The notes below the pieces were generated by a model that worked only from the letters and a program-made list of their open reading frames with translations, did not search any database and had not been told where the DNA came from. Source: Marichromatium purpuratum 984 (GTDB lineage: Bacteria; Pseudomonadota; Gammaproteobacteria; Chromatiales; Chromatiaceae). From it: a stretch of DNA of 64,000 nucleotides. The position numbers were made by a program, and so were the translations under genes. Positions 1 through 64,000 of the stretch are shown in pieces (position 1 is the first letter of the stretch; each line of letters begins with the position of its first letter). The stretch is from NCBI RefSeq assembly GCF_000224005.2, contig NZ_CP007031.1:1703001-1767000 (forward strand), in the 5' to 3' direction.

Positions 1-358
1 GCACCAGGTGATTGGTGTCGAGCCGTGCGCCCTTGACGATCTCGCTGTAGAGTTCCTCGCGCGTGGCGGCGATCGCCCGCGCCCGGCGCAACGCCTCGTC
101 CTGGCGTCGCGGGGTGTCGCGGGTGAGCACGGTGTCGACCGGTTGGATGACGATGCGCGCGGCAGCATCGGCCTTGAAGAGGTCCTGCAGCGAGTCGGTC
201 AGCGCTTGGCGTGACTGGTCGTCGACGAGCATGCGCACGGCGCGTCGACCATCTTCGCCGGCCTCGCCGCACCAGGCGTCCTCGGCGCCATAGAAGCCGG
301 CCATGCCGAGCAGCGTCTTGGTGTGCCTGGCGTCGGCGATGACCTCGACGATGCGCAT
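1..358 (-). CDS. DUF389 / TIGR00341 family membrane protein (N-terminal part, cut by window edge)
   Basis: The minus-strand frame is open from ATG at 358 to the window edge, giving the first 119 residues. It begins MRIVEVIADARH and reaches TREELYSEIVKGARLD, which is the soluble N-terminal domain and the conserved junction that precedes the membrane helices in TIGR00341/DUF389 proteins. Family members are integral membrane proteins of unknown transport or signalling role. The start has a good ribosome binding site (GAGGAGAG) eight to ten bases upstream. Two small genes lie just ahead on the same strand (gaps of 10 to 15 bases), so this is probably the third gene of a short operon. The membrane part lies outside the window and cannot be checked. 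Confidence 0.8.
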   Translation of the reverse strand, partial: MRIVEVIADARHTKTLLGMAGFYGAEDAWCGEAGEDGRRAVRMLVDDQSRQALTDSLQDLFKADAAARIVIQPVDTVLTRDTPRRQDEALRRARAIAATREELYSEIVKGARLDTNHLV

Positions 359-373
359 CGCGCTGCTCTCTCC

Positions 374-784
374 TCAGGGTCCGCTCAGGATGCCGAGCGC
401 CAGCAACAGCAGCAGGGCGAAGGCGCCGATGGTGTTGAACACCAGGTCGACCCGGCGGTTGTGGGCGCGGTAGCGGGCGATCAGTGTCGCCAGTTCGGGG
501 TCAGACTCCACGGCGGGGTCGATCATGACCCGGCGATGGGGCAGGGCGATGGCCGCGATCGCAGCGCAGGCGGTGATCGGATCGACACGGTAGAGTCCGG
601 CGTCGACGTCGACCAGACGGCGCCGCAACCGCTGGTGTGCGTGCATGCGAGCGGTGTCGACGTCCTCGAAGCGGATCGCGCAGCGCAGCTGCGAGGTGAC
701 CGGCGGCGGTTGATCACAGGCCTGCAGGCGCACCAGTCCGGGGTGGTCCGGGTGGGTCTCGACGATCAGGTGTCCGCTGTGCAT
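374..784 (-). CDS. hypothetical protein with C-terminal membrane helix
   Basis: An open frame of 136 residues starts at ATG 784; a GTG at 787 is the alternative start and neither has a clear ribosome binding site. I do not recognise the family. The N-terminal 105 residues look soluble, with a run of Val, Leu and Arg. A predicted membrane helix (about residues 115-133, rich in Leu, Ala, Ile) is followed by only a few residues, so the protein resembles a tail-anchored membrane protein. It begins 10 bases after the stop of the 64-residue gene upstream and ends 15 bases before the DUF389 gene, so translational coupling within one operon is likely. Confidence 0.65.
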   Translation of the reverse strand: MHSGHLIVETHPDHPGLVRLQACDQPPPVTSQLRCAIRFEDVDTARMHAHQRLRRRLVDVDAGLYRVDPITACAAIAAIALPHRRVMIDPAVESDPELATLIARYRAHNRRVDLVFNTIGAFALLLLLALGILSGP

Positions 785-794
785 CACGAAGCGG

Positions 795-989
795 TCAGGC
801 TGGAGCGCTGACCCTTTCGATCTCCCAGTTGCACTGTTCGATCAGGGTCTCGAGCGAGCGCGGGATGTGCAGCGCCTCATCGGGCTCGTAGCGCCGCCCC
901 TCGCTCCAGTGGCGCGCAGCCGATTCGGCGATGTCCGGCAGCCCCTGGCGCTGCAGCTCCCACAATGCCTGTGTCTGTTTGGTGTGCAT
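795..989 (-). CDS. small hypothetical protein (64 aa)
   Basis: A 64-residue frame starts at ATG 989 behind a good ribosome binding site (AGGGGAG, about six bases upstream). The product is soluble, begins MHTKQTQALWELQRQG and contains no cysteine or membrane segment. I do not recognise it. It is the first gene of a probable three-gene minus-strand operon leading to the DUF389 membrane protein, with an AT-richer 240 bp region upstream that should hold the promoter. Confidence 0.6.
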   Translation of the reverse strand: MHTKQTQALWELQRQGLPDIAESAARHWSEGRRYEPDEALHIPRSLETLIEQCNWEIERVSAPA

Positions 990-1228
990 GGTCTCCCCTG
1001 GGTGGATCGCAATATCCGTGCTTGAGTGTGGCTTTTTGGCGACGTGGTATCCATTGACCGGATCTTGATCCCTTTATCTTCGAGTCTAGTTGAAGATTCT
1101 GGGCTGGGTGCTTGTCAATCAAGACGTAAATAGCATTGTCGTGGATTTTTAACAATGCAGTCAAAAAGATACTTTTGTGGCGCACGACCAACTCTGCTAG
1201 TGACAGTCCGTTGTCTTGCGAACGTGTT
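990..1228. other. AT-richer intergenic region between oxyR and the DUF389 operon
   Basis: No convincing gene is seen. The segment is clearly richer in A/T than its surroundings. It holds a perfect 7-base inverted repeat (GCATTGT, 12-base spacer, ACAATGC) around 1134-1159, which could be a weak oxyR terminator or a regulator site. The promoter of the minus-strand operon starting at 989 must lie here, but I could not single out convincing -35/-10 boxes. Confidence 0.4.
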
Positions 1229-2155
1229 TCAGGCGGCAGTCCCGAGGCTGTGGACGCTGCTGGGGAGCTGGTCGCGCACGACCTCGGCGAAGCGCTCGAG
1301 GACCTGACGGCGCGGGAAGCTGCGCCGGTAGACCAGCGAGATGCGCCGATAGGCATCAGGCAGGTGCAGCTGTCGCGAGACGATGCCGTGGTCGCGCATC
1401 CAGGTCTCGCGCACCGCCAGGGCCGGCACCAGGGTGCAACCGAAACCGGCGCTGACCAGTTGCAGCAGGGTCTCGAGGCTGGATGCGCGCAGATCGGCCA
1501 TCTCGCCCTGGCTGGGTCGCTGCGACAGTCGGCAGACCTCCATCACCTGATGGGCCAGGCAGTGACCGTCGGCGAGTAGCAGCAGCTCGCTCGACTCCAG
1601 GTCCGCAGCGCTGATCTCGGCGCGCTGCTGCAGCGGGTGGTCGGTGGGATGGGCGAGCCAGAAGGGCTCGTCGAACAACTCGATCGTGGCGAGGTCCGAG
1701 TCCTCGACCGGGGTGGCGAGCAGTGCGGCGTCGATCTCGTGGTGGCCGAGGCGCGCGAGCAGGGTATCGGTGATCTCCTCGGAGAGCACCAACTGCAGCT
1801 TGGGACAGCGCGCGCGCAGCGGACGCAGCAGCAGGGGAACCAGATAGGGGCTGATGGTGGGGATGGCGCCGATGCGCAGCGGTCCGGCCAGCGGATCCTG
1901 ATGGGCGTGCGCGACCTGCTCGATGGCGGCGGTCTGCTCCAGCGCCAGTCTTGCGTGATGGAGGATCTCCTCGCCGACCGGGGTGATCTCGACCGAGCGG
2001 TTGGTGCGCTCGAAGATGACCACGTCGAGTTCGTCCTCGAGCTTCTTGATCTGGCCGCTGAGCGTCGGCTGACTGACGAAGCAACGCTCGGCGGCGCGCC
2101 CGAAGTGGCGCGTCTCGGCGACGGCGAGGATATATTTCAGGTCACGTAGATTCAC
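1229..2155 (-). CDS. oxyR: hydrogen peroxide-sensing LysR-type regulator OxyR
   Basis: This 308-residue protein is a LysR-type regulator that is oxidised by peroxide and then activates antioxidant genes. The N-terminal helix-turn-helix (residues 1-60; MNLRDLKYIL then SQPTLSGQIKKLEDEL) matches OxyR closely. The decisive feature is the pair Cys199 and Cys208 in DGHCLAHQVMEVC, at exactly the E. coli OxyR positions that form the regulatory disulfide. The C-terminal effector domain contains the conserved RASSLETLLQLVSAG segment. It is transcribed divergently from clpB across a 144 bp gap, so autoregulation from that gap is possible. Length is as expected (E. coli 305). Confidence 0.95.
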   Translation of the reverse strand: MNLRDLKYILAVAETRHFGRAAERCFVSQPTLSGQIKKLEDELDVVIFERTNRSVEITPVGEEILHHARLALEQTAAIEQVAHAHQDPLAGPLRIGAIPTISPYLVPLLLRPLRARCPKLQLVLSEEITDTLLARLGHHEIDAALLATPVEDSDLATIELFDEPFWLAHPTDHPLQQRAEISAADLESSELLLLADGHCLAHQVMEVCRLSQRPSQGEMADLRASSLETLLQLVSAGFGCTLVPALAVRETWMRDHGIVSRQLHLPDAYRRISLVYRRSFPRRQVLERFAEVVRDQLPSSVHSLGTAA

Positions 2156-2235
2156 CCGCCCATGATAGCGGAAATCGCACTCGATTCGGACCCATGATGT
2201 GCGCCGTGAGGCGATTCCGGGGGCGGTGGGGACGG

Positions 2236-2264
2236 CTTGATTCGATTCGGCGCCTACCCAATCT
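2236..2264 (+). promoter_or_regulatory. sigma32-like heat-shock promoter of clpB
   Basis: A -35-like CTTGATT (2236-2242) and a -10-like CCCAATCT (2257-2264) are separated by 14 bases, close to the sigma32 consensus (CTTGAA, 13-15 bases, CCCCATNT). The element lies 35 bases upstream of the clpB start, where a heat-shock promoter is expected. It was found by eye and the match is good but not perfect. Confidence 0.6.
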
Positions 2265-2299
2265 TCGACAATAACTTACAAAAAACCGGAGAATTCACC

Positions 2300-4900
2300 G
2301 TGAGAATGGACAAGTTGACGGCAAAGTTCCAACTCGCGCTGGCCGATGCCCAGAGCCTGGCGGTCGGTCGCGATCATCAGTTCATCGAGCCGGTCCACCT
2401 GCTGATCGCGTTGCTCGATCAGGAAGGGGGCACGGTACGCCACCTGCTCACCCGCGCCGATGTCAACGTCAATCAACTGCGCTCGGCGCTCGGCGAGCTG
2501 CTCGACCGGTTGCCGGTGGTCGAGGGCGCCGGTGGCGAGGTCCATGTCGGCAACGACCTGGGGCGACTGCTCAACCAGACCGACAAGCTCGCCCAGCAGC
2601 GCCAGGACCAGTATGTCTCCTCCGAGCTGTTCGTGCTCGCCGCGCTCGACGACCGCGGCGAGCTGGGCCGGGTGTTGCGCGAGGCCGGCGCTTCGAAAGG
2701 GGCGCTGGAGCGTGCGATCGAATCGGTTCGAGGGGGCCAGAAGGTCGATGACCCCAATGCCGAGGAGCAGCGTCAGGCGCTCGAGAAGTACACCATCGAT
2801 CTGACCGAGCGTGCCGAGCAGGGCAAGCTCGATCCGGTGATCGGGCGCGACGACGAGATCCGCCGCACCGTGCAGGTGCTGCAGCGGCGCACCAAGAACA
2901 ACCCGGTGCTGATCGGCGAGCCCGGCGTCGGCAAGACTGCGATCGTCGAGGGGTTGGCGCAGCGCATCGTCAACGGTGAGGTGCCCGAGGGGCTGAAGTC
3001 CAGGCGGCTGCTCTCGCTCGACATGGCCGCGCTGATCGCCGGGGCCAAGTTCCGCGGCGAGTTCGAGGAGCGGCTCAAGGCGGTGCTCAACGACATCGCC
3101 CGTCAGGAGGGCAACGTCATCCTCTTCATCGACGAGCTGCACACCATGGTCGGCGCGGGCAAGGCCGAGGGCTCGATGGACGCGGGCAACATGCTCAAGC
3201 CGGCGCTGGCGCGCGGCGAGCTGCACTGTGTCGGCGCCACCACCCTCGACGAGTACCGCAAGTACGTCGAGAAGGATGCGGCGCTCGAACGGCGCTTCCA
3301 GAAGGTGCTGGTCGACGAGCCCAATGTCGAGGACACCATCGCCATCCTGCGCGGGCTCAAGGAGCGCTACGAGGTCCATCACGCCGTCGAGATCACCGAT
3401 CCGGCGATCGTCGCTGCGGCGACCCTGTCGCATCGCTACATCTCCGATCGTCAGCTCCCCGACAAGGCGATCGACCTGGTCGACGAGGCCGCCTCGCACA
3501 TCCGCATGGAGATCGACTCCATGCCCGAGGAGATGGACCGCCTCGATCGTCGGCTGATCCAGCTCAAGATCGAGCGCGAGGCGCTGAAGAAGGAGTCCGA
3601 CGAGGCCTCGCGCAAGCGTCTCGCCGATCTCGAGGACGAGGTCGGTCGGCTCGAGCGCGAGTTCGCCGATCTCGACGAGGTCTGGAAATCGGAGAAGGCG
3701 GCAGTTGCCGGCACCGCGCACATCAAGGAGGCGCTCGATCGCGCCCGGGTGGAGATGGAGACGGCGCGCCGTGCCGGTGACCTGGGGCGGATGTCGGAGC
3801 TGCAGTACGGGCGCATCCCCGAGCTCGAGAAGCAGCTCGCTTCGGCCGCCGCCGGGACCGAGCAGGGCGACAACCGGCTGCTGCGCAACAAGGTCGGCGA
3901 CGAGGAGATCGCCGAGATCGTCTCGCGCTGGACCGGTATCCCGGTGTCGCGGATGCTCGAGGGCGAGCGCGACAAGCTGCTGCGTATGGAGCAGGAGATC
4001 GGCCGGCGGGTGGTCGGTCAGGACGAGGCGGTGGGCGCGGTCAGCGACGCCATCCGCCGTTCGCGCGCCGGGCTCTCCGACCCGGCCCGCCCGATCGGCT
4101 CCTTCCTCTTCCTCGGTCCCACCGGCGTCGGCAAGACCGAGCTGTGCAAGACGCTGGCGAGCTTCCTCTTCGATACCGAAGAGGCGATGGTGCGCATCGA
4201 CATGTCCGAGTTCATGGAGAAGCACTCGGTGGCGCGGCTGATCGGGGCACCGCCCGGCTATGTCGGCTATGACGAGGGCGGCTATCTCACCGAGGCGGTG
4301 CGCCGCCGCCCCTACAGCCTGATCCTGCTCGACGAGGTGGAGAAGGCCCACCCGGACGTCTTCAACGTGCTGTTGCAGGTACTCGACGACGGGCGACTCA
4401 CCGATGGTCAGGGGCGGACGGTGGACTTCCGTAACACGGTGATCGTGATGACCTCCAACCTCGGCTCCGAGGTCATCCAGCAGCACGCCGGCGAGGCGGC
4501 CTATGCCGAGATGAAGACGGCGGTGATGGCGGTGGTGCGTCAGGCCTTCCGTCCCGAGTTCATCAACCGGCTCGACGAGATCGTCGTCTTCCATCCGCTG
4601 CAGCAGACGCAGATCCGCGCCATCGCGCGCATCCAGCTCGACTATCTGCAGCGGCGCCTGGCCGATCGCGAGATGCGCCTCGAAGTCGGCGACGCGGCGC
4701 TCGATCTGCTCGGCGAGGCCGGGTTCGACCCGGTCTACGGCGCCCGTCCGCTCAAACGCGCGATCCGCGCCCAGCTCGAGAACCCGCTGGCCCAAGAGAT
4801 CCTCGCCGGCAAGTTCGCGCCCGGAGACCTGATCGAGGTCGGGGTGGCAGACGGCGCCCTGCGCTTCGAGCGGGTGCTCGCCGGCGAGCTGCTCGACTAG
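2300..4900 (+). CDS. clpB: ATP-dependent disaggregase ClpB
   Basis: ClpB is the cytoplasmic Hsp100 ring ATPase that, with DnaK, pulls proteins out of aggregates. The 866-residue product aligns along its whole length with E. coli ClpB (857 aa): N domain ([14 protein letters not shown]), first AAA domain with Walker A GEPGVGKT and Walker B VILFIDE, the coiled-coil middle domain (about 400-530, rich in Glu, Arg and Leu), and second AAA domain with GPTGVGKT and sensor elements ([12 protein letters not shown]). The GTG at 2300 is preferred: it has GGAG eight bases upstream and gives [10 protein letters not shown], matching E. coli; ATG 2306 is the alternative. A sigma32-like promoter precedes it. 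A hairpin with one G-U pair (4916-4940) follows the stop but lacks a T tract. Confidence 0.97.
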
Positions 4901-5172
4901 TCCCTCCGTCCCCGTGCTCGCCCCGTTGTGCGGGGTGAGCGCGCCATCCATTCCCCTTGTCCTTTTGTGACAATAGCCGGGCGACCTCGGTATGCTGTAT
5001 GGTCGCGCATCATCACGCCGCATCCGGCGGCGCGGGCTGTGCACAGGAGGCGAGGCGCTGTGTCTCGGTCTCACTCACATCCTGTAAGACTTGCCCGGTG
5101 GCGATCGCCGCGCGCAATGGAACGGAACAGATGGTCAGGATATGCGACCGGGCCTAACCTTGGACATCCACC
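4901..5172. other. intergenic region, clpB to periplasmic-binding-like gene
   Basis: No gene is supported here. A hairpin (GCTCGCCCCG, five-base loop, CGGGGTGAGC, about 4916-4940) lies shortly after clpB. A promoter-like pair, GTGACA and TATGCT with 18 bases between them, lies around 4967-4996 and could drive the three-gene cassette that follows. Confidence 0.35.
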
Positions 5173-5625
5173 TTGACAGCTCCCGCATCCCGCCGCGTTC
5201 CGCGATCGCGTCTCGGCGCCAAGCCTCTGATCTGTTCGCTGCTGTTGATCTGGATGGCCTCGGTCGATGCCCAGGTGTTGATCGCGCATGCCGCGGTGGA
5301 GGTCGATCACCTGACCCAGAACGAGGCGCGGCGTTATCTGATGATGCATGTGCCGCGCTGGCCGGATGGTCGCGCAGTCCATGTGTTCGTGCTACCCGAC
5401 GAGCATGTCCTGCACCGACGCTTCGTCACCGAGGTCCTCGGGCTCTATCCCTATCAGTTGCGGCGAGTCTGGGATCGCTTGCTGTTCTCGGGCACCGGCC
5501 AGCTGCCGATCACCGTGACCTCGCCACATGAGCTGGTCCGCCGCGTTACCTCCACTCCCGGGGCACTCGGCTATGCCGACGCCCCACCGGTCGGGTTCGA
5601 TGTACGTCTTATCGAGGTGCGCTAG
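5173..5625 (+). CDS. small phosphate-binding-like periplasmic protein
   Basis: The product (150 aa from a TTG start) has a signal-peptide-like N-terminus (basic, then ICSLLLIWMASVDA) and a short PstS-like fold seen in many proteins labelled phosphate ABC transporter substrate-binding. The diagnostic order is present: LTQNEARRYL, WPDGR, then FVTEVLG, LLFSGTGQLP and TPGALGYAD. Full PstS is twice as long, and no permease or ATPase gene is nearby, so a sensing or accessory role is more likely than transport. An in-frame stop at 5155 forces the start to lie at TTG 5173 or later; it has no obvious ribosome binding site. The next gene begins at once, forming a cassette with an outer-membrane protein and a GGDEF-EAL protein. 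Confidence 0.75.
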   Translation: MTAPASRRVPRSRLGAKPLICSLLLIWMASVDAQVLIAHAAVEVDHLTQNEARRYLMMHVPRWPDGRAVHVFVLPDEHVLHRRFVTEVLGLYPYQLRRVWDRLLFSGTGQLPITVTSPHELVRRVTSTPGALGYADAPPVGFDVRLIEVR

Positions 5626-5626
5626 G

Positions 5627-6787
5627 GTGCGGGCGGCATCGGTGGGCGGCGTGATGGTGGCGCTGTGCTGGTTGTCGAGCGCCGCCTGGGCGAGCGAACC
5701 GGCGTTGCAGTTGCACGGGTTTGCCAGCCAGGCTTTGATCTGGACCTCTGACAACCGCTTCTATGGTGACAGCCCCGACGTTTCGCTCGACTTCACCGAG
5801 CTTGGCCTCAATGGATCCTGGCGCGCCGATCCGAGGCTGTTGCTCGCCGCCCAGGTGTTGGTCCGGCGCGCCGGGGAGATGAGCGATGCCACGCCCTGGC
5901 TCGACTATGCCCTGGCCGATGCCACCCTGGTGAGTACCCCTGCGTACCGGCTCGGCGTGCGCATGGGGCGGATCAAGAACCCGGTCGGACTCTACAACGA
6001 GACCCGTGACGTCCCCTTCACCCGTCCCGGGATCTTCCTGCCCCAGGTGGTCTATTTCGATCGGGTGCGCAACATGATGCTCGCCTCCGACGGGCTGATG
6101 GTCTATGGCGAGCGCTATACCGATCTCGGCACCTTCTCGGCCACTCTGGGGGCTGGATTGCCGCTGCTCGACGCCAACGTTGAGTGGAACTATCTGCTCG
6201 ACGACCATGATGGCGAGCTTGAACCCGAGCATCCGGTGCCACTGCTCAGCCTGTGGTATGCCGATCCCGCCGAGCGGTTGCGTCTGGGGCTCAGTGGTGC
6301 GGCCATGCACAGTCGCTTCGATTCCGGCTCCGAGGCCGCGATCGACGCCGGCAACCTGGACATCCGCTACTGGCTGGCATCGGCACAGTACAATGCGGCG
6401 AACTGGACCTTGGCGGGCGAATACGCCCATATCCTGATCGATTGGCGTCATTTTCGGCCCGAGGCCGATCGTCATCACGCCATCCAGACCGGATGGTACC
6501 TGCAGGCGGCCTATCGGCTCTCGCCGGCGATCGAGCTGATGCTGCGCTATGAGGAGGGGGATGCAGATCGTCGTCTGGGGGACCTGCACCTTCACTGTCC
6601 CGCCTCGGATCACTCCCGGATCTGGGTCGTCGGGACGCGCTGGGATCTGGGTAGACGGTTGATGCTGCGTCTGGAGTATCAGCGTCATCACGGCGGTTTC
6701 ACTCTCTCGTACCGTGAGAACCCCCCAGGCGACGGGGTGGTCGAGGACTGGGACCTGTTTGCCGCCCAGATCTCACTGAGGTTCTGA
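5627..6787 (+). CDS. porin-like outer-membrane beta-barrel protein
   Basis: The 386-residue product starts at GTG 5627, one base after the preceding stop, with GAGGTG seven bases upstream; ATG 5600 would overlap the upstream gene by 26 bases. A signal peptide (VMVALCWLSSAAWA) is followed by alternating aromatic and polar strands and a C-terminus ending in ISLRF, the typical terminal-Phe barrel signature. Repeated segments such as YRLGVRMGRIKNPVGLYNET suggest a porin or alginate-export-like channel. The substrate is unknown. It lies between a periplasmic binding-like gene and a GGDEF-EAL gene, seven bases upstream of the latter. Confidence 0.7.
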   Translation: MRAASVGGVMVALCWLSSAAWASEPALQLHGFASQALIWTSDNRFYGDSPDVSLDFTELGLNGSWRADPRLLLAAQVLVRRAGEMSDATPWLDYALADATLVSTPAYRLGVRMGRIKNPVGLYNETRDVPFTRPGIFLPQVVYFDRVRNMMLASDGLMVYGERYTDLGTFSATLGAGLPLLDANVEWNYLLDDHDGELEPEHPVPLLSLWYADPAERLRLGLSGAAMHSRFDSGSEAAIDAGNLDIRYWLASAQYNAANWTLAGEYAHILIDWRHFRPEADRHHAIQTGWYLQAAYRLSPAIELMLRYEEGDADRRLGDLHLHCPASDHSRIWVVGTRWDLGRRLMLRLEYQRHHGGFTLSYRENPPGDGVVEDWDLFAAQISLRF

Positions 6788-6794
6788 GGTGTCC

Positions 6795-9182
6795 ATGAAC
6801 ACCGCCCCCGTTACGCCCACCTCGCCGCCGATCCTCAGCCTGCGCTGGAAGGCACTGGTCGCGCTCAGTCTGTTGTTGCTGGTGGTCAATCTCTCGCTGG
6901 TGTTGCTCGCCAATGCGCGGGCCCAGGCGCAGTTCGCCTTGCACCAGTCGCAGGTGCGCGAGCAGCAGGTGCGCCAGTTGTACGCGATCCTCAAGGCGCG
7001 TGAGCACGAGCTTTCCAAACTCGCCACCCTGGTGCCAGGATTCGGCGTCGATGTCAGCGGCGCGGGGCGCGCGGCGCAGCTCGCCGCCGCGCTCGCCAGC
7101 AACGGGGTGCTGCTGGAAATCGAGTGGGGTGTCGGCGCGGCATACTGGGTCGATGTCGAGGGCCAGGTGACGCTGAGTTGGCCGGAGGGCGTCGAGCCGC
7201 CGCCGCAGGAGCTGCTTGCCGACCTGGCCATCGACCCCGAGCGCTCACTCTGCAAGCTCGTCTGTCGTGGGCGCGCGGGTTGTTCGCACTATCTCGCCAC
7301 CCCCTTGCTCTGGCATGGGCGCTATGCCGGCAGCCTGGTGCTGGGGCGCTCGCTCGCCGACGTGCTGCTCGATTTCAACGCTCTGACCGGGGCCGATATC
7401 GCCGTTGCCGACAGTCGTGATGAGACGAGCGTGTCGATGCTCTCGCACCCGGAGTCCTCACGCCCCTTGCTGCGAGCGGCCGGCCCCGCGCTGTTCGCTC
7501 TCGCCCCGGACGAGACCCTGGAGCTGAGTCACGGCGGGCGTGAATTTGTGCTCTATCGGGTGGCGTCGCTGGCGCCCGGGGTCGATGCCTATGTCATCAA
7601 CGAGGTCACCGAGCAGCGTGCCAGTATCCACGCCAGCACCCGCGACGGCTTGCTGCTCGGGCTGCTCGGGTTGTTGCTCTCCGAGGCCTTGTTGCTGCTG
7701 ATCATGAAGACGCCGCTGCGCCGCTTGCGAGCGCTTGCGCTGGCCTTGCCGCTGCTGGCCGAACACCGTTACGCGGCGTTGCGCGAGCGGCTCTCGCGTC
7801 CGCCCCGGGTCTGGCTGCAGCGTGACGAGATCAGCCTGATGTTCGAGACCGTGTGGCAGCTCAGTGAGCGCATGGAGCGTCTGCAGCATGCCCGTGACCA
7901 GGCCGAGGCGCAGCTGATCTGGCTGGCCGAGCACGACCCGCTGACCCAGCTCGCCAATCGTCGGCGGTTCAATGAGTCCTTCGCCCAGGTGGTCGATCAG
8001 GCTTGTCGCTTCGGTCACTGTGGCGCGCTACTGTTTTTGGATCTCGACGAGTTCAAGGAGGTCAACGACCTCAGTGGTCACCAGGTCGGCGATCAGTTGC
8101 TGCAGGGGGTGGCCGATCGGTTGCGCGGGCAGGCCGAGCGCGGTGATCTGCTGGCGCGTCTCGGTGGCGACGAGTTCGCCCTGGTGCTGCCCGAGTCCGA
8201 TCCCGAGCAGGCGTGTCATTGCGCCGAGCGTCTGCAGCAGGCGATCGCCCAGGTCTGTGTCGAGTCGCGTGGCCGGTTGCACCGGGTCTCGGCGAGTATC
8301 GGCATCGTCCTCTTTCCCGCTCAGGGCGAGTCGACCGAAGAACTGCTCGCAAGCGCCGACCTCGCCATGTACCGGGCCAAGCGGCAGGGTCCGGGACGCT
8401 GTCATCTGTTCTCGCTCGAGGATGCCGAGCGCGAGCAGCTCGATGCCCGGATCCGGTGGCGCGAGCGCATCGCCGACGCGCTGCGCGAGGAACGCTTCGA
8501 GTTACATGTCCAGCCGGTCGTCGAGGTCGTCAGCGGCGAGGTCTGTCACGTCGAGGGGCTGCTGCGGATGCGTGATCACGACGGCTCGCTGATCTATCCC
8601 GATCGCTTCATCCCGATTGCCGAGCACAATGGACAGATCCAGTTGATCGACCACTGGGTCGTCGAGCATGCGCTGTGTTTGCTGGTCGCCCATCCGGGGT
8701 TGCGTCTGGCGGTCAACCTATCGGCCCATGCGATGATCGACATCGGGTTGCTGGATCTACTCGAGCGCCGACTCGCGACGCTCGAACTCGACCCCGGGCG
8801 GTTGATCTTCGAGGTCACCGAGACGGCGGCGATCGAGTGCTTGTCGAGCGCGACTAGGCTGATGCACCGTATCCAGGCGCTCGGCTGTCGCTTCGCGCTC
8901 GACGATTTCGGTACCGGCTATGCGTCCTACGCCTATCTGCGCCAGCTTCCGGTCGACGAGGTCAAGATCGACGGTGCCTTCGTGCGTGAACTGAAGAGCA
9001 GTCGCGAGGACCGGATCTTCGTCGCCGCCATCACCGATATGGCGCACGCCATGGGTAAGCGGGTGGTGGCCGAGTTCGTCGAAGACGCCGAGACGCTCGC
9101 GCTGCTGCGCGAGATCGGCGTCGACCGCGCCCAGGGTTACCACTTCGCGCGTCCCGCGCCGCTGCGGCTCGATGGGGAGTGA
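6795..9182 (+). CDS. membrane-bound GGDEF-EAL protein with periplasmic sensor domain
   Basis: The 795-residue product has a membrane helix (about 18-40), a periplasmic region of some 240 residues with two cysteines close together, a second helix (about 285-305), then GGDEF and EAL domains. GGDEF is intact (LARLGGDEF, about residue 457) but the RxxD inhibition site is replaced by ERGD. In the EAL domain the first motif is EGLLR rather than EALLR (about residue 587), while DDFGTGY, KID and the later Glu and Gln residues are kept, so phosphodiesterase activity is plausible. Start ATG 6795 has TGAGG upstream; GTG 6789 is the alternative. It closes a three-gene cassette and probably reads its periplasmic partners. 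Confidence 0.9.
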   Translation: MNTAPVTPTSPPILSLRWKALVALSLLLLVVNLSLVLLANARAQAQFALHQSQVREQQVRQLYAILKAREHELSKLATLVPGFGVDVSGAGRAAQLAAALASNGVLLEIEWGVGAAYWVDVEGQVTLSWPEGVEPPPQELLADLAIDPERSLCKLVCRGRAGCSHYLATPLLWHGRYAGSLVLGRSLADVLLDFNALTGADIAVADSRDETSVSMLSHPESSRPLLRAAGPALFALAPDETLELSHGGREFVLYRVASLAPGVDAYVINEVTEQRASIHASTRDGLLLGLLGLLLSEALLLLIMKTPLRRLRALALALPLLAEHRYAALRERLSRPPRVWLQRDEISLMFETVWQLSERMERLQHARDQAEAQLIWLAEHDPLTQLANRRRFNESFAQVVDQACRFGHCGALLFLDLDEFKEVNDLSGHQVGDQLLQGVADRLRGQAERGDLLARLGGDEFALVLPESDPEQACHCAERLQQAIAQVCVESRGRLHRVSASIGIVLFPAQGESTEELLASADLAMYRAKRQGPGRCHLFSLEDAEREQLDARIRWRERIADALREERFELHVQPVVEVVSGEVCHVEGLLRMRDHDGSLIYPDRFIPIAEHNGQIQLIDHWVVEHALCLLVAHPGLRLAVNLSAHAMIDIGLLDLLERRLATLELDPGRLIFEVTETAAIECLSSATRLMHRIQALGCRFALDDFGTGYASYAYLRQLPVDEVKIDGAFVRELKSSREDRIFVAAITDMAHAMGKRVVAEFVEDAETLALLREIGVDRAQGYHFARPAPLRLDGE

Positions 9183-10205
9183 GCGACCAGCGACCAGCGA
9201 CCAGCGGGATTGAACCGCGAAGCCGCGAAGGGCGCAAAGGGGCTTGAGTTGCAAGCGACCAGCCTCCAGCCGCCAGTGGGTGTGTGCCCTCGACGACAGC
9301 ACGGCCTGCCCGCATCCGTGGCGCACGTTCTTGGCGCCAGTGTTTGTGGGTGGCCAGCCACTGGCGGCTGGAGGCTGATCGCTGGAGGCTCTTCTTTCCC
9401 GCGCGCCTTCGCGCCTCAATCCCGCGGGTCGCTAGCCCTCCGCGATCCGCAACGGCGCGGGACGCGCGAAAAGGACGCAAAGGGGCTTGAGTTGCAAGCG
9501 ACCAGCCTCCAGCCGCCAGTGGGTGTGTGTCCTCGACGACAGCACGGCTTGGCCGCATCCGTGGCGCACGTTCTTGGCGCCAGTGTTTGTGGGTGGCCAG
9601 CCACTGGCGGCTGGAGGCTCTTCTTTCCCGCGCGCCTTCGCGCCTCAATCCCGCGGGTCGCTAGCCCTCCGCGATCCGCAGCGGCGCGGGACGCGCGAAA
9701 AGGACGCAAAGGGGCTTGAGTTGCAAGCGACCAGCCTCCAGCCGCCAGTGGGTGTGTGCCCTCGACGACAGCACAGCCTGCCCGCATCCGTGGCGCACGT
9801 TCTTGGCGCCAGTGTTTGTGGGTGGCCAGCCACTGGCGGCTGGAGGCTGATCGCTGGAGGCTCTTCTTTCCCGCGCGCCTTCGCGCCTCAATCCCGCGGG
9901 TCGCTAGCCCTCCGCGATCCGCAACGGCGCGGGACGCGCGAAAAGGGCGCAAAGGGGCTTGAGTTGCAAGCGACCAGCCTCCAGCCGCCAGTGGGTGTGT
10001 GTCCTCGACGACAGCACGGCTTGGCCGCATCCGTGGCGCACGTTCTTGGCGCCAGTGTTTGTGGGTAGCCCGCCACTGGCGGCTGGAGGCTGATCGCTGG
10101 AGGCTCTTCTTCCCTTTGCGGCTTCGCGGTTCAATCCCCCGGCTGGCGGCTGGCGGCTGGCGGCTGGCGGCTGGCGGCTGGCGGCTGGCGGCTGGCGGCT
10201 GGCGG
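9183..10205. repeat. composite repeat block built of GCTGGNN heptamers and ~243 bp tandem units
   Basis: This 1 kb block fills the gap between two converging genes and encodes no credible protein. It starts with three GCGACCA heptamers (9183-9206), then a core sequence (9207-9240, ATTGAACCGCGAAGCCGCG). About 3.7 tandem units follow, with starts at 9241, 9484, 9713 and 9956 (spacings 243, 229 and 243). The block closes with a shortened, inverted copy of the core (10112-10138) and about nine GGCTGGC heptamers (10140-10205). Each unit holds a 19-base inverted repeat (AGCCTCCAGCCGCCAGTGG and its complement) around a loop of about 80 bases. The 14 bases missing from the second unit are exactly two heptamers. 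Confidence 0.9.
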
Positions 10206-10206
10206 T

Positions 10207-11457
10207 TCAGATCACCAATGCCACCACCGCCCCGGTCATCAGCGTGGCCAGGGTGCCGGAGACGATGGTGCGCGGGCCGAGGGCGACGATCTCGGCGCGT
10301 CGTTCCGGGGCCAGGGTGCCGAGCGCGCCGATCATGATGCCGAGGCTGCCGAGGTTGGCAAAGCCGCACAGCGCATAGGTCATGATCAGCCGGCTGCGCG
10401 GGCTGAGCGCCTCGGACGGCAGTGCCGCCAGGTCGAGATAGGCCACCAGCTCGTTGAGGACCGTCTTGACCCCGAGCAGGGCGCCGGCGGTGGGGGCCTC
10501 GGACCAGGGGATGCCGATCAGCCAGGCCGCCGGGGCCATCAGCCAGCCGAGCATGCGTTGGGCGCTCAACGGCGCGTCGGCGACCTCGGGCAACAGCCCG
10601 AGGGCCTGGTTGACCAGGCTCACCAGGGCGACCATCACCACCAGCATGGCGATGATGTTGAGCCACAGCGGGATTGCCTGCAGGGTGCCGCGGGTGATGG
10701 CGTCCATCGCCCCGTGTGCCTCGCTGACCATCGGTGCGCGGGTCTCGGCGGCCTCGCGCGCCGTCTCCGGGATCATCACCCCGGCGATCACCAGCGCCGC
10801 CGGGGCGCTGATCAGCGAGGCGGTGAGGATGTGACCCATGGCCTCGGGGATCGCCGTGGCGAGGAAGCTCGCGTAGAGCACCATCACCGTGCCGGCGATG
10901 GTGGCCATGCCGCAGGTCATCAGCGCGAACAGCGCCGATCGCGACATCTCGCGCAGATAGGGACGGATCAGCAGCGGCGCTTCGGTCATGCCGACGAAGA
11001 CGTTGGCCGCCGCGCCGAGCCCCAGCGCGCCGCCGCTGCCGAGGGTGCGTTCGAGCACCCAGGCGAAACCGCGTACCAGCAGCGGCAGTACCCGCCAGTG
11101 GAACAGCAGCGCCGAGAGCGCGCTGATCACCAGGATCAGCGGCAGGGCGCGGAAGGCGAGGACGAAGCCGTTCTCCGGGTACTGGGTGGCGAAGGGCGCG
11201 GCGCCACCGCCGAGATAGCCGAACACCAGCGCGGTGCCGGCCTCGGTGGCGCGCTCGAGCGCGAGCACCAGATCGTTGAGGGCGAGAAAGCCCTGCTGGA
11301 CCGGGGCGAGCTTGAGGAGCGCCAGGGCGAGCAGCAGCTGCAGGCCCAGCCCCACGAGCACCAGGCGCGGGCGGACTGCGCGACGCGATTCGCTGACCGA
11401 CCAGGCCAGCGCGAGGATGACGACGAGCCCGAGCAGCGGCTGGAGACTGGTCAGCAT
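10207..11457 (-). CDS. concentrative nucleoside transporter (CNT/NupC family)
   Basis: This 416-residue inner-membrane protein imports nucleosides with a cation gradient. About ten hydrophobic helices are visible, with CNT-family signatures: the GMTEAPLLIRPYL re-entrant/helix motif and GVKTVLNELVAY, both of which line the nucleoside site, plus CGFANLGSLG. Length is normal for bacterial CNTs (about 400-420). It is the last gene of a minus-strand group, starting 13 bases after hslO, so co-transcription is likely. The heptamer repeat block runs to within one base of its stop codon, an unusual proximity. Substrate preference cannot be read from the sequence. Confidence 0.9.
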   Translation of the reverse strand: MLTSLQPLLGLVVILALAWSVSESRRAVRPRLVLVGLGLQLLLALALLKLAPVQQGFLALNDLVLALERATEAGTALVFGYLGGGAAPFATQYPENGFVLAFRALPLILVISALSALLFHWRVLPLLVRGFAWVLERTLGSGGALGLGAAANVFVGMTEAPLLIRPYLREMSRSALFALMTCGMATIAGTVMVLYASFLATAIPEAMGHILTASLISAPAALVIAGVMIPETAREAAETRAPMVSEAHGAMDAITRGTLQAIPLWLNIIAMLVVMVALVSLVNQALGLLPEVADAPLSAQRMLGWLMAPAAWLIGIPWSEAPTAGALLGVKTVLNELVAYLDLAALPSEALSPRSRLIMTYALCGFANLGSLGIMIGALGTLAPERRAEIVALGPRTIVSGTLATLMTGAVVALVI

Positions 11458-11470
11458 GGCAGCTCCCGGC

Positions 11471-12343
11471 TCAGTGCTGGGTCGGCGGCGAGCTGTGGTG
11501 GCTGTCCGCGGCGAGCAGCTGGCGGGCGTCGACCGGATCGAAGCGATAGGTGCGGTTGCAGAACTCGCAGGTCACCTCGAGCCCGTCGCGCTCGGCGAGG
11601 ATCGACTCGATCTCCTCGGCGCCGAGCAGCTTGACGGTCTGCTCGATGCGTGCGCGTGAGCAGCCGCAGCGGAAGGCAATCGGGTCGGGGTCGAAGAGTC
11701 GCACCGGCTCCTCGTTGAACAGTCGGTAGAGGAGTTGCTCGGCGGGCAGTGCGAGCAGCTCCTCGCGGGTCAGGGTGTCGGCGAGCATGCCCACCCGCGA
11801 CCAGTCCTCGGCAGCGTGGTCTTCGCCGGGCAGGCGCTGCAGCAGCATGCCCGCGGCGCGCTCGCCGTCGGCATCGAGCCAGAGTCGGGTGGGCAGTTGC
11901 TCGGAGCCGCTGAAGAAGTGCTCCATGGCATCGGCCAAGCGCTCGCCCTGGAGCGCGACGATGCCTTGATAGGGCTCGCCGGTGCGCGGTTCGATGGTGA
12001 GTACCAGGCGGGCGGTACCGAACAGCTCGGCGAGCGGGGCCTCGGGGTTGAGCTCGCCATCCCAGCGCGCCAGCCCGCGCACCGTGCGTGCGCTGGTGGC
12101 CTGGGCGACCAGGGTGCGCAGCGGGCCGTCGCCTTGGGCCTGGAGGATCAGCGCGCCGTCGAACTTGAGGGTGGCGGCGAGCAGCGAGACCGCCGCCAGC
12201 GCCTCGCCGAGCAGGCCGCGTACCGGCTCGGGGTAGTCGTGGGCATCGAGTACCGCGCGCCAGCTGGCGTCGAGATGCACCAGATTGCCGCGGATGTCGG
12301 TCTGTTCGAAGAGAAAACGGTGGAGGCTGTCGGTATCACTCAT
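11471..12343 (-). CDS. hslO: redox-regulated holdase Hsp33
   Basis: Hsp33 is a cytoplasmic chaperone switched on by oxidation, when its zinc centre is lost and disulfides form. The 290-residue product carries the zinc-binding cysteines in the expected CxC and CxxC pairs: Cys226/228 (FRCGCSRAR) and Cys259/262 (VTCEFCNRTY). The N-terminal domain shows the family pattern (FLFEQTDIRGNLVHL). ATG 12343 was chosen because it gives the standard N-terminus; an upstream extension would be non-homologous. It lies 80 bases after a phosphoesterase gene and 13 bases before the nucleoside transporter. Confidence 0.95.
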   Translation of the reverse strand: MSDTDSLHRFLFEQTDIRGNLVHLDASWRAVLDAHDYPEPVRGLLGEALAAVSLLAATLKFDGALILQAQGDGPLRTLVAQATSARTVRGLARWDGELNPEAPLAELFGTARLVLTIEPRTGEPYQGIVALQGERLADAMEHFFSGSEQLPTRLWLDADGERAAGMLLQRLPGEDHAAEDWSRVGMLADTLTREELLALPAEQLLYRLFNEEPVRLFDPDPIAFRCGCSRARIEQTVKLLGAEEIESILAERDGLEVTCEFCNRTYRFDPVDARQLLAADSHHSSPPTQH

Positions 12344-12423
12344 CGATAGGTCCTGGTCGCCGGGGGGGATTCGCCCGGCGCTGGTCGTGGGGTGGGTCCC
12401 GGCTGGCACCGGGCACCCGGGAT

Positions 12424-13275
12424 TCAATCCGGTGGTGTGTCGAGCTCGGCGAGGAAACTGTCCACGGCGGTCTCGAGCGCGAGTGTCCCGGCGAGCACCT
12501 GGGCCTCGAAACGCTCGCGCCATTGCGGCATCAACAGCTGGGCGCGGTGCCACTCCTCGTAGAGGATGTGCGCGAGCGGTCCGCCCTGTTCGATGAAGCC
12601 GGAGTCGAGAAAGGTCCGGCGGGCGCGCTCGCGATCGTAGTCGAAGCGCACGATCTCCCACTGCCAGCGCCCCTGATGGAATTCGAGCAGGGCGTAGCTG
12701 CCGCGCGGGTCGCCGTCGAAGGGCGAGCCGACCGAGCCGACGTTGAGGATCGGCAACCCGTCGAGCACCCGGGTGAGCGGGCGGTGGGTGTGGGCGGTGA
12801 CGAACAGCGCCACGTCCTCGGGCAGGGCGCCGTCGCGCAGCGACTCGTCAGGGAGACCGGCGGTGACACCGTGGCGGTTGCCGCGCATGGTGCCGTGGGT
12901 GACGTGCACCCAGCTCGTCTCGCTGCCGGCATGGAAGCACAGGTGGTCCGGCCACTGGTTGAGTGTCTCCAGCGCCGGGGCGATCTGGTGCAGCGTCCAG
13001 TCGGCGAACGCCCGCATGCGGGCGTCGAGCGCGTCGCGCGGGGCCTCGCGCTGGCAGCGCAGCATCCAGGTCTCGTGGTTGCCGCGCACCGGCAGCCAGC
13101 CGTGCTCACGGTGCAGGCGCTCGAACAGTTGCAGGCATTCGAGGCTGCTGGGGCCGCGATTGACCAGGTCGCCATCCATGATCACCAGGTCCGGCGACCA
13201 GTCGAGGATGCGGGCGACGGCGACTTCCATGGCCGGGAGGTTGGCCTGGACGTCGGAAAAGATCGCGACCTTCAT
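12424..13275 (-). CDS. calcineurin-like metallophosphoesterase
   Basis: The 283-residue protein has the motif order of the YfcE/ApaH-like phosphoesterase superfamily: FSDVQAN, DGDLVNRGP, RGNHETW, a histidine in HVTHGT and TAHTHRP. These build a dinuclear metal site. In the first motif, Gln replaces the usual His (SDxHGN becomes SDVQAN), so metal binding at one site may be altered. The C-terminal 80 residues are additional and rich in Glu and aromatic residues. Substrate is unknown. ATG 13275 gives the standard MKVAIFSD start. It is 76 bases downstream of a thiamine-binding-like gene and upstream of hslO. Confidence 0.85.
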   Translation of the reverse strand: MKVAIFSDVQANLPAMEVAVARILDWSPDLVIMDGDLVNRGPSSLECLQLFERLHREHGWLPVRGNHETWMLRCQREAPRDALDARMRAFADWTLHQIAPALETLNQWPDHLCFHAGSETSWVHVTHGTMRGNRHGVTAGLPDESLRDGALPEDVALFVTAHTHRPLTRVLDGLPILNVGSVGSPFDGDPRGSYALLEFHQGRWQWEIVRFDYDRERARRTFLDSGFIEQGGPLAHILYEEWHRAQLLMPQWRERFEAQVLAGTLALETAVDSFLAELDTPPD

Positions 13276-13351
13276 CGGGCTGTCGAGTACGGCTGTCGTG
13301 CGGTGCGCCAACCATACCGGTAAGCGCCGCGCGCGGCCAGTGCCAAGCCGC

Positions 13352-13666
13352 TCACTCGGGGGCGCCGAGCCGATGCTCGACCGAGGCGATCTTGCCCTCG
13401 AGCCGCCCCTCGGCGCGCTTGCGCATATCGAACTTGGCCACCGCATAGACGCGCTCGCAGCCCATCGCGTCGAGGATCGCCTGGGCGCGCTCGATCAGCG
13501 CCAGCGCCTCGGGCAGGGTCTCGGTCTCGACCACGGTCCCCATGGGGCCGAGTTGGTGGGGGTAGCCGCTGTCGCGGACCATCGCGACCACGGGGGCGAC
13601 GAAGCGGCTGACTCCGCTGCCCCCCTGATCGAGTGGGAAGATGGTCAGTTCGAGAAGCACGGACAT
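13352..13666 (-). CDS. MTH1187 family thiamine-binding-like protein
   Basis: The 104-residue product belongs to the MTH1187/YkoF-like (DUF77) family of small ferredoxin-fold proteins that bind thiamine or related ligands. The conserved N-terminal strand (LLELTIFPLDQG), the YPHQLGPMGTVVE segment and the central EALALIERAQ helix are present. Family length is about 100 residues. It is the first gene of the minus-strand run 13666 to 10207. Its exact cellular role is not established for the family. Confidence 0.85.
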   Translation of the reverse strand: MSVLLELTIFPLDQGGSGVSRFVAPVVAMVRDSGYPHQLGPMGTVVETETLPEALALIERAQAILDAMGCERVYAVAKFDMRKRAEGRLEGKIASVEHRLGAPE

Positions 13667-13943
13667 CGGGATCTCCAGTGTGATCTTGGGTCATGATGGA
13701 TATGCGCGCGATTTGCCGCCCACGCGCGCGGCGACTTAGACTAGACGCATCCGCCACTGGTCGGGTCGCGACGCGCAGTCGGCATCAGCCTTGCCACCGC
13801 TTGCGCGTCGATCTCGATCCGGCGCTCCGGGGCCATCCTGGCGTGCCTCGTCACGACCATCGGGCCCCGGAGTCCGCAGTGCGCTCCGAACACCCTGTGG
13901 GGTCGCCATCGCTGGCATGGTGGCCCGTTGCTCCGAGAAACGC

Positions 13944-14408
13944 ATGCCCTTAGAAGATACCGTCGGGGATCCCGATCTGGATACCCCCTTGTCGCTCACC
14001 CTCTCGCCCGCCATGCTCTTCCATGCCCTGATGGGCTCGGCCAGCGCCGTCCATACCGGCTGGCAGAGTTGTATCGACAACGCCCTGGTGGTCTCCGAAC
14101 TGATCGCCACCGATGACCGCGTCGGCAACTATTGCCGCCTGGTCGAGCAGGAGTTCGTCGAGGACGACCAGCCCGATACCGTCTGGCACGACTGGACGCT
14201 CGAGATCCGTATCGATCCGGTGCTGATCACCGGTCACTGGCAGTTCCCGGTCTCCGCCCATCCCTCCGAGTGGGAATGGAACGCTCGCGAGGCCCGTCGC
14301 GCCTTCGAGCGTGCCTGTGTGTTGTTCGGGCGACGTACCCGGCCGGGGGTGGTGATCGACGAGCCGGCGCCGGCGGTACCCTCGGTGCCGCGTGCAAGCC
14401 GTCACTGA
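13944..14408 (+). CDS. hypothetical protein
   Basis: A 154-residue frame starts at ATG 13944. The product is acidic and Trp-rich in its middle (VWHDWTLEIR, HWQFPVSAHPSEWEWNAREA), with no signal peptide or membrane helix. I do not recognise the family. Codon use and base composition match the neighbours, so it is probably real. The ribosome binding site is weak. It precedes a DUF6489-like gene by 59 bases, so the two may be one transcript. The upstream 277 bp, shared with the divergent gene at 13666, shows no other gene. Confidence 0.6.
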   Translation: MPLEDTVGDPDLDTPLSLTLSPAMLFHALMGSASAVHTGWQSCIDNALVVSELIATDDRVGNYCRLVEQEFVEDDQPDTVWHDWTLEIRIDPVLITGHWQFPVSAHPSEWEWNAREARRAFERACVLFGRRTRPGVVIDEPAPAVPSVPRASRH

Positions 14409-14467
14409 CGCCGATCGCGACGCACGGCGTCGCGATCCAAGCCACCGCCACGAGGAGGTCCGTCGAG

Positions 14468-14722
14468 ATGAAGATCAAGGTCGATGTCGAGATCACCCCG
14501 GAGGAGATGCGCAAGCTGTTCGGTCTGCCCGATGTGGAGGCCTTCCAGCGTCAGCTGCTCGACGAGATCGGCGCGCGTATCAGCGAGGGTGCCGAGGGCT
14601 ACGAGCCGCTCAAGCTGTTCCAGCCCTACATGAACAGTACACTCGCCTCTTGGGAGATGTTCCAGCGCATGATGGGCGGGATGGTGAGCGCCGAGCGGCG
14701 CTCGTCCGAGGCCGATGACTAG
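14468..14722 (+). CDS. DUF6489-like small protein
   Basis: The 84-residue product begins MKIKVDVEITPEEMRKLFGL and continues with a helical, Met-rich C-terminus (MFQRMMGGM). This pattern fits the DUF6489 family of small proteobacterial proteins of unknown function. It starts at ATG 14468 with a strong AGGAGG ribosome binding site nine bases upstream. It lies 59 bases downstream of the hypothetical gene ending at 14408. Confidence 0.7.
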   Translation: MKIKVDVEITPEEMRKLFGLPDVEAFQRQLLDEIGARISEGAEGYEPLKLFQPYMNSTLASWEMFQRMMGGMVSAERRSSEADD

Positions 14723-14754
14723 GGCAGGCCGATGTCGCAAGAGGGCGTTGCTCC

Positions 14755-14760
14755 TATAAT
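14755..14760 (+). promoter_or_regulatory. possible -10 box upstream of the PAS-GGDEF-EAL-CZB gene
   Basis: A perfect TATAAT lies at 14755-14760 in the 166 bp gap before the gene at 14889. No good -35 box is seen 17 bases upstream (the sequence there is ATGTCG), so this is only a candidate. Confidence 0.3.
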
Positions 14761-14888
14761 GGCTGACATGCCGATCGCCCAATCTCCCTCCTGTCACGAC
14801 CAGGATCCGCAACGCCCTTGATCGCTCGATGCATCATTGCCGTCGTTCCGCCCGCTGTCGGGCGCGCCCCGTCGGGGGAGTCTGAGGC

Positions 14889-17420
14889 ATGAGCCGTCGT
14901 CCTGACCCTCGAGAACCCGCCGCCCTGGAGCAGACATTCGCCATCGCGCTGGTCAACCAGTTGGTGGTGCCGGCCTTCGTGCTCGACGCCGGTTGCCGGG
15001 TGGTGGTCTGGAACGCGGCCTGCGAGCGACTCACCGGGATGCGTGCTGCCGAGGTGATCGGCACGGGTGAGCACTGGCGTGCCTTCTACCGTGCTCCCAA
15101 GCCCTGTCTCGCCGAGCTGTTGATGCAGGGCGGGCTTGATGAGATCCGGGGGCGCTATGACCTGAGCGTCGACGAGGTGCTCGACGAGTCCGGGGCGGTC
15201 CATGTCGAGGCCTGGTGCGACATGCCGCTGCTGCACACCGAGCGTTATCTCGGGCTCGACGCTGGCCCCATCCGCGATGGCAAGGGGCGCCTGGTCGCAG
15301 TGGTCGAGACGCTGCGCGATCTCACCGAGCGTCAGCGTGCTCAGACCGCGTTGCAGCTCAATGCCAGTGTGTTCGAGAACTCCCAGGAAGGGATCGTCAT
15401 CACCGACACCAGCTCGCGCATCCTCGATGTCAACGCCGCCTTCACCCGCGTCACCGGTTATCCCCGCGAGGAAGTGCTCGGTCGCACCCCGGCGCTGCTC
15501 AAGTCCGGGTTGCAGGACGATCAGTTCTATCAAGAGATGTGGCATCGGCTGCGCGAATTCGGGCAGTGGAGCGGCGAGATCTGGAATCGGCGCAGATCGG
15601 GCGAGGTCTATCCCGAGATGCTGCGGATCAACGCGGTGAAGGACGCCGATGGTACCCTGACCCACTATGTCGGCATGTTCTCCGACATCACCGATCTCAA
15701 GGATGCCCAGCGCAGGCTCGAGAGCCTGGCCAACTACGACGCTCTCACCAGTCTGCCCAACCGGGTGCTGCTCAGCGACCGCTTGCATCAGGCCCTGGCC
15801 AACGCCAAGCGGCGCGACCGGCTGGTGGCCATCTGTTTCCTCGATCTCGACGACTTCAAGCTGGTCAACGACCACCATGGCCACGACGCCGGGGATCGCT
15901 TCCTCGTCGAGATCGCCAAACGATTGGTGCGCACGGTGCGCGGTGGCGATACCGTCGCTCGGCTCGGGGGGGACGAGTTCGTGCTCCTGATTACCGAGCT
16001 GCGCAACACCGATGAGCTGGATCTGGTGCTCGAGCGCACCCTCGAGACCATCGATGCGCCCGTCGAGATTGACGGTATCGCGCTCGACGTCTCGGCGAGT
16101 ATCGGGGTCACTCTCTATCCCTTCGACGACGCCGACCCCGACACCCTGCTGCGCCATGCCGACCAGGCGATGTACCAGGCCAAGCAGCTCGGTCGCAACC
16201 GCTACCAGCTCTTCGACATGGAGGCGGCGGCCAATGTTCAGCATCATCATCAGGAACTCGAGCGGATGCGTCGCGCCTTGCAGCACGGCGAGCTGCGGCT
16301 GTTCTACCAACCCAAGGTCAACATGCGCACCGGTGAGGTGATCGGGGTCGAGGCGCTGATCCGCTGGCAGCACCCGGAGCAGGGCATCCTCGCCCCGGCC
16401 GAGTTCCTGCCGTTGGTCGAGCAGAGTTCGCTGATCGTCGACATCGGCGAGTGGGTGCTCCACGAGGCCCTGGCACAACTCGCCGAGTGGTCGCAGCAGG
16501 GACATGAACTCAGTGTCAGCGTCAACATCGCCACCCGCCACTTCCAGCACATCGACTTCGTGGCGCGGCTGCAGGCGATTCTCGCCGAATACCCCGGGGT
16601 GGCGCCCGGGCGTCTCGAACTCGAGATCCTCGAGAGCGTCGCGCTCGAGGACGTCGAGGCGATGCGCGCGGTGATCGCCGCCTGTCAGGCAATGGGGGTG
16701 CGTTTTGCGCTCGATGATTTCGGGACGGGTTATTCCTCGCTCAACTATCTCAAGCAGCTGCCGGCCGAGACCCTCAAGGTCGACCGCTCGTTCGTGCGCG
16801 ACATGCTCGATGATCAGGAGGATCTGGCGATCATCGAGGGGGTGATCGGGCTGGCCAGCGTGTTCGGCAAGGAGGTCATCGCCGAGGGTGTCGAGACCCC
16901 GGAGCATGGGGTGATGCTGATGCGCATCGGCTGTGATCATGCTCAAGGGTACGCCATCGCCCGACCGATGCCGGCCGACTCGATGCACGACTGGCTCAAG
17001 GGGTTCGAGCCGGATCCGCGCTGGCTGCTGGGGCGTGGCGGGCAGGGCGAGCGCTTCGACCTGCCGCTGTTGCTGGCGCAGTACGATCACGTCAAGTGGG
17101 TGCGCCAGGTCATCGGCGCGCTCGATGCCGATGTCTCGGCGCTGCCGCTCGAGGATCAGGCCGAGCAGTGTCGTCGTCGCTTCGGCGCCTGGCTGGCCGG
17201 CGCCGGGCGTGACTGCTATGGCGAGCTGCCCGAGTATGGCGAGATCGAGCGTGTCCATGCGCGCATGCACGAGGTCTCCACCGAGATCCTGCGGCTGCGT
17301 GGCAATGGTCAGTGGGAGGCGGCGCGGTTGCAGTGCATGGAGTTGATCGGGATGAAGCGCCAGATCCTTGCCAAGCTCGATTGCTTCCAGCGCGCCCTGG
17401 TCGAAGACAAACCCTCTTGA
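14889..17420 (+). CDS. cytoplasmic PAS-PAS-GGDEF-EAL protein with C-terminal CZB-like domain
   Basis: The 843-residue protein has no membrane helices. Two PAS domains (about 15-150 and 155-280, second with SVFENSQEGIVITD) precede GGDEF (ARLGGDEF, about 360), which has an intact RxxD inhibition site (RGGD). The EAL domain keeps EALIR (about 488), DDFGTGYSS, LKVDRSF and EGVETPEH, so both activities are possible. The last 130 residues resemble the chemoreceptor zinc-binding (CZB) domain: YDHVKWV, a cysteine, FGAW and a final HARMH. In CZB the cysteine sits one residue before the Leu/Phe-Gly pair, but here CRRRFG places it three away. A zinc- or redox-tuned c-di-GMP enzyme is the likely role, as for DgcZ. 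Confidence 0.9.
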   Translation: MSRRPDPREPAALEQTFAIALVNQLVVPAFVLDAGCRVVVWNAACERLTGMRAAEVIGTGEHWRAFYRAPKPCLAELLMQGGLDEIRGRYDLSVDEVLDESGAVHVEAWCDMPLLHTERYLGLDAGPIRDGKGRLVAVVETLRDLTERQRAQTALQLNASVFENSQEGIVITDTSSRILDVNAAFTRVTGYPREEVLGRTPALLKSGLQDDQFYQEMWHRLREFGQWSGEIWNRRRSGEVYPEMLRINAVKDADGTLTHYVGMFSDITDLKDAQRRLESLANYDALTSLPNRVLLSDRLHQALANAKRRDRLVAICFLDLDDFKLVNDHHGHDAGDRFLVEIAKRLVRTVRGGDTVARLGGDEFVLLITELRNTDELDLVLERTLETIDAPVEIDGIALDVSASIGVTLYPFDDADPDTLLRHADQAMYQAKQLGRNRYQLFDMEAAANVQHHHQELERMRRALQHGELRLFYQPKVNMRTGEVIGVEALIRWQHPEQGILAPAEFLPLVEQSSLIVDIGEWVLHEALAQLAEWSQQGHELSVSVNIATRHFQHIDFVARLQAILAEYPGVAPGRLELEILESVALEDVEAMRAVIAACQAMGVRFALDDFGTGYSSLNYLKQLPAETLKVDRSFVRDMLDDQEDLAIIEGVIGLASVFGKEVIAEGVETPEHGVMLMRIGCDHAQGYAIARPMPADSMHDWLKGFEPDPRWLLGRGGQGERFDLPLLLAQYDHVKWVRQVIGALDADVSALPLEDQAEQCRRRFGAWLAGAGRDCYGELPEYGEIERVHARMHEVSTEILRLRGNGQWEAARLQCMELIGMKRQILAKLDCFQRALVEDKPS

Positions 17421-17426
17421 GTGATA

Positions 17427-17456
17427 CCACGGCTCACCCGACCGGGTGAGCCGTGG
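17427..17456. terminator. hairpin between converging genes
   Basis: A perfect 13-base stem (CCACGGCTCACCC with its complement, loop GACC) lies 6 bases after the c-di-GMP gene and 8 bases from the purN stop. Neither side has a long T tract, so it may act as a bidirectional terminator only weakly or as a 3' end stabiliser. Confidence 0.65.
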
Positions 17457-17464
17457 CTTGAGTC

Positions 17465-18130
17465 CTAATCCGCAGCGTCGATGACGCGCGGTCCGGACAG
17501 TGGCACGTCGTCGAGCCGGGCCTGGTCCTGGTCGTCGAGCCTGAGCCGCCCCTGCGCGAACCAGCGCACCACCGTCGGATAGATGATGTGCTCCTGCGTC
17601 AGCACTCGTGCCGCGAGGCGTTCGGCATCGTCATCGGCCTCGACGGCGACGCGTGCCTGCAGCACCACCGGACCGCCATCGAGTTCGGCGGTGACGAAGT
17701 GGACGCTGGCGCCGTGCTCGCGATCACCGGCGTCGAGCGCGCGCTGGTGGGTGTGCAGCCCACGGTACTTCGGCAGCAGCGAGGGATGGATGTTGAGCAA
17801 CCGTCCGCGGTGCGCGGCGACGAACGCCGGGGTGAGGATGCGCATGAAGCCGGCGAGCACCACCAGTCCGGGGTCGTAATCCGCGATCAACCCGGTGAGC
17901 GCCGCATCGTAGTCGGCCCGCTCGGCATAGTCGCGATGATCGAGCACCGCAGTGGCGATGCCGTGACGCCGGGCGCGTTCGAGCCCGCCCGCGCTAGGGC
18001 GGTTGCTGATCACCGCGACGATGCTGATCGGCAACTCGCCGCGTGCCTGGCCGTCGATCAGCGCCTGCAGATTGCTCCCGCCACCGGAGATCAGCACTAC
18101 CACCGGGAGTGCTTGCTGCGCCTCACCCAT
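17465..18130 (-). CDS. purN: phosphoribosylglycinamide formyltransferase 1
   Basis: PurN transfers a formyl group from 10-formyl-tetrahydrofolate to GAR in purine synthesis. The 221-residue product shows the phosphate-binding loop ([13 protein letters not shown]), the catalytic Asn-His-Asp set in [16 protein letters not shown] and the downstream Asp in [11 protein letters not shown] 18130 overlaps the end of purM by eight bases (ATGGGTGA), which fixes the start and indicates translational coupling. Gene order purM-purN is the common gammaproteobacterial one. Confidence 0.96.
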
Positions 18131-19196
18131 CGGCCCGCGTGCCCTCGTAGTGCACCTCGGGCGCGCCTTCGGCCTGCTCGATGCGACCAATGGTCCAGAC
18201 CTGCTCCCCGGCATTGCTGAGCAGTGCCATGGTCTCGTCGTGGTCCTCGGCGGCGACGCAGACGATCATGCCGATGCCGCAGTTGAAGGTGCGCAGCATC
18301 TCCTGCTCGCTGATTCCGCCGGCCTGCTGCAGCCAGTCGAACACCGCCGGACGCTGCCAGGCGTCGAGGTCGATCACCGCGCGGGTGTCCTCGGGCAGCA
18401 CCCGCGGCAGGTTCTCGGTGAGGCCGCCGCCGGTGATGTGCGAGAGCGCATGTACCCGCAGGGTGCGGATCAGCGGCAGGATCGCGGGGATGTAGATGCG
18501 CGTCGGGGCCATCAGTCGCTCGGCGAGCGTCGCCTCGTCGAACGGCGCCTGGAGATCGACGCCGCTGACCTCAATGACCTTGCGGATCAGCGAGTAGCCG
18601 TTGGAGTGCGGCCCGGAGGAGGCGAGGCCGATGAGCACGTCGCCGGGACGTACCCGCTCGGGGAGGATCAGCTCGGACTTCTCGGCGATGCCGACACAGA
18701 AGCCGGCGAGATCGTAGTCGCCGGCGCTGTACATGCCGGGCATCTCCGCCGTCTCGCCGCCGGTGAGGGCGCAGCCGGCCAGCTCGCAGCCGCGGGCGAT
18801 GCCGCTGACCACGGTGCTGGCGACCTCGACGTCGAGCTTGGCGGTGGCGTAGTAGTCGAGGAAGAACAGCGGCTCGGCGCCACTGACCAGGATGTCGTTG
18901 GCGCACATCGCCACCAGGTCGATGCCGATGCCGTCGTGACGATCGAGTTCGATGGCCAGGCGCAGCTTGGTGCCGACACCATCGGTGCCCGAGACCAGGA
19001 CCGGCTCGCGGTACTGACCGAGCGGCAGCTCGAAGAGCGCGCCGAAACCGCCGAGACCGGTGACCACGCCGGGACGGCTGGTGCGCGCGGCGAGCGGCTT
19101 GATGCGCTCGACGAGTTCGGCCCCGGCGTCGATGTCGACACCGGCGTCGCGATAATTGAGCGAAGGGGAGGGAGTTTGAGTGGGATCCTGCGTCAC
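18123..19196 (-). CDS. purM: phosphoribosylformylglycinamidine cyclo-ligase
   Basis: PurM closes the imidazole ring to form AIR in purine synthesis. The 357-residue protein matches the family throughout: [14 protein letters not shown], the ATP-binding [25 protein letters not shown] and [15 protein letters not shown]. Its stop overlaps purN. Upstream, 237 bp separate it from the divergent pgsA-like gene, and the promoter should lie there; a GGTATACAAT element on the minus strand at about 19228-19237 is a candidate -10. Ten to fifteen N-terminal residues are Pro/Thr-rich, so ATG 19196 is plausible but not certain. Confidence 0.96.
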
Positions 19197-19433
19197 GCTG
19201 GGGCTCCGTTGAGTGTGCCAGGGCGCGATTGTATACCGTCAGCGCCCGGTATAACTTGGAGAGTCTGCAGGGCTCGGGTAGGATGCGAGCCGCCCGGGCC
19301 GAGCGGTGTCTTCTGCGCTGTCCCGGAGCGTAGTGTGGCGCGCGTCGCGCTGTTCGAGAAAGTCTCGTCATATCAGTGATCTGGCGTGACTTTTTGCGTT
19401 TCATTTGGTTGCGTTCAGGGTCAGGACAGACAG

Positions 19434-19991
19434 GTGAGGCTCAGAGATCTTCCCAATATCATCAGTGTGATGCGACTGGTGGCGGTGGCGCCGGTCGTCT
19501 ATCTGCTGCTCATCGGCGAATTCGGCTGGGCGCTGGCGCTGTTCGCCTTCGCCGGGATCTCCGACGGACTCGATGGCTTCCTGGCCAAGCACTACGGCTG
19601 GCAGACCCGGCTCGGCGGCATCCTCGACCCGCTCGCCGACAAGGCGCTGCTGGTGTGCTGCTTCTTGGTGCTGGGATCGCTCGGCGCCATTCCGGTGTGG
19701 CTGGTGGTTGCGGTGGTGTTCCGCGATCTGGTGATCGTGGTCGGCGCGGTGCTCTACAACTATCACGTCGAGGCGGTGGAGGCAGCGCCCTTGCCGGCGA
19801 GCAAGCTCAACACCCTGCTGCAGATCCTGCTGGTGGTGCTGGTGATCATGGATGCCGGCCCCTTCCCGCTGCCCGACCTGTTGATCCAATCGTTGGTCTG
19901 GGGCTGCCTGGCCACGGTGCTGATCAGTGGCGCACAGTACGTCTGGGTGTGGGGGCGCAAGGCCGCGGTGCGTGGCAAGCATCACGACTGA
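19434..19991 (+). CDS. CDP-alcohol phosphatidyltransferase family protein
   Basis: This 185-residue inner-membrane protein has five or six hydrophobic helices and the CDP-alcohol phosphotransferase motif, spaced as DG-x2-A-(R/K)-x8-G-x3-D-x3-D (SDGLDGFLAK to GGILDPLAD). Lys replaces the usual Arg in the motif. The family makes phospholipid head groups; this short subgroup next to purM and hda is usually labelled PgsA-like, and a CDP-glycerol or other acceptor cannot be decided here. GTG 19434 was chosen because it gives MRLRDLPNIISVMRL, the standard family N-terminus; the ribosome binding site is weak. It converges with hda, six bases from its stop. Confidence 0.85.
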   Translation: MRLRDLPNIISVMRLVAVAPVVYLLLIGEFGWALALFAFAGISDGLDGFLAKHYGWQTRLGGILDPLADKALLVCCFLVLGSLGAIPVWLVVAVVFRDLVIVVGAVLYNYHVEAVEAAPLPASKLNTLLQILLVVLVIMDAGPFPLPDLLIQSLVWGCLATVLISGAQYVWVWGRKAAVRGKHHD

Positions 19992-19997
19992 GCCGGC

Positions 19998-21403
<1,406 letters not shown>

Positions 21404-21447
21404 TCACAACCCGCGCGGAGTATCCTCGTGTTGGCCGAACGGGAGTG

Positions 21448-21753
21448 ATGATCGAGATGAGCGAAATGCGCGATGCCGACGAGGCACGGCGGTGCTGCCG
21501 CTGTCTGGTCGCGGGGCGAGTGCAAGGGGTGTGGTTTCGGGGGGCGACCCGCGAGCAGGCCGATCGCCTGGGGGTGAGCGGCTATGCGCGCAATCTGCCC
21601 GATGGCCGGGTCGAGGTGGTGTGCTGTGGCGAGACGGGTGCGGTGGAGCGGTTGCGCGACTGGCTGCGCCAGGGGCCGCCTGCGGCACGTGTCGACACGG
21701 TCGTTTGCGAGCCGCTCGAAGAGCGCGGCTATCACGGTTTCGTGATCGGCTGA
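21448..21753 (+). CDS. acylphosphatase
   Basis: This small enzyme hydrolyses acyl phosphates such as acetyl phosphate. The 101-residue product contains the two catalytic residues in context: Arg in GRVQGVWFR and Asn in ARNLPDG. The C-terminal end ([10 protein letters not shown]) also fits. ATG 21448 is chosen but ATG 21457 or GTG 21445 are possible, since the GGGAG site lies at 21441-21445. It lies between the divergent wrbA and convergent cpdA; its stop is two bases from the cpdA stop. Confidence 0.93.
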
Positions 21754-21755
21754 AA

Positions 21756-22565
21756 TCAGTATCCGCCGGCCTCGAGATCGGGATGTTCGGGGTAGTCGGT
21801 GAGTCTGACCACCCGGGTCTCGATGCGGCCGTCGGCATGCAGCAGGAGTTCACGATAGCCCGGTGGTCGGGTGTCGACGGCGAAACTGTGGCTCTGGTTG
21901 AGGAACTGGACGCTGGTGGCCGGAGCGGCGAGTAGTTCCAGCTGCCCGATGCGTTGGGCAAAGGCTTGGTGGACGTGGCCGAAGAGGATCGCTCGTACCT
22001 GGGGGTGGTCGGCGCAGAGTGCGATCAGGGCCTCGCCGTTGTCGACTCCGAGGTTGTCGATCCAGGCGCTGCCGACGGCGATCGGATGATGGTGGAGGCA
22101 GACCAGGGTCGGCGCCCGGTTGGTCTTCAGCCAGCTGCCGAGTGCGTCTAGTCGGTGCGGTGCGAGGTGTCCCCGGACCTTGCCGGGCAGGCTCGAGTCG
22201 AGCAGCGCCAGGCGCCAGGCGCCGAGCGGGGCGATGCTGCCCGAGGGGGGTGCGAAATGGCCGAGGATCTCGCGCGCCAGTGGCCAGTGATCGTGGTTGC
22301 CGGCGACGCAGTAACAGGGCAGTCCGGTCTGCTCGAGCCGGTCTCGCAGCAGGCGATAACCGCCAGCGGCTTCGTCGTGTGCCAGATCGCCGGTGATCAG
22401 TAGGGCGTCGGCCGGCGATCTGGCCAGTGCGCTCTCGAGCACTGCCTCGAAGCTGTGGCGGGTGCGCATGCCGAGCAGTCTGCCCTCTGCCTGGTCATAG
22501 AGGTGAGTATCGGAGAAGTGCAGGAGCCGGAGCGGCTGCGCGGAAACCTGAGGCGATGGCTGCAT
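21756..22565 (-). CDS. cpdA: 3',5'-cyclic-AMP phosphodiesterase CpdA
   Basis: CpdA degrades cAMP. The 269-residue protein shows the full class III phosphodiesterase metal site in order: HFSDTHLY, ITGDLAHDE, AGNHDHWP, LVCLHHHP and FGHVHQ. The start ATG 22565 gives the normal N-terminal length. Together with the adenylate cyclase-PilZ gene at 47507 it suggests that cAMP signalling operates in this organism. It is transcribed alone, ending next to the acylphosphatase gene. Confidence 0.9.
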   Translation of the reverse strand: MQPSPQVSAQPLRLLHFSDTHLYDQAEGRLLGMRTRHSFEAVLESALARSPADALLITGDLAHDEAAGGYRLLRDRLEQTGLPCYCVAGNHDHWPLAREILGHFAPPSGSIAPLGAWRLALLDSSLPGKVRGHLAPHRLDALGSWLKTNRAPTLVCLHHHPIAVGSAWIDNLGVDNGEALIALCADHPQVRAILFGHVHQAFAQRIGQLELLAAPATSVQFLNQSHSFAVDTRPPGYRELLLHADGRIETRVVRLTDYPEHPDLEAGGY

Positions 22566-22906
22566 GAGCTGGTGTCCGGTACGGCGTGGGTGCCGAGATG
22601 GGGAGTGGCTGGAGGGCGGCGCGCCAGCGGGTCGGGAGCGGGTGGGGTGCGAGGCTCGCCGGCTGGTGGTGTGTCGCTGGATGTCTCGGGGACGCTGATC
22701 CTGGCGCATCCGAGTATGCCAGTCTTAGCAGCGACTCGACCGGCCCGCAAGCATGATGCCGAAGAGCTGCGAGCTGGCGCTCAGCATGACGGGATTCATC
22801 ATTTTCGTCGATCTTTTTATCGAAATAATCGATTTTAACTTTCGTGCGTCCGTCCCCCAGCTTGAGTCGTACCGCAGCAGATCCGCTACAGCCTCGTGGA
22901 GAGTCG
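22566..22906. other. intergenic region upstream of the rubrerythrin-like gene
   Basis: No gene is supported. The first 200 bases are GC-rich; the last 130 contain a sharp AT-rich patch (about 22795-22850) that is the probable promoter of the rubrerythrin-like gene. Within it lies the perfect inverted repeat described separately at 22819-22833. The cpdA promoter should be in the left half. Confidence 0.5.
22819..22833. promoter_or_regulatory. inverted repeat ATCGA-N5-TCGAT, possible operator
   Basis: A perfect 5-base inverted repeat (ATCGA AATAA TCGAT) lies in the AT-rich patch about 75 bases upstream of the rubrerythrin-like start. Its size and place fit a dimeric regulator site, but it does not match OxyR, Fur or FNR consensus sites that I know, so the regulator is unknown. 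Confidence 0.35.
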
Positions 22907-23326
22907 ATGCAACTCAAGGGCAGCAAGACCGAACAGAGCCTGATCCAGGCCTTCATCGCCGAGTCCCAGGCCAACCGTCGCTATCTGTATTTTGCCGCCA
23001 AGGCCGATGTCGAGGGTTATGGCGAGATCGCCATGCTGTTTCGTTCGGCCGCAGAGGGCGAGACCGGCCATGCCGTGGGCCATCTCGAGTATCTCGAGCC
23101 CGTCGGCGATCCGGTCACCGGTTTGCCGATCGGGACGACCGCAGACAACCTGCGCGCCTCCATCGCCGGGGAGCAGGTCGAGTCGACCGAGATGTATCCA
23201 CGGATGGCGCGCCTGGCGCGTGACGAGGGCTTTGACGAGATCGCCGACTGGTTCGAGATCCTGGCCCAGGCCGAGCGCTCCCAGATCAACCGCTTCTATC
23301 AGGTGCTCGCCCATCTCGAACCCTGA
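22907..23326 (+). CDS. rubrerythrin-like di-iron protein without rubredoxin domain, one ligand changed
   Basis: The 139-residue ferritin-like protein starts MQLKGSKTEQSL, standard for the single-domain rubrerythrin group; rubrerythrins reduce peroxide with a di-iron centre. Glu ligands and the first ExxH motif are present (AESQANRRYLYF; EGETGH; STEMYP). In the second ExxH motif, where family members read AERSH, this protein reads AERSQ, so the His ligand is replaced by Gln. The rubredoxin-type FeS domain is absent, as in this subgroup generally. ATG 22907 follows GTGGAGAG. The change may weaken the site or reflect a different metal use. A Kunitz-domain gene follows 91 bases later. Confidence 0.85.
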   Translation: MQLKGSKTEQSLIQAFIAESQANRRYLYFAAKADVEGYGEIAMLFRSAAEGETGHAVGHLEYLEPVGDPVTGLPIGTTADNLRASIAGEQVESTEMYPRMARLARDEGFDEIADWFEILAQAERSQINRFYQVLAHLEP

Positions 23327-23417
23327 GTGGTCTCCGGGTTCGGCAGTTGCTTGCCTCTGTGGTTACAATCCTTCCGGCATCGCAGGCAATCGAGCGGTGC
23401 GTGAAGGAGTCTCAACG

Positions 23418-23699
23418 ATGCACCCACACCATTCTCCGGGGCACTGTCGATCTGTGCTGCCGTTGCTGCTGATGGCGGCGCTGCTTGCCGGTTGCGCCAC
23501 TCAGCCGAGCCTCGACACCAACAAGGAACTCCCCGTTGGCTGTCTCGCCAAGCCCGATCCCGGTCCCTGTCGCGCGGCTCAGACGCGCTTCTTCTACGAC
23601 TATCGCGACAACCGCTGCAAGCCCTTCCGCTATGGTGGCTGCGAGGGGCGGGTCCCGTTCGAGACCCTGGCCGAGTGTCGCTCCTTCTGTGAGCCCTGA
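23418..23699 (+). CDS. Kunitz/BPTI-domain lipoprotein, probable serine protease inhibitor
   Basis: The 93-residue product has a lipoprotein signal peptide with lipobox LLAGC (Cys about residue 28), then one Kunitz domain of about 51 residues. All six Kunitz cysteines are present with spacings 8, 15, 7, 11 and 3, against the animal pattern 8, 15, 7, 12 and 3. Hallmarks include GPCR at the reactive loop, FFYD and YGGC. The residue after the second cysteine (P1) is Arg, which suggests inhibition of trypsin-like proteases. The ATG at 23418 has GAAGGAG nine bases upstream. Kunitz domains are rare in bacteria; the protein would sit in the outer membrane or periplasm. Function is inferred from the fold only. 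Confidence 0.88.
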   Translation: MHPHHSPGHCRSVLPLLLMAALLAGCATQPSLDTNKELPVGCLAKPDPGPCRAAQTRFFYDYRDNRCKPFRYGGCEGRVPFETLAECRSFCEP

Positions 23700-23730
23700 C
23701 GCTGTCAGCGCTCGCGCGCCATCTCCGCGG

Positions 23731-25152
23731 CTAGATCCCGCCGATGCGCAGTCGTTGGCCAGGATGGATCTCGTTGTCGTCGGGCGCGAGCTTGTTGAGC
23801 GCGCGGAGTTGGGCGACGGTCAGGCCGTTTTCCAACGCCACGCGATAAAGGGTCTCGTTCGGCTGAACGACGTGATAGCGCGTCTGCGGTTTCGACGCGG
23901 CACGCTGCGGCTGCGCGCGGGCCACCCGAGGGGGCGCCGACGGAGTACGCGAAACCACCACCGGGATCGCCGGCGGGTGGCTGGCGATGCGCTTCAGGCT
24001 ACCTTCGGGCAGCCATACGGTGGTGCCGGCCGGAATCGGGCGGCGGCCGGAGACCAGTCGCTTGCGCCAGTGCAGGTTGAGTGAGGCGAGCTGGCTCGGC
24101 GAGACCGTGTAATGGCTGGCCAGGCGGGTCAGCGGCAGGCTGTGACGCAGCACCAGACGGTCGTGACGCCAGGGCTGTTCGTAGGCCAGGCCCTCGGGGA
24201 AGTAGCGCCTGGCATGCATGGCGACCTCGCGCGCGGCGACGAACTCGGCGTAGAAGTTGCGCGAGGCGAAACCGAAGTAGCGTCCGTCGTAGTCCTCGAC
24301 GATCCGACCGATGTCATCGCCATACCTGGCCCTGGCCTTGGCCATGCCGCCCTGGCCGTGGTTGTAGGAGGTGATCGCCAATGGCCAGCTCTTGAGCTTG
24401 CGCTGGGCCTGGGCGAGATAGCGCGCGGCGCCGTCGGCGGCGAGGATGGGGTCGAAGCGTTCGTCGACATGACGGTCGACGGTCATGAACAACCGCCCGG
24501 TGGCGGGCATGAACTGCCACACTCCGCCGGCGCCGACGCTCGAGCGGGCATGGGTCTGGAAGGAGGACTCGACGTGCGGTAGATAGGCCAGATCCTCGGG
24601 CACGCCGTGGGCCTGCATGATCTCGCGGAAGATCTGGTCATAGCGCCCGCTGATCTCGACCCCGCGCTTGAAGCGCTCGCGCAGTCCGCGCTGCGAGCGT
24701 ACCCGCTCATCGGCCCCGAACACCGCCTCGCGACCACCGGCCTCCTCGAACTGTGCGAGCAGCTGGCGCTCGGTGCGTGCCAGCGAACGCTGCTCGCGCA
24801 ACGCCGCCTCGAGCGCGCGTACGCGACCGGCGTGGTGACGCTTGCGCGCAGCGATCCAGTCGCGCTGGGCCTGGGTGTAGGACTCGGCGCTGGCGCCGGG
24901 CAGGGTGGCGACCTCGTAGATCACCCCGAGGTGACGGTCGTCGTGGAACACCACTTGGTCGCGTCGCCAGATGCCATAGACATGACGCCAGAAGTCGACG
25001 TTGTCGGCGATCTCTTCGGGGACCGGAAAGGTCTCTGAGCCATAGTGACCGTGCTGCCCGGTGGTGGCGCAGCCGGAGAGCGCGAGCAGGGCGAGGATGA
25101 GTGCGCCCAGCGTCCAGCGCGGGCGGCAACGGCGAGCGGCATCGGGTCGCAT
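23731..25152 (-). CDS. mltD: membrane-bound lytic murein transglycosylase with LysM domains (MltD-like)
   Basis: MltD-type enzymes cut the peptidoglycan glycan strand. The 473-residue product begins with a lipoprotein signal (LALLALSGC), then the SLT catalytic domain with Glu in HVESSFQTHARS and the conserved GVWQFMPATGR, followed by SYNHGQGG. A likely LysM repeat (SHYTVSPSQLASL) and a clear one (YHVVQPNETLYRVALENG) bind peptidoglycan at the C-terminus. ATG 25152 gives a proper signal peptide; longer frames upstream do not. It converges with the Kunitz lipoprotein gene, 31 bases apart. The 216 bp up to the yceF gene hold no other feature. Confidence 0.92.
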   Translation of the reverse strand: MRPDAARRCRPRWTLGALILALLALSGCATTGQHGHYGSETFPVPEEIADNVDFWRHVYGIWRRDQVVFHDDRHLGVIYEVATLPGASAESYTQAQRDWIAARKRHHAGRVRALEAALREQRSLARTERQLLAQFEEAGGREAVFGADERVRSQRGLRERFKRGVEISGRYDQIFREIMQAHGVPEDLAYLPHVESSFQTHARSSVGAGGVWQFMPATGRLFMTVDRHVDERFDPILAADGAARYLAQAQRKLKSWPLAITSYNHGQGGMAKARARYGDDIGRIVEDYDGRYFGFASRNFYAEFVAAREVAMHARRYFPEGLAYEQPWRHDRLVLRHSLPLTRLASHYTVSPSQLASLNLHWRKRLVSGRRPIPAGTTVWLPEGSLKRIASHPPAIPVVVSRTPSAPPRVARAQPQRAASKPQTRYHVVQPNETLYRVALENGLTVAQLRALNKLAPDDNEIHPGQRLRIGGI

Positions 25153-25368
25153 GGTCGGCGGCTCCTGTGGTTCATTGAGGCCCGCGGACGGGTCCGTCGT
25201 CGGGGAGTGGGAGGCGGCATCCAGTACCCTGGAGCGCATGGTGCGAACCAAGAGTCTCGCCCGGGAGTCGCATCAGGTGCAATCGGCAAAACCCCCTAAT
25301 TTCGAAGGTGCCGGACCGGCCCATGGTCTTCGCACCTTGCCAAGCCTGCGATGAGCGCGGTCGACCGT

Positions 25369-25977
25369 TCAGTCGAGCGGTCGTGCGCCCTGGGTCAGTG
25401 GATCGATGCCATGGCCCTGCAGCAGGGTTACCAGACGGATCAGCGGCAGCCCGATCAGCGTGTTGGGGTCCTCGCCCTCGAGACGCTCGAACAAGGCGAT
25501 GCCGAGCCCCTCGGACTTGAAGCTGCCGGCGCTGGAGAAGGGACGCTCGCGGTCGACATAGCCAGCGATCTGCGCGGGGCTGAGTGCGCGCATCTGCACC
25601 CGGAAGGGTTCGACCAGGGTCTGGGCGCGCCCGCTGGCGGCATCGAGCAGACAGAGCCCGGTCTGGAAGGTGACGGCGCGTCCGGCACAGAGACCGAGTT
25701 GCGCGACCGCCGCCTCGTGGCCGCCAGGCTTGCCGAGAATCTGCCCGTCGATGCTTGCGACCTGGTCCGAGCCGATGATCAGTGCATCGGGATGGCTGGC
25801 GGCAACGGCGCGAGCCTTGGCCTCGGCCAGACGCATCACCAGGGCCTGTGCGGGTTCATCGGGGAGGGGCTGTTCGTCGACCTCGGGGGCGGCGGTGGTG
25901 AAGGCGAGCCCCAGACGCTCGAGCAGGGCACGGCGGAAGGGCGAGGTCGAGGCGAGTACCAATTCGGGTTGAGACAT
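25369..25977 (-). CDS. yceF: YceF-type Maf nucleotide pyrophosphatase (7-methyl-GTP pyrophosphatase)
   Basis: The 202-residue protein belongs to the Maf family that hydrolyses non-canonical nucleotides; this subgroup prefers 7-methyl-GTP. It follows E. coli YceF nearly along its whole length: LVLASTSPFRRALLERLGL, AAPEVDE, IIGSDQVASIDG, then SFKSEGLGIALFERLEG and DPNTLIGLPL. ATG 25977 gives MSQPELVLAST. It is preceded by the ftsH gene at 26100 with two hairpins in the gap, so a separate transcript is likely. Confidence 0.93.
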   Translation of the reverse strand: MSQPELVLASTSPFRRALLERLGLAFTTAAPEVDEQPLPDEPAQALVMRLAEAKARAVAASHPDALIIGSDQVASIDGQILGKPGGHEAAVAQLGLCAGRAVTFQTGLCLLDAASGRAQTLVEPFRVQMRALSPAQIAGYVDRERPFSSAGSFKSEGLGIALFERLEGEDPNTLIGLPLIRLVTLLQGHGIDPLTQGARPLD

Positions 25978-26032
25978 GGATGCTTGCTCCGGCAGAGAGT
26001 GGGTGCGGGAGCGCGATGCTATCACCCGGTCA

Positions 26033-26063
26033 CCGGGCGCCGCGATCCTCTCGCGGCGCCCGG
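26033..26063 (-). terminator. strong hairpin downstream of ftsH
   Basis: A perfect 13-base stem (CCGGGCGCCGCGA and complement) with a five-base loop lies 37 bases after the ftsH stop. A second, 7-base stem (CTCGGGT/ACCCGAG, 26064-26083) lies between it and the stop. There is no T tract, so termination may depend on Rho or the hairpins may protect the mRNA end. Confidence 0.5.
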
Positions 26064-26099
26064 CTCGGGTCGGCACACCCGAGGGCGTGCCGGGTCGGA

Positions 26100-28025
<1,926 letters not shown>

Positions 28026-28180
28026 GCGAGCCTTTGTCCTCGTTGACCAATACAGCGTGCGCGATGCCCGGTACCGGGCCGTTGTCCGGTTAGATCGGGG
28101 CATGGAGCCGAAATCCAACGCGCCCCGGGCGCTCGGCCCGTACCGTGCTCAGAGCCTACCATAGGCGTCGAGGTTCCCGG

Positions 28181-29011
28181 GTGGGGATGGCCGATACGGA
28201 GGATACGAGGGTGCGTCTTGCGGTCGTGGTCTTGCTGATCTGGTGTGGTGTGGCGCTGCTCGCGCCCTGGCTGGTCGAGGCACCGAATCGGGTCGAACTC
28301 GCGGCGATGCTCGCCGGGCCGATGTCGGGGGCACCGCTCGGGACCGATGACCTGGGACGTCCGGTCCACGAGCGATTGCTGGTCGGTGCGCGGGTCTCGC
28401 TGCTGGTCGGGGTGGGGGTGGTGGCCTTCGCCGCGAGTCTCGGTACCCTGATCGGGCTCGGCGCCGGGTTGCTCGGGGGCTGGGTGGATCGCTTGGTGGT
28501 CAGGTTGATCGATCTGTTCCTCGCCTTCCCGGTAATCCTGCTGGCGATCGCCCTGGCCGGGCTGCTTGGTCCCGGACTCGACAACCTGGTGATCGCGCTG
28601 GCCGCAGTCGGCTGGGTCGGCTATGCGCGGCTGGCGCGTGCCCAGGCACTGACTCTGGTCGGGCGCGAGCACGTCCTCGCCGCGCGAGCCCTCGGCTGCG
28701 GCTCCTGGCGCATCCTCTGGCGCCATCTGCTGCCGCTGGCGCTCGCACCGCTGCTGGTCGAGGCCACCTTCGGCATCGCCGCAGCGATCGTCGCCGAGGC
28801 CGGGCTCTCCTTCCTCGGGCTCGGCATCCAGCCGCCCGATGCCTCCTGGGGTAGCATGCTGCGCGATGGTGTGTCCTATCTACTGGTCGCTCCGCATCTG
28901 GTGATCGCCCCCGGCGTGGCGCTGTTCGCCGTGACCCTCGCCGTCAACCTCGTCGGTGACTGGCTGCGCGATCGACTCGATGTGCGAACGCGCGCTCGGG
29001 ATGTCACGTGA
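28181..29011 (+). CDS. lone dipeptide/oligopeptide-type ABC transporter permease (DppC/OppC family)
   Basis: The 276-residue inner-membrane protein has about six hydrophobic helices and the cytoplasmic EAA-type loop (REHVLAARALGCGSWRILWR), the coupling element of ABC permeases. LGTDDLGRPVHERLLVGAR and SFLGLGIQPPDASWGSML are characteristic of the DppC/OppC group. No partner permease, ATPase or binding protein lies in the window, so its complex cannot be assigned. GTG 28181 has GAGG seven bases upstream; ATG 28187 is the alternative. It is divergent from ftsH and is followed by the second heptamer-repeat block. Confidence 0.85.
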   Translation: MGMADTEDTRVRLAVVVLLIWCGVALLAPWLVEAPNRVELAAMLAGPMSGAPLGTDDLGRPVHERLLVGARVSLLVGVGVVAFAASLGTLIGLGAGLLGGWVDRLVVRLIDLFLAFPVILLAIALAGLLGPGLDNLVIALAAVGWVGYARLARAQALTLVGREHVLAARALGCGSWRILWRHLLPLALAPLLVEATFGIAAAIVAEAGLSFLGLGIQPPDASWGSMLRDGVSYLLVAPHLVIAPGVALFAVTLAVNLVGDWLRDRLDVRTRARDVT

Positions 29012-29472
29012 AGGATTGAACCGCACGTGACGGACTGAATCGCAAAGATACCGTCTTTCCCGTCAACCCCGACCGTGCACACCAGCCTCCCCGACTGGAG
29101 GCTGGAGGCTGGAGGCTGATGTGAACCGCAAAGCCGCGAAGAACGCGAAGGAGGAAGGGGGCTTGGCCTCCAGTGGCCAGCCATCAGTCTCTAGTGGGGC
29201 GCGCGTCGGCGTCGAGGTTTGAGGTCTAAATCATTGAACCCTTGGCGCCCTTCGCGACTTGGCGGTTCAATCTTCTGGTAGCTGGTAGCTGGTAGCTGGT
29301 AGCTGGTAGCTGGTAGCTGGTAGCTGGTAGCTGGTAGCTGGTAGCTGGTAGCTGGTAACTGGCGGCTGGTAACTGGTGGCTCCCCCACCGGTGCTGTGTT
29401 AAAAAGACGGCCATTCAGACTGGTCCGGTCAGCGCCGGATCCCGACCGCAGCCGCAGCAGGATGACCGCCCC
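29012..29472. repeat. second heptamer-repeat block and nagZ leader
   Basis: No protein gene is supported. After a short GC-rich lead there are about three GCTGGAG heptamers (about 29095-29119), a core sequence related to that at 9207 (29121-29155, GAACCGCAAAGCCGCGAAG), about 90 bases of unique DNA, an inverted core copy (29243-29271, CCCTTCGCGACTTGGCGG) and about 12 copies of GCTGGTA (29275-29357), which decay into variants up to about 29381. The last 80 bases, ending near ATG 29473, should contain the nagZ promoter and leader. Confidence 0.85.
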
Positions 29473-30552
29473 ATGTCGCTAGGCCCGATCATGCTCGACA
29501 TCGCGGGCACCACGCTCACCGCCGAGGACCGCGAGCTGTTGCGCCACCCGGCCGTCGGCGGCGTGATCCTGTTCGCTCGCAACTATGCCGAGCCCGCGCA
29601 GCTCGCCGCGCTTACCGCCGAGATCCATGCCCTGCGCGAGCCGCGCCTGCTGATCGGCGTCGATCAGGAGGGCGGTCGCGTACAGCGCTTTCGCGATGGC
29701 TTCACTCGGCTGCCGGCGATGGGGCGCTTTGCCGCGCTCCATGCCCGCGATCCCGCCCGCGCCCGTGAACACTGTGACCGACTCGGCTGGCTGATGGCCG
29801 CGGAGCTGCGCGCCGTCGGCGTCGACTTCAGCTTCGCCCCGGTGCTCGATCTCGACCGTGGACTCTGCGCGGTGGTGGGGGATCGCGCCTTCGGCGCCGC
29901 GCCCGAGCAGGTCGCCGAGCTGGCGCTCGCCTGGGCCGAGGGGATGCGACGCGCGGGCATGGCTGCCGTCGGCAAGCACTTCCCCGGTCACGGTGGGGTG
30001 GCGGTCGACTCCCATCATGCGCTGCCGAGCGACCCGCGCCCCTTTGGCGAGTTGGCGATGGAGGATCTGGTGCCCTTCGAGCGGCTGATTGCGCACGGCA
30101 TTGAGGCGCTGATGCCGGCACACGTCGTCTATCCGCAGGTGGCGCCCGAGCCGGCCGGTTTCTCGTCGCGCTGGCTGCGCGAGATCCTGCGTCAACGACT
30201 CGGCTTCCAGGGGCTGATCTTCAGTGATGACCTCAACATGGGTGCCGCCGCTGCCGGTGGCGATCATCTCGATCGCGCCCGTGCCGCGCACGCCGCAGGT
30301 TGTGACGTGCTGTTGATCTGCAACAATCGCCCCGCCGCGGCAGCACTCGTGGAGTGCTTCGCCGATGCCACGGATCCCGCCCTGGCGCTGCGCCTGGTGC
30401 GCATGCACGGACGTGGCGGCCATGACCGGTCGCATCTGCGCGAGTGCCCCGACTGGCAGCGCGCGGTCGACCACGCCGCCCGACTCGAGACCTACGACAG
30501 TCTCGATCTCGGGCTCGATGACCCGACAGATTCGGAGACCAATGTAGGATGA
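29473..30552 (+). CDS. nagZ: beta-N-acetylhexosaminidase NagZ
   Basis: NagZ removes N-acetylglucosamine from anhydromuropeptides in the cytoplasm during cell-wall recycling. The 359-residue glycoside hydrolase family 3 protein shows the nucleotide-like core GVDQEGGRVQRF, the catalytic KHFPGHG loop with its His, and the nucleophile Asp in FSDDLNMGAA. Its length matches the family. Its last codon overlaps the hpt start (ATGA), so the two are co-translated. ATG 29473 follows a repeat-rich leader and has a weak ribosome binding site. Confidence 0.95.
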   Translation: MSLGPIMLDIAGTTLTAEDRELLRHPAVGGVILFARNYAEPAQLAALTAEIHALREPRLLIGVDQEGGRVQRFRDGFTRLPAMGRFAALHARDPARAREHCDRLGWLMAAELRAVGVDFSFAPVLDLDRGLCAVVGDRAFGAAPEQVAELALAWAEGMRRAGMAAVGKHFPGHGGVAVDSHHALPSDPRPFGELAMEDLVPFERLIAHGIEALMPAHVVYPQVAPEPAGFSSRWLREILRQRLGFQGLIFSDDLNMGAAAAGGDHLDRARAAHAAGCDVLLICNNRPAAAALVECFADATDPALALRLVRMHGRGGHDRSHLRECPDWQRAVDHAARLETYDSLDLGLDDPTDSETNVG

Positions 30553-31100
30553 AGCTCGATCGTAGTCAGTATGAAGGGGTCGCCGCGCGCGCCGAGTGCC
30601 TGGTGTCGCACGAGGAGATGGAGACGGCGCTCGATCGCATGGCGGAGACCATCACCGAGCGTCTCGGTGACAAGGATCCGCTGATCCTCTGCGTGATGAC
30701 CGGCGCGGTGATCACCGCCGGGTTGCTGCTGCCCCGGCTCGACTTCCCGCTGCGGGTGAACTACATCCACGCCAGTCGCTACCAGGGGGCGACCAGCGGT
30801 GGCGAGCTGGCCTGGCGTCATCGTCCCTCGGACGCGATCCGTGACGAGCACGTGCTGGTGGTCGACGACATCCTCGACGAGGGCATCACCCTCGATCAGG
30901 TGGTACGGGCCTGTCACGAGGACGGCGCGGCGAGCGTGCAGAGCGCGGTGCTGGTGGCCAAGCAGCGTCCGCACCAGTGTGAGGCCGATATCGTCGGCGT
31001 CGAGGTGGTCGATCGCTATCTCTACGGTTACGGGCTCGATTACAAGAACTATTTCCGCAATGCCCGTGGCATCTACGCGGTCGCCGACGAGGACATCTGA
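30549..31100 (+). CDS. hpt: hypoxanthine-guanine phosphoribosyltransferase
   Basis: Hpt joins hypoxanthine or guanine to PRPP, salvaging purines. The 183-residue product has the PRPP-binding motif (VLVVDDILDEGITL) and the base-binding region VVDRYLYGYGLDYKNYFRN. It starts inside the nagZ stop (ATGA). The methylthioinosine phosphorylase gene 720 bases downstream yields hypoxanthine, so the two activities could form a salvage path for methylthioadenosine-derived purine, an inference from their closeness. Confidence 0.92.
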   Translation: MKLDRSQYEGVAARAECLVSHEEMETALDRMAETITERLGDKDPLILCVMTGAVITAGLLLPRLDFPLRVNYIHASRYQGATSGGELAWRHRPSDAIRDEHVLVVDDILDEGITLDQVVRACHEDGAASVQSAVLVAKQRPHQCEADIVGVEVVDRYLYGYGLDYKNYFRNARGIYAVADEDI

Positions 31101-31254
31101 GCATGCTCCGAGCGGTCAGCGGGAATGGTCGAAAAACACAATATAATTAAGCGCTTTTTGACTATTTCCGCGATCTCGTATACATCCTCGTGGGTGGCGT
31201 GGCGGCAGCCCTTGTTCGTCGCGCCCCACCGACCGATTACTCATCGAGGATGAC
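31101..31254. promoter_or_regulatory. AT-rich promoter region of the hemerythrin-like gene
   Basis: The gap contains a distinct AT-rich stretch (31131-31165) with a perfect TATAAT at 31142-31147. The sequence 17 bases upstream of it is a weak -35. It most likely drives the hemerythrin-like gene at 31255. Confidence 0.4.
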
Positions 31255-31704
31255 ATGCACACGCTCGACACCTACCGCGACTCGCACGCGGAACTGCGCC
31301 AGATGATCGACGATCTGCGCGCGCTGCTCGCCCCCGAACTGCTGCGGATCCGTCCCAATGCCCGGACCGCCCATCAGCTGTTGTGCGATTTCGGCCGACG
31401 GGTGCGTGAACATCTCGCCGAGGAGGATCGCAGCCTCTACCCCGGCTTGCTGATCCACGAGGACCCGCGGGCGAAGTCGATCGCCTGGGGGTTTATCAGT
31501 GGCGAGAAGCCGCTGCGTCAGGCCTTCAGCGCCTACCACAAGCGCTGGCTGAAGGACTGCGACTTCGAGTTCTGCGAGACTTTCCTCGCGCAAACTCATG
31601 AAATCTTGGAGATGGTTTCGTCCCGGATCGATCGTGAGGAGCAGGTGTTGCTACCCAAGCTGGTCGAGGCGGGTATCCTTCAAGAAGCCACCGCCGGGCG
31701 CTGA
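31255..31704 (+). CDS. hemerythrin-like HHE-domain protein
   Basis: The 149-residue protein is all-helical with the histidine and glutamate pattern of hemerythrin-like cation-binding proteins: His in YRDSHAELRQM, HLAEED, and the later HEILEMV and DREEQVLLPKL. Such proteins bind a di-iron centre and are linked to oxygen, nitric oxide or redox sensing. The start ATG 31255 follows GAGGATGAC. It stands in its own transcript by an AT-rich promoter region and is unrelated to the purine genes around it. Confidence 0.75.
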   Translation: MHTLDTYRDSHAELRQMIDDLRALLAPELLRIRPNARTAHQLLCDFGRRVREHLAEEDRSLYPGLLIHEDPRAKSIAWGFISGEKPLRQAFSAYHKRWLKDCDFEFCETFLAQTHEILEMVSSRIDREEQVLLPKLVEAGILQEATAGR

Positions 31705-31819
31705 TTCCGCGCTCCGGGCAAGGTCTCGCGCACGTGGTGTCGACTGCCGATCTCCGCCCTTTGGCTTCCTGCGCGCACTTCGGTAAACTGCCGCCATTTT
31801 GAGAAGTGGCGGTGGCTGC

Positions 31820-32560
31820 ATGACTGTTCTGGCTATCATCGGCGGTTCCGGGTTCTCCGAGCTGCCGGCGCTGCAGGCGCGTGAGGCGCGGCGCGTCGAG
31901 ACCCCTTATGGCGAAACCTCGGCCCCGGTGGCCCGGGGACGGCTCGGCGAGACCGAGGTGCTGTTCCTGCCGCGCCATGGCGCCGGGCATCGACTGCCGC
32001 CGCATCGCGTCAACTATCGCGCCAATGTCTGGGCGCTGCGTGAGTGCGGCGCCGAGCGGGTGGTCGCCCTGGCCGCCGTCGGTGGTATCACCGAGCGCTA
32101 TGGCCCGGCGGTGCTGGGGGTGCCGGATCAGGTCATCGACTACACCCACGGTCGCGAGCACACCTTCTTCACCGGTGACGATCACGGCGTCGATCACGTC
32201 GACATGACCGAGCCCTATTGCCCGTCGCTGCGTGGTGAGCTGCTGGGCGCCTGTGCGCGGCTCGGTCACGCGGTGGTCGACGGCGGCACCTATGCCGCCA
32301 CCCAGGGGCCGCGTCTCGAGACCACCGCCGAGGTGGCGCGACTCGAGCGTGACGGTTGCGATCTGGTCGGCATGACCGGCATGCCCGAGGCGGCGCTCGC
32401 GCGCGAACTGGGGCTGTGCTACGCCACGCTCGCCTTCGTGGTCAACTGGGCCGCGGGCAAGGGTGAGGGCGAGATCACCATGGCCGAGATCGAGCGCAAC
32501 CTCGAGGTCTGCTCGGGGCGCATCGTCGAGATCCTCACCGAGTTGGCCGGTCACGGCTGA
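31820..32560 (+). CDS. S-methyl-5'-thioinosine phosphorylase
   Basis: This enzyme cleaves methylthioinosine with phosphate to give hypoxanthine and methylthioribose-1-phosphate. The 246-residue product is close to the P. aeruginosa enzyme along its length: AIIGGSGFSEL, the phosphate loop LPRHGAGHRLPPHRVNYRAN, AVGGITERYGP, DYTHGREHTFF, GTYAATQGPRLET and MTGMPEAALAREL. The base-site residues of that group are kept, which distinguishes it from methylthioadenosine phosphorylase. ATG 31820 gives the standard MTVLAIIGG start. It probably works with hpt. Confidence 0.9.
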   Translation: MTVLAIIGGSGFSELPALQAREARRVETPYGETSAPVARGRLGETEVLFLPRHGAGHRLPPHRVNYRANVWALRECGAERVVALAAVGGITERYGPAVLGVPDQVIDYTHGREHTFFTGDDHGVDHVDMTEPYCPSLRGELLGACARLGHAVVDGGTYAATQGPRLETTAEVARLERDGCDLVGMTGMPEAALARELGLCYATLAFVVNWAAGKGEGEITMAEIERNLEVCSGRIVEILTELAGHG

Positions 32561-32718
32561 TTCGATCTCCGGCCCAGACCGTCGCTCGGCGGTCGCGGCG
32601 CGGTGACGTGTTTTTGTCGGAGCCCTCCCGGTGCCGTCGCGCGCCGAGGCGGTGGCGCATGTCGCGCCCCGGGGCGAGCCGCTGGCTCGTCCCGACCATC
32701 TCACCATGGAGTATTCAG

Positions 32719-33348
32719 ATGGCCGCTGAAGAAAAGCAAGAGCAAAAGCCTAAGTCCCGTTCCGTGATTCGTTGGTTCCCGAAGTTCCTCCTGTGGGGGA
32801 GCGTGCTCGCCTTCGGCTATCTCTACTGGGATTCGCTGGAGCAGGAGGGGCGTGAACTCGCCACCGTCGATGAGGCCGCCGTGCCCGCGCCACAGCAGGC
32901 CGATTCGACCATGCCCACGACGCAATCGGAGGCGGTGCCGAGCCCGTCCTCGCCTGAGGTCGCCGCCGCCGAGCCAGTGGCAGCGGTGCCGGCCGCGTCC
33001 GAGGCCGAGCCCGCAGTCGCGCCGGTTGTCGCCGAGCCCGCAGTCGCTGCCGAGGTGGTCGAGGCCGCGTCTAGCGCCTCCGCGCCCGAGACCGCCGAGG
33101 CTGCGGCGCAGCCGGCGCCCTCGCCGGTCGCAGCCCTGGCCCCGGTCGTGCCGCACGATCCGTTCGCGGCGCATCAGGCACGCCTGGCCGCGCATCATGC
33201 TGCCATGCAGCGTCTGGCGCAGGAGCGCATGGAGCAGCACTGGGCGCAGCGTCCGGTGGCCTGGCCGCATCCGCCGATGCCCTATGCGCCGCCGCTGATG
33301 CCGCCCTTCGGTTATGCAGCGCCGGTGGCCGTGGGCGAGGCGCGCTAG
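32719..33348 (+). CDS. membrane-anchored Ala/Pro-rich protein of unknown function
   Basis: The 209-residue product has a charged, Lys-rich start (MAAEEKQEQKPKSR), a single membrane helix (about residues 18-38), then about 120 residues dominated by Ala, Val, Pro and Glu, and a His/Pro/Met-rich tail ending near PPFGYAAPVAVGEAR. The long low-complexity region would span a cell-envelope space, like TonB or FtsN linkers, but no known terminal domain is seen. I do not recognise it. ATG 32719 has GGAG eight bases upstream. High Ala/Pro content makes some ORF length doubtful, but the membrane segment supports a real gene. Confidence 0.6.
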   Translation: MAAEEKQEQKPKSRSVIRWFPKFLLWGSVLAFGYLYWDSLEQEGRELATVDEAAVPAPQQADSTMPTTQSEAVPSPSSPEVAAAEPVAAVPAASEAEPAVAPVVAEPAVAAEVVEAASSASAPETAEAAAQPAPSPVAALAPVVPHDPFAAHQARLAAHHAAMQRLAQERMEQHWAQRPVAWPHPPMPYAPPLMPPFGYAAPVAVGEAR

Positions 33349-33474
33349 CCGTCTCCGAGGCGCCGTCGACGAGCCTCTCTCGCGGCGGCGCCAGTGCTTC
33401 GTCGTGCCGGCTGTCGGGCGCGCCGAGGCCGGATGCGCTCCTTGCTTAACTCAATAAGTTACTATAAACTTTCA

Positions 33475-33547
33475 GCGCTTAAGGAAGTGGCGGATCTGGT
33501 AACCATTGCACTGGCCACCCATCAAACCCCGTCTACGGGGTTTTTTT
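33475..33547 (+). ncRNA. candidate small RNA upstream of rimP
   Basis: An AT-rich promoter-like patch (TTGCTT at 33442-33447 and TATAAA at 33463-33468, spacer 15) is followed, about 60 bases later, by a perfect intrinsic terminator (33524-33547). The intervening DNA, about 50 bases with some GC pairing potential, has no open frame. A short transcript of about 73 nt would fit. The 15-base spacer is below optimum and no known RNA family is recognised. Confidence 0.35.
33524..33547 (+). terminator. intrinsic terminator with seven T residues
   Basis: Stem AAACCCCG/CGGGGTTT with a four-base loop, followed by T residues to 33547. It lies between the Ala/Pro-rich gene and rimP, 176 bases past the former stop. 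Confidence 0.85.
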
Positions 33548-33605
33548 ATCGCTCGCGAATTGGTGGCCAGCCCGTGCGATGGGCGCTTTGGTCACCGCTA
33601 AGAGG

Positions 33606-33627
33606 TTGGGCCACTGGCCCAATTTTT
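33606..33627 (+). terminator. hairpin plus T run in the rimP leader (attenuator-like)
   Basis: Stem TTGGGCC/GGCCCAA with a three-base loop and TTTTT (33623-33627) ends 18 bases before the rimP start. A terminator-like hairpin just upstream of rimP is known in other gammaproteobacteria as the rimP leader motif; matching to that motif is my recollection and not computed here. It may attenuate the rimP-nusA-infB operon. Confidence 0.6.
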
Positions 33628-33645
33628 GTTTCTGAAGGGCGGATT

Positions 33646-34101
33646 ATGCAGCCGGCAGACAGCACATTGACGCGCCTTGCGCGTCGCGTCGTCGAACCCA
33701 TGGGTTACGAACTCGTCGGGGTCGAGTTCTTCCAGCACGGAACGAACGCGACTCTGCGGGTCTACATCGATCACCCCAACGGGATCACGCTCGACGATTG
33801 CACCAGCGTGAGCCATCAGCTCAGCGGCGTGCTGGATGTCGAGGATCCCTTGCCCGGTCACTACGACCTCGAGATCTCCTCCCCAGGTGTCGAGCGGCCG
33901 CTGGTGTTCCCCGAGCACTATGCGCGCTTCGTCGGCGAGCGGGTGAAGATGCGTCTGGCCGAGAAGGTCCAGGGACGGCGCAGGCTGCAGGGCGTGCTGG
34001 TCGGTAGCGACGATGCGCAGGTCTCGGTCGAGGTCGATGGCGAGGTCTGGCAGATTCCCTATGGTGTGATCGAATCGTCGCGCCTGGTGGTCGATTGGTG
34101 A
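33646..34101 (+). CDS. rimP: ribosome maturation factor RimP
   Basis: RimP helps assemble the 30S subunit. The 151-residue product shows the family pattern: LVGVEFFQHGTNATLRVYID, DDCTSVSHQLSGVLD, and YDLEISSPGVERPL, with the C-terminal Sm-like domain (GVIESSRLVVDW). ATG 33646 follows a rimP leader hairpin. It heads the operon rimP-nusA-infB-rbfA-truB-rpsO-pnp. No tRNA gene precedes it, unlike E. coli metY. Confidence 0.95.
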   Translation: MQPADSTLTRLARRVVEPMGYELVGVEFFQHGTNATLRVYIDHPNGITLDDCTSVSHQLSGVLDVEDPLPGHYDLEISSPGVERPLVFPEHYARFVGERVKMRLAEKVQGRRRLQGVLVGSDDAQVSVEVDGEVWQIPYGVIESSRLVVDW

Positions 34102-34191
34102 GCATGGCGCCGTCGTGGCCGTCGGGCGTACTCTCAACGCGCCGCGGCCCGACGGGTATGGGGTGCAAGTTCTGAGTTCGGATTAGGTTGA

Positions 34192-35688
34192 ATGAGCAAA
34201 GAGATCCTACTGGTCGTTGAGGCCGTTTCCAACGAAAAGGACGTCCCCGCAGGTGTCATCTTCGAGGCCATCGAGGCTGCGCTGGCGTCTGCAACGCGCA
34301 AGAAGCACGGCGGCGAGATCGATGTGCGTGTCGCCATCGATCGCAAGACCGGCGACTACTGCACCTTCCGCCGCTGGGAGATCGTCCCCGATCCCGAGGA
34401 TGGCATGCTCGAGGCCCCGGCGCGCCAGATCACCGCGTCGGCCGCGGCCGTGCTCGAGCCTGAACTCGATCTCGGCGACTTCATCGAGGAGGAGATCGAG
34501 TCCGAGCTGTTCGGACGGATCGCCGCCCAGACCGCCAAGCAGGTCATCGTGCAGAAGGTGCGCGAGGCCGAGCGGGCGAAGATCGTCGACGCCTTCATCG
34601 ATCGCAAGGGACAGCTCGTCACCGGCATCGTCAAGAAGGCCGATCGTGGCACCATCCTGCTCGATCTCGGCAACAACGCCGAGGCGCTGGTGCCGCGCGA
34701 TCAGGTGATCCCGCGCGAGTCGGTGCGCCCCGGTGATCGGCTGCGGGGCTATCTCTATGACGTGCGCTCCGAGCCCAAGGGGCCGCAGCTGTTCGTCAGC
34801 CGTACCGCGCCCGAGCTGTTGATCGAGCTGTTCAAGCTCGAAGTCCCCGAGGTCGGCGAGGGTTTGATCCAGATCATGGGGGCGGCGCGCGATCCCGGCT
34901 CGCGCGCCAAGATTGCCGTGCGTACCGCCGATCCACGGATCGATCCGGTCGGTGCCTGCGTCGGGATGCGCGGATCGCGTGTCCAGGCCGTGTCCGATGA
35001 ACTCAACGGGGAGCGCGTCGATATCATCCTCTGGGACGAGAACCCCGCGCAGTTCGTCATCAATGCCATGTCTCCGGCCGATGTCGTCTCGATCGTCATC
35101 GACGAGGACGCTCGCAGCATGGATGTCGCAGTCAAGGAGGAGAACCTGGCCCAGGCGATCGGCCGTTTCGGACAGAACGTCCGACTGGCCACGCAGCTCA
35201 GCGGCTGGGAACTCAACGTCATGAACGAAGCGGATGCCGCAGCCAAGAGCGAACAAGAGGCCAACCGCTCGGTGCAGTCCTTCATGGATCAATTGGGCAT
35301 CGATGAGCAGTTGGCCGCGGTGCTGGTGGAGGAAGGTTTCACCAGTGTCGAAGAGGTCGCTTACGTGCCTCTCGCCGAGATGCAGGCCATCGAGGACTTC
35401 GACGACGAGACGGTCGAGCTGCTGCGCGAGCGCGCCAACGATCTGTTGCTGACACGCGCCATCGCCTCCGAAGAGGAAGAGGCCCCGGCGGACGATCTGC
35501 TCGAGATGGAGGGTGTGGACGAGGCCTTGGCCGACGCACTCGCCGCGCGGGGGGTTTCCTCGCGTGAGGATCTCGCCGAGCAGTCGATCGACGAACTCAT
35601 GGAAATCGAGGGCATGGACGAAGAGCGGGCTGCGCGCTTGATCATGAAGGCACGCGAACCCTGGTTTGTGCAAGCCGCAGAGGAATAG
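34192..35688 (+). CDS. nusA: transcription termination/antitermination factor NusA
   Basis: NusA binds RNA polymerase and RNA and controls pausing, termination and antitermination. The 498-residue product has an N-terminal domain ([15 protein letters not shown]), an S1 domain ([18 protein letters not shown]), two KH domains ([19 protein letters not shown] and beyond), and two C-terminal acidic repeats ([16 protein letters not shown] and [18 protein letters not shown]). This is the full gammaproteobacterial layout. ATG 34192 follows the sequence AGGTTGA. It is 90 bases after rimP. Confidence 0.97.
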
Positions 35689-35706
35689 AGGTTTATAGGT
35701 CAGTCC

Positions 35707-38415
35707 ATGAGTGAAGTTACCGTCAAACAACTCGCCTCCACGGTCGGAATCCCGGTCGAGCGTCTTCTCACCCAGCTGAACGAGGCGGGGATCAGTGCCG
35801 ATGGCGCCGATTCCACCTTGACCGAGCAGGAAAAGAAGCAGCTGCTCGGCTATCTGCGGCGCAGTCACGGCAAGGAGGAGGGCGATAGCGCCGACTCCAG
35901 CGAGGTCTCGGTCAAGCGCAAGTCGGTCAGCGAGCTGCGTCAGCCCGCCGCTGCCGCCGGCGCCCGCGCCGGCGCGCGTCCCGCGCCCACGGTGCGCGGC
36001 AAGACCGTCAACGTCGAGGTGCGGCGCAAGCGCACCTACAAGCGCACCGAGCCCGGTGCCGGCGGCACCGGGCGTCGTTCCGGCCCGGATCGTCGTGGTC
36101 GCGGCAACGATCGCAAGTCGACCTCCACGCTGCTTGACGACAGCCGTCGTCGCGCCGAACTCGAGGCGATGCGCGCCGAACAGGAAGCGCGTCGTCTCGC
36201 CGAGCAAGAAGAGCAGGAGCGTCGTCAGCGCGAGGAAGACGCCAAGCGTCGCGAGGAAGAGGCCAAGCGTCGCGCCGAAGCCGAGGCCGAGGCCGAGCGT
36301 CTTCGCGCCGAGGAGGCCAAGCGCGCCGCCGAGGCGCCGCCCGTCGTCGAAAAGCCCGTTGCTGCCGAGAAGGCCGCCGAGCCGGATGCCAGCGCCGACA
36401 AGAAGCGCGCCCCCGGTGCGGGTCGTCGTGTCGCCGCCGAGCCCGTCAAGGGCAAGAAGACCGTCAAGAAGGGCGCCGAGAGCCGCGATGATCGCGATGA
36501 CCGTGGCGCCAAGAAGGGCGCGCGCAAGGACACGCGTGGTGGTGGTCGTCGGGGTGTCGATGACGACAGCGCCGGCCGTCTGCGTCGGCGTCGCAAGGCC
36601 GGCAAGATCCAGGTCAGCGACAAGCACGCCTTCCAGAAGCCGACCGCACCGGTGGTACGCGAGGTCGAGATCCCGGAGACCATCCCGGTCGGCGAGTTGG
36701 CCAATCGCATGTCGGTGAAGTCCTCGCAGGTGATCAAGGAGCTGTTCAAGCAGGGCATGATGGTCACCATCAACCAGAGCCTCGATCGCGACACCGCCGC
36801 GATCCTGGTCGAGGAAATGGGCCACAAGCCGGTGTTCGCCGACGAGCGCGATGCCGAGGACGTGCTGCTCGACGAGTTCGAGGAGCGGGTCGAGCAGGTC
36901 GAGCAGGTCACCCGTCCGCCGGTGGTGACCATCATGGGTCACGTCGACCACGGCAAGACCTCGCTGCTCGACTACATCCGCCGCACCCGGGTCGCCTCCG
37001 GTGAAGCCGGTGGCATCACCCAGCACATCGGCGCCTATCACGTCGATACCCCGAAGGGTACGATCTCCTTCCTCGACACCCCCGGCCATGCCGCCTTCTC
37101 GGCGATGCGCGCCCGTGGTGCCCAGGTCACCGATATCGTCATCCTGGTGGTCGCGGCCGACGACGGCGTGATGCCGCAGACGATCGAGGCGATCCAGCAC
37201 GCCCGTGCCGCCGAGGTGCCGCTGATCGTCGCGGTCAACAAGATCGACAAGCCCGAGGCCAACCCGGACCGGGTGATGCAGGAACTCACCCAGCACGAGG
37301 TGGTGGCCGAGGAGTGGGGTGGCGACACCATGTTGGTGCGCGTCTCGGCCAAGGCCGGTGACGGTATCGACGAGCTGCTCGACGCCATCCTGCTGCAGGC
37401 CGAGGTGCTCGAACTCAAGGCCCCGGCCGAGGGTCCGGCGCGTGGCGCCATTGTCGAGTCGAGTCTCGACAAGGGACGTGGTCCGGTGGCGACCGTGCTG
37501 GTCCAGGCCGGCACCCTGAGCCGTGGCGACATCATCGTCAGTGGTGGTGAGTACGGTCGTGTTCGTGCGATGTTCGACGAGACCGGCAAGCCGGTCGACT
37601 CGGCCGGCCCCTCGATCCCGGTGCAGGTGCTGGGTCTCTCCGGTACGCCCAACGCCGGTGACGACGTGATCACCGTCAGCGATGAGCGACGTGCCCGCGA
37701 GGTCGCCGAGTTCCGCTCCGAGCGGCAGCGTCAGAACCGCTTCGAGGAGCAGCGTGGGGCGAGCCTCGATCAGCTCTTCAACCAGCTCAAGGACGGCGAG
37801 CAGAAGAGCGTCAACCTGATCGTCAAGGCCGACGTGCAGGGCAGTCTCGAGGCGCTCAAGGAGAGCCTGGTCAAGCTGACCAACGACGAGGTGAAGGTCG
37901 CAGTGGTTGCCTCCGGCGTCGGCGGTATCACCGAGTCGGACGCCAACCTCGCCTTCACCTCCAACGCCATCCTGCTCGGCTTCAATGTTCGTGCCGATGC
38001 CGCCGCGCGTCGCGTGGTGGAGGAGAAGGGGCTCGACCTGCGCTATTACAGCATCATCTACGAGCTGATCGACGACGTGAAACAGGCCATCTCCGGTCTG
38101 CTCAGCCCGATCGTCACCGAGGAGATCATCGGTCTCGCCCAGGTGCGTGATGTCTTCCGCTCGTCGAAGTTCGGCGCGGTTGCCGGCTGCATGGTCACCG
38201 AGGGTACGATCAAGCGCAACAACCCGATCCGCGTGCTGCGCGACAACGTGGTGGTCTATGAGGGTGCGCTGGAGTCGCTGCGTCGCTTCAAGGACGACGT
38301 CCCCGAGGTCAAGGCCGGCACCGAGTGCGGTATCGGCGTGAAGAACTACAACGACGTCCAGGAAGGTGACCAGATCGAGGTGTTCGAACGCACCGAACGG
38401 GCGCGTCAACTTTGA
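35707..38415 (+). CDS. infB: translation initiation factor IF-2
   Basis: IF-2 is the GTPase that places initiator tRNA on the 30S subunit. The 902-residue product has a long N-terminal region with Arg/Glu/Lys-rich coiled coil (about residues 145-215) and low-complexity linkers, then the G domain with GHVDHGKTS (about 411), DTPGHAAF, and [10 protein letters not shown], and the C-terminal fMet-tRNA-binding domains. The product closely matches the family. ATG 35707 is 18 bases after nusA. Internal starts that give IF-2 isoforms in E. coli were not assessed. Confidence 0.97.
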
Positions 38416-38437
38416 TCAGCCACGGTTACAACCCAGC

Positions 38438-38830
38438 ATGAAGGAATTCGACCGCACCGAGCGGGTCGGCGCCGAGCTGCAGCGTACGCTGTCGGTGCTG
38501 CTCCGCGACGAGGTGAAGGATCCGCGTCTGACCAGCATCACCATTCAGGAGGTGCGGGTCACGCGCGACCTGGCGCATGCCAAGGTCTACTTCACCTGCT
38601 TCCCGGACGACGTCGACCACGCCGTCCAGGAGCGACTGCTCAACGGTCGGCTCGCCGGGTACCTGCGCCGCGCACTGGCGCAGCGTGTCCGCCTGCGGGC
38701 CATCCCTCAACTGCATTTTGTGTTCGATGCCTCGATCGAGCGCGGGGCCCGGCTCTCCGCGCTGATCGATCAAGCCGTCGGTGCGACCGACCGGAACGAC
38801 TCACAAGACACCGACGTGGAGCGTGACTAA
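38438..38830 (+). CDS. rbfA: 30S ribosome-binding factor RbfA
   Basis: RbfA helps mature the 16S rRNA 5' end and is needed for growth at low temperature. The 130-residue product shows RTERVGAELQRTLSVLLRDEVKDPRL, split here into RTERVGAELQ and DEVKDPRLTSITIQEVRVT, and the conserved LRAIPQLHFVFDASIERGAR. ATG 38438 was chosen because it gives the normal start MKEFDRTERV. It lies 22 bases after infB and two bases before truB. Confidence 0.94.
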   Translation: MKEFDRTERVGAELQRTLSVLLRDEVKDPRLTSITIQEVRVTRDLAHAKVYFTCFPDDVDHAVQERLLNGRLAGYLRRALAQRVRLRAIPQLHFVFDASIERGARLSALIDQAVGATDRNDSQDTDVERD

Positions 38831-38832
38831 CG

Positions 38833-39756
38833 ATGGCAGCGCGCCGTAGACCGGGACGCAAGATCACCGGCATCCTGCTGCTCGACAAGCCCTGTGGGCT
38901 GAGCTCGAACGACGCGCTGCAGCGCGTCAAGCGGTTCTATCAGGCGAAGAAGGCCGGTCACACCGGCAGCCTGGATCCCCTGGCCACCGGGCTGTTGCCC
39001 TGCTGCCTGGGCGACTCGACCAAGTTCTCCACCTATCTGCTCGATGCCGATAAGCGCTATCGGGTGCGGGTGCGCCTAGGGGTGACCACCACCACGGCGG
39101 ATGCCGAGGGCGAGGTGCTCGAGACCCGTCCGGTCGAGGGTGTCGACGAGGCGCGGGTGCGCGAGGTGATCGCCGGTTTCATCGGCACCATCTCGCAGCT
39201 GCCGCCGATGTACTCGGCGGTCAAGCACCAGGGACAGCGTCTCTACAAGCTCGCCCGTCAGGGAGTCGAGGTCGAACGCACCCCGCGCGAGATCGAGATC
39301 TTCGCGCTCGACCTGATCAGCTGTGAGCTACCCGAGATCGAACTCGACGTGCACTGCTCCAAGGGGACCTATGTCCGCACCCTGGCCGAAGACATCGGTC
39401 GTGAGCTTGGTTGTGGTGCCCATGTCAGTGCGTTGCGTCGCACCGGGGTCGGTCCCTATCGCGAGGGCGAGACCGACTTCATCACCCTCGATCAGGTCGA
39501 GGCGATGGCCGGGGCCGAGGAGGGCGCGCTGGCTCAGCTCGACGCCCAGCTGCTCGGGCTCGACACCGCGCTCGGTCACTGGCCGGCGGTGCGACTGTCG
39601 GCTGACGCGGCCTTCTATCTGCGTCAGGGCCAGGCGGTGTTGGTACCGCAGGCGCCGACCGAGGGTCTGGTGCGACTCTATGATCCCTCCGAGCAGTTCC
39701 TCGGCGTCGGCTGCATCCTCGACGACGGCAAGGTCCAGCCGAAGCGATTGATTTGA
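38833..39756 (+). CDS. truB: tRNA pseudouridine(55) synthase TruB
   Basis: TruB makes pseudouridine 55 in the T loop of tRNAs. The 307-residue protein contains [15 protein letters not shown] with the catalytic Asp, then TRRFSL-like region replaced by the family's [20 protein letters not shown], and SVRYPPSY-type [19 protein letters not shown]. The C-terminal PUA-like region ([18 protein letters not shown]) is present. ATG 38833 lies two bases after the rbfA stop. Confidence 0.95.
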
Positions 39757-39919
39757 CGTTTCCAGTCCTTCGCGCCGTTGCGGGGCGGAGGACATCATCG
39801 CGGGCCCGTCCCGCGCATACCACGACAGGTCGGATTCCCTGAGGTCATTGTCGGAGGATCCATCCGGCGGCGCCGGATCTGTGCCTGTTCTATCGTCACC
39901 CTCATCCAGGAGACACCCA

Positions 39920-40189
39920 ATGACCATGACCGCGGAAGACAAGAAGAAGATCGTTGAAGAGTACCGTCGTGGCGAGAGCGACACCGGTTCCCCCGAGGTG
40001 CAGGTCGCGCTGCTCACCGCACGCATCCTGCAGCTCACCGATCACTTCAAGGAACACAAGCATGACCATCACTCGCGCCGCGGCCTGGTGCGCATGGTCA
40101 ACTCCCGGCGTAAACTGCTCGACTATCTCAAGCGCAAGGATCTCGATCGCTACCGCGACCTGATCGCGCGCCTGGGGCTGCGTCGCTGA
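39920..40189 (+). CDS. rpsO: 30S ribosomal protein S15
   Basis: The 89-residue protein matches S15 along its length, including [15 protein letters not shown] and the RNA-binding [13 protein letters not shown] with [13 protein letters not shown] 39920 follows the strong site AGGAGACACCC; ATG 39926 is a weaker alternative. It lies 163 bases after truB, so it probably also has its own promoter. It is followed by a hairpin and then pnp. Confidence 0.96.
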
Positions 40190-40209
40190 CGCGTACTCGA
40201 AGGCTCGAG

Positions 40210-40236
40210 GACCGGACCGCGATCGCGGTTCCGGTC
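40210..40236 (+). other. stem-loop between rpsO and pnp
   Basis: A 27-base near-palindrome (GACCGG A CCGCG AT CGCGG TT CCGGTC) with one bulge lies 20 bases after rpsO. It has no T tract. In E. coli the same gap holds the rpsO terminator and an RNase III site that allows Pnp to regulate its own mRNA; a similar role is possible here but is inference. Confidence 0.5.
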
Positions 40237-40376
40237 TGGCCGTCGGCGCTGTGTCTCATATCTCCGGCGTCAGCGTCGACAACCACCCTGCCAACCCGGC
40301 GAGCATCGGCGCCACGCGGTCAGCAGGGGTCCACGGCCCGAAGCTTCGACGGACCATACACCCCGAGGATTTACCT

Positions 40377-42476
40377 GTGATTCCCACCCCTATCGTTAAA
40401 CAGTTCCAATTCGGAAATCAGACCGTCAGGCTCGAGACCGGCGAGATCGCGCGCCAGGCCGATGGCGCAGTCCTGGTGAACATGGAAGACACCGTGGTCC
40501 TGGTGACCGTGGTCGTGGACAAGCGCGCCGGTGTCGAGCGCGACTTCTTCCCGCTCACCGTCGACTACCAGGAGAAGACCTACGCCGCTGGCCGCATCCC
40601 CGGTGGCTTCTTCCGTCGCGAGGGTCGCCCGAGCGAGGCCGAGATCCTCACCGCCCGTCTGATCGACCGCCCGCTGCGGCCGCTGTTTGCCGATGGATTC
40701 AAGCGTGAGGTGCAGATCATCGCGACGGTCAAGTCGCTCAACCCCGCGGTCAATCCCGAGGTGCCGGCGCTGATCGGTGCTTCTGCGGCGGTGGCCCTGG
40801 CCGGTCTGCCCTTCAACGGCCCGATCGGTGCTGCCCGGGTCGGCTACAAGGACGGTGAATACATCCTCAACCCCCCGGTGGTCGGTCTCGGACCGGACTC
40901 CGACCTCGACCTGGTGGTCGCCGGCACCGAGCAGGCGGTGCTGATGGTCGAGTCCGAGGCCCGTGGTCTCTCCGAAGAGGTGATGCTCGGTGCCGTGCTG
41001 TTCGGTCACGAGCAGCTGCAGGTGGTCATCGAAGCGATCCGTGAGCTTGTCGCCGAGGCCGGCAAGCCGCCCTTCGAGTGGAGCGCCCCGGAGCGCGACA
41101 CCGCGCTCGCCGCCGCCGTCGCCGAGGCCTGTGGCGCGCGCATCGCCGAGGCCTATCGCATCCACGACAAGAAGGCGCGTTACACCGCGCTCGACACCAT
41201 CCGTGCCGAGACCCTGGCCACGCTTTGCGAGGGCGAGGACGCGGCCTGGAGCGAGCAGCAGGTGATGGGTGAGATCGAGGGCCTGGAGAAGCGTACCGTG
41301 CGTTCGGCGGTGATCGCCGGCGAGCCGCGTATCGACGGTCGCGACAATGCCACCGTGCGCCCGATCACCATCCGTACCGGCGTGCTGCCGCGCACCCACG
41401 GCTCGGCCCTGTTCACTCGTGGCGAGACCCAGGCGATGGTGGTCACCACCCTGGGCACCGAGCGTGACTCGCAGATCATCGACGCACTCGATGGCGAGCG
41501 GCGCGAGCACTTCATGCTCCACTACAACTTCCCGCCCTTCTGCGTCGGTGAGTCGGGTCGCGTCGGCAGCCCCAAGCGCCGCGAGATCGGTCACGGCCGT
41601 CTGGCCAAGCGCGGCGTGCTGGCGGTGATGCCGAGCATTGAGGAGTTCCCCTACTCGGTGCGCGTGGTCTCCGAGATCACCGAGTCGAACGGTTCGAGTT
41701 CGATGGCCAGCGTTTGCGGCACCAGCCTCGCGCTGATGGATGCCGGCGTGCCGATCAAGTCCCCGGTAGCCGGTGTCGCCATGGGCCTGATCAAGGAAGA
41801 TGATCAGTTCGCGGTACTCACCGACATCATGGGCGACGAGGACCACCTCGGCGACATGGACTTCAAGGTGGCCGGTACCATCGAGGGCGTCAATGCCCTG
41901 CAGATGGACATCAAGATCGAGGGCATCACCAAGGAGATCATGGAGATCGCCCTGGAGCAGGCCAAGGCCGGGCGTCTGCACATCCTCGAGGAGATGAACA
42001 AGGTGCTGTCGACGCCGCGCGAGGAGATGTCCGAGCACGCGCCGCGCATCATCGAGTTCAAGATCCACCCCGAGAAGATCCGCGACGTCATCGGCAAGGG
42101 CGGTTCGGTGATCCGCTCGATCACCGAGGAGACCGGCGCCACCATCGACATCAACGACGAAGGCGTGGTGAAGATCTTCTCGGTGGCCAAGTCCGCCGGT
42201 GAGGAGGCGAAGAAGCGCATCCGTCTGATTACCGCCGATGTCGAGGTCGGCAAGGTCTACGAGGGCAAGGTCGCACGGCTGATGGACTTCGGTGCCTTCG
42301 TCACCATCCTGCCCGGTCGCGACGGTCTGGTGCACATCTCGCAGATCTGCGAGGAGCGGGTGCAGAGCGTCAGCGACAAGCTCTCCGAGGGCGACGTGGT
42401 GCGCGTCAAGGTGCTCGAGGTCGACAAGCAGGGTCGGATCCGTCTGAGCATGAAGGCGGTCGAGCTCGGCGAGTGA
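40377..42476 (+). CDS. pnp: polyribonucleotide nucleotidyltransferase
   Basis: Pnp degrades RNA 3' to 5' with phosphate and is part of the degradosome. The 699-residue product has two RNase PH cores ([34 protein letters not shown] with the active-site [16 protein letters not shown]), a KH domain ([20 protein letters not shown]) and an S1 domain ([21 protein letters not shown]). GTG 40377 was chosen because it follows GAGGA by seven bases and gives the normal N-terminus; the ATG-like frame upstream to 40251 shows no homology. Terminator follows at 42513. Confidence 0.96.
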
Positions 42477-42512
42477 TGATCGCGCCCCTCGGGGCCTGAT
42501 CGATCGACCCTG

Positions 42513-42539
42513 AAAAGGGGGCCGCGAGGCCCCCTTTTT
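42513..42539 (+). terminator. intrinsic terminator after pnp
   Basis: A perfect 11-base stem (AAAAGGGGGCC and complement) with loop GCGA is followed by a T run. It is 36 bases after the pnp stop and is a strong Rho-independent terminator for the whole rimP-to-pnp operon. Confidence 0.95.
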
Positions 42540-42579
42540 CGTGTTGTGCAACCCCTGTCGACAGGAGCAAGTGACCAAG

Positions 42580-43329
42580 ATGACAACTAAGACCGAGACC
42601 CAGCGCTTCGGACTGATCGTGATCGGTGACGAAGTGCTCAACGGCGCGCGTCGCGACCGGCACCTGGAGCAGTTCAAGGAGATGATCGGCGAGCGTGGCC
42701 ATGCCCTGGCCTGGCATTGGACGCTGCCCGACGATCCCGAGGTGATCACCGCTCATCTGCGTTTCTCGATGGCACGCGCCGAGCCGGTGTTCGTCTGTGG
42801 CGGTATCGGCGCCACCCCGGACGACCACACCCGTGGTTGCGCCGCCGCCGCCGCTGGGGTCGCGCTGACACGCCACCCAGGCGCGGTGGCCCTGCTGGAG
42901 GAGAAGTTCGGCGACGAGGCCTACCCGCACCGCATCCTGATGGCCGAGCTGCCCGAAGGGTGCGCGCTGATCGACAACCCGGTCAACCGCATCCCCGGCT
43001 TTGCAGTGTGTAACCACTGGTTCTTGCCGGGCTTCCCGAAGATGGCCTGGCCGATGGCCGAGGCGGTGCTCGAGCAGGGCTTCGGCAGCGCCGTGCGTCA
43101 GCGCGAGGTCGCGCTCAAGGTGCGCGGTATTCCCGAGAGCCAGCTGATCCCGGTGATGGAGTGTTTCGGCGAGCGCTTCCCGGCGCTCAAGATGTTCAGT
43201 CTGCCGCACATGGGCGAGGACCCGCACATCCTGCTCGGCTTCCGTGGCCACGACGGCTTGGAGGAAGCGCTCGCGGCCTTGCGCGAGGCCCTGGGAGATG
43301 CCTCGATCGAGGCGGTCGAGCCGCGCTGA
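42580..43329 (+). CDS. CinA/MoaB-like molybdopterin-binding domain protein
   Basis: The 249-residue product has the competence-damage/molybdopterin-binding (MoCF) fold signature: IVIGDEVLNGARRDRH, VFVCGGIGATPDDHTRGC and NPVNRIPGFAV. Full CinA has a further C-terminal amidase domain that is absent here, so it is the stand-alone domain, not CinA. The substrate is unknown. ATG 42580 or GTG 42571 could be the start: AGGAG ends three bases before GTG and twelve before ATG. It lies immediately after the pnp terminator. Confidence 0.8.
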   Translation: MTTKTETQRFGLIVIGDEVLNGARRDRHLEQFKEMIGERGHALAWHWTLPDDPEVITAHLRFSMARAEPVFVCGGIGATPDDHTRGCAAAAAGVALTRHPGAVALLEEKFGDEAYPHRILMAELPEGCALIDNPVNRIPGFAVCNHWFLPGFPKMAWPMAEAVLEQGFGSAVRQREVALKVRGIPESQLIPVMECFGERFPALKMFSLPHMGEDPHILLGFRGHDGLEEALAALREALGDASIEAVEPR

Positions 43330-43481
43330 GACCGATCGTCCCTTTGCCAAGCGGCGACCATTGCTCTAAGATCCGCGCGGTCTTTTCGTGTGCGATCGAT
43401 CATCGTGTGGGAAGGCGGGTGCTGGGTCGTCTTCCTGACTCGAGTATGCGCCGATCCGCGAACACTTAGCGAGGTGTGTAC

Positions 43482-44444
43482 ATGGGCGTGCGAGGATGGA
43501 GAGCGGCGGTCGCCGCTGCGGGACTGGTCTGGGGGCAGGGCGCGCTCGCCTATGATCTACCGGCAGTCAATCTCGGGTTCACCAGCTTTCTCGATGGCGG
43601 TCCGCCATCCGGGCCGGGCTTGTATGTCAGTCAGTATCTGCAGTTCTATCGCAACGGTGCGCTCAAGGACGCCGCCGGTGACGACCTGCGGGTCCCGACT
43701 CCGCGTGGACGGGAGCGCGCCGAACTCGACCTCAACCTCAGTCTCACACAGTTCCTTTACCAGTCGGATCAGCCGCTGCTGTTCGGTGGCAAGTGGGGCG
43801 TAGACCTGATCCTGCCGCTGGTCGATTTCGATCTCGATCCCGGCGACAACTTCGCGCTCTCGACCAATGGGGGTAATCTCGGTGATATCCTGGTCGGTCC
43901 CTTCCTGCAGTGGGATCCGATCATGGGGCCGAACGGGCCGCGCTTCATGCATCGCATCGAGCTGCAGATGCTGCTCCCGACCGGTAACTACGACGCCGAC
44001 GATCCGATCAACGCCGGCAGCAACGTCTTCTCGTTCAATCCCTACTGGGCCGCGACCCTGTTCGTCAATCCGCGCTGGACCGTCTCCTGGCGTCTGCACT
44101 ATCTGTGGAACGCCGAGAACAACGATCCCTTCAAGGGGTTCATCGCCGAGGACACTCAGGCCGGGCAGGCGATTCACATCAACTTCTCCACCGCCTACGA
44201 GGTGCTGCCCAACCGGCTGCGCCTGGGCATCAATGGCTACTATCTCGAACAGATCACCCGCTCCAAGGTCGACGGCGAGTCGGTCGCCGACAGCGAGGAG
44301 CGGGTGTTCGCCATCGGTCCCGGGGCGCTCTACCACCTCAGCCCCCACGATCATCTGTTCTTCAACGCCTACTGGGAGACCGGTGCCGAGAACCGCTCCG
44401 AGGGTGCGCGCATGAATCTGCGCTACGTCCATCACTTCCATTGA
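43482..44444 (+). CDS. SphA-like outer-membrane beta-barrel protein (phenol-degradation MetA family)
   Basis: The 320-residue product has a signal peptide (RAAVAAAGLVWGQGALA) and alternating strands typical of the MetA/SphA family, often annotated as transporters of aromatic or hydrophobic compounds. Characteristic segments include WGVDLILPLVDFDLD and YNLWN-like HYLWNAENNDPFKGF. The C-terminus (RMNLRYVHHFH) is a likely barrel end. ATG 43482 follows GAGG by seven bases. The substrate is unknown. A PilZ gene converges with it 47 bases away. Confidence 0.7.
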   Translation: MGVRGWRAAVAAAGLVWGQGALAYDLPAVNLGFTSFLDGGPPSGPGLYVSQYLQFYRNGALKDAAGDDLRVPTPRGRERAELDLNLSLTQFLYQSDQPLLFGGKWGVDLILPLVDFDLDPGDNFALSTNGGNLGDILVGPFLQWDPIMGPNGPRFMHRIELQMLLPTGNYDADDPINAGSNVFSFNPYWAATLFVNPRWTVSWRLHYLWNAENNDPFKGFIAEDTQAGQAIHINFSTAYEVLPNRLRLGINGYYLEQITRSKVDGESVADSEERVFAIGPGALYHLSPHDHLFFNAYWETGAENRSEGARMNLRYVHHFH

Positions 44445-44491
44445 TCATCATCGTCGGCGGTAGCGATGCCGGTCATCGGTGTCGCCGTCGC

Positions 44492-44899
44492 TCAACCGGG
44501 AAAGTCGGCGGCATAGCGCTGGATCCATTCCACCGCCGCTTGTTCGCTACTGAGTTCGCGTCCCTGGGTTGCGCATACCCGGCGGCGGTAGTGTTCGATC
44601 CGACAGACCTGTTCGACCATCCTGAGTCGATAGCCGGTCTCGTCGGTGGCGAAGTGGACCCCCACCTCGAACAGACCGCGACGCGGTCTGCACCAGGCCA
44701 CCACGCCCTCGGCGCGGAAAGGTGGTTGGGCGACCGGGATCTCGACCTGGATGGATTCGCCGATCGGTAGCCGTCTGCAGGAGAGAAAACACAGACCACC
44801 CTGGCCGATGTTGCACAGCCGATTGCGCCGGCGGCGGTTGCGGTTGGGCAGTCGGTAGTGGATGGGGATGTCCGAGGGGTGGCGGAGGAAGCGGCGCAT
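44492..44899 (-). CDS. PilZ-domain c-di-GMP receptor candidate
   Basis: The 135-residue protein consists of one PilZ domain plus a C-terminal helix. The N-terminal RxxxR motif is present (RRFLRH), as is the second motif, but as NIGQGG: the expected (D/N)xSxxG has Gly in place of Ser. The rest (AEGVVAWCRP; FEVGVHFATDE) is typical. Binding of c-di-GMP is likely but weakened by the Ser change. It has its own minus-strand promoter region and no clear operon partner; the CbiX-like gene starts further upstream. Confidence 0.85.
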   Translation of the reverse strand: MRRFLRHPSDIPIHYRLPNRNRRRRNRLCNIGQGGLCFLSCRRLPIGESIQVEIPVAQPPFRAEGVVAWCRPRRGLFEVGVHFATDETGYRLRMVEQVCRIEHYRRRVCATQGRELSSEQAAVEWIQRYAADFPG

Positions 44900-45006
44900 C
44901 TTGGCTCTGCGGCTATATGTCGGAACGGGCCTTTATCGCCAAGGATGGGGGAGGGCGTGGGCCGGCTCAAGCGTTGCGCGGGTTGCGTTGTGATCCGTCG
45001 CCCGTT

Positions 45007-45843
45007 TCAGAGTCGGCGGTGTGTGGCGCGTTGCCGTAATCGCGCGGCGAGGATCTCGGGGAGCAGTGGATGTTCGCCGACCAGCGCGGAGACATGGACG
45101 CGTAGCCCTGCGTGAGCCTGTTCGGCCTGGGCGCAGATCTCGGCGATATCGCCACCTGGGCCGGCGTGACGACCGGGCGCGAGAAAGAGCATCGAGAGAA
45201 AGACCGGGGTGTCGGGCTCGCTGCTTGCGAGCCGTTCGAGCTGCTGTTCGAGCAGTGCCCCGTTGAAGTCGTAGGCCGCTCCGGGGCGTCGTTCCATCAC
45301 CGCCTGATCAAGCTCGACCACCTGACCAAGTCGTTCGGCGAGGCGCGCGGCCAACCAGGCGCGTACCGCGCTGACGCCGGGATTGGGGGAGCCGTGATCG
45401 ACCAGGATCACCCGTCGTGGCCGATCGCCGGCGATCTCGGCAAGACAGGCGAGTTGCTCGGCGAGGATCCGGGTGAGCAGGGGTTCGCCCGTCGGCAGCG
45501 GGCAGAGTTCGGGGGCGAGTCGCAGGGCGAAGTCACCGTAGCGTGTGCGCAGTCGCGCGACAAGTGCGGGGACGGCCTCGGTGAGCGCGGCGCTGGGGCC
45601 GAAGAACAGCGGCAGGATCAGGAAGTCGCGCGCGCCGGCGCTGAGGCGTGCCTCGAGCAGGGGTTCGAGCAAGGTCGCGGGTCGGCCATCGAGTTGATCG
45701 GCGGGGATGGCATCGGCATGGGCGAGCGAGACTGGTTCGATTGGCAGGCCGCACCGGGCACCGAGCGTTTCGGCCAGGCGGCGCAGGGAGTCGACCGCGG
45801 CTGCGCGGCGCGAGCCATTGTCGAGCAGCAGGACCGACTCCAT
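45007..45843 (-). CDS. two-domain CbiX-like chelatase family protein
   Basis: The 278-residue protein is made of two CbiX/sirohydrochlorin-chelatase-type domains, a family that inserts cobalt or iron into tetrapyrroles. The second domain retains the metal-binding histidines (VDHGSPNPG and APGRHAGPGGD). The first has lost both: it reads LLLDNGSRR (Asn for His) and LFFGPSAAL (Ser for the second His). The protein may therefore work with one active site. The 16 bases to the YbaN-like gene, on the same strand, suggest a shared transcript, with the YbaN gene first. Confidence 0.8.
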   Translation of the reverse strand: MESVLLLDNGSRRAAAVDSLRRLAETLGARCGLPIEPVSLAHADAIPADQLDGRPATLLEPLLEARLSAGARDFLILPLFFGPSAALTEAVPALVARLRTRYGDFALRLAPELCPLPTGEPLLTRILAEQLACLAEIAGDRPRRVILVDHGSPNPGVSAVRAWLAARLAERLGQVVELDQAVMERRPGAAYDFNGALLEQQLERLASSEPDTPVFLSMLFLAPGRHAGPGGDIAEICAQAEQAHAGLRVHVSALVGEHPLLPEILAARLRQRATHRRL

Positions 45844-45859
45844 AGAGAGACGAGCGGGC

Positions 45860-46375
45860 TCAGCGCGAGGGGCTGCGGGTCTCGGCGACCGGTTCGGCCG
45901 AAGAGACCAGCTCGTCGAGACCGACCCGAACCTGCGCCTGCTGCTGACGGGTTCGGCGGCGATGGCGATTGTCTGGACGAGTGGCGATCCAGGTGGCGAC
46001 CAGGGTGAGGATGGTGGCCACGGTGATCGCCGGCCACGGCCCGGGGCCGATCAGCGAGAACCAGATCAGATAGCTGCCGGCCATGCTGAGAATGGCGGCC
46101 TTCTTGCCGGTGGGGCAGATCTCGCCGTGTTCGAGGAAGTCGCGGATCGACTCGCCGAAACGCGGGTGATCGATCAGGAAGCGTACCCGCTCGGGACGAC
46201 TACGCAGCCACAGCCAGGCGGCGCAGATCCAGAACACCGTGGTCGGCATCAACGGCACCAGCATGCCGACGAAGCCGAGGCCGAAACAGCACCAGGCCAG
46301 GAGGTTGAAGATCTGACGGCGATGCGATTCGAGGATCGCCTTCAGCTTGGCGGGGATGCGAGCGCTGACCTGCAT
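45860..46375 (-). CDS. YbaN/DUF454 family inner-membrane protein
   Basis: The 171-residue protein has three or four hydrophobic helices and the DUF454 pattern (FGLGFVGMLVPLMPTTVF, then CAAWLWLRSRPERVRFL). E. coli YbaN belongs here; the function is unknown. The C-terminal 50 residues are a polar extension beyond the family core. ATG 46375 starts the transcript that probably includes the CbiX-like gene. Confidence 0.85.
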   Translation of the reverse strand: MQVSARIPAKLKAILESHRRQIFNLLAWCCFGLGFVGMLVPLMPTTVFWICAAWLWLRSRPERVRFLIDHPRFGESIRDFLEHGEICPTGKKAAILSMAGSYLIWFSLIGPGPWPAITVATILTLVATWIATRPDNRHRRRTRQQQAQVRVGLDELVSSAEPVAETRSPSR

Positions 46376-46530
46376 TGGGAAACCCTGTCTGAACGAACGG
46401 TCGATGGCATGGGGACAGCGCAGGTCGAGGGGCCTGGGCGATCCGTGACTCGAGGGACATAACTATAGTCGTTTACCACGACCCTGTCCCGATGATGGGG
46501 TCGCTGACACCAGCAACCACGAGGGCGTCG

Positions 46531-46938
46531 ATGTCCGCATTGCAGGATCCACGGGTACTCTTCGCCGCCGAGCGTACGCTGCTGGCCTGGACCCGGACCA
46601 GTCTGTCGCTACAGGCCTTCGGATTCGCCATCGATCGTCTCGGGATGGCGTTCGATCAGTTCGCGCCACTTGCCCGGCCACCGCTGGCGCGTCCCCTCGC
46701 TCTGTTGCTCGGGGAGTGTTTCATCCTGCTCGGGGTCGGCTGTGCGCTGTACTCGGTGCGTCAGCATCGGCGGGTGTTGCGCACCCTGACGCCGGAGGAG
46801 ATCCCGCAGGGATATCTGCTCAATGGCGGGGTCCTGCTCAACCTGTTGCTGGTGCCGCTCGGCGGACTGGTCGGCGGTTACCTGCTGCACGAATACGCCT
46901 GGGGCGGGTTGGCCCCGCCCCAGCCTGGCGGCGGTTGA
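46531..46938 (+). CDS. DUF202 (YidH-like) small membrane protein
   Basis: The 135-residue product has the DUF202 sequence signature AAERTLLAWTRTSLSLQAFGFAI and three hydrophobic helices. The family is widespread with no known function. ATG 46531 has GAGGG ten bases upstream. Its stop is directly adjacent to the stop of the converging gene at 46939, leaving no gap. Confidence 0.85.
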   Translation: MSALQDPRVLFAAERTLLAWTRTSLSLQAFGFAIDRLGMAFDQFAPLARPPLARPLALLLGECFILLGVGCALYSVRQHRRVLRTLTPEEIPQGYLLNGGVLLNLLLVPLGGLVGGYLLHEYAWGGLAPPQPGGG

Positions 46939-47364
46939 TCAACGCGTGCCGACCTGGACCCCGTGATCGGCCAACCACTGGGTGTCGAGCTGCCAGTCGA
47001 CACGCTCGACCTGGGGCTGGGCGAGAATCAGTCCCTGGGCGCGTTTCTGATGGTTGATCAATTCCTGTTGGGCAGCAATCATCTTGGGATCATCCTGCGC
47101 CTTGTTGGCGAGGTTGGGATGGATGATCTCCAGGAAGCGAATCGCCGGGATGTCGAACGAGCGCGGCGTGGAGACGGTGGCGACACCATCGCTGAAGGCG
47201 CGGACACGGAACTGGTAGGGGTAGGAGGAGAGCATCGAGTCCTCAACCAGGATCTCGTCGAGTTCCCAGACCGCCGGCTGCCAGGCCGACTTGAGCCACA
47301 GTCCCATCAGGCCGATGGCGATGAGGCCGAGCACGATGCTGTAGATCCGTGTAAAACGATCCAT
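46939..47364 (-). CDS. hypothetical protein with N-terminal membrane helix
   Basis: The 141-residue product has one N-terminal membrane helix (RIYSIVLGLIAIGLMGLWL, about residues 6-25) followed by a soluble region exposed to the periplasm, rich in Gln and Ile. I do not recognise it. ATG 47364 gives this signal-anchor; a longer frame up to 47457 has no convincing start. It has its own promoter region, shared with the divergent cyclase gene at 47507. Confidence 0.6.
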   Translation of the reverse strand: MDRFTRIYSIVLGLIAIGLMGLWLKSAWQPAVWELDEILVEDSMLSSYPYQFRVRAFSDGVATVSTPRSFDIPAIRFLEIIHPNLANKAQDDPKMIAAQQELINHQKRAQGLILAQPQVERVDWQLDTQWLADHGVQVGTR

Positions 47365-47506
47365 GAATGCTTGTCTCCGGTTCGGATGGGGGAGGGGCGA
47401 TGCTGAGACACTGCCTGAATTCTGAGGATAAATCAGCTTCGCCGATCGAGGGATCAAACCCCATGAAGATTGTCAATTTCTGACGTGGCGGAGTTCGTCC
47501 GGTCTC

Positions 47507-48589
47507 ATGCAACATCAAGATAAACAACTGCTGTTCGCGCGAATTCTCGCCGCGATCGAGGGCGTCGGCACCCCGCCCTCGGTGGCCGTCGAAATCGACG
47601 CGCTGCGAGCACGGTTGAGCGATCAGCTCGATGACTTCCTGCTCGAGTCCCAGCCGATCGTCGCCACCGAAGCGACCGTGGTGATCGCCGATATCCGTGG
47701 CTTCACCGCACTGGTCGAGTCACAGCCGGTCGAGGTGATGGTGCGGTTGCTCAACCGCTTCTTCACCCGCATGGTCGAGCTGGTCACCCGTTATGGCGGG
47801 GTGGTCGACAAGTTCATGGGGGACTCGGTGATGGCCGTCTTCGGTGTCCCCGAGCGACGTGACGACGATCTGCTGCGCGCGCTCGCCTGCGCCGTGGAGA
47901 TGCAGCGGGCGATGGTCGCGCTCAATCGTGATCATCGCGCCTGGAACGAGCCGAGCCTCTATGCCGGGGTTGCGGTCAGCTGTGGTCGGTTGATGGCCGG
48001 GAGCTTCGGTTCGCCACTCCACAACGAATATACCGTCATCGGTGATCCGGTGAATCTGGCCGCGCGGATCGAGAACTACAGTCTGCGCGGCCAAGTGCTG
48101 CTCAGCGAATCGGCCCAGGCCGGTGCCAGTGATCATATCGAGATCGGTACGATCAATCAGGTCACCGTCAAGGGCAAGGCGAGACCGGTCACGCTCTACG
48201 AACTCAGGGCGGTCGACTGGCCGCAGCGCCTTGAGGTCCCCGAGGTCGAGCCACGCAAGGCGCCACGGATCTCGGTCGACTTCCCGGTGGAGTTCCGTCA
48301 GGTGGTGGCCAAGCGCATCCTCTCCGAGTCCTTCGTCGGCAAGGTGCACGACCTCAGCTATTATGGAATGAGTGCCGATCTGCCGGTGGTGTTACCGCCC
48401 TGCACCGAGATCCTGCTCTCGCTCGCCCCCGAGATCGGCTCCGGTAAGGCGATGGAGGTCTATGCGCGGGTGCTGCGCTCCAAGCGTGACAAGAGCAGTT
48501 ATCGTACCAGTCTGGAGTTCACCGCCATCGACACCCCCAGCCACCGTCGGGTCAAGCGTTATGTCGATCACATGCTCTGGGGGCACTGA
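47507..48589 (+). CDS. class III adenylate cyclase with C-terminal PilZ domain
   Basis: The 360-residue product is a soluble, membrane-free fusion. Residues about 50-240 form a class III cyclase domain: the metal aspartates (VIADIRGFT; KFMGDSVMAVFG), an adenine-binding Lys in DKFMGD and the transition-state Asn and Arg in GDPVNLAARIE point to adenylate cyclase. Residues about 250-360 form a PilZ domain with RKAPR (RxxxR) and DLSYYG (DxSxxG), both intact. c-di-GMP binding could thus tune cAMP output. It stands alone with its own promoter region; two small genes follow before the hybrid kinase. Confidence 0.88.
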   Translation: MQHQDKQLLFARILAAIEGVGTPPSVAVEIDALRARLSDQLDDFLLESQPIVATEATVVIADIRGFTALVESQPVEVMVRLLNRFFTRMVELVTRYGGVVDKFMGDSVMAVFGVPERRDDDLLRALACAVEMQRAMVALNRDHRAWNEPSLYAGVAVSCGRLMAGSFGSPLHNEYTVIGDPVNLAARIENYSLRGQVLLSESAQAGASDHIEIGTINQVTVKGKARPVTLYELRAVDWPQRLEVPEVEPRKAPRISVDFPVEFRQVVAKRILSESFVGKVHDLSYYGMSADLPVVLPPCTEILLSLAPEIGSGKAMEVYARVLRSKRDKSSYRTSLEFTAIDTPSHRRVKRYVDHMLWGH

Positions 48590-48728
48590 AAGGGGCAGGT
48601 CGTTGATTTTCAGCCTGTATCGGCAATAATGCCGACACCAGTCCGACCTGGCGGGCAAGGATTGCGATATTGGGGTGCGTCCGCGTCCTGATGTCCCGCC
48701 GCAGTGGACGCCCGAACCGACAGCGCTC

Positions 48729-49040
48729 ATGCAAATCTCCAACGCCTCGCTGCATCCGCTCTATCCGCTGCCGCTCGATCAGCAGCGCGAGCGCGAGCCC
48801 CAGGCCACCCCAGAGCAGTTGCAGCCGCGCGCCGATCAGGCCGAGCGCATCGCCCGGCCGGTGGCCGAGGTCGAGCGCGCCGAGCGCCTCCAGGCGCGCA
48901 AGGAGTCGCGCGACCTGCTCGTTGCCAACAACGGTACCGATCCACGTACCCGACGTGCCCTCGACGCCTATGAATCCGTCCAGCAGCATCAGGAGCGGGC
49001 CTATGTCGAAGAGGTATTGGGCGTGGACGTCTACGCCTGA
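48729..49040 (+). CDS. hypothetical small protein
   Basis: The 103-residue product begins MQISNASLHPLYPLPLDQ and is Arg/Glu/Gln-rich and likely helical from residue 25 on, with no membrane segment. I do not recognise it. It lies between the cyclase-PilZ gene (139 bases upstream) and a second unknown gene. A GCAAATC stretch precedes ATG 48729 and there is no strong ribosome binding site. Confidence 0.5.
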   Translation: MQISNASLHPLYPLPLDQQREREPQATPEQLQPRADQAERIARPVAEVERAERLQARKESRDLLVANNGTDPRTRRALDAYESVQQHQERAYVEEVLGVDVYA

Positions 49041-49127
49041 TCCTGCTCCTTCCGCGATCCCAGCCCTTCCGAAACCCCTGCCGCTGGGTCAGACTGCCGA
49101 GCAGTCGAGCAGCGCCGAGGAGGCATC

Positions 49128-49667
49128 ATGAGCCATGCAGCAGACTGTGAATCCGTAGCGATCACGCCGGGAGCGGGCGACGACCGGCTCTGGCCAGGCG
49201 TGGGGTATCAGCGTCAGGTCGAGCGGTTGCGGGGGGCCATCGGTGAGACCGTCTATTTGGTCGAGTTGATCGAGGGCGTCGGCCAGCTCGGCGCCCATCT
49301 CAGCGATCGTCCCTACGAGTTGCTCGCGGTGCTCGACTTCCCGCGTCCCGATCCGGCGCGCGGGCTGACTCCGCATCTGGTGTTGCTCGACGATGGGCGT
49401 GGGCTGAACCTGGGGCGCGTTGCGCGAATCAGCCGCCGTCCCTTCGCGCCGAGTACGACAGACCTGCTCTATCTGGACACGGCTGCCGAGCGCCGGGTGT
49501 TGTTCGCCGAGCGTCGACTGTCGGTCGAGTTCATCGCCGAGCGTAGCCACCAGGTGCTCGGGCAGGCACTCGGTTGCGTGCCCGCCACCGGAGGCGATGC
49601 CCTCGACGCTTCGATCGAGACCGCTCTCGAACCCGAACCGCTGGCACGGCTGCAGACGAGCGACTAG
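49128..49667 (+). CDS. hypothetical protein upstream of the hybrid kinase
   Basis: The 179-residue product has no signal peptide or membrane segment and contains repeated Leu/Val strands (YLVELIEGVGQLGAHLS; YELLAVLDFPRPDP; HLVLLDDGRGLNLGRVA). I do not recognise the family. ATG 49128 has a strong GAGGAGG site. It ends 117 bases before the hybrid histidine kinase, so both could belong to one transcript. Confidence 0.65.
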   Translation: MSHAADCESVAITPGAGDDRLWPGVGYQRQVERLRGAIGETVYLVELIEGVGQLGAHLSDRPYELLAVLDFPRPDPARGLTPHLVLLDDGRGLNLGRVARISRRPFAPSTTDLLYLDTAAERRVLFAERRLSVEFIAERSHQVLGQALGCVPATGGDALDASIETALEPEPLARLQTSD

Positions 49668-49784
49668 CTGCAGGCGTGTCGTACGCAGGCCGTTTCGTCG
49701 GCAATCGACGGGGCTGGGGGTTTAAAGGCGCTGCCGCGCGCCGATTATACCCATGCGGTGATACTTTCCACGGAGGCAGGGCGC

Positions 49785-54307
<4,523 letters not shown>

Positions 54308-54311
<4 letters not shown>

Positions 54312-55258
54312 GTGCGCCGATCGTCGATGTCCGCGATCCCTATGAGCGTCTGACCGAACCGGAGCGACCGCGTCTGCTGGTGGTCGAGGACGACCCCACC
54401 AGTCTGCGCCTGATCGCCAAGATCCTCGGCGATGCCTACACCCTGATCATTGCCACCAACGGCAAGGACGCACTGCGTCTGGCCACCGATGTCCCCGAGC
54501 TGATCCTGCTCGACTACCACCTGCCCGACATCGATGGACTGGACATGTGTCGACAGCTGCGCGCCAATCCGCTCACCGCGGAGATCCCGGTGATCTACGT
54601 CACCGCCGACCAGGATCCTCATCTCGAGGCCGAGGGGTTGCAGGCCGGAGCGGTGGACTTCGTCACCAAGCCTTATTCGGCGGCGGTGCTGCGGGCGCGG
54701 ATCAACACGCATGTGCAGCTCAAGCGCAAGACCGACCTGCTCGCGCTGCTCGCCGAGCGCGATGGCCTGACCGGGGTGGCCAATCGGCGTGTCTTCGATC
54801 AGCAGCTCGAACGCGAATGGCGGCGCGGGCGGCGGCGCCAGGCCGCGCTTTCGGTGATCATGGTCGATGCCGACCGCTTCAAGTCCGTCAACGATACCTG
54901 GGGGCATCTGGTCGGCGATGAGTGTCTGCGGGGCATCGCCCGCTGTGCCGCGGCCCATCTGAAGCGCCCGGCCGATCTGCTCGCGCGTTATGGTGGCGAA
55001 GAGTTCGTGCTACTGCTGCCCGAGACCGACGCCGGGAGCGCCAGGGCACTTGCCGAGAGGATCCGCGAGGAGATCCAGATCCGTTTCGCCAACACCGCTG
55101 TGGAGCGGGGCGAGGGACCTTGCCTGACCGCGAGCTTCGGCTGTGCCACCATCATTCCCGATGAGCAGAGTTCGCCCGAGGCGCTGCTGCGTGTTGCCGA
55201 TCGCAATCTCTATCTGGCCAAGACCGGCGGGCGCAATCGTGTCGAGCCTGCGGTGTGA
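54308..55258 (+). CDS. response regulator diguanylate cyclase (REC-GGDEF)
   Basis: The 316-residue protein has a receiver domain (RLLVVEDDPTSLRLI, acceptor Asp in LILLDYHLPDIDG, Lys in FVTKPYS) and a GGDEF domain with YGGEEF and an RxxD inhibition site (RPAD). It should make c-di-GMP when phosphorylated. The start ATG overlaps the hybrid kinase stop, so the pair is an evident two-component unit in which phosphate passes through the HPt domain. A terminator follows at 55388. Confidence 0.94.
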
Positions 55259-55387
55259 GTGGTAGGTGTCAAGCGCCGAGATTGATCGGTATCAGGTCGT
55301 CGGGTGAGTTGATCGACGGTTGGGGAGAGGCGTGGGCGCAGGTGCACCCGGGGACCGATGGGTACGGTCGGTGTGATCGGCGGACGT

Positions 55388-55416
55388 AAAAAAGCCGGCT
55401 TGAAGCCGGCTTTTTT
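55388..55416. terminator. bidirectional intrinsic terminator
   Basis: Hairpin AAAAAAGCCGGC with its complement around a five-base TTGAA loop; six A residues on the left and six T on the right serve both strands. It ends the REC-GGDEF transcript on one strand and the tRNA-Val transcript on the other. Confidence 0.95.
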
Positions 55417-55424
55417 GCGGAATT

Positions 55425-55499
55425 TGGTGGGCGCAGGTGGGATCGAACCACCGACCCCTGCCGTGTGAAGGCAGTGCTCTCCCGCTGAGCTATGCGCCC
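55425..55499 (-). tRNA. tRNA-Val, anticodon CAC
   Basis: The minus strand folds as a full 75-base tRNA: acceptor stem GGGCGCA/TGCGCCC, D arm with AGCTCAGCGGGAGAGC, anticodon stem CTGCC/GGCAG with loop TTCACAC (anticodon CAC, reading GUG), a TTCGATC T loop and an encoded CCA end. It has its own promoter and terminator, so it is transcribed as a single tRNA. Confidence 0.97.
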
Positions 55500-55513
55500 T
55501 GAAGAGGCTGCAA

Positions 55514-55542
55514 ATATTAATGCCGCCCCCGGGGTTCGTCAA
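55514..55542 (-). promoter_or_regulatory. sigma70 promoter of tRNA-Val
   Basis: On the minus strand TTGACG (55537-55542) and TAATAT (55514-55519) are separated by exactly 17 bases, and the tRNA 5' end lies 14 bases past the -10 box. This is one of the best promoter matches in the window. Confidence 0.85.
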
Positions 55543-55647
55543 CCCCTGGCCACGATTTTTTTCTTCTTTCAGGTCTGGCCCTGTTGGTCGAGGTCGCCGA
55601 GGGGCTGTGTGCGTCGTCGTCGCGCTGTGCTGGCGCGGATGCTCGTG

Positions 55648-56538
55648 TCAGTCATGGACTGTGATCAGCCCCTTGAGGATGCGGTGACCGTGACGGACCG
55701 GTAGCGAATAATGGCCCTCGCCATGGACGATGCGCGCCCGGCAGCCGGAGAGGTGGCGCGCGTACCAATGGGCGTGGGCGACCGGGACGGTGTTGTCGGT
55801 ATCACCGTGCCAGAGGCTGATCGGTTGGTCGATGTGGCTTGGCTCAAAGCCCCAGGGGCGTGGGTAGAGACTGAGGTCGCGGCGAGCGCCGTGAGCGCCT
55901 TCGCGCATCGCATCGACGATGGTGCGATCGAGCGCTGCGGTGACCTCGGGGCGATCGAGTACGGCGCGATCGGGGGCGGCGGCGTTGCGATAGCGCAACC
56001 GCGCGACCACCTCGGGACGGGCGGCGAGCAGTGCCGGGACGGGGCCGGTGTAGAAGCGATCGGTCAATCCCGGGAGACGGCGTGCGAGCGACAGGCTGGC
56101 GCGCACGCCAGGGGCCATGGCGCGGCGGACCGGCGCGAGATAGATCGGGCCGAGCGGGCAGATCAGGGCGCAGTGTCCGATGCGCGCAGGCAGGGCGGCG
56201 AGACAGGCCAGTGCATAGGGACCGCCGCCGGAGACGCCGATGAGATCGAAGCGGTCGATGCCGAGGCGTTCGGTCAGCTCGGCGAGATCGGCCGGCCAGT
56301 CGTGGATCTCGCGTCCCGGCCGATCGCTGGAGCGTCCGTAGCCGGGGCGGTCGGGAGCGATCAGACGAATGCCCTCAATGCGCGCGGCCTGGTGTAGCAG
56401 GCCCGCCTCCTGGCGCGAGCTGGGAAATCCATGGCAGTAGCAGACCGGGCGACCGTCCGGCGCACCGTATTCGGTATAACCGAGCTGGCGTCCGTCGCCC
56501 AGCCTCAGGCGGTGGTCATGCGGTGTGGCGATGGTCAT
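55648..56538 (-). CDS. alpha/beta-fold hydrolase
   Basis: The 296-residue protein has the alpha/beta hydrolase pattern: oxyanion HGFPSSRQEA, nucleophile elbow GVSGGGP with the catalytic Ser, and a C-terminal acid and His in HGDTDNTVP and HGEGHYSLP. The substrate is not known. ATG 56538 overlaps the flavin reductase stop by ATGA. It is the last gene of the four-gene operon RAYT-cupin-flavin reductase-hydrolase. Confidence 0.88.
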   Translation of the reverse strand: MTIATPHDHRLRLGDGRQLGYTEYGAPDGRPVCYCHGFPSSRQEAGLLHQAARIEGIRLIAPDRPGYGRSSDRPGREIHDWPADLAELTERLGIDRFDLIGVSGGGPYALACLAALPARIGHCALICPLGPIYLAPVRRAMAPGVRASLSLARRLPGLTDRFYTGPVPALLAARPEVVARLRYRNAAAPDRAVLDRPEVTAALDRTIVDAMREGAHGARRDLSLYPRPWGFEPSHIDQPISLWHGDTDNTVPVAHAHWYARHLSGCRARIVHGEGHYSLPVRHGHRILKGLITVHD

Positions 56539-57143
56539 GCCGGTAGCGTGTCCCTGTCGGTGTGATCTCTGGCGCGCCAGAGGCGAATGGCCTCGGCGTC
56601 GGTGGCGCGGTCGGCGGCATAAAGCCGATCGAGTTCGGCAAGTCGTGGATCCGGTGCGCGGGTCAGTCCGGAGACGGTCAGCACCGGCGCCGTGCCGTCG
56701 TATCCGGCGGCATGCGCGGCGAGCAGGTAGACACTGCGGTCGCCGATCTCCATGCGCTGTTCGACCTCGGTGTCGAGCCAGGCGAGGGCGGCGGTATAGC
56801 GCGGCATTCCGCTGGGGGTGCGCGCGACATCGAGTCCGGCGAACTTGTCGCGATGACGTCCGCTCTCCAGACCGAAGCGCCACACCGCGGCGAGATCGTC
56901 GGCGTGCAGCAGGTGCAGCACGGCCTGGCCGCTGTGCTCGATCAGCTCCCAGGTGTGATGATGACGCGCGACGGTGAGCAGCAGGCGTGGCGCCTCGTGG
57001 ACGATCGAGGCGCGAGTCACCGAGCTGGCGATGAAGCCGCCTCGGTGCGTGCCATCGCTGGCGGTGACCAGCCATAGCGGTGGGTCGTAGAGACCGAACA
57101 CCTCGGCGATGGTCGCGGCGGACTGGGGCGAGGGCGCTCGCAT
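56535..57143 (-). CDS. flavin reductase-like domain protein
   Basis: The 202-residue protein belongs to the flavin reductase-like FMN-binding fold. The region LYDPPLWLVTASDGTHRGGF followed by IASSVTRASI resembles the FMN-binding loop. The role could be flavin reduction or an oxidoreductase with the neighbouring hydrolase. ATG 57143 has GGAG seven bases upstream. The stop overlaps the hydrolase start (ATGA); the cupin stop is 14 bases upstream. Confidence 0.75.
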   Translation of the reverse strand: MRAPSPQSAATIAEVFGLYDPPLWLVTASDGTHRGGFIASSVTRASIVHEAPRLLLTVARHHHTWELIEHSGQAVLHLLHADDLAAVWRFGLESGRHRDKFAGLDVARTPSGMPRYTAALAWLDTEVEQRMEIGDRSVYLLAAHAAGYDGTAPVLTVSGLTRAPDPRLAELDRLYAADRATDAEAIRLWRARDHTDRDTLPA

Positions 57144-57157
57144 GCGGATCTCCAGGG

Positions 57158-57541
57158 TCAGTCGCGCGGCGCCGGATCGATGTCCTGATAGATCTCGGGG
57201 CGGAAGCGCGGGGTGCAGATGGCGAGAAAGATCAGATCGTCCATGCCGGTGTTGGCAATGCGTTGGGGTGTCCCGGCGGGGATGCGGACCAGGTCGCCGG
57301 GTCCGACATCCTGGTCGGTGCCGTCGTCGAGCGCGATGCGTCCGCTGCCGTGGAGGATCAGATAGCGCTCGGTGGTCGCCGCGAGTCGGTGCAGTCGGGT
57401 CGCGGTGCCGGGCGCGACTCGGGCACGCGCGATCGAGACCTCGGGATCGTCGGCCCGGTTCCAGGTCTCGAGGATGAAGCAACCTTCCTCAAAAAAATAC
57501 TCCGCCCCGGGGTCGGGGCGGTGGATCTCGGTGCCGCTCAT
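57158..57541 (-). CDS. cupin-domain protein
   Basis: The 127-residue protein is a single small cupin barrel: EVSIARARVAPG, LHRLAATTERYLILHGSG, VGPGDLVRIPAGTPQ and IFLAICTPRF. The metal-binding set is reduced, with one clear His before TTERY. The start ATG overlaps the end of the RAYT gene (ATGA). The ligand is unknown. Confidence 0.85.
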   Translation of the reverse strand: MSGTEIHRPDPGAEYFFEEGCFILETWNRADDPEVSIARARVAPGTATRLHRLAATTERYLILHGSGRIALDDGTDQDVGPGDLVRIPAGTPQRIANTGMDDLIFLAICTPRFRPEIYQDIDPAPRD

Positions 57542-58263
57542 TGCATCGCGGCGGCGGCCGCGCGCCGTCGATAGGCCGCCGAGCGTCGATCGCCACCTCG
57601 GGGGCGAGGTTGCGGGCGACGGTTGAGGGCGCTGGCGATGCGTGTGCAGAAGGCGTCGTCGCCGAGTACCCAGGCCTTGTTGGTGGAGTCGCGGATGCGT
57701 CCGAGCAGTGGCTCGCTGACGGGGGTCTCGGCTAGTCGCGCATAGTGTTCGCGTCTGGCCTTCATGCTGCGCCCGAGCCGGTTGTATTCGGCGTGCGGGG
57801 TGGTCAGCGGATCGTCCTCGCCGAGTGCGTTGGCGCCGTGGCTCGACCAGCCGTAATCGGCCGGGTGATCGACCAGCCCGGCGCGCACCGCGTTCGACTC
57901 GATATAGAGCGAGACCGGCAGCAGATAATCCTTGGGGTCGAGGAGGGTGGCGCGATAGCGACCCTCCCAGAGGGTGCCGGTACGCTCGTAACGGGCGTTG
58001 AAGTATTGGACGTAATAGCGCCCGACATACTGCATGAGCTTGCCGATGCCGTTGTCCTGGTGCGGGGTCAGCAACAGATGAAAGTGGTTCGGCATCAGCA
58101 CATAGGCGTGGATCGAGCATTGGAACTTCTCGGTCGCCGCCTTGAGCTTCTCCCAGATGAACCAGTAGTCATCCTCCTCGAAGAGGATGCGTTGGCGGTT
58201 GTTGCCGCGCTGGATGACGTGCTGCGGATAACCGGGCAGGACGAATCTAGGTAGACGTGCCAT
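57538..58263 (-). CDS. REP-associated tyrosine transposase (RAYT)
   Basis: The 241-residue protein is a Y1-type transposase of the RAYT group, related to IS200 enzymes but usually domesticated and linked to REP hairpins. It has PRFVLPGYPQHVIQRGNN, the HUH motif in MPNHFHLLL, and the catalytic Tyr region YVGRYYVQYFN. The last 40 residues are Arg/Ala-rich. Unlike a mobile IS it is a single gene with no flanking ends seen, and it overlaps the cupin gene (ATGA). RAYTs are single copy and process REP sequences. Confidence 0.9.
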   Translation of the reverse strand: MARLPRFVLPGYPQHVIQRGNNRQRILFEEDDYWFIWEKLKAATEKFQCSIHAYVLMPNHFHLLLTPHQDNGIGKLMQYVGRYYVQYFNARYERTGTLWEGRYRATLLDPKDYLLPVSLYIESNAVRAGLVDHPADYGWSSHGANALGEDDPLTTPHAEYNRLGRSMKARREHYARLAETPVSEPLLGRIRDSTNKAWVLGDDAFCTRIASALNRRPQPRPRGGDRRSAAYRRRAAAAAMQ

Positions 58264-58611
58264 GGCTAGGGTCGGATCCGGTTGATTGCCTTACCTTGCA
58301 GTATAGTCAGCTGACGCTGGATTGCAGACTGATGACAGGACCGATCTCGGGGCCTGAGTGGCGCGAAGACTGCATGCTCGGTGTTGAGTCTAGATGACCC
58401 CGGAGATCGGTGCGGCGAATGCCGCTCGGCCGGCGATCCAAGGGGTGAGCGAGGCGGTTGCTATGTACCGCCGCCGTTGTCGGCATCACCCCGGGGAGGG
58501 CAGTCGAGCGTGGCGCGTGATGTCGGCTGCTTGCTGAGCACCCCGGTTCCGGGGTGGCATTGGCTGGTGCCGAGGAATTATCATTGGACGTTTTACCCGC
58601 TGGAGCCCCGT
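58264..58611. other. intergenic region between RAYT and prfB
   Basis: No gene is supported in these 348 bases. A GC palindrome (CACCCCGG, then TT, then CCGGGGTG; 58539-58556) lies 55 bases before prfB, without a T tract. The prfB promoter should be here but I could not identify it with confidence; GTATAG at about 58302 is only a weak candidate for the RAYT side. Confidence 0.4.
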
Positions 58612-59710
58612 ATGCTCGACATCAATCCGATCGCCTCGCAGATCAATGACCTGAAGGGACGCTTGCAGTCCCTTAGGGGGTATCTTTGACTACGATGGCC
58701 GTCAAGAGCGTCTGACCGAGGTCCTGCGCGAACTCGAGGACCCCGACGTCTGGAACGAGCCAGACCGCGCCCAGGCGCTCGGTCGCGAGCGCGCCACCTT
58801 GGAAGCGGTGGTGGTGACCATCGATGAACTCACCTCGGGGCTGGCCGACGCCGACGACCTGCTGGCGATGGCTGTCGAGGAGGAGGACGCCGACACCGTC
58901 GCCGCGCTCGAGACCGATCTCGCCGGTTACGAGGCCCGGGTCGCCGAACTCGAGTTCCGGCGCATGTTCTCGGGCGAGATGGATGCCAACAACGCCTTCG
59001 TCGACATCCAAGCCGGCTCCGGCGGCACCGAGGCCCAGGACTGGTCAGAGATGCTGCTGCGGATGTATCTGCGCTGGGGCGAGCGCCGCGGTTTCAAGAC
59101 CGAGCTGATGGAAGCTTCGGCCGGCGAGGTCGCGGGCATCAAGTCGGCCACCATCAAGTTCGAGGGCGAGTACGCCTTCGGCTGGTTGCGCACCGAGACC
59201 GGCGTACACCGTCTGGTGCGCAAGTCGCCGTTCGACTCGGGCAACCGCCGTCACACCTCGTTCGCCTCGGTGTTCGTCTCCCCCGAGATCGACGACACCG
59301 TCGACATCGAGATCAACCCGGCCGATCTGCGCATCGACGTCTACCGCGCCAGCGGCGCCGGTGGTCAGCACGTCAACCGGACCGAGTCGGCGGTGCGTAT
59401 CACCCATAACCCGACCGGCATCGTCACCCAGTGCCAGAACGACCGTTCGCAGCACAAGAACAAGGATCAGGCGATGAAGCAACTGCGCGCCAAGCTCTAC
59501 GAGCTGGAGATGCAGAAGCGTCAGGCCGACCAGCAGGCGTTGGAGGAGAGCAAGTCCGACATCGGCTGGGGCAGCCAGATCCGCTCCTACGTGCTCGACC
59601 AGTCGCGGATCAAGGATCTGCGCACCGGCGTCGAGATCGGCAACACCCAGTCGGTGCTCGACGGTAACCTCGACCCCTTCATCGAGGCCAGCCTCAAGAG
59701 CGGCCTGTGA
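58612..59710 (+). CDS. prfB: peptide chain release factor 2 with programmed +1 frameshift
   Basis: RF2 releases protein chains at UGA and UAA stop codons. Translation starts at ATG 58612; 25 codons later a UGA stop at 58687-58689 must be passed by a +1 shift at CTT, continuing at GAC 58688 to TGA 59710. The combined protein has 365 residues. The anticodon-like KSPFDSG (SPF tripeptide) and the catalytic [10 protein letters not shown] motif are present. The frameshift provides autoregulation: low RF2 favours the shift. It is followed by lysS. Confidence 0.97.
58675..58690 (+). promoter_or_regulatory. programmed +1 frameshift site of prfB
   Basis: The sequence AGGGGGTATCTTTGAC is the canonical prfB recoding signal: an internal Shine-Dalgarno-like AGGGGG (58675-58680) three bases before the slippery CTT, directly followed by TGA and C. 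Confidence 0.97.
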
Positions 59711-59727
59711 CGACACCGGAGACCCAG

Positions 59728-61257
<1,530 letters not shown>

Positions 61258-61271
61258 GCCACCCAACCGCC

Positions 61272-62315
61272 TCAGGCCGCGGGTTCGAGGGCATAGGGCA
61301 GGGGCTGGACCTTCAGCACCGGCCCGTGCTCGCCGAGCCGCGCCTCGCCATGCTCGGCGATCGCGATCTCGAGGACCACCAGCAGCTCGTAGCATCCGGC
61401 GCCGTGTGGCGCGGCGTCGACTACCCGACCACTGGCCTGGCCCGAGCTGCTCGCCGCTGCGAACAGGACATCGCCCGGTTGTGGCGCCGGTGCCTCGGCG
61501 GGTTCGAGGCTGAGAGTGGCGCGGTACATGCGGCGCTTGAGTTTGCCCAGATGCTGCATCCGCGCCACCACCTCCTGTCCGGTATAGCACCCCTTGTTGA
61601 AGCTCACCCCGTCGATCAGTTGCAGGTTGAGCATCTGCGGGATGAAGGCCTCGGCGGTTCCGGCATGGACGCTGGGCAGCCCGGCGCGGATGTCGAGCAG
61701 TCGCCAGATCGCCCCGTCGCTCGGTGTCGCGCGCGTGGCCAGCGTGTCCCACAGTGCGCGTGCGCGCTCGAACTCGGCGAGCAGCAGATAGCGTGGTGTG
61801 GCGTCGGGCAGGGCAATCACCGCAACCCCGTCGTGCCGCGCGAGTTCGTTGGCGTGCGCCGGGACCGCCAGCTCGAGCTGCTCGAGCAACGCTGGTGCCT
61901 CGGCACCAGCCAGACCGAGCGCGAGCAGCTGGTCGCCGGCACCCTCGAGTCGTACGCGGCTACGCAGTACATAGCGCTGCAGGTGAGCAAGCGCCGCCTC
62001 GATGCGCTCGGCGGGCAGCAGCAACGCCCGGGTCTCGTCGAGCGCAACCAGCCGTCCGCAGGCCAGCACGCGTCCTTTCTGGGTGCAGAGCGCGGTGAGT
62101 TGGGTGTGCTCGGTGGAAAGTTCGCGTACATCGTTGGTGAGTTGTCCCTGGAGGAAGTCCGGGGCATTCTCGCCCCGGGCGAGCAGGGCGTCGAACTGGG
62201 TGAGCGCGAACAGTCGGCATGCCTCGCCGGCCGGGTGTTCGGGAAAGCGGGCCTGACCGAGATCGTCGAATCGGGCACCGCGTGCATCGAGAAAGTTTCG
62301 CCATTGCGTCATCAT
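61272..62315 (-). CDS. ygfZ: tRNA-modifying/Fe-S maintenance protein YgfZ
   Basis: YgfZ is a folate-binding protein needed for activity of some iron-sulfur enzymes such as MiaB. The 347-residue product has the family motif KGCYTGQEVVARMQHLGK with its conserved Cys, and a GcvT-like fold. ATG 62315 or 62312 is the start. It converges with lysS, 14 bases from its stop. The 217 bp upstream, shared with the RNase II-like gene, holds both promoters. Confidence 0.92.
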   Translation of the reverse strand: MMTQWRNFLDARGARFDDLGQARFPEHPAGEACRLFALTQFDALLARGENAPDFLQGQLTNDVRELSTEHTQLTALCTQKGRVLACGRLVALDETRALLLPAERIEAALAHLQRYVLRSRVRLEGAGDQLLALGLAGAEAPALLEQLELAVPAHANELARHDGVAVIALPDATPRYLLLAEFERARALWDTLATRATPSDGAIWRLLDIRAGLPSVHAGTAEAFIPQMLNLQLIDGVSFNKGCYTGQEVVARMQHLGKLKRRMYRATLSLEPAEAPAPQPGDVLFAAASSSGQASGRVVDAAPHGAGCYELLVVLEIAIAEHGEARLGEHGPVLKVQPLPYALEPAA

Positions 62316-62532
62316 CAACCCCTGCCTTGGGAACCTTCGGTTGCTGATTGGGAACTTGCCAATCCTTATGCGACCGAAGCGTGCCCGAGACAACCCCGGC
62401 GGTTTGTACGCCGTCCGGGAGACGGTCGCGCCGGGTGGCCGTCTGCGCCACCGTCGGCATCCACAACCCGAAGCCAGTAGGGTGTCCGCGCATCCGTTCG
62501 CGCGCCCTCATCCATATGGAGAGATCAGCCCC

Positions 62533-64000
62533 TTGTCGAGATATCAAGCGACCCCGCCCGTAGACAGTCTGGTGCTCTACAAGACCCATCCGGCCCGTGT
62601 CCTCGGCGTCGGCGACAAGATCGAGATCCAGCTCGGCGGCGGCAGTACCAAGCGCGTGCGTCCCAAGGATATCGCGCTGCTGCATCCGGGGCCGCTGCGT
62701 TCGCTCGGTGAGCTGGAAAGGCTTCCCGAGGGCGCGGTGGACGATGCCTGGGAGCTGCTCGAGGGCGAGCAGACCACGCTCGAGGATCTCGCCGAGCTGG
62801 CCTTCGCCGAGTTCACCCCGGTGACGGCCTGGGCGAGCTGGCTGCTGGTTGCCGAGGGGCTGCGTTTCTGCGGCGCCCCCGAGTCGATCACGGTGCGCGC
62901 GCGTGCCGAGGTCGAGCGCGATCGGGCCGAGCGCGAGGCCAAGGCCGCCGCCGAGCGTGACTGGAAGGCCTTTCTCGAGCGCATGCGCGCGGCCACCCCG
63001 ACAGCGGAGGACCGGAGTCGACTCGCCGAGGTCGAGCGGCTGGCGCTGGGACAGACCGATCGCAGCCGCATCCTCGAGGCGCTCGGCTATCCGCAGACCC
63101 CGGAGCATGCCCATCGTGCGCTGGTCGAGGTCGCCTATTGGCCGGTCAATCACAATCCTTATCCGGCGCGTCGCGGCGTGCCCGGGGAGGACGCCGCGCT
63201 CGCGGTGCCGACGCTTGACGAGGACGAGCCGCGGCTCGATCTCACCCATCTCGAGGCCTTCGCCATCGACGACGAGGGCAACGAGGACCCGGACGACGCC
63301 CTGAGTCTCGAGGGCGAGCGGATCTGGGTCCACGTGGCCGATGTCGGCGCGCTGGTCGCGCCGGACGGTCCGCTCGATCTCGAGGCGCGCAGCCGGGGTG
63401 CCAACCTCTATCTGCCCGAGGGCATGGTCAAGATGCTCCCGTCTGAGACCACCACCCGGCTCGGACTCGGGCTGCAGCCGGTCTCGCCGGCCCTCTCCTT
63501 CGCCATGCGTTGTGATGAGCGGGGCGAGCTGCGCGACCTCGAGGTCCATCGCAGCTGGGTCAGGGTGCAGCGCCTGACCTATGGCGAGGTCGAGCAGCGC
63601 CTCGACGAGGTGCCCTTCGCCGCGCTACGCGCCACGATCGCGCGTTTTCACGACCGTCGCCAGGCCAATGGCGCCACCCGTCTGGCGTTGCCCGAGGTCA
63701 GCGTGCGTGTCGAGGACGGCGAGGTGCGGATCCGGCCGCTGCTACGGCTCGAGAGCCGCGAGCTGGTCACCGACGCCATGCTGATGGCCGGCGAGGCCGC
63801 CGCGCGGCTCTGTCTCGAGCAGGGGTTGGCGATCCCCTTCGCCACCCAGGCCACGCCTGACCCGGCCGAGGAGGCCAGCGATCTGGCGAGCATGTATGCG
63901 CGCCGGCGCTGCTTCAAGCCGACCCGCTTGTTGTGCGAGCCCGACCTTCACGCAGGACTCGGGCTGCCGCTCTATACCCGCGCCACCAGCCCGTTGCGTC
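62533..64000 (+). CDS. RNB-family exoribonuclease (RNase II-like), cut by window edge
   Basis: The frame is open from TTG 62533 to the window edge, giving 489 residues of an RNase II/RNB family enzyme, which degrades RNA 3' to 5'. The RNB catalytic acidic motif is present at about residue 236 (AIDDEGNEDPDDALSL), and downstream blocks (VHVADVGALV; LYLPEGMVKMLPSE) fit. GGAGAG nine bases upstream supports TTG 62533; GTG 62482 is an alternative. The C-terminal S1 region is beyond the edge, so RNase II versus another RNB subgroup cannot be decided. Confidence 0.85.
   Translation, partial: MSRYQATPPVDSLVLYKTHPARVLGVGDKIEIQLGGGSTKRVRPKDIALLHPGPLRSLGELERLPEGAVDDAWELLEGEQTTLEDLAELAFAEFTPVTAWASWLLVAEGLRFCGAPESITVRARAEVERDRAEREAKAAAERDWKAFLERMRAATPTAEDRSRLAEVERLALGQTDRSRILEALGYPQTPEHAHRALVEVAYWPVNHNPYPARRGVPGEDAALAVPTLDEDEPRLDLTHLEAFAIDDEGNEDPDDALSLEGERIWVHVADVGALVAPDGPLDLEARSRGANLYLPEGMVKMLPSETTTRLGLGLQPVSPALSFAMRCDERGELRDLEVHRSWVRVQRLTYGEVEQRLDEVPFAALRATIARFHDRRQANGATRLALPEVSVRVEDGEVRIRPLLRLESRELVTDAMLMAGEAAARLCLEQGLAIPFATQATPDPAEEASDLASMYARRRCFKPTRLLCEPDLHAGLGLPLYTRATSPLR

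Follow-up and report, generated by a model that had tools for sequence, protein, structure and literature searches.

The STRR heptamers of cyanobacteria are CCCCA-type arrays. In Xanthomonas, a degenerate heptamer (GGGAATC/GGGANTN) is described as mostly intergenic and hypervariable in array length, with 70-75 convergent inverted pairs per genome and with average distances of 28 nt to the 5' neighbour and 160 nt to the next gene (PMC4692102). TAACTGA heptamer direct repeats are reported from Beggiatoaceae and also from Thiocystis violascens; they are built from one fixed word, lie mostly upstream of start codons and are direct, with one indirect repeat reported (PMC4679880). The BrickBuilt miniature inverted-repeat element (MITE) of Porphyromonas gingivalis contains an inner 23-nt tandem unit, present in 19 copies in one strain (PMC4596501). 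The BIMEs of E. coli are mosaic intergenic elements of inverted units (PMC2817692), and E. coli palindromic units are listed among the variable segments that occupy fixed sites between strains (PMC2884548). REP sequences are marked by a hairpin of 20-40 nt with a terminal GTAG or CGTC (PMC3733652).

Here we analyse a repeat block at positions 9183-10205 of a window of 64,000 nt, i.e., the whole stretch of DNA under study. In the reading that we consider likely, the block arose by four-fold amplification, at this locus, of a single member of a genus-level, mosaic, nested-palindrome intergenic family, the copies of which have been reshaped by slippage, by template switching and by recombination with one another. 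As far as the cited portions of the reports describe them, the Xanthomonas convergent heptamer repeats and, for their mosaic habit, the BIMEs are closest in kind, and no family definition that we tested fits in full. A seven-base degenerate word, an intergenic position, a variable copy number, convergent pairs and a short distance to the 5' neighbour are shared with the Xanthomonas heptamers. However, the word here is CCAGCNN/GCTGGNN, which has no G run and does not conform to GGGANTN, and inside the arrays lie a second inverted repeat and variable cores, which invert and exchange. A G-quadruplex would not be expected from GCTGG words. The block resembles BIMEs as a mosaic intergenic element of inverted units, but it has tandem heptamer arms instead of a REP unit, a GTAG tag or an adjoining RAYT gene. 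It shares the intergenic position, the inverted-repeat ends and a tandem repeat with BrickBuilt, whereas its 7-nt arrays are the outermost arms and stand in inverted orientation. Like the TAACTGA repeats of related sulfur bacteria, it has heptamers repeated directly in intergenic DNA; those repeats differ in the fixed word, arrangement and position given above. The first-pass annotation knew of no named family with this structure, and in positions 9000-10400 no Rfam family reached its gathering score: the best match was a microRNA model (39.4 bits, 128 needed), and the microRNA models lie so far below their gathering scores that we judged them chance. The open literature, a scope outside which most subscription papers fall, likewise gave no description of the family among the matches listed.

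Architecture of the block and its local amplification

The block lies between two convergent genes, encoding a dCache-GGDEF-EAL protein on the left (6789-9182, + strand) and a Na+/nucleoside transporter on the right (10207-11457, - strand). The closest relatives of the transporter include Chromatiaceae, e.g., Thiobaca trueperi and Thiocystis violacea (76% identity). Tandem Repeats Finder (TRF) reported a 243-bp period with 3.8 copies (9228-10142), a CGGCTGG array of 9.4 copies (10140-10205) and an AGCGACC array of 3.6 copies (9182-9206). The units start at 9233, 9476, 9705 and 9948, which gives spacings of 243, 229 and 243 bases and agrees with the earlier count of about 3.7 units at this spacing between convergent genes. 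The short unit lacks 14 bases, read by eye as two heptamers, and length changes in heptamer steps, as the first-pass annotation had proposed, recur between orthologous sites. Three-copy GCTGGNN matches number 17 in the window versus 0.00 expected from 100 dinucleotide shuffles, and chance is therefore excluded for the block. The same word builds the inner stems of unit 1 (left arm 9254-9282, right arm 9355-9383, + strand), which are 93% complementary, so that its presence at both the ends and the inner stems, claimed earlier, is borne out. Open frames exist on both strands, but a coding function was rejected, as the 229-base spacing and the 7-base steps destroy any common frame.

A second inverted repeat (GGGATTGAACCGCGAAGCCGCGAAGGGCGCAAAGG / CCCTTTGCGGCTTCGCGGTTCAATCCCC), missed by the first-pass annotation, provides a frame to arrays and units. 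It is situated between them and follows the pattern GGGATTGAACCGC(GAAG..)/(..CTTC)GCGGTTCAATCCC. Read along the + strand, the block opens with the left outer heptamer array (9183-9205; (CCAGCGA)3 read inward, by TRF and word count), followed by the left terminal inverted repeat GGGATTGAACCGCGAAGCCGCGAAGGGCGCAAAGGG (9206-9241), which pairs with 10112-10161 and is common to dispersed copies. Units were delimited by unit comparison and inverted repeats, supplemented with TRF for unit 1. Unit 1 (9228-9470) has a type A core and closes with junction 1 (9402-9470, - strand). Unit 2 (9471-9699) has a type B core minus the 14 bases and ends in junction 2 (9631-9699), unit 3 (9700-9942) is again type A and ends in junction 3 (9874-9942), and unit 4 (9943-10111), of type B, leads into an intact right end. 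This end comprises the right terminal inverted repeat CCCTTTGCGGCTTCGCGGTTCAATCCCC (10112-10139, by inverted-repeat comparison) and the right outer heptamer array (10140-10205). The units thus show a two-type higher order: over 140 positions, units 1 and 3 differ at one and units 2 and 4 at two, versus three differences between units 1 and 2 and six between units 3 and 4.

The orthologous site in a congener (G001) carries one unit, versus about four in the genome of the window (G000). The junctions between the window units repeat the left boundary in reverse orientation, and the copied stretch takes in codons close to the EAL gene end. Junction 1 corresponds to an inverted copy of 9144-9227, in which the EAL gene end at 9144-9171 (+ strand) is the proposed source of the inverted segment, based on inverted-repeat matches. 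One 28-nt stretch of the junction agrees with the inverted gene end at 25 positions; the next best match in the 64 kb outside the block reaches 19 of 28. Because the G000 boundary aligns with junction 1 better than its G001 counterpart does (scores of 81 and 60), the inverted-copy event probably belongs to the G000 lineage. As only 60 of the 84 columns aligned between junction 1 and its proposed source agree (gaps included), the event would be old or its path more complex. The near identity of unit 1 with unit 3 and of unit 2 with unit 4 makes it probable that a dimer arose first and was doubled later.

A dispersed family with common ends and variable cores

The first-pass annotation named the absence of similar arrays from relatives as a ground for refutation. 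This ground does not apply, and a block private to its locus is not supported, as we find a repeat family dispersed within this genus of purple bacteria. With the block as query, 113 matches were obtained in G000, 118 in G001 and 145 in a further congener (G003), numbers that stand for matches and not for copies, as palindromes match both strands. The block had no match in G002, an incomplete draft of the genus (83% complete) in which 13 array and three end-repeat pattern matches were present and which was left out of the site comparison. A single 243-base unit used as query matched none of 19 other genomes of the family and none of 15 other genomes of the class. In G000 we counted 63 distinct exact array-plus-end junctions (67 rows, overlapping ones merged), and 57 stretches around matches were studied along with the window. 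The window itself holds a second element of the family at about 29014-29381 (+ strand), present in single copy, with the layout of the block but another core, and with a right array of 15.3 CTGGTAG copies (TRF); the orthologous G001 site has a shorter insert.

The dispersed elements share their ends and differ in their cores. Their layout is nested, from (CCAGCNN)n through the inverted end GATTGAACCGC(RAAG..) and the heptamer stems to the core and then the mirror image. The terminal repeat consists of CGCRAAG words between the outer and inner heptamer arrays, and the order of CCAGC array, end repeat, core, mirrored end repeat and GCTGG array is strict. The arrays face inward: 18 of 57 G000 feature clusters hold both array types, and none of the 57 has GCTGG before CCAGC. 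The same orientation is seen in another Chromatiaceae genus, where CCAGC precedes GCTGG in all eight mixed neighbour pairs at 20 loci (10 picked for arrays and 10 for end-repeat pairs). There the modules are separate, with end-repeat hairpins that have no flanking arrays of three or more copies and inverted arrays that enclose 9-182 bases of other sequence.

Among 116 genomes of the family, arrays occur in 26, the end repeat in 22 and both in 18 (Fisher P 1.5e-11, a guide only, as the genomes are related and the tables were counted by hand). Arrays are present in one of 113 other families of the class, each represented by a single genome, and the end repeat gives single hits in two of 298 other genomes of the phylum. 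The one genome with GCTGGNN arrays among the 113 (G037) has 39 forward and 14 reverse matches. A reversed-word control was not silent, with 41 and 31 matches in G000 versus 286 and 289 for the true words; these matches are probably explained by GCTGGTC arrays, which contain the reversed word GGTCG.

Dispersed intergenic copies with variable cores are also what would be seen in a MITE family that is mobilised in trans by a transposase recognising GGATTGAACCGC ends, with the heptamers as by-products. Terminal inverted repeats are indeed present, 117-411 bases apart in 43 pairs, and stand-alone inverted-end elements occur in the other Chromatiaceae genus. We nevertheless regard this reading as improbable, as the site comparison below yields no empty site and the elements leave no transposon-sized span: facing exact array-plus-end junctions are separated either by 134-939 bp or by 7154 bp and more. 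The 63 exact junctions, a set of exact ends with arrays to which degenerate and array-less ends do not belong, include no facing pair at a distance of 1-7 kb, such as an autonomous partner would have.

A REP/BIME system mobilised by a RAYT-type (Y1) transposase is far less probable still, although an IS200-like, RAYT-type Y1_Tnp gene is located in the same window (57538-58263, - strand) and this gene family occurs in all four genomes of the genus (once in G000, G001 and G003, twice in G002). No array or end repeat flanks the Y1 gene, and the nearest motif is a lone 11-base match 3387 bases away, on which ground the element ends were rejected as RAYT substrate. Moreover, the elements consist of word-built arms with (CCAGCNN)n and GATTGAACCGC as ends, and lack a 20-40 nt hairpin with terminal GTAG or CGTC. 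A better candidate substrate is the GTAG-tagged hairpin GTAGGTTGGGTTGCC.

This hairpin belongs to a separate GTAG-tagged palindrome (GTAGGTTGGGTTGCC...GGCAACCCAAC) that occurs eight times in 108 loci, in some cases next to or inside elements (L016:1235; L226:572 and 790; L048:1349; L052:1173 and 1266; L188:624 and 743). It resembles REP and may be a RAYT substrate.

Orthologous sites and chromosome rearrangements

For 18 loci, sites were chosen by their G000 flanks alone and insert lengths were worked out by hand (L167 and L172 were omitted for having too few exact features, and L030 and L023 are also absent). Collinear flanks were found for 15 loci in G001 and 12 in G003, and all 27 pairs carry an insert. 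Outside the 27, no collinear pair was obtained for L165, L166 and L175 in G001 and for L156, L160, L162, L166, L174 and L175 in G003, where flanks lay on different contigs or about 16 kb apart, or were multi-copy or missing. The smallest insert, that of L173 in G001, measures about 55 nt by flank distance and about 110 nt when read directly, and is a different heptamer element. In a second set, all 39 orthologous pairs with both flanks (27 G000 sites) hold an insert of at least 115 nt; about half of these pairs were picked because the other genome had an element, and the 27-pair count is the fairer one. The 39-pair set leaves out L034/L206, L037, L039, L048, L207, L209, L211, L212 and L215 (one flank, contig end or no match) as well as L189. 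Because all 39 compared pairs carry an insert, the sites are old.

Within these sites, both arrays and cores vary. The left array of one site runs to 11 copies in G000 (L018) and to 26 visible units in G001 (L035), and G003 (L046) has no tandem array there; the first-pass annotation had offered replication slippage as one origin of the block, and for the heptamer arrays this is supported. A 97-base N run lies inside the heptamer array of L035. Arrays of this kind break assemblies, so array counts from drafts are lower bounds. That repeats do so is also the point in favour of a sequencing or assembly artefact, a reading we hold to be barely credible for the block, as the same architecture is found at dozens of sites in separate genomes and the orthologous G001 site carries one unit.

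The core is inverted in place, with both flanks present, in three clear cases (L017/L036, L018/L046 and L169/L184), and L024/L044 is a probable fourth. The reverse strand scores higher in five of the 39 pairs, namely these four and, marginally, L031/L052; L228/L213 gives a mixed strand signal. At L173/L176 and L164/L178 the core has been replaced by another type, and cores are tandemly duplicated at sites L157, L164, L174 and L232. The last of these (G000 3204800-3207500) is a locally amplified element with three tandem units, of which the G001 ortholog (L214) has a shorter insert. The flanks of L175, less than 1 kb apart in G000, are separated by about 16 kb in G001 and likewise in G003, which suggests a deletion at the element in the G000 lineage.

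Recombination between copies at distant sites also seems to have rearranged the chromosome (REARRANGEMENT). The left flank of the G000 element at 444.7 kb leads, in G001, via an element to the left flank of the 3353.1 kb element, reversed, and the right flanks of the same two elements are connected through another element. Such a pair of joins is reciprocal, as in an inversion whose two breakpoints both fall at elements. The two joins lie about 95 kb apart on one G001 contig, versus 2.9 Mb (0.87 Mb the other way) between the corresponding places in G000, so further rearrangement has occurred. At a second G001 junction (L206), the G000 position 1563.3 kb, which retains half a core of family A, is joined to element locus L167. 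The junctions were approached from element-bearing loci, so that one side of each was given; two were followed and a third (L207/L166) was left aside.

Structure, gene context and mode of evolution

For the single-unit copy of G001, a fold of -169.5 kcal/mol (z -8.4) supports the hairpin proposed in the first-pass annotation. In core family A (26 copies), 11 of 35 pairs are changed on both sides versus 6.3 in shuffled alignments; none of 500 shuffles reaches this number and sliding the partners yields at most three double-changed pairs, but the count is not a probability, as the rows are related and the structure was taken from the same alignment. When 43 elements with every type of core were taken together, the end repeats showed no significant coevolution (14.8 versus 14.4 of 20; 1387 of 20,000 permutations), nor did they in a gapped version of the test (2829 of 20,000), a result that speaks against our reading.

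Elements rarely overlap genes: among 50 clusters flanked by a called gene on either side, one has more than 20% coding overlap, the gene calls having been made with a codon-usage script that learned from 25 long ORFs and not taken from annotation. Stop codons are near the element edges (median 23 nt, 28 of 49 within 30 nt), and start codons are far from them (median 98 nt, five of 51 within 30 nt; Fisher 4.6e-7). The clusters are located between 27 tandem, 12 divergent and 11 convergent gene pairs, versus 29, 10 and 8 among the intergenic gaps of the window. With 11 of 50 clusters, there is no clear excess between convergent genes and a terminator bias was rejected.

The stable fold, the compensatory changes in one core family and the preference for stop codons could together signal a functional RNA structure at 3' ends that is under selection for its hairpin, as a terminator, an mRNA stabiliser or an sRNA. 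We rate such a function as unlikely, marginally more so than the MITE family. The spacing to stops would equally be expected from tolerance outside promoters, the convergent arrangement is not clearly enriched and Rfam offers no family at gathering score. Cores are inverted or replaced in place between species, which argues against a sequence-specific RNA. Compensatory changes in repeat stems need not imply a selected RNA; template switching is itself described as producing compensatory changes that mimic compensatory evolution (PMC8794818). Of the original interpretation, the word, the 7-base steps, the hairpin and the slippage of the arrays thus stand. For the structured RNA and the nucleoid-protein binding array, the fold itself is the sole positive support.

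The quasi-palindromic mosaic repeat is probably a recombinogenic spacer, rather than an active transposon or a dedicated RNA. Its mechanism is read from end products. The arms would turn the element into a mutational hot spot that acts on itself. Slippage of the polymerase would lengthen and shorten the arrays in 7-base steps and keep them homogeneous, while template switching between the arms would invert the core and could homogenise the arms. At the block, a template switch may have copied the left boundary backwards and re-entered the left end, resulting in tandem units that were later doubled by unequal exchange. Homologous recombination among dispersed copies would swap cores and rearrange the chromosome. 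Retention could reflect tolerance in non-promoter intergenic sequence and would need no sequence-specific function.

Parts of this scheme have precedents. Template switching between inverted repeats is described in yeast as homogenising arms and inverting spacers (PMC8604942), and arm homogenisation, spacer inversion and inverted duplication around a palindrome are all reported for quasi-palindromes (PMC8604942, PMC8794818, PMC3315005). The cited portions of these reports differ from the present case in that they deal with single-site mutations and short spacers, and not with the lifestyle of a repeat family. The spacers inverted in that way are short, with 2-5 base changes (PMC8604942), versus cores of about 75 bases or more here, and ordinary recombination between the arms is therefore an equal candidate for the flips.

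Frequent homogenisation of the arms predicts matching outer arrays, yet the outer arrays differ, which counts against this part of the proposal. For the reading as a whole, the rarity of shared outer suffixes is also counted in favour, as are the double changes in core family A. Only one of 19 elements (L225) shares a suffix between its two outer arrays, versus 5.46 expected (P 0.004, a value that belongs to the version with pooled words only); with left-by-right marginals, the expected fraction is 0.18 and none of 13 is equal. Equal outer suffixes were found in none of 10 G001 loci and in one of eight in the other Chromatiaceae genus. More tentatively, and less likely than not, the family could be a transposase-free one that persists by replication error, in which the word-built arms provoke template switching and slippage and the element is thereby rebuilt, inverted and multiplied in place, with recombination carrying cores between sites. 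The outer arrays, alike in their five-base word but not in their two-base suffixes, would then interrupt the palindrome once per heptamer and hold it slightly short of the perfection at which cells destroy long palindromes.

The element is real and not due to chance; it belongs to known kinds, i.e., intergenic palindromic and heptamer repeats, and its rearrangement history is unusually legible. It is rare for a single family to display, within just three genomes, array slippage, cores that are inverted in place and exchanged, a tandem amplification that carries a backwards copy of its flank, and a chromosomal rearrangement joined reciprocally through family members. Genus-specific intergenic repeats are common, and the family described here is a natural test system for the evolution of quasi-palindromes, in which the avoidance of matching outer arrays is a testable prediction on the limits of palindrome perfection.
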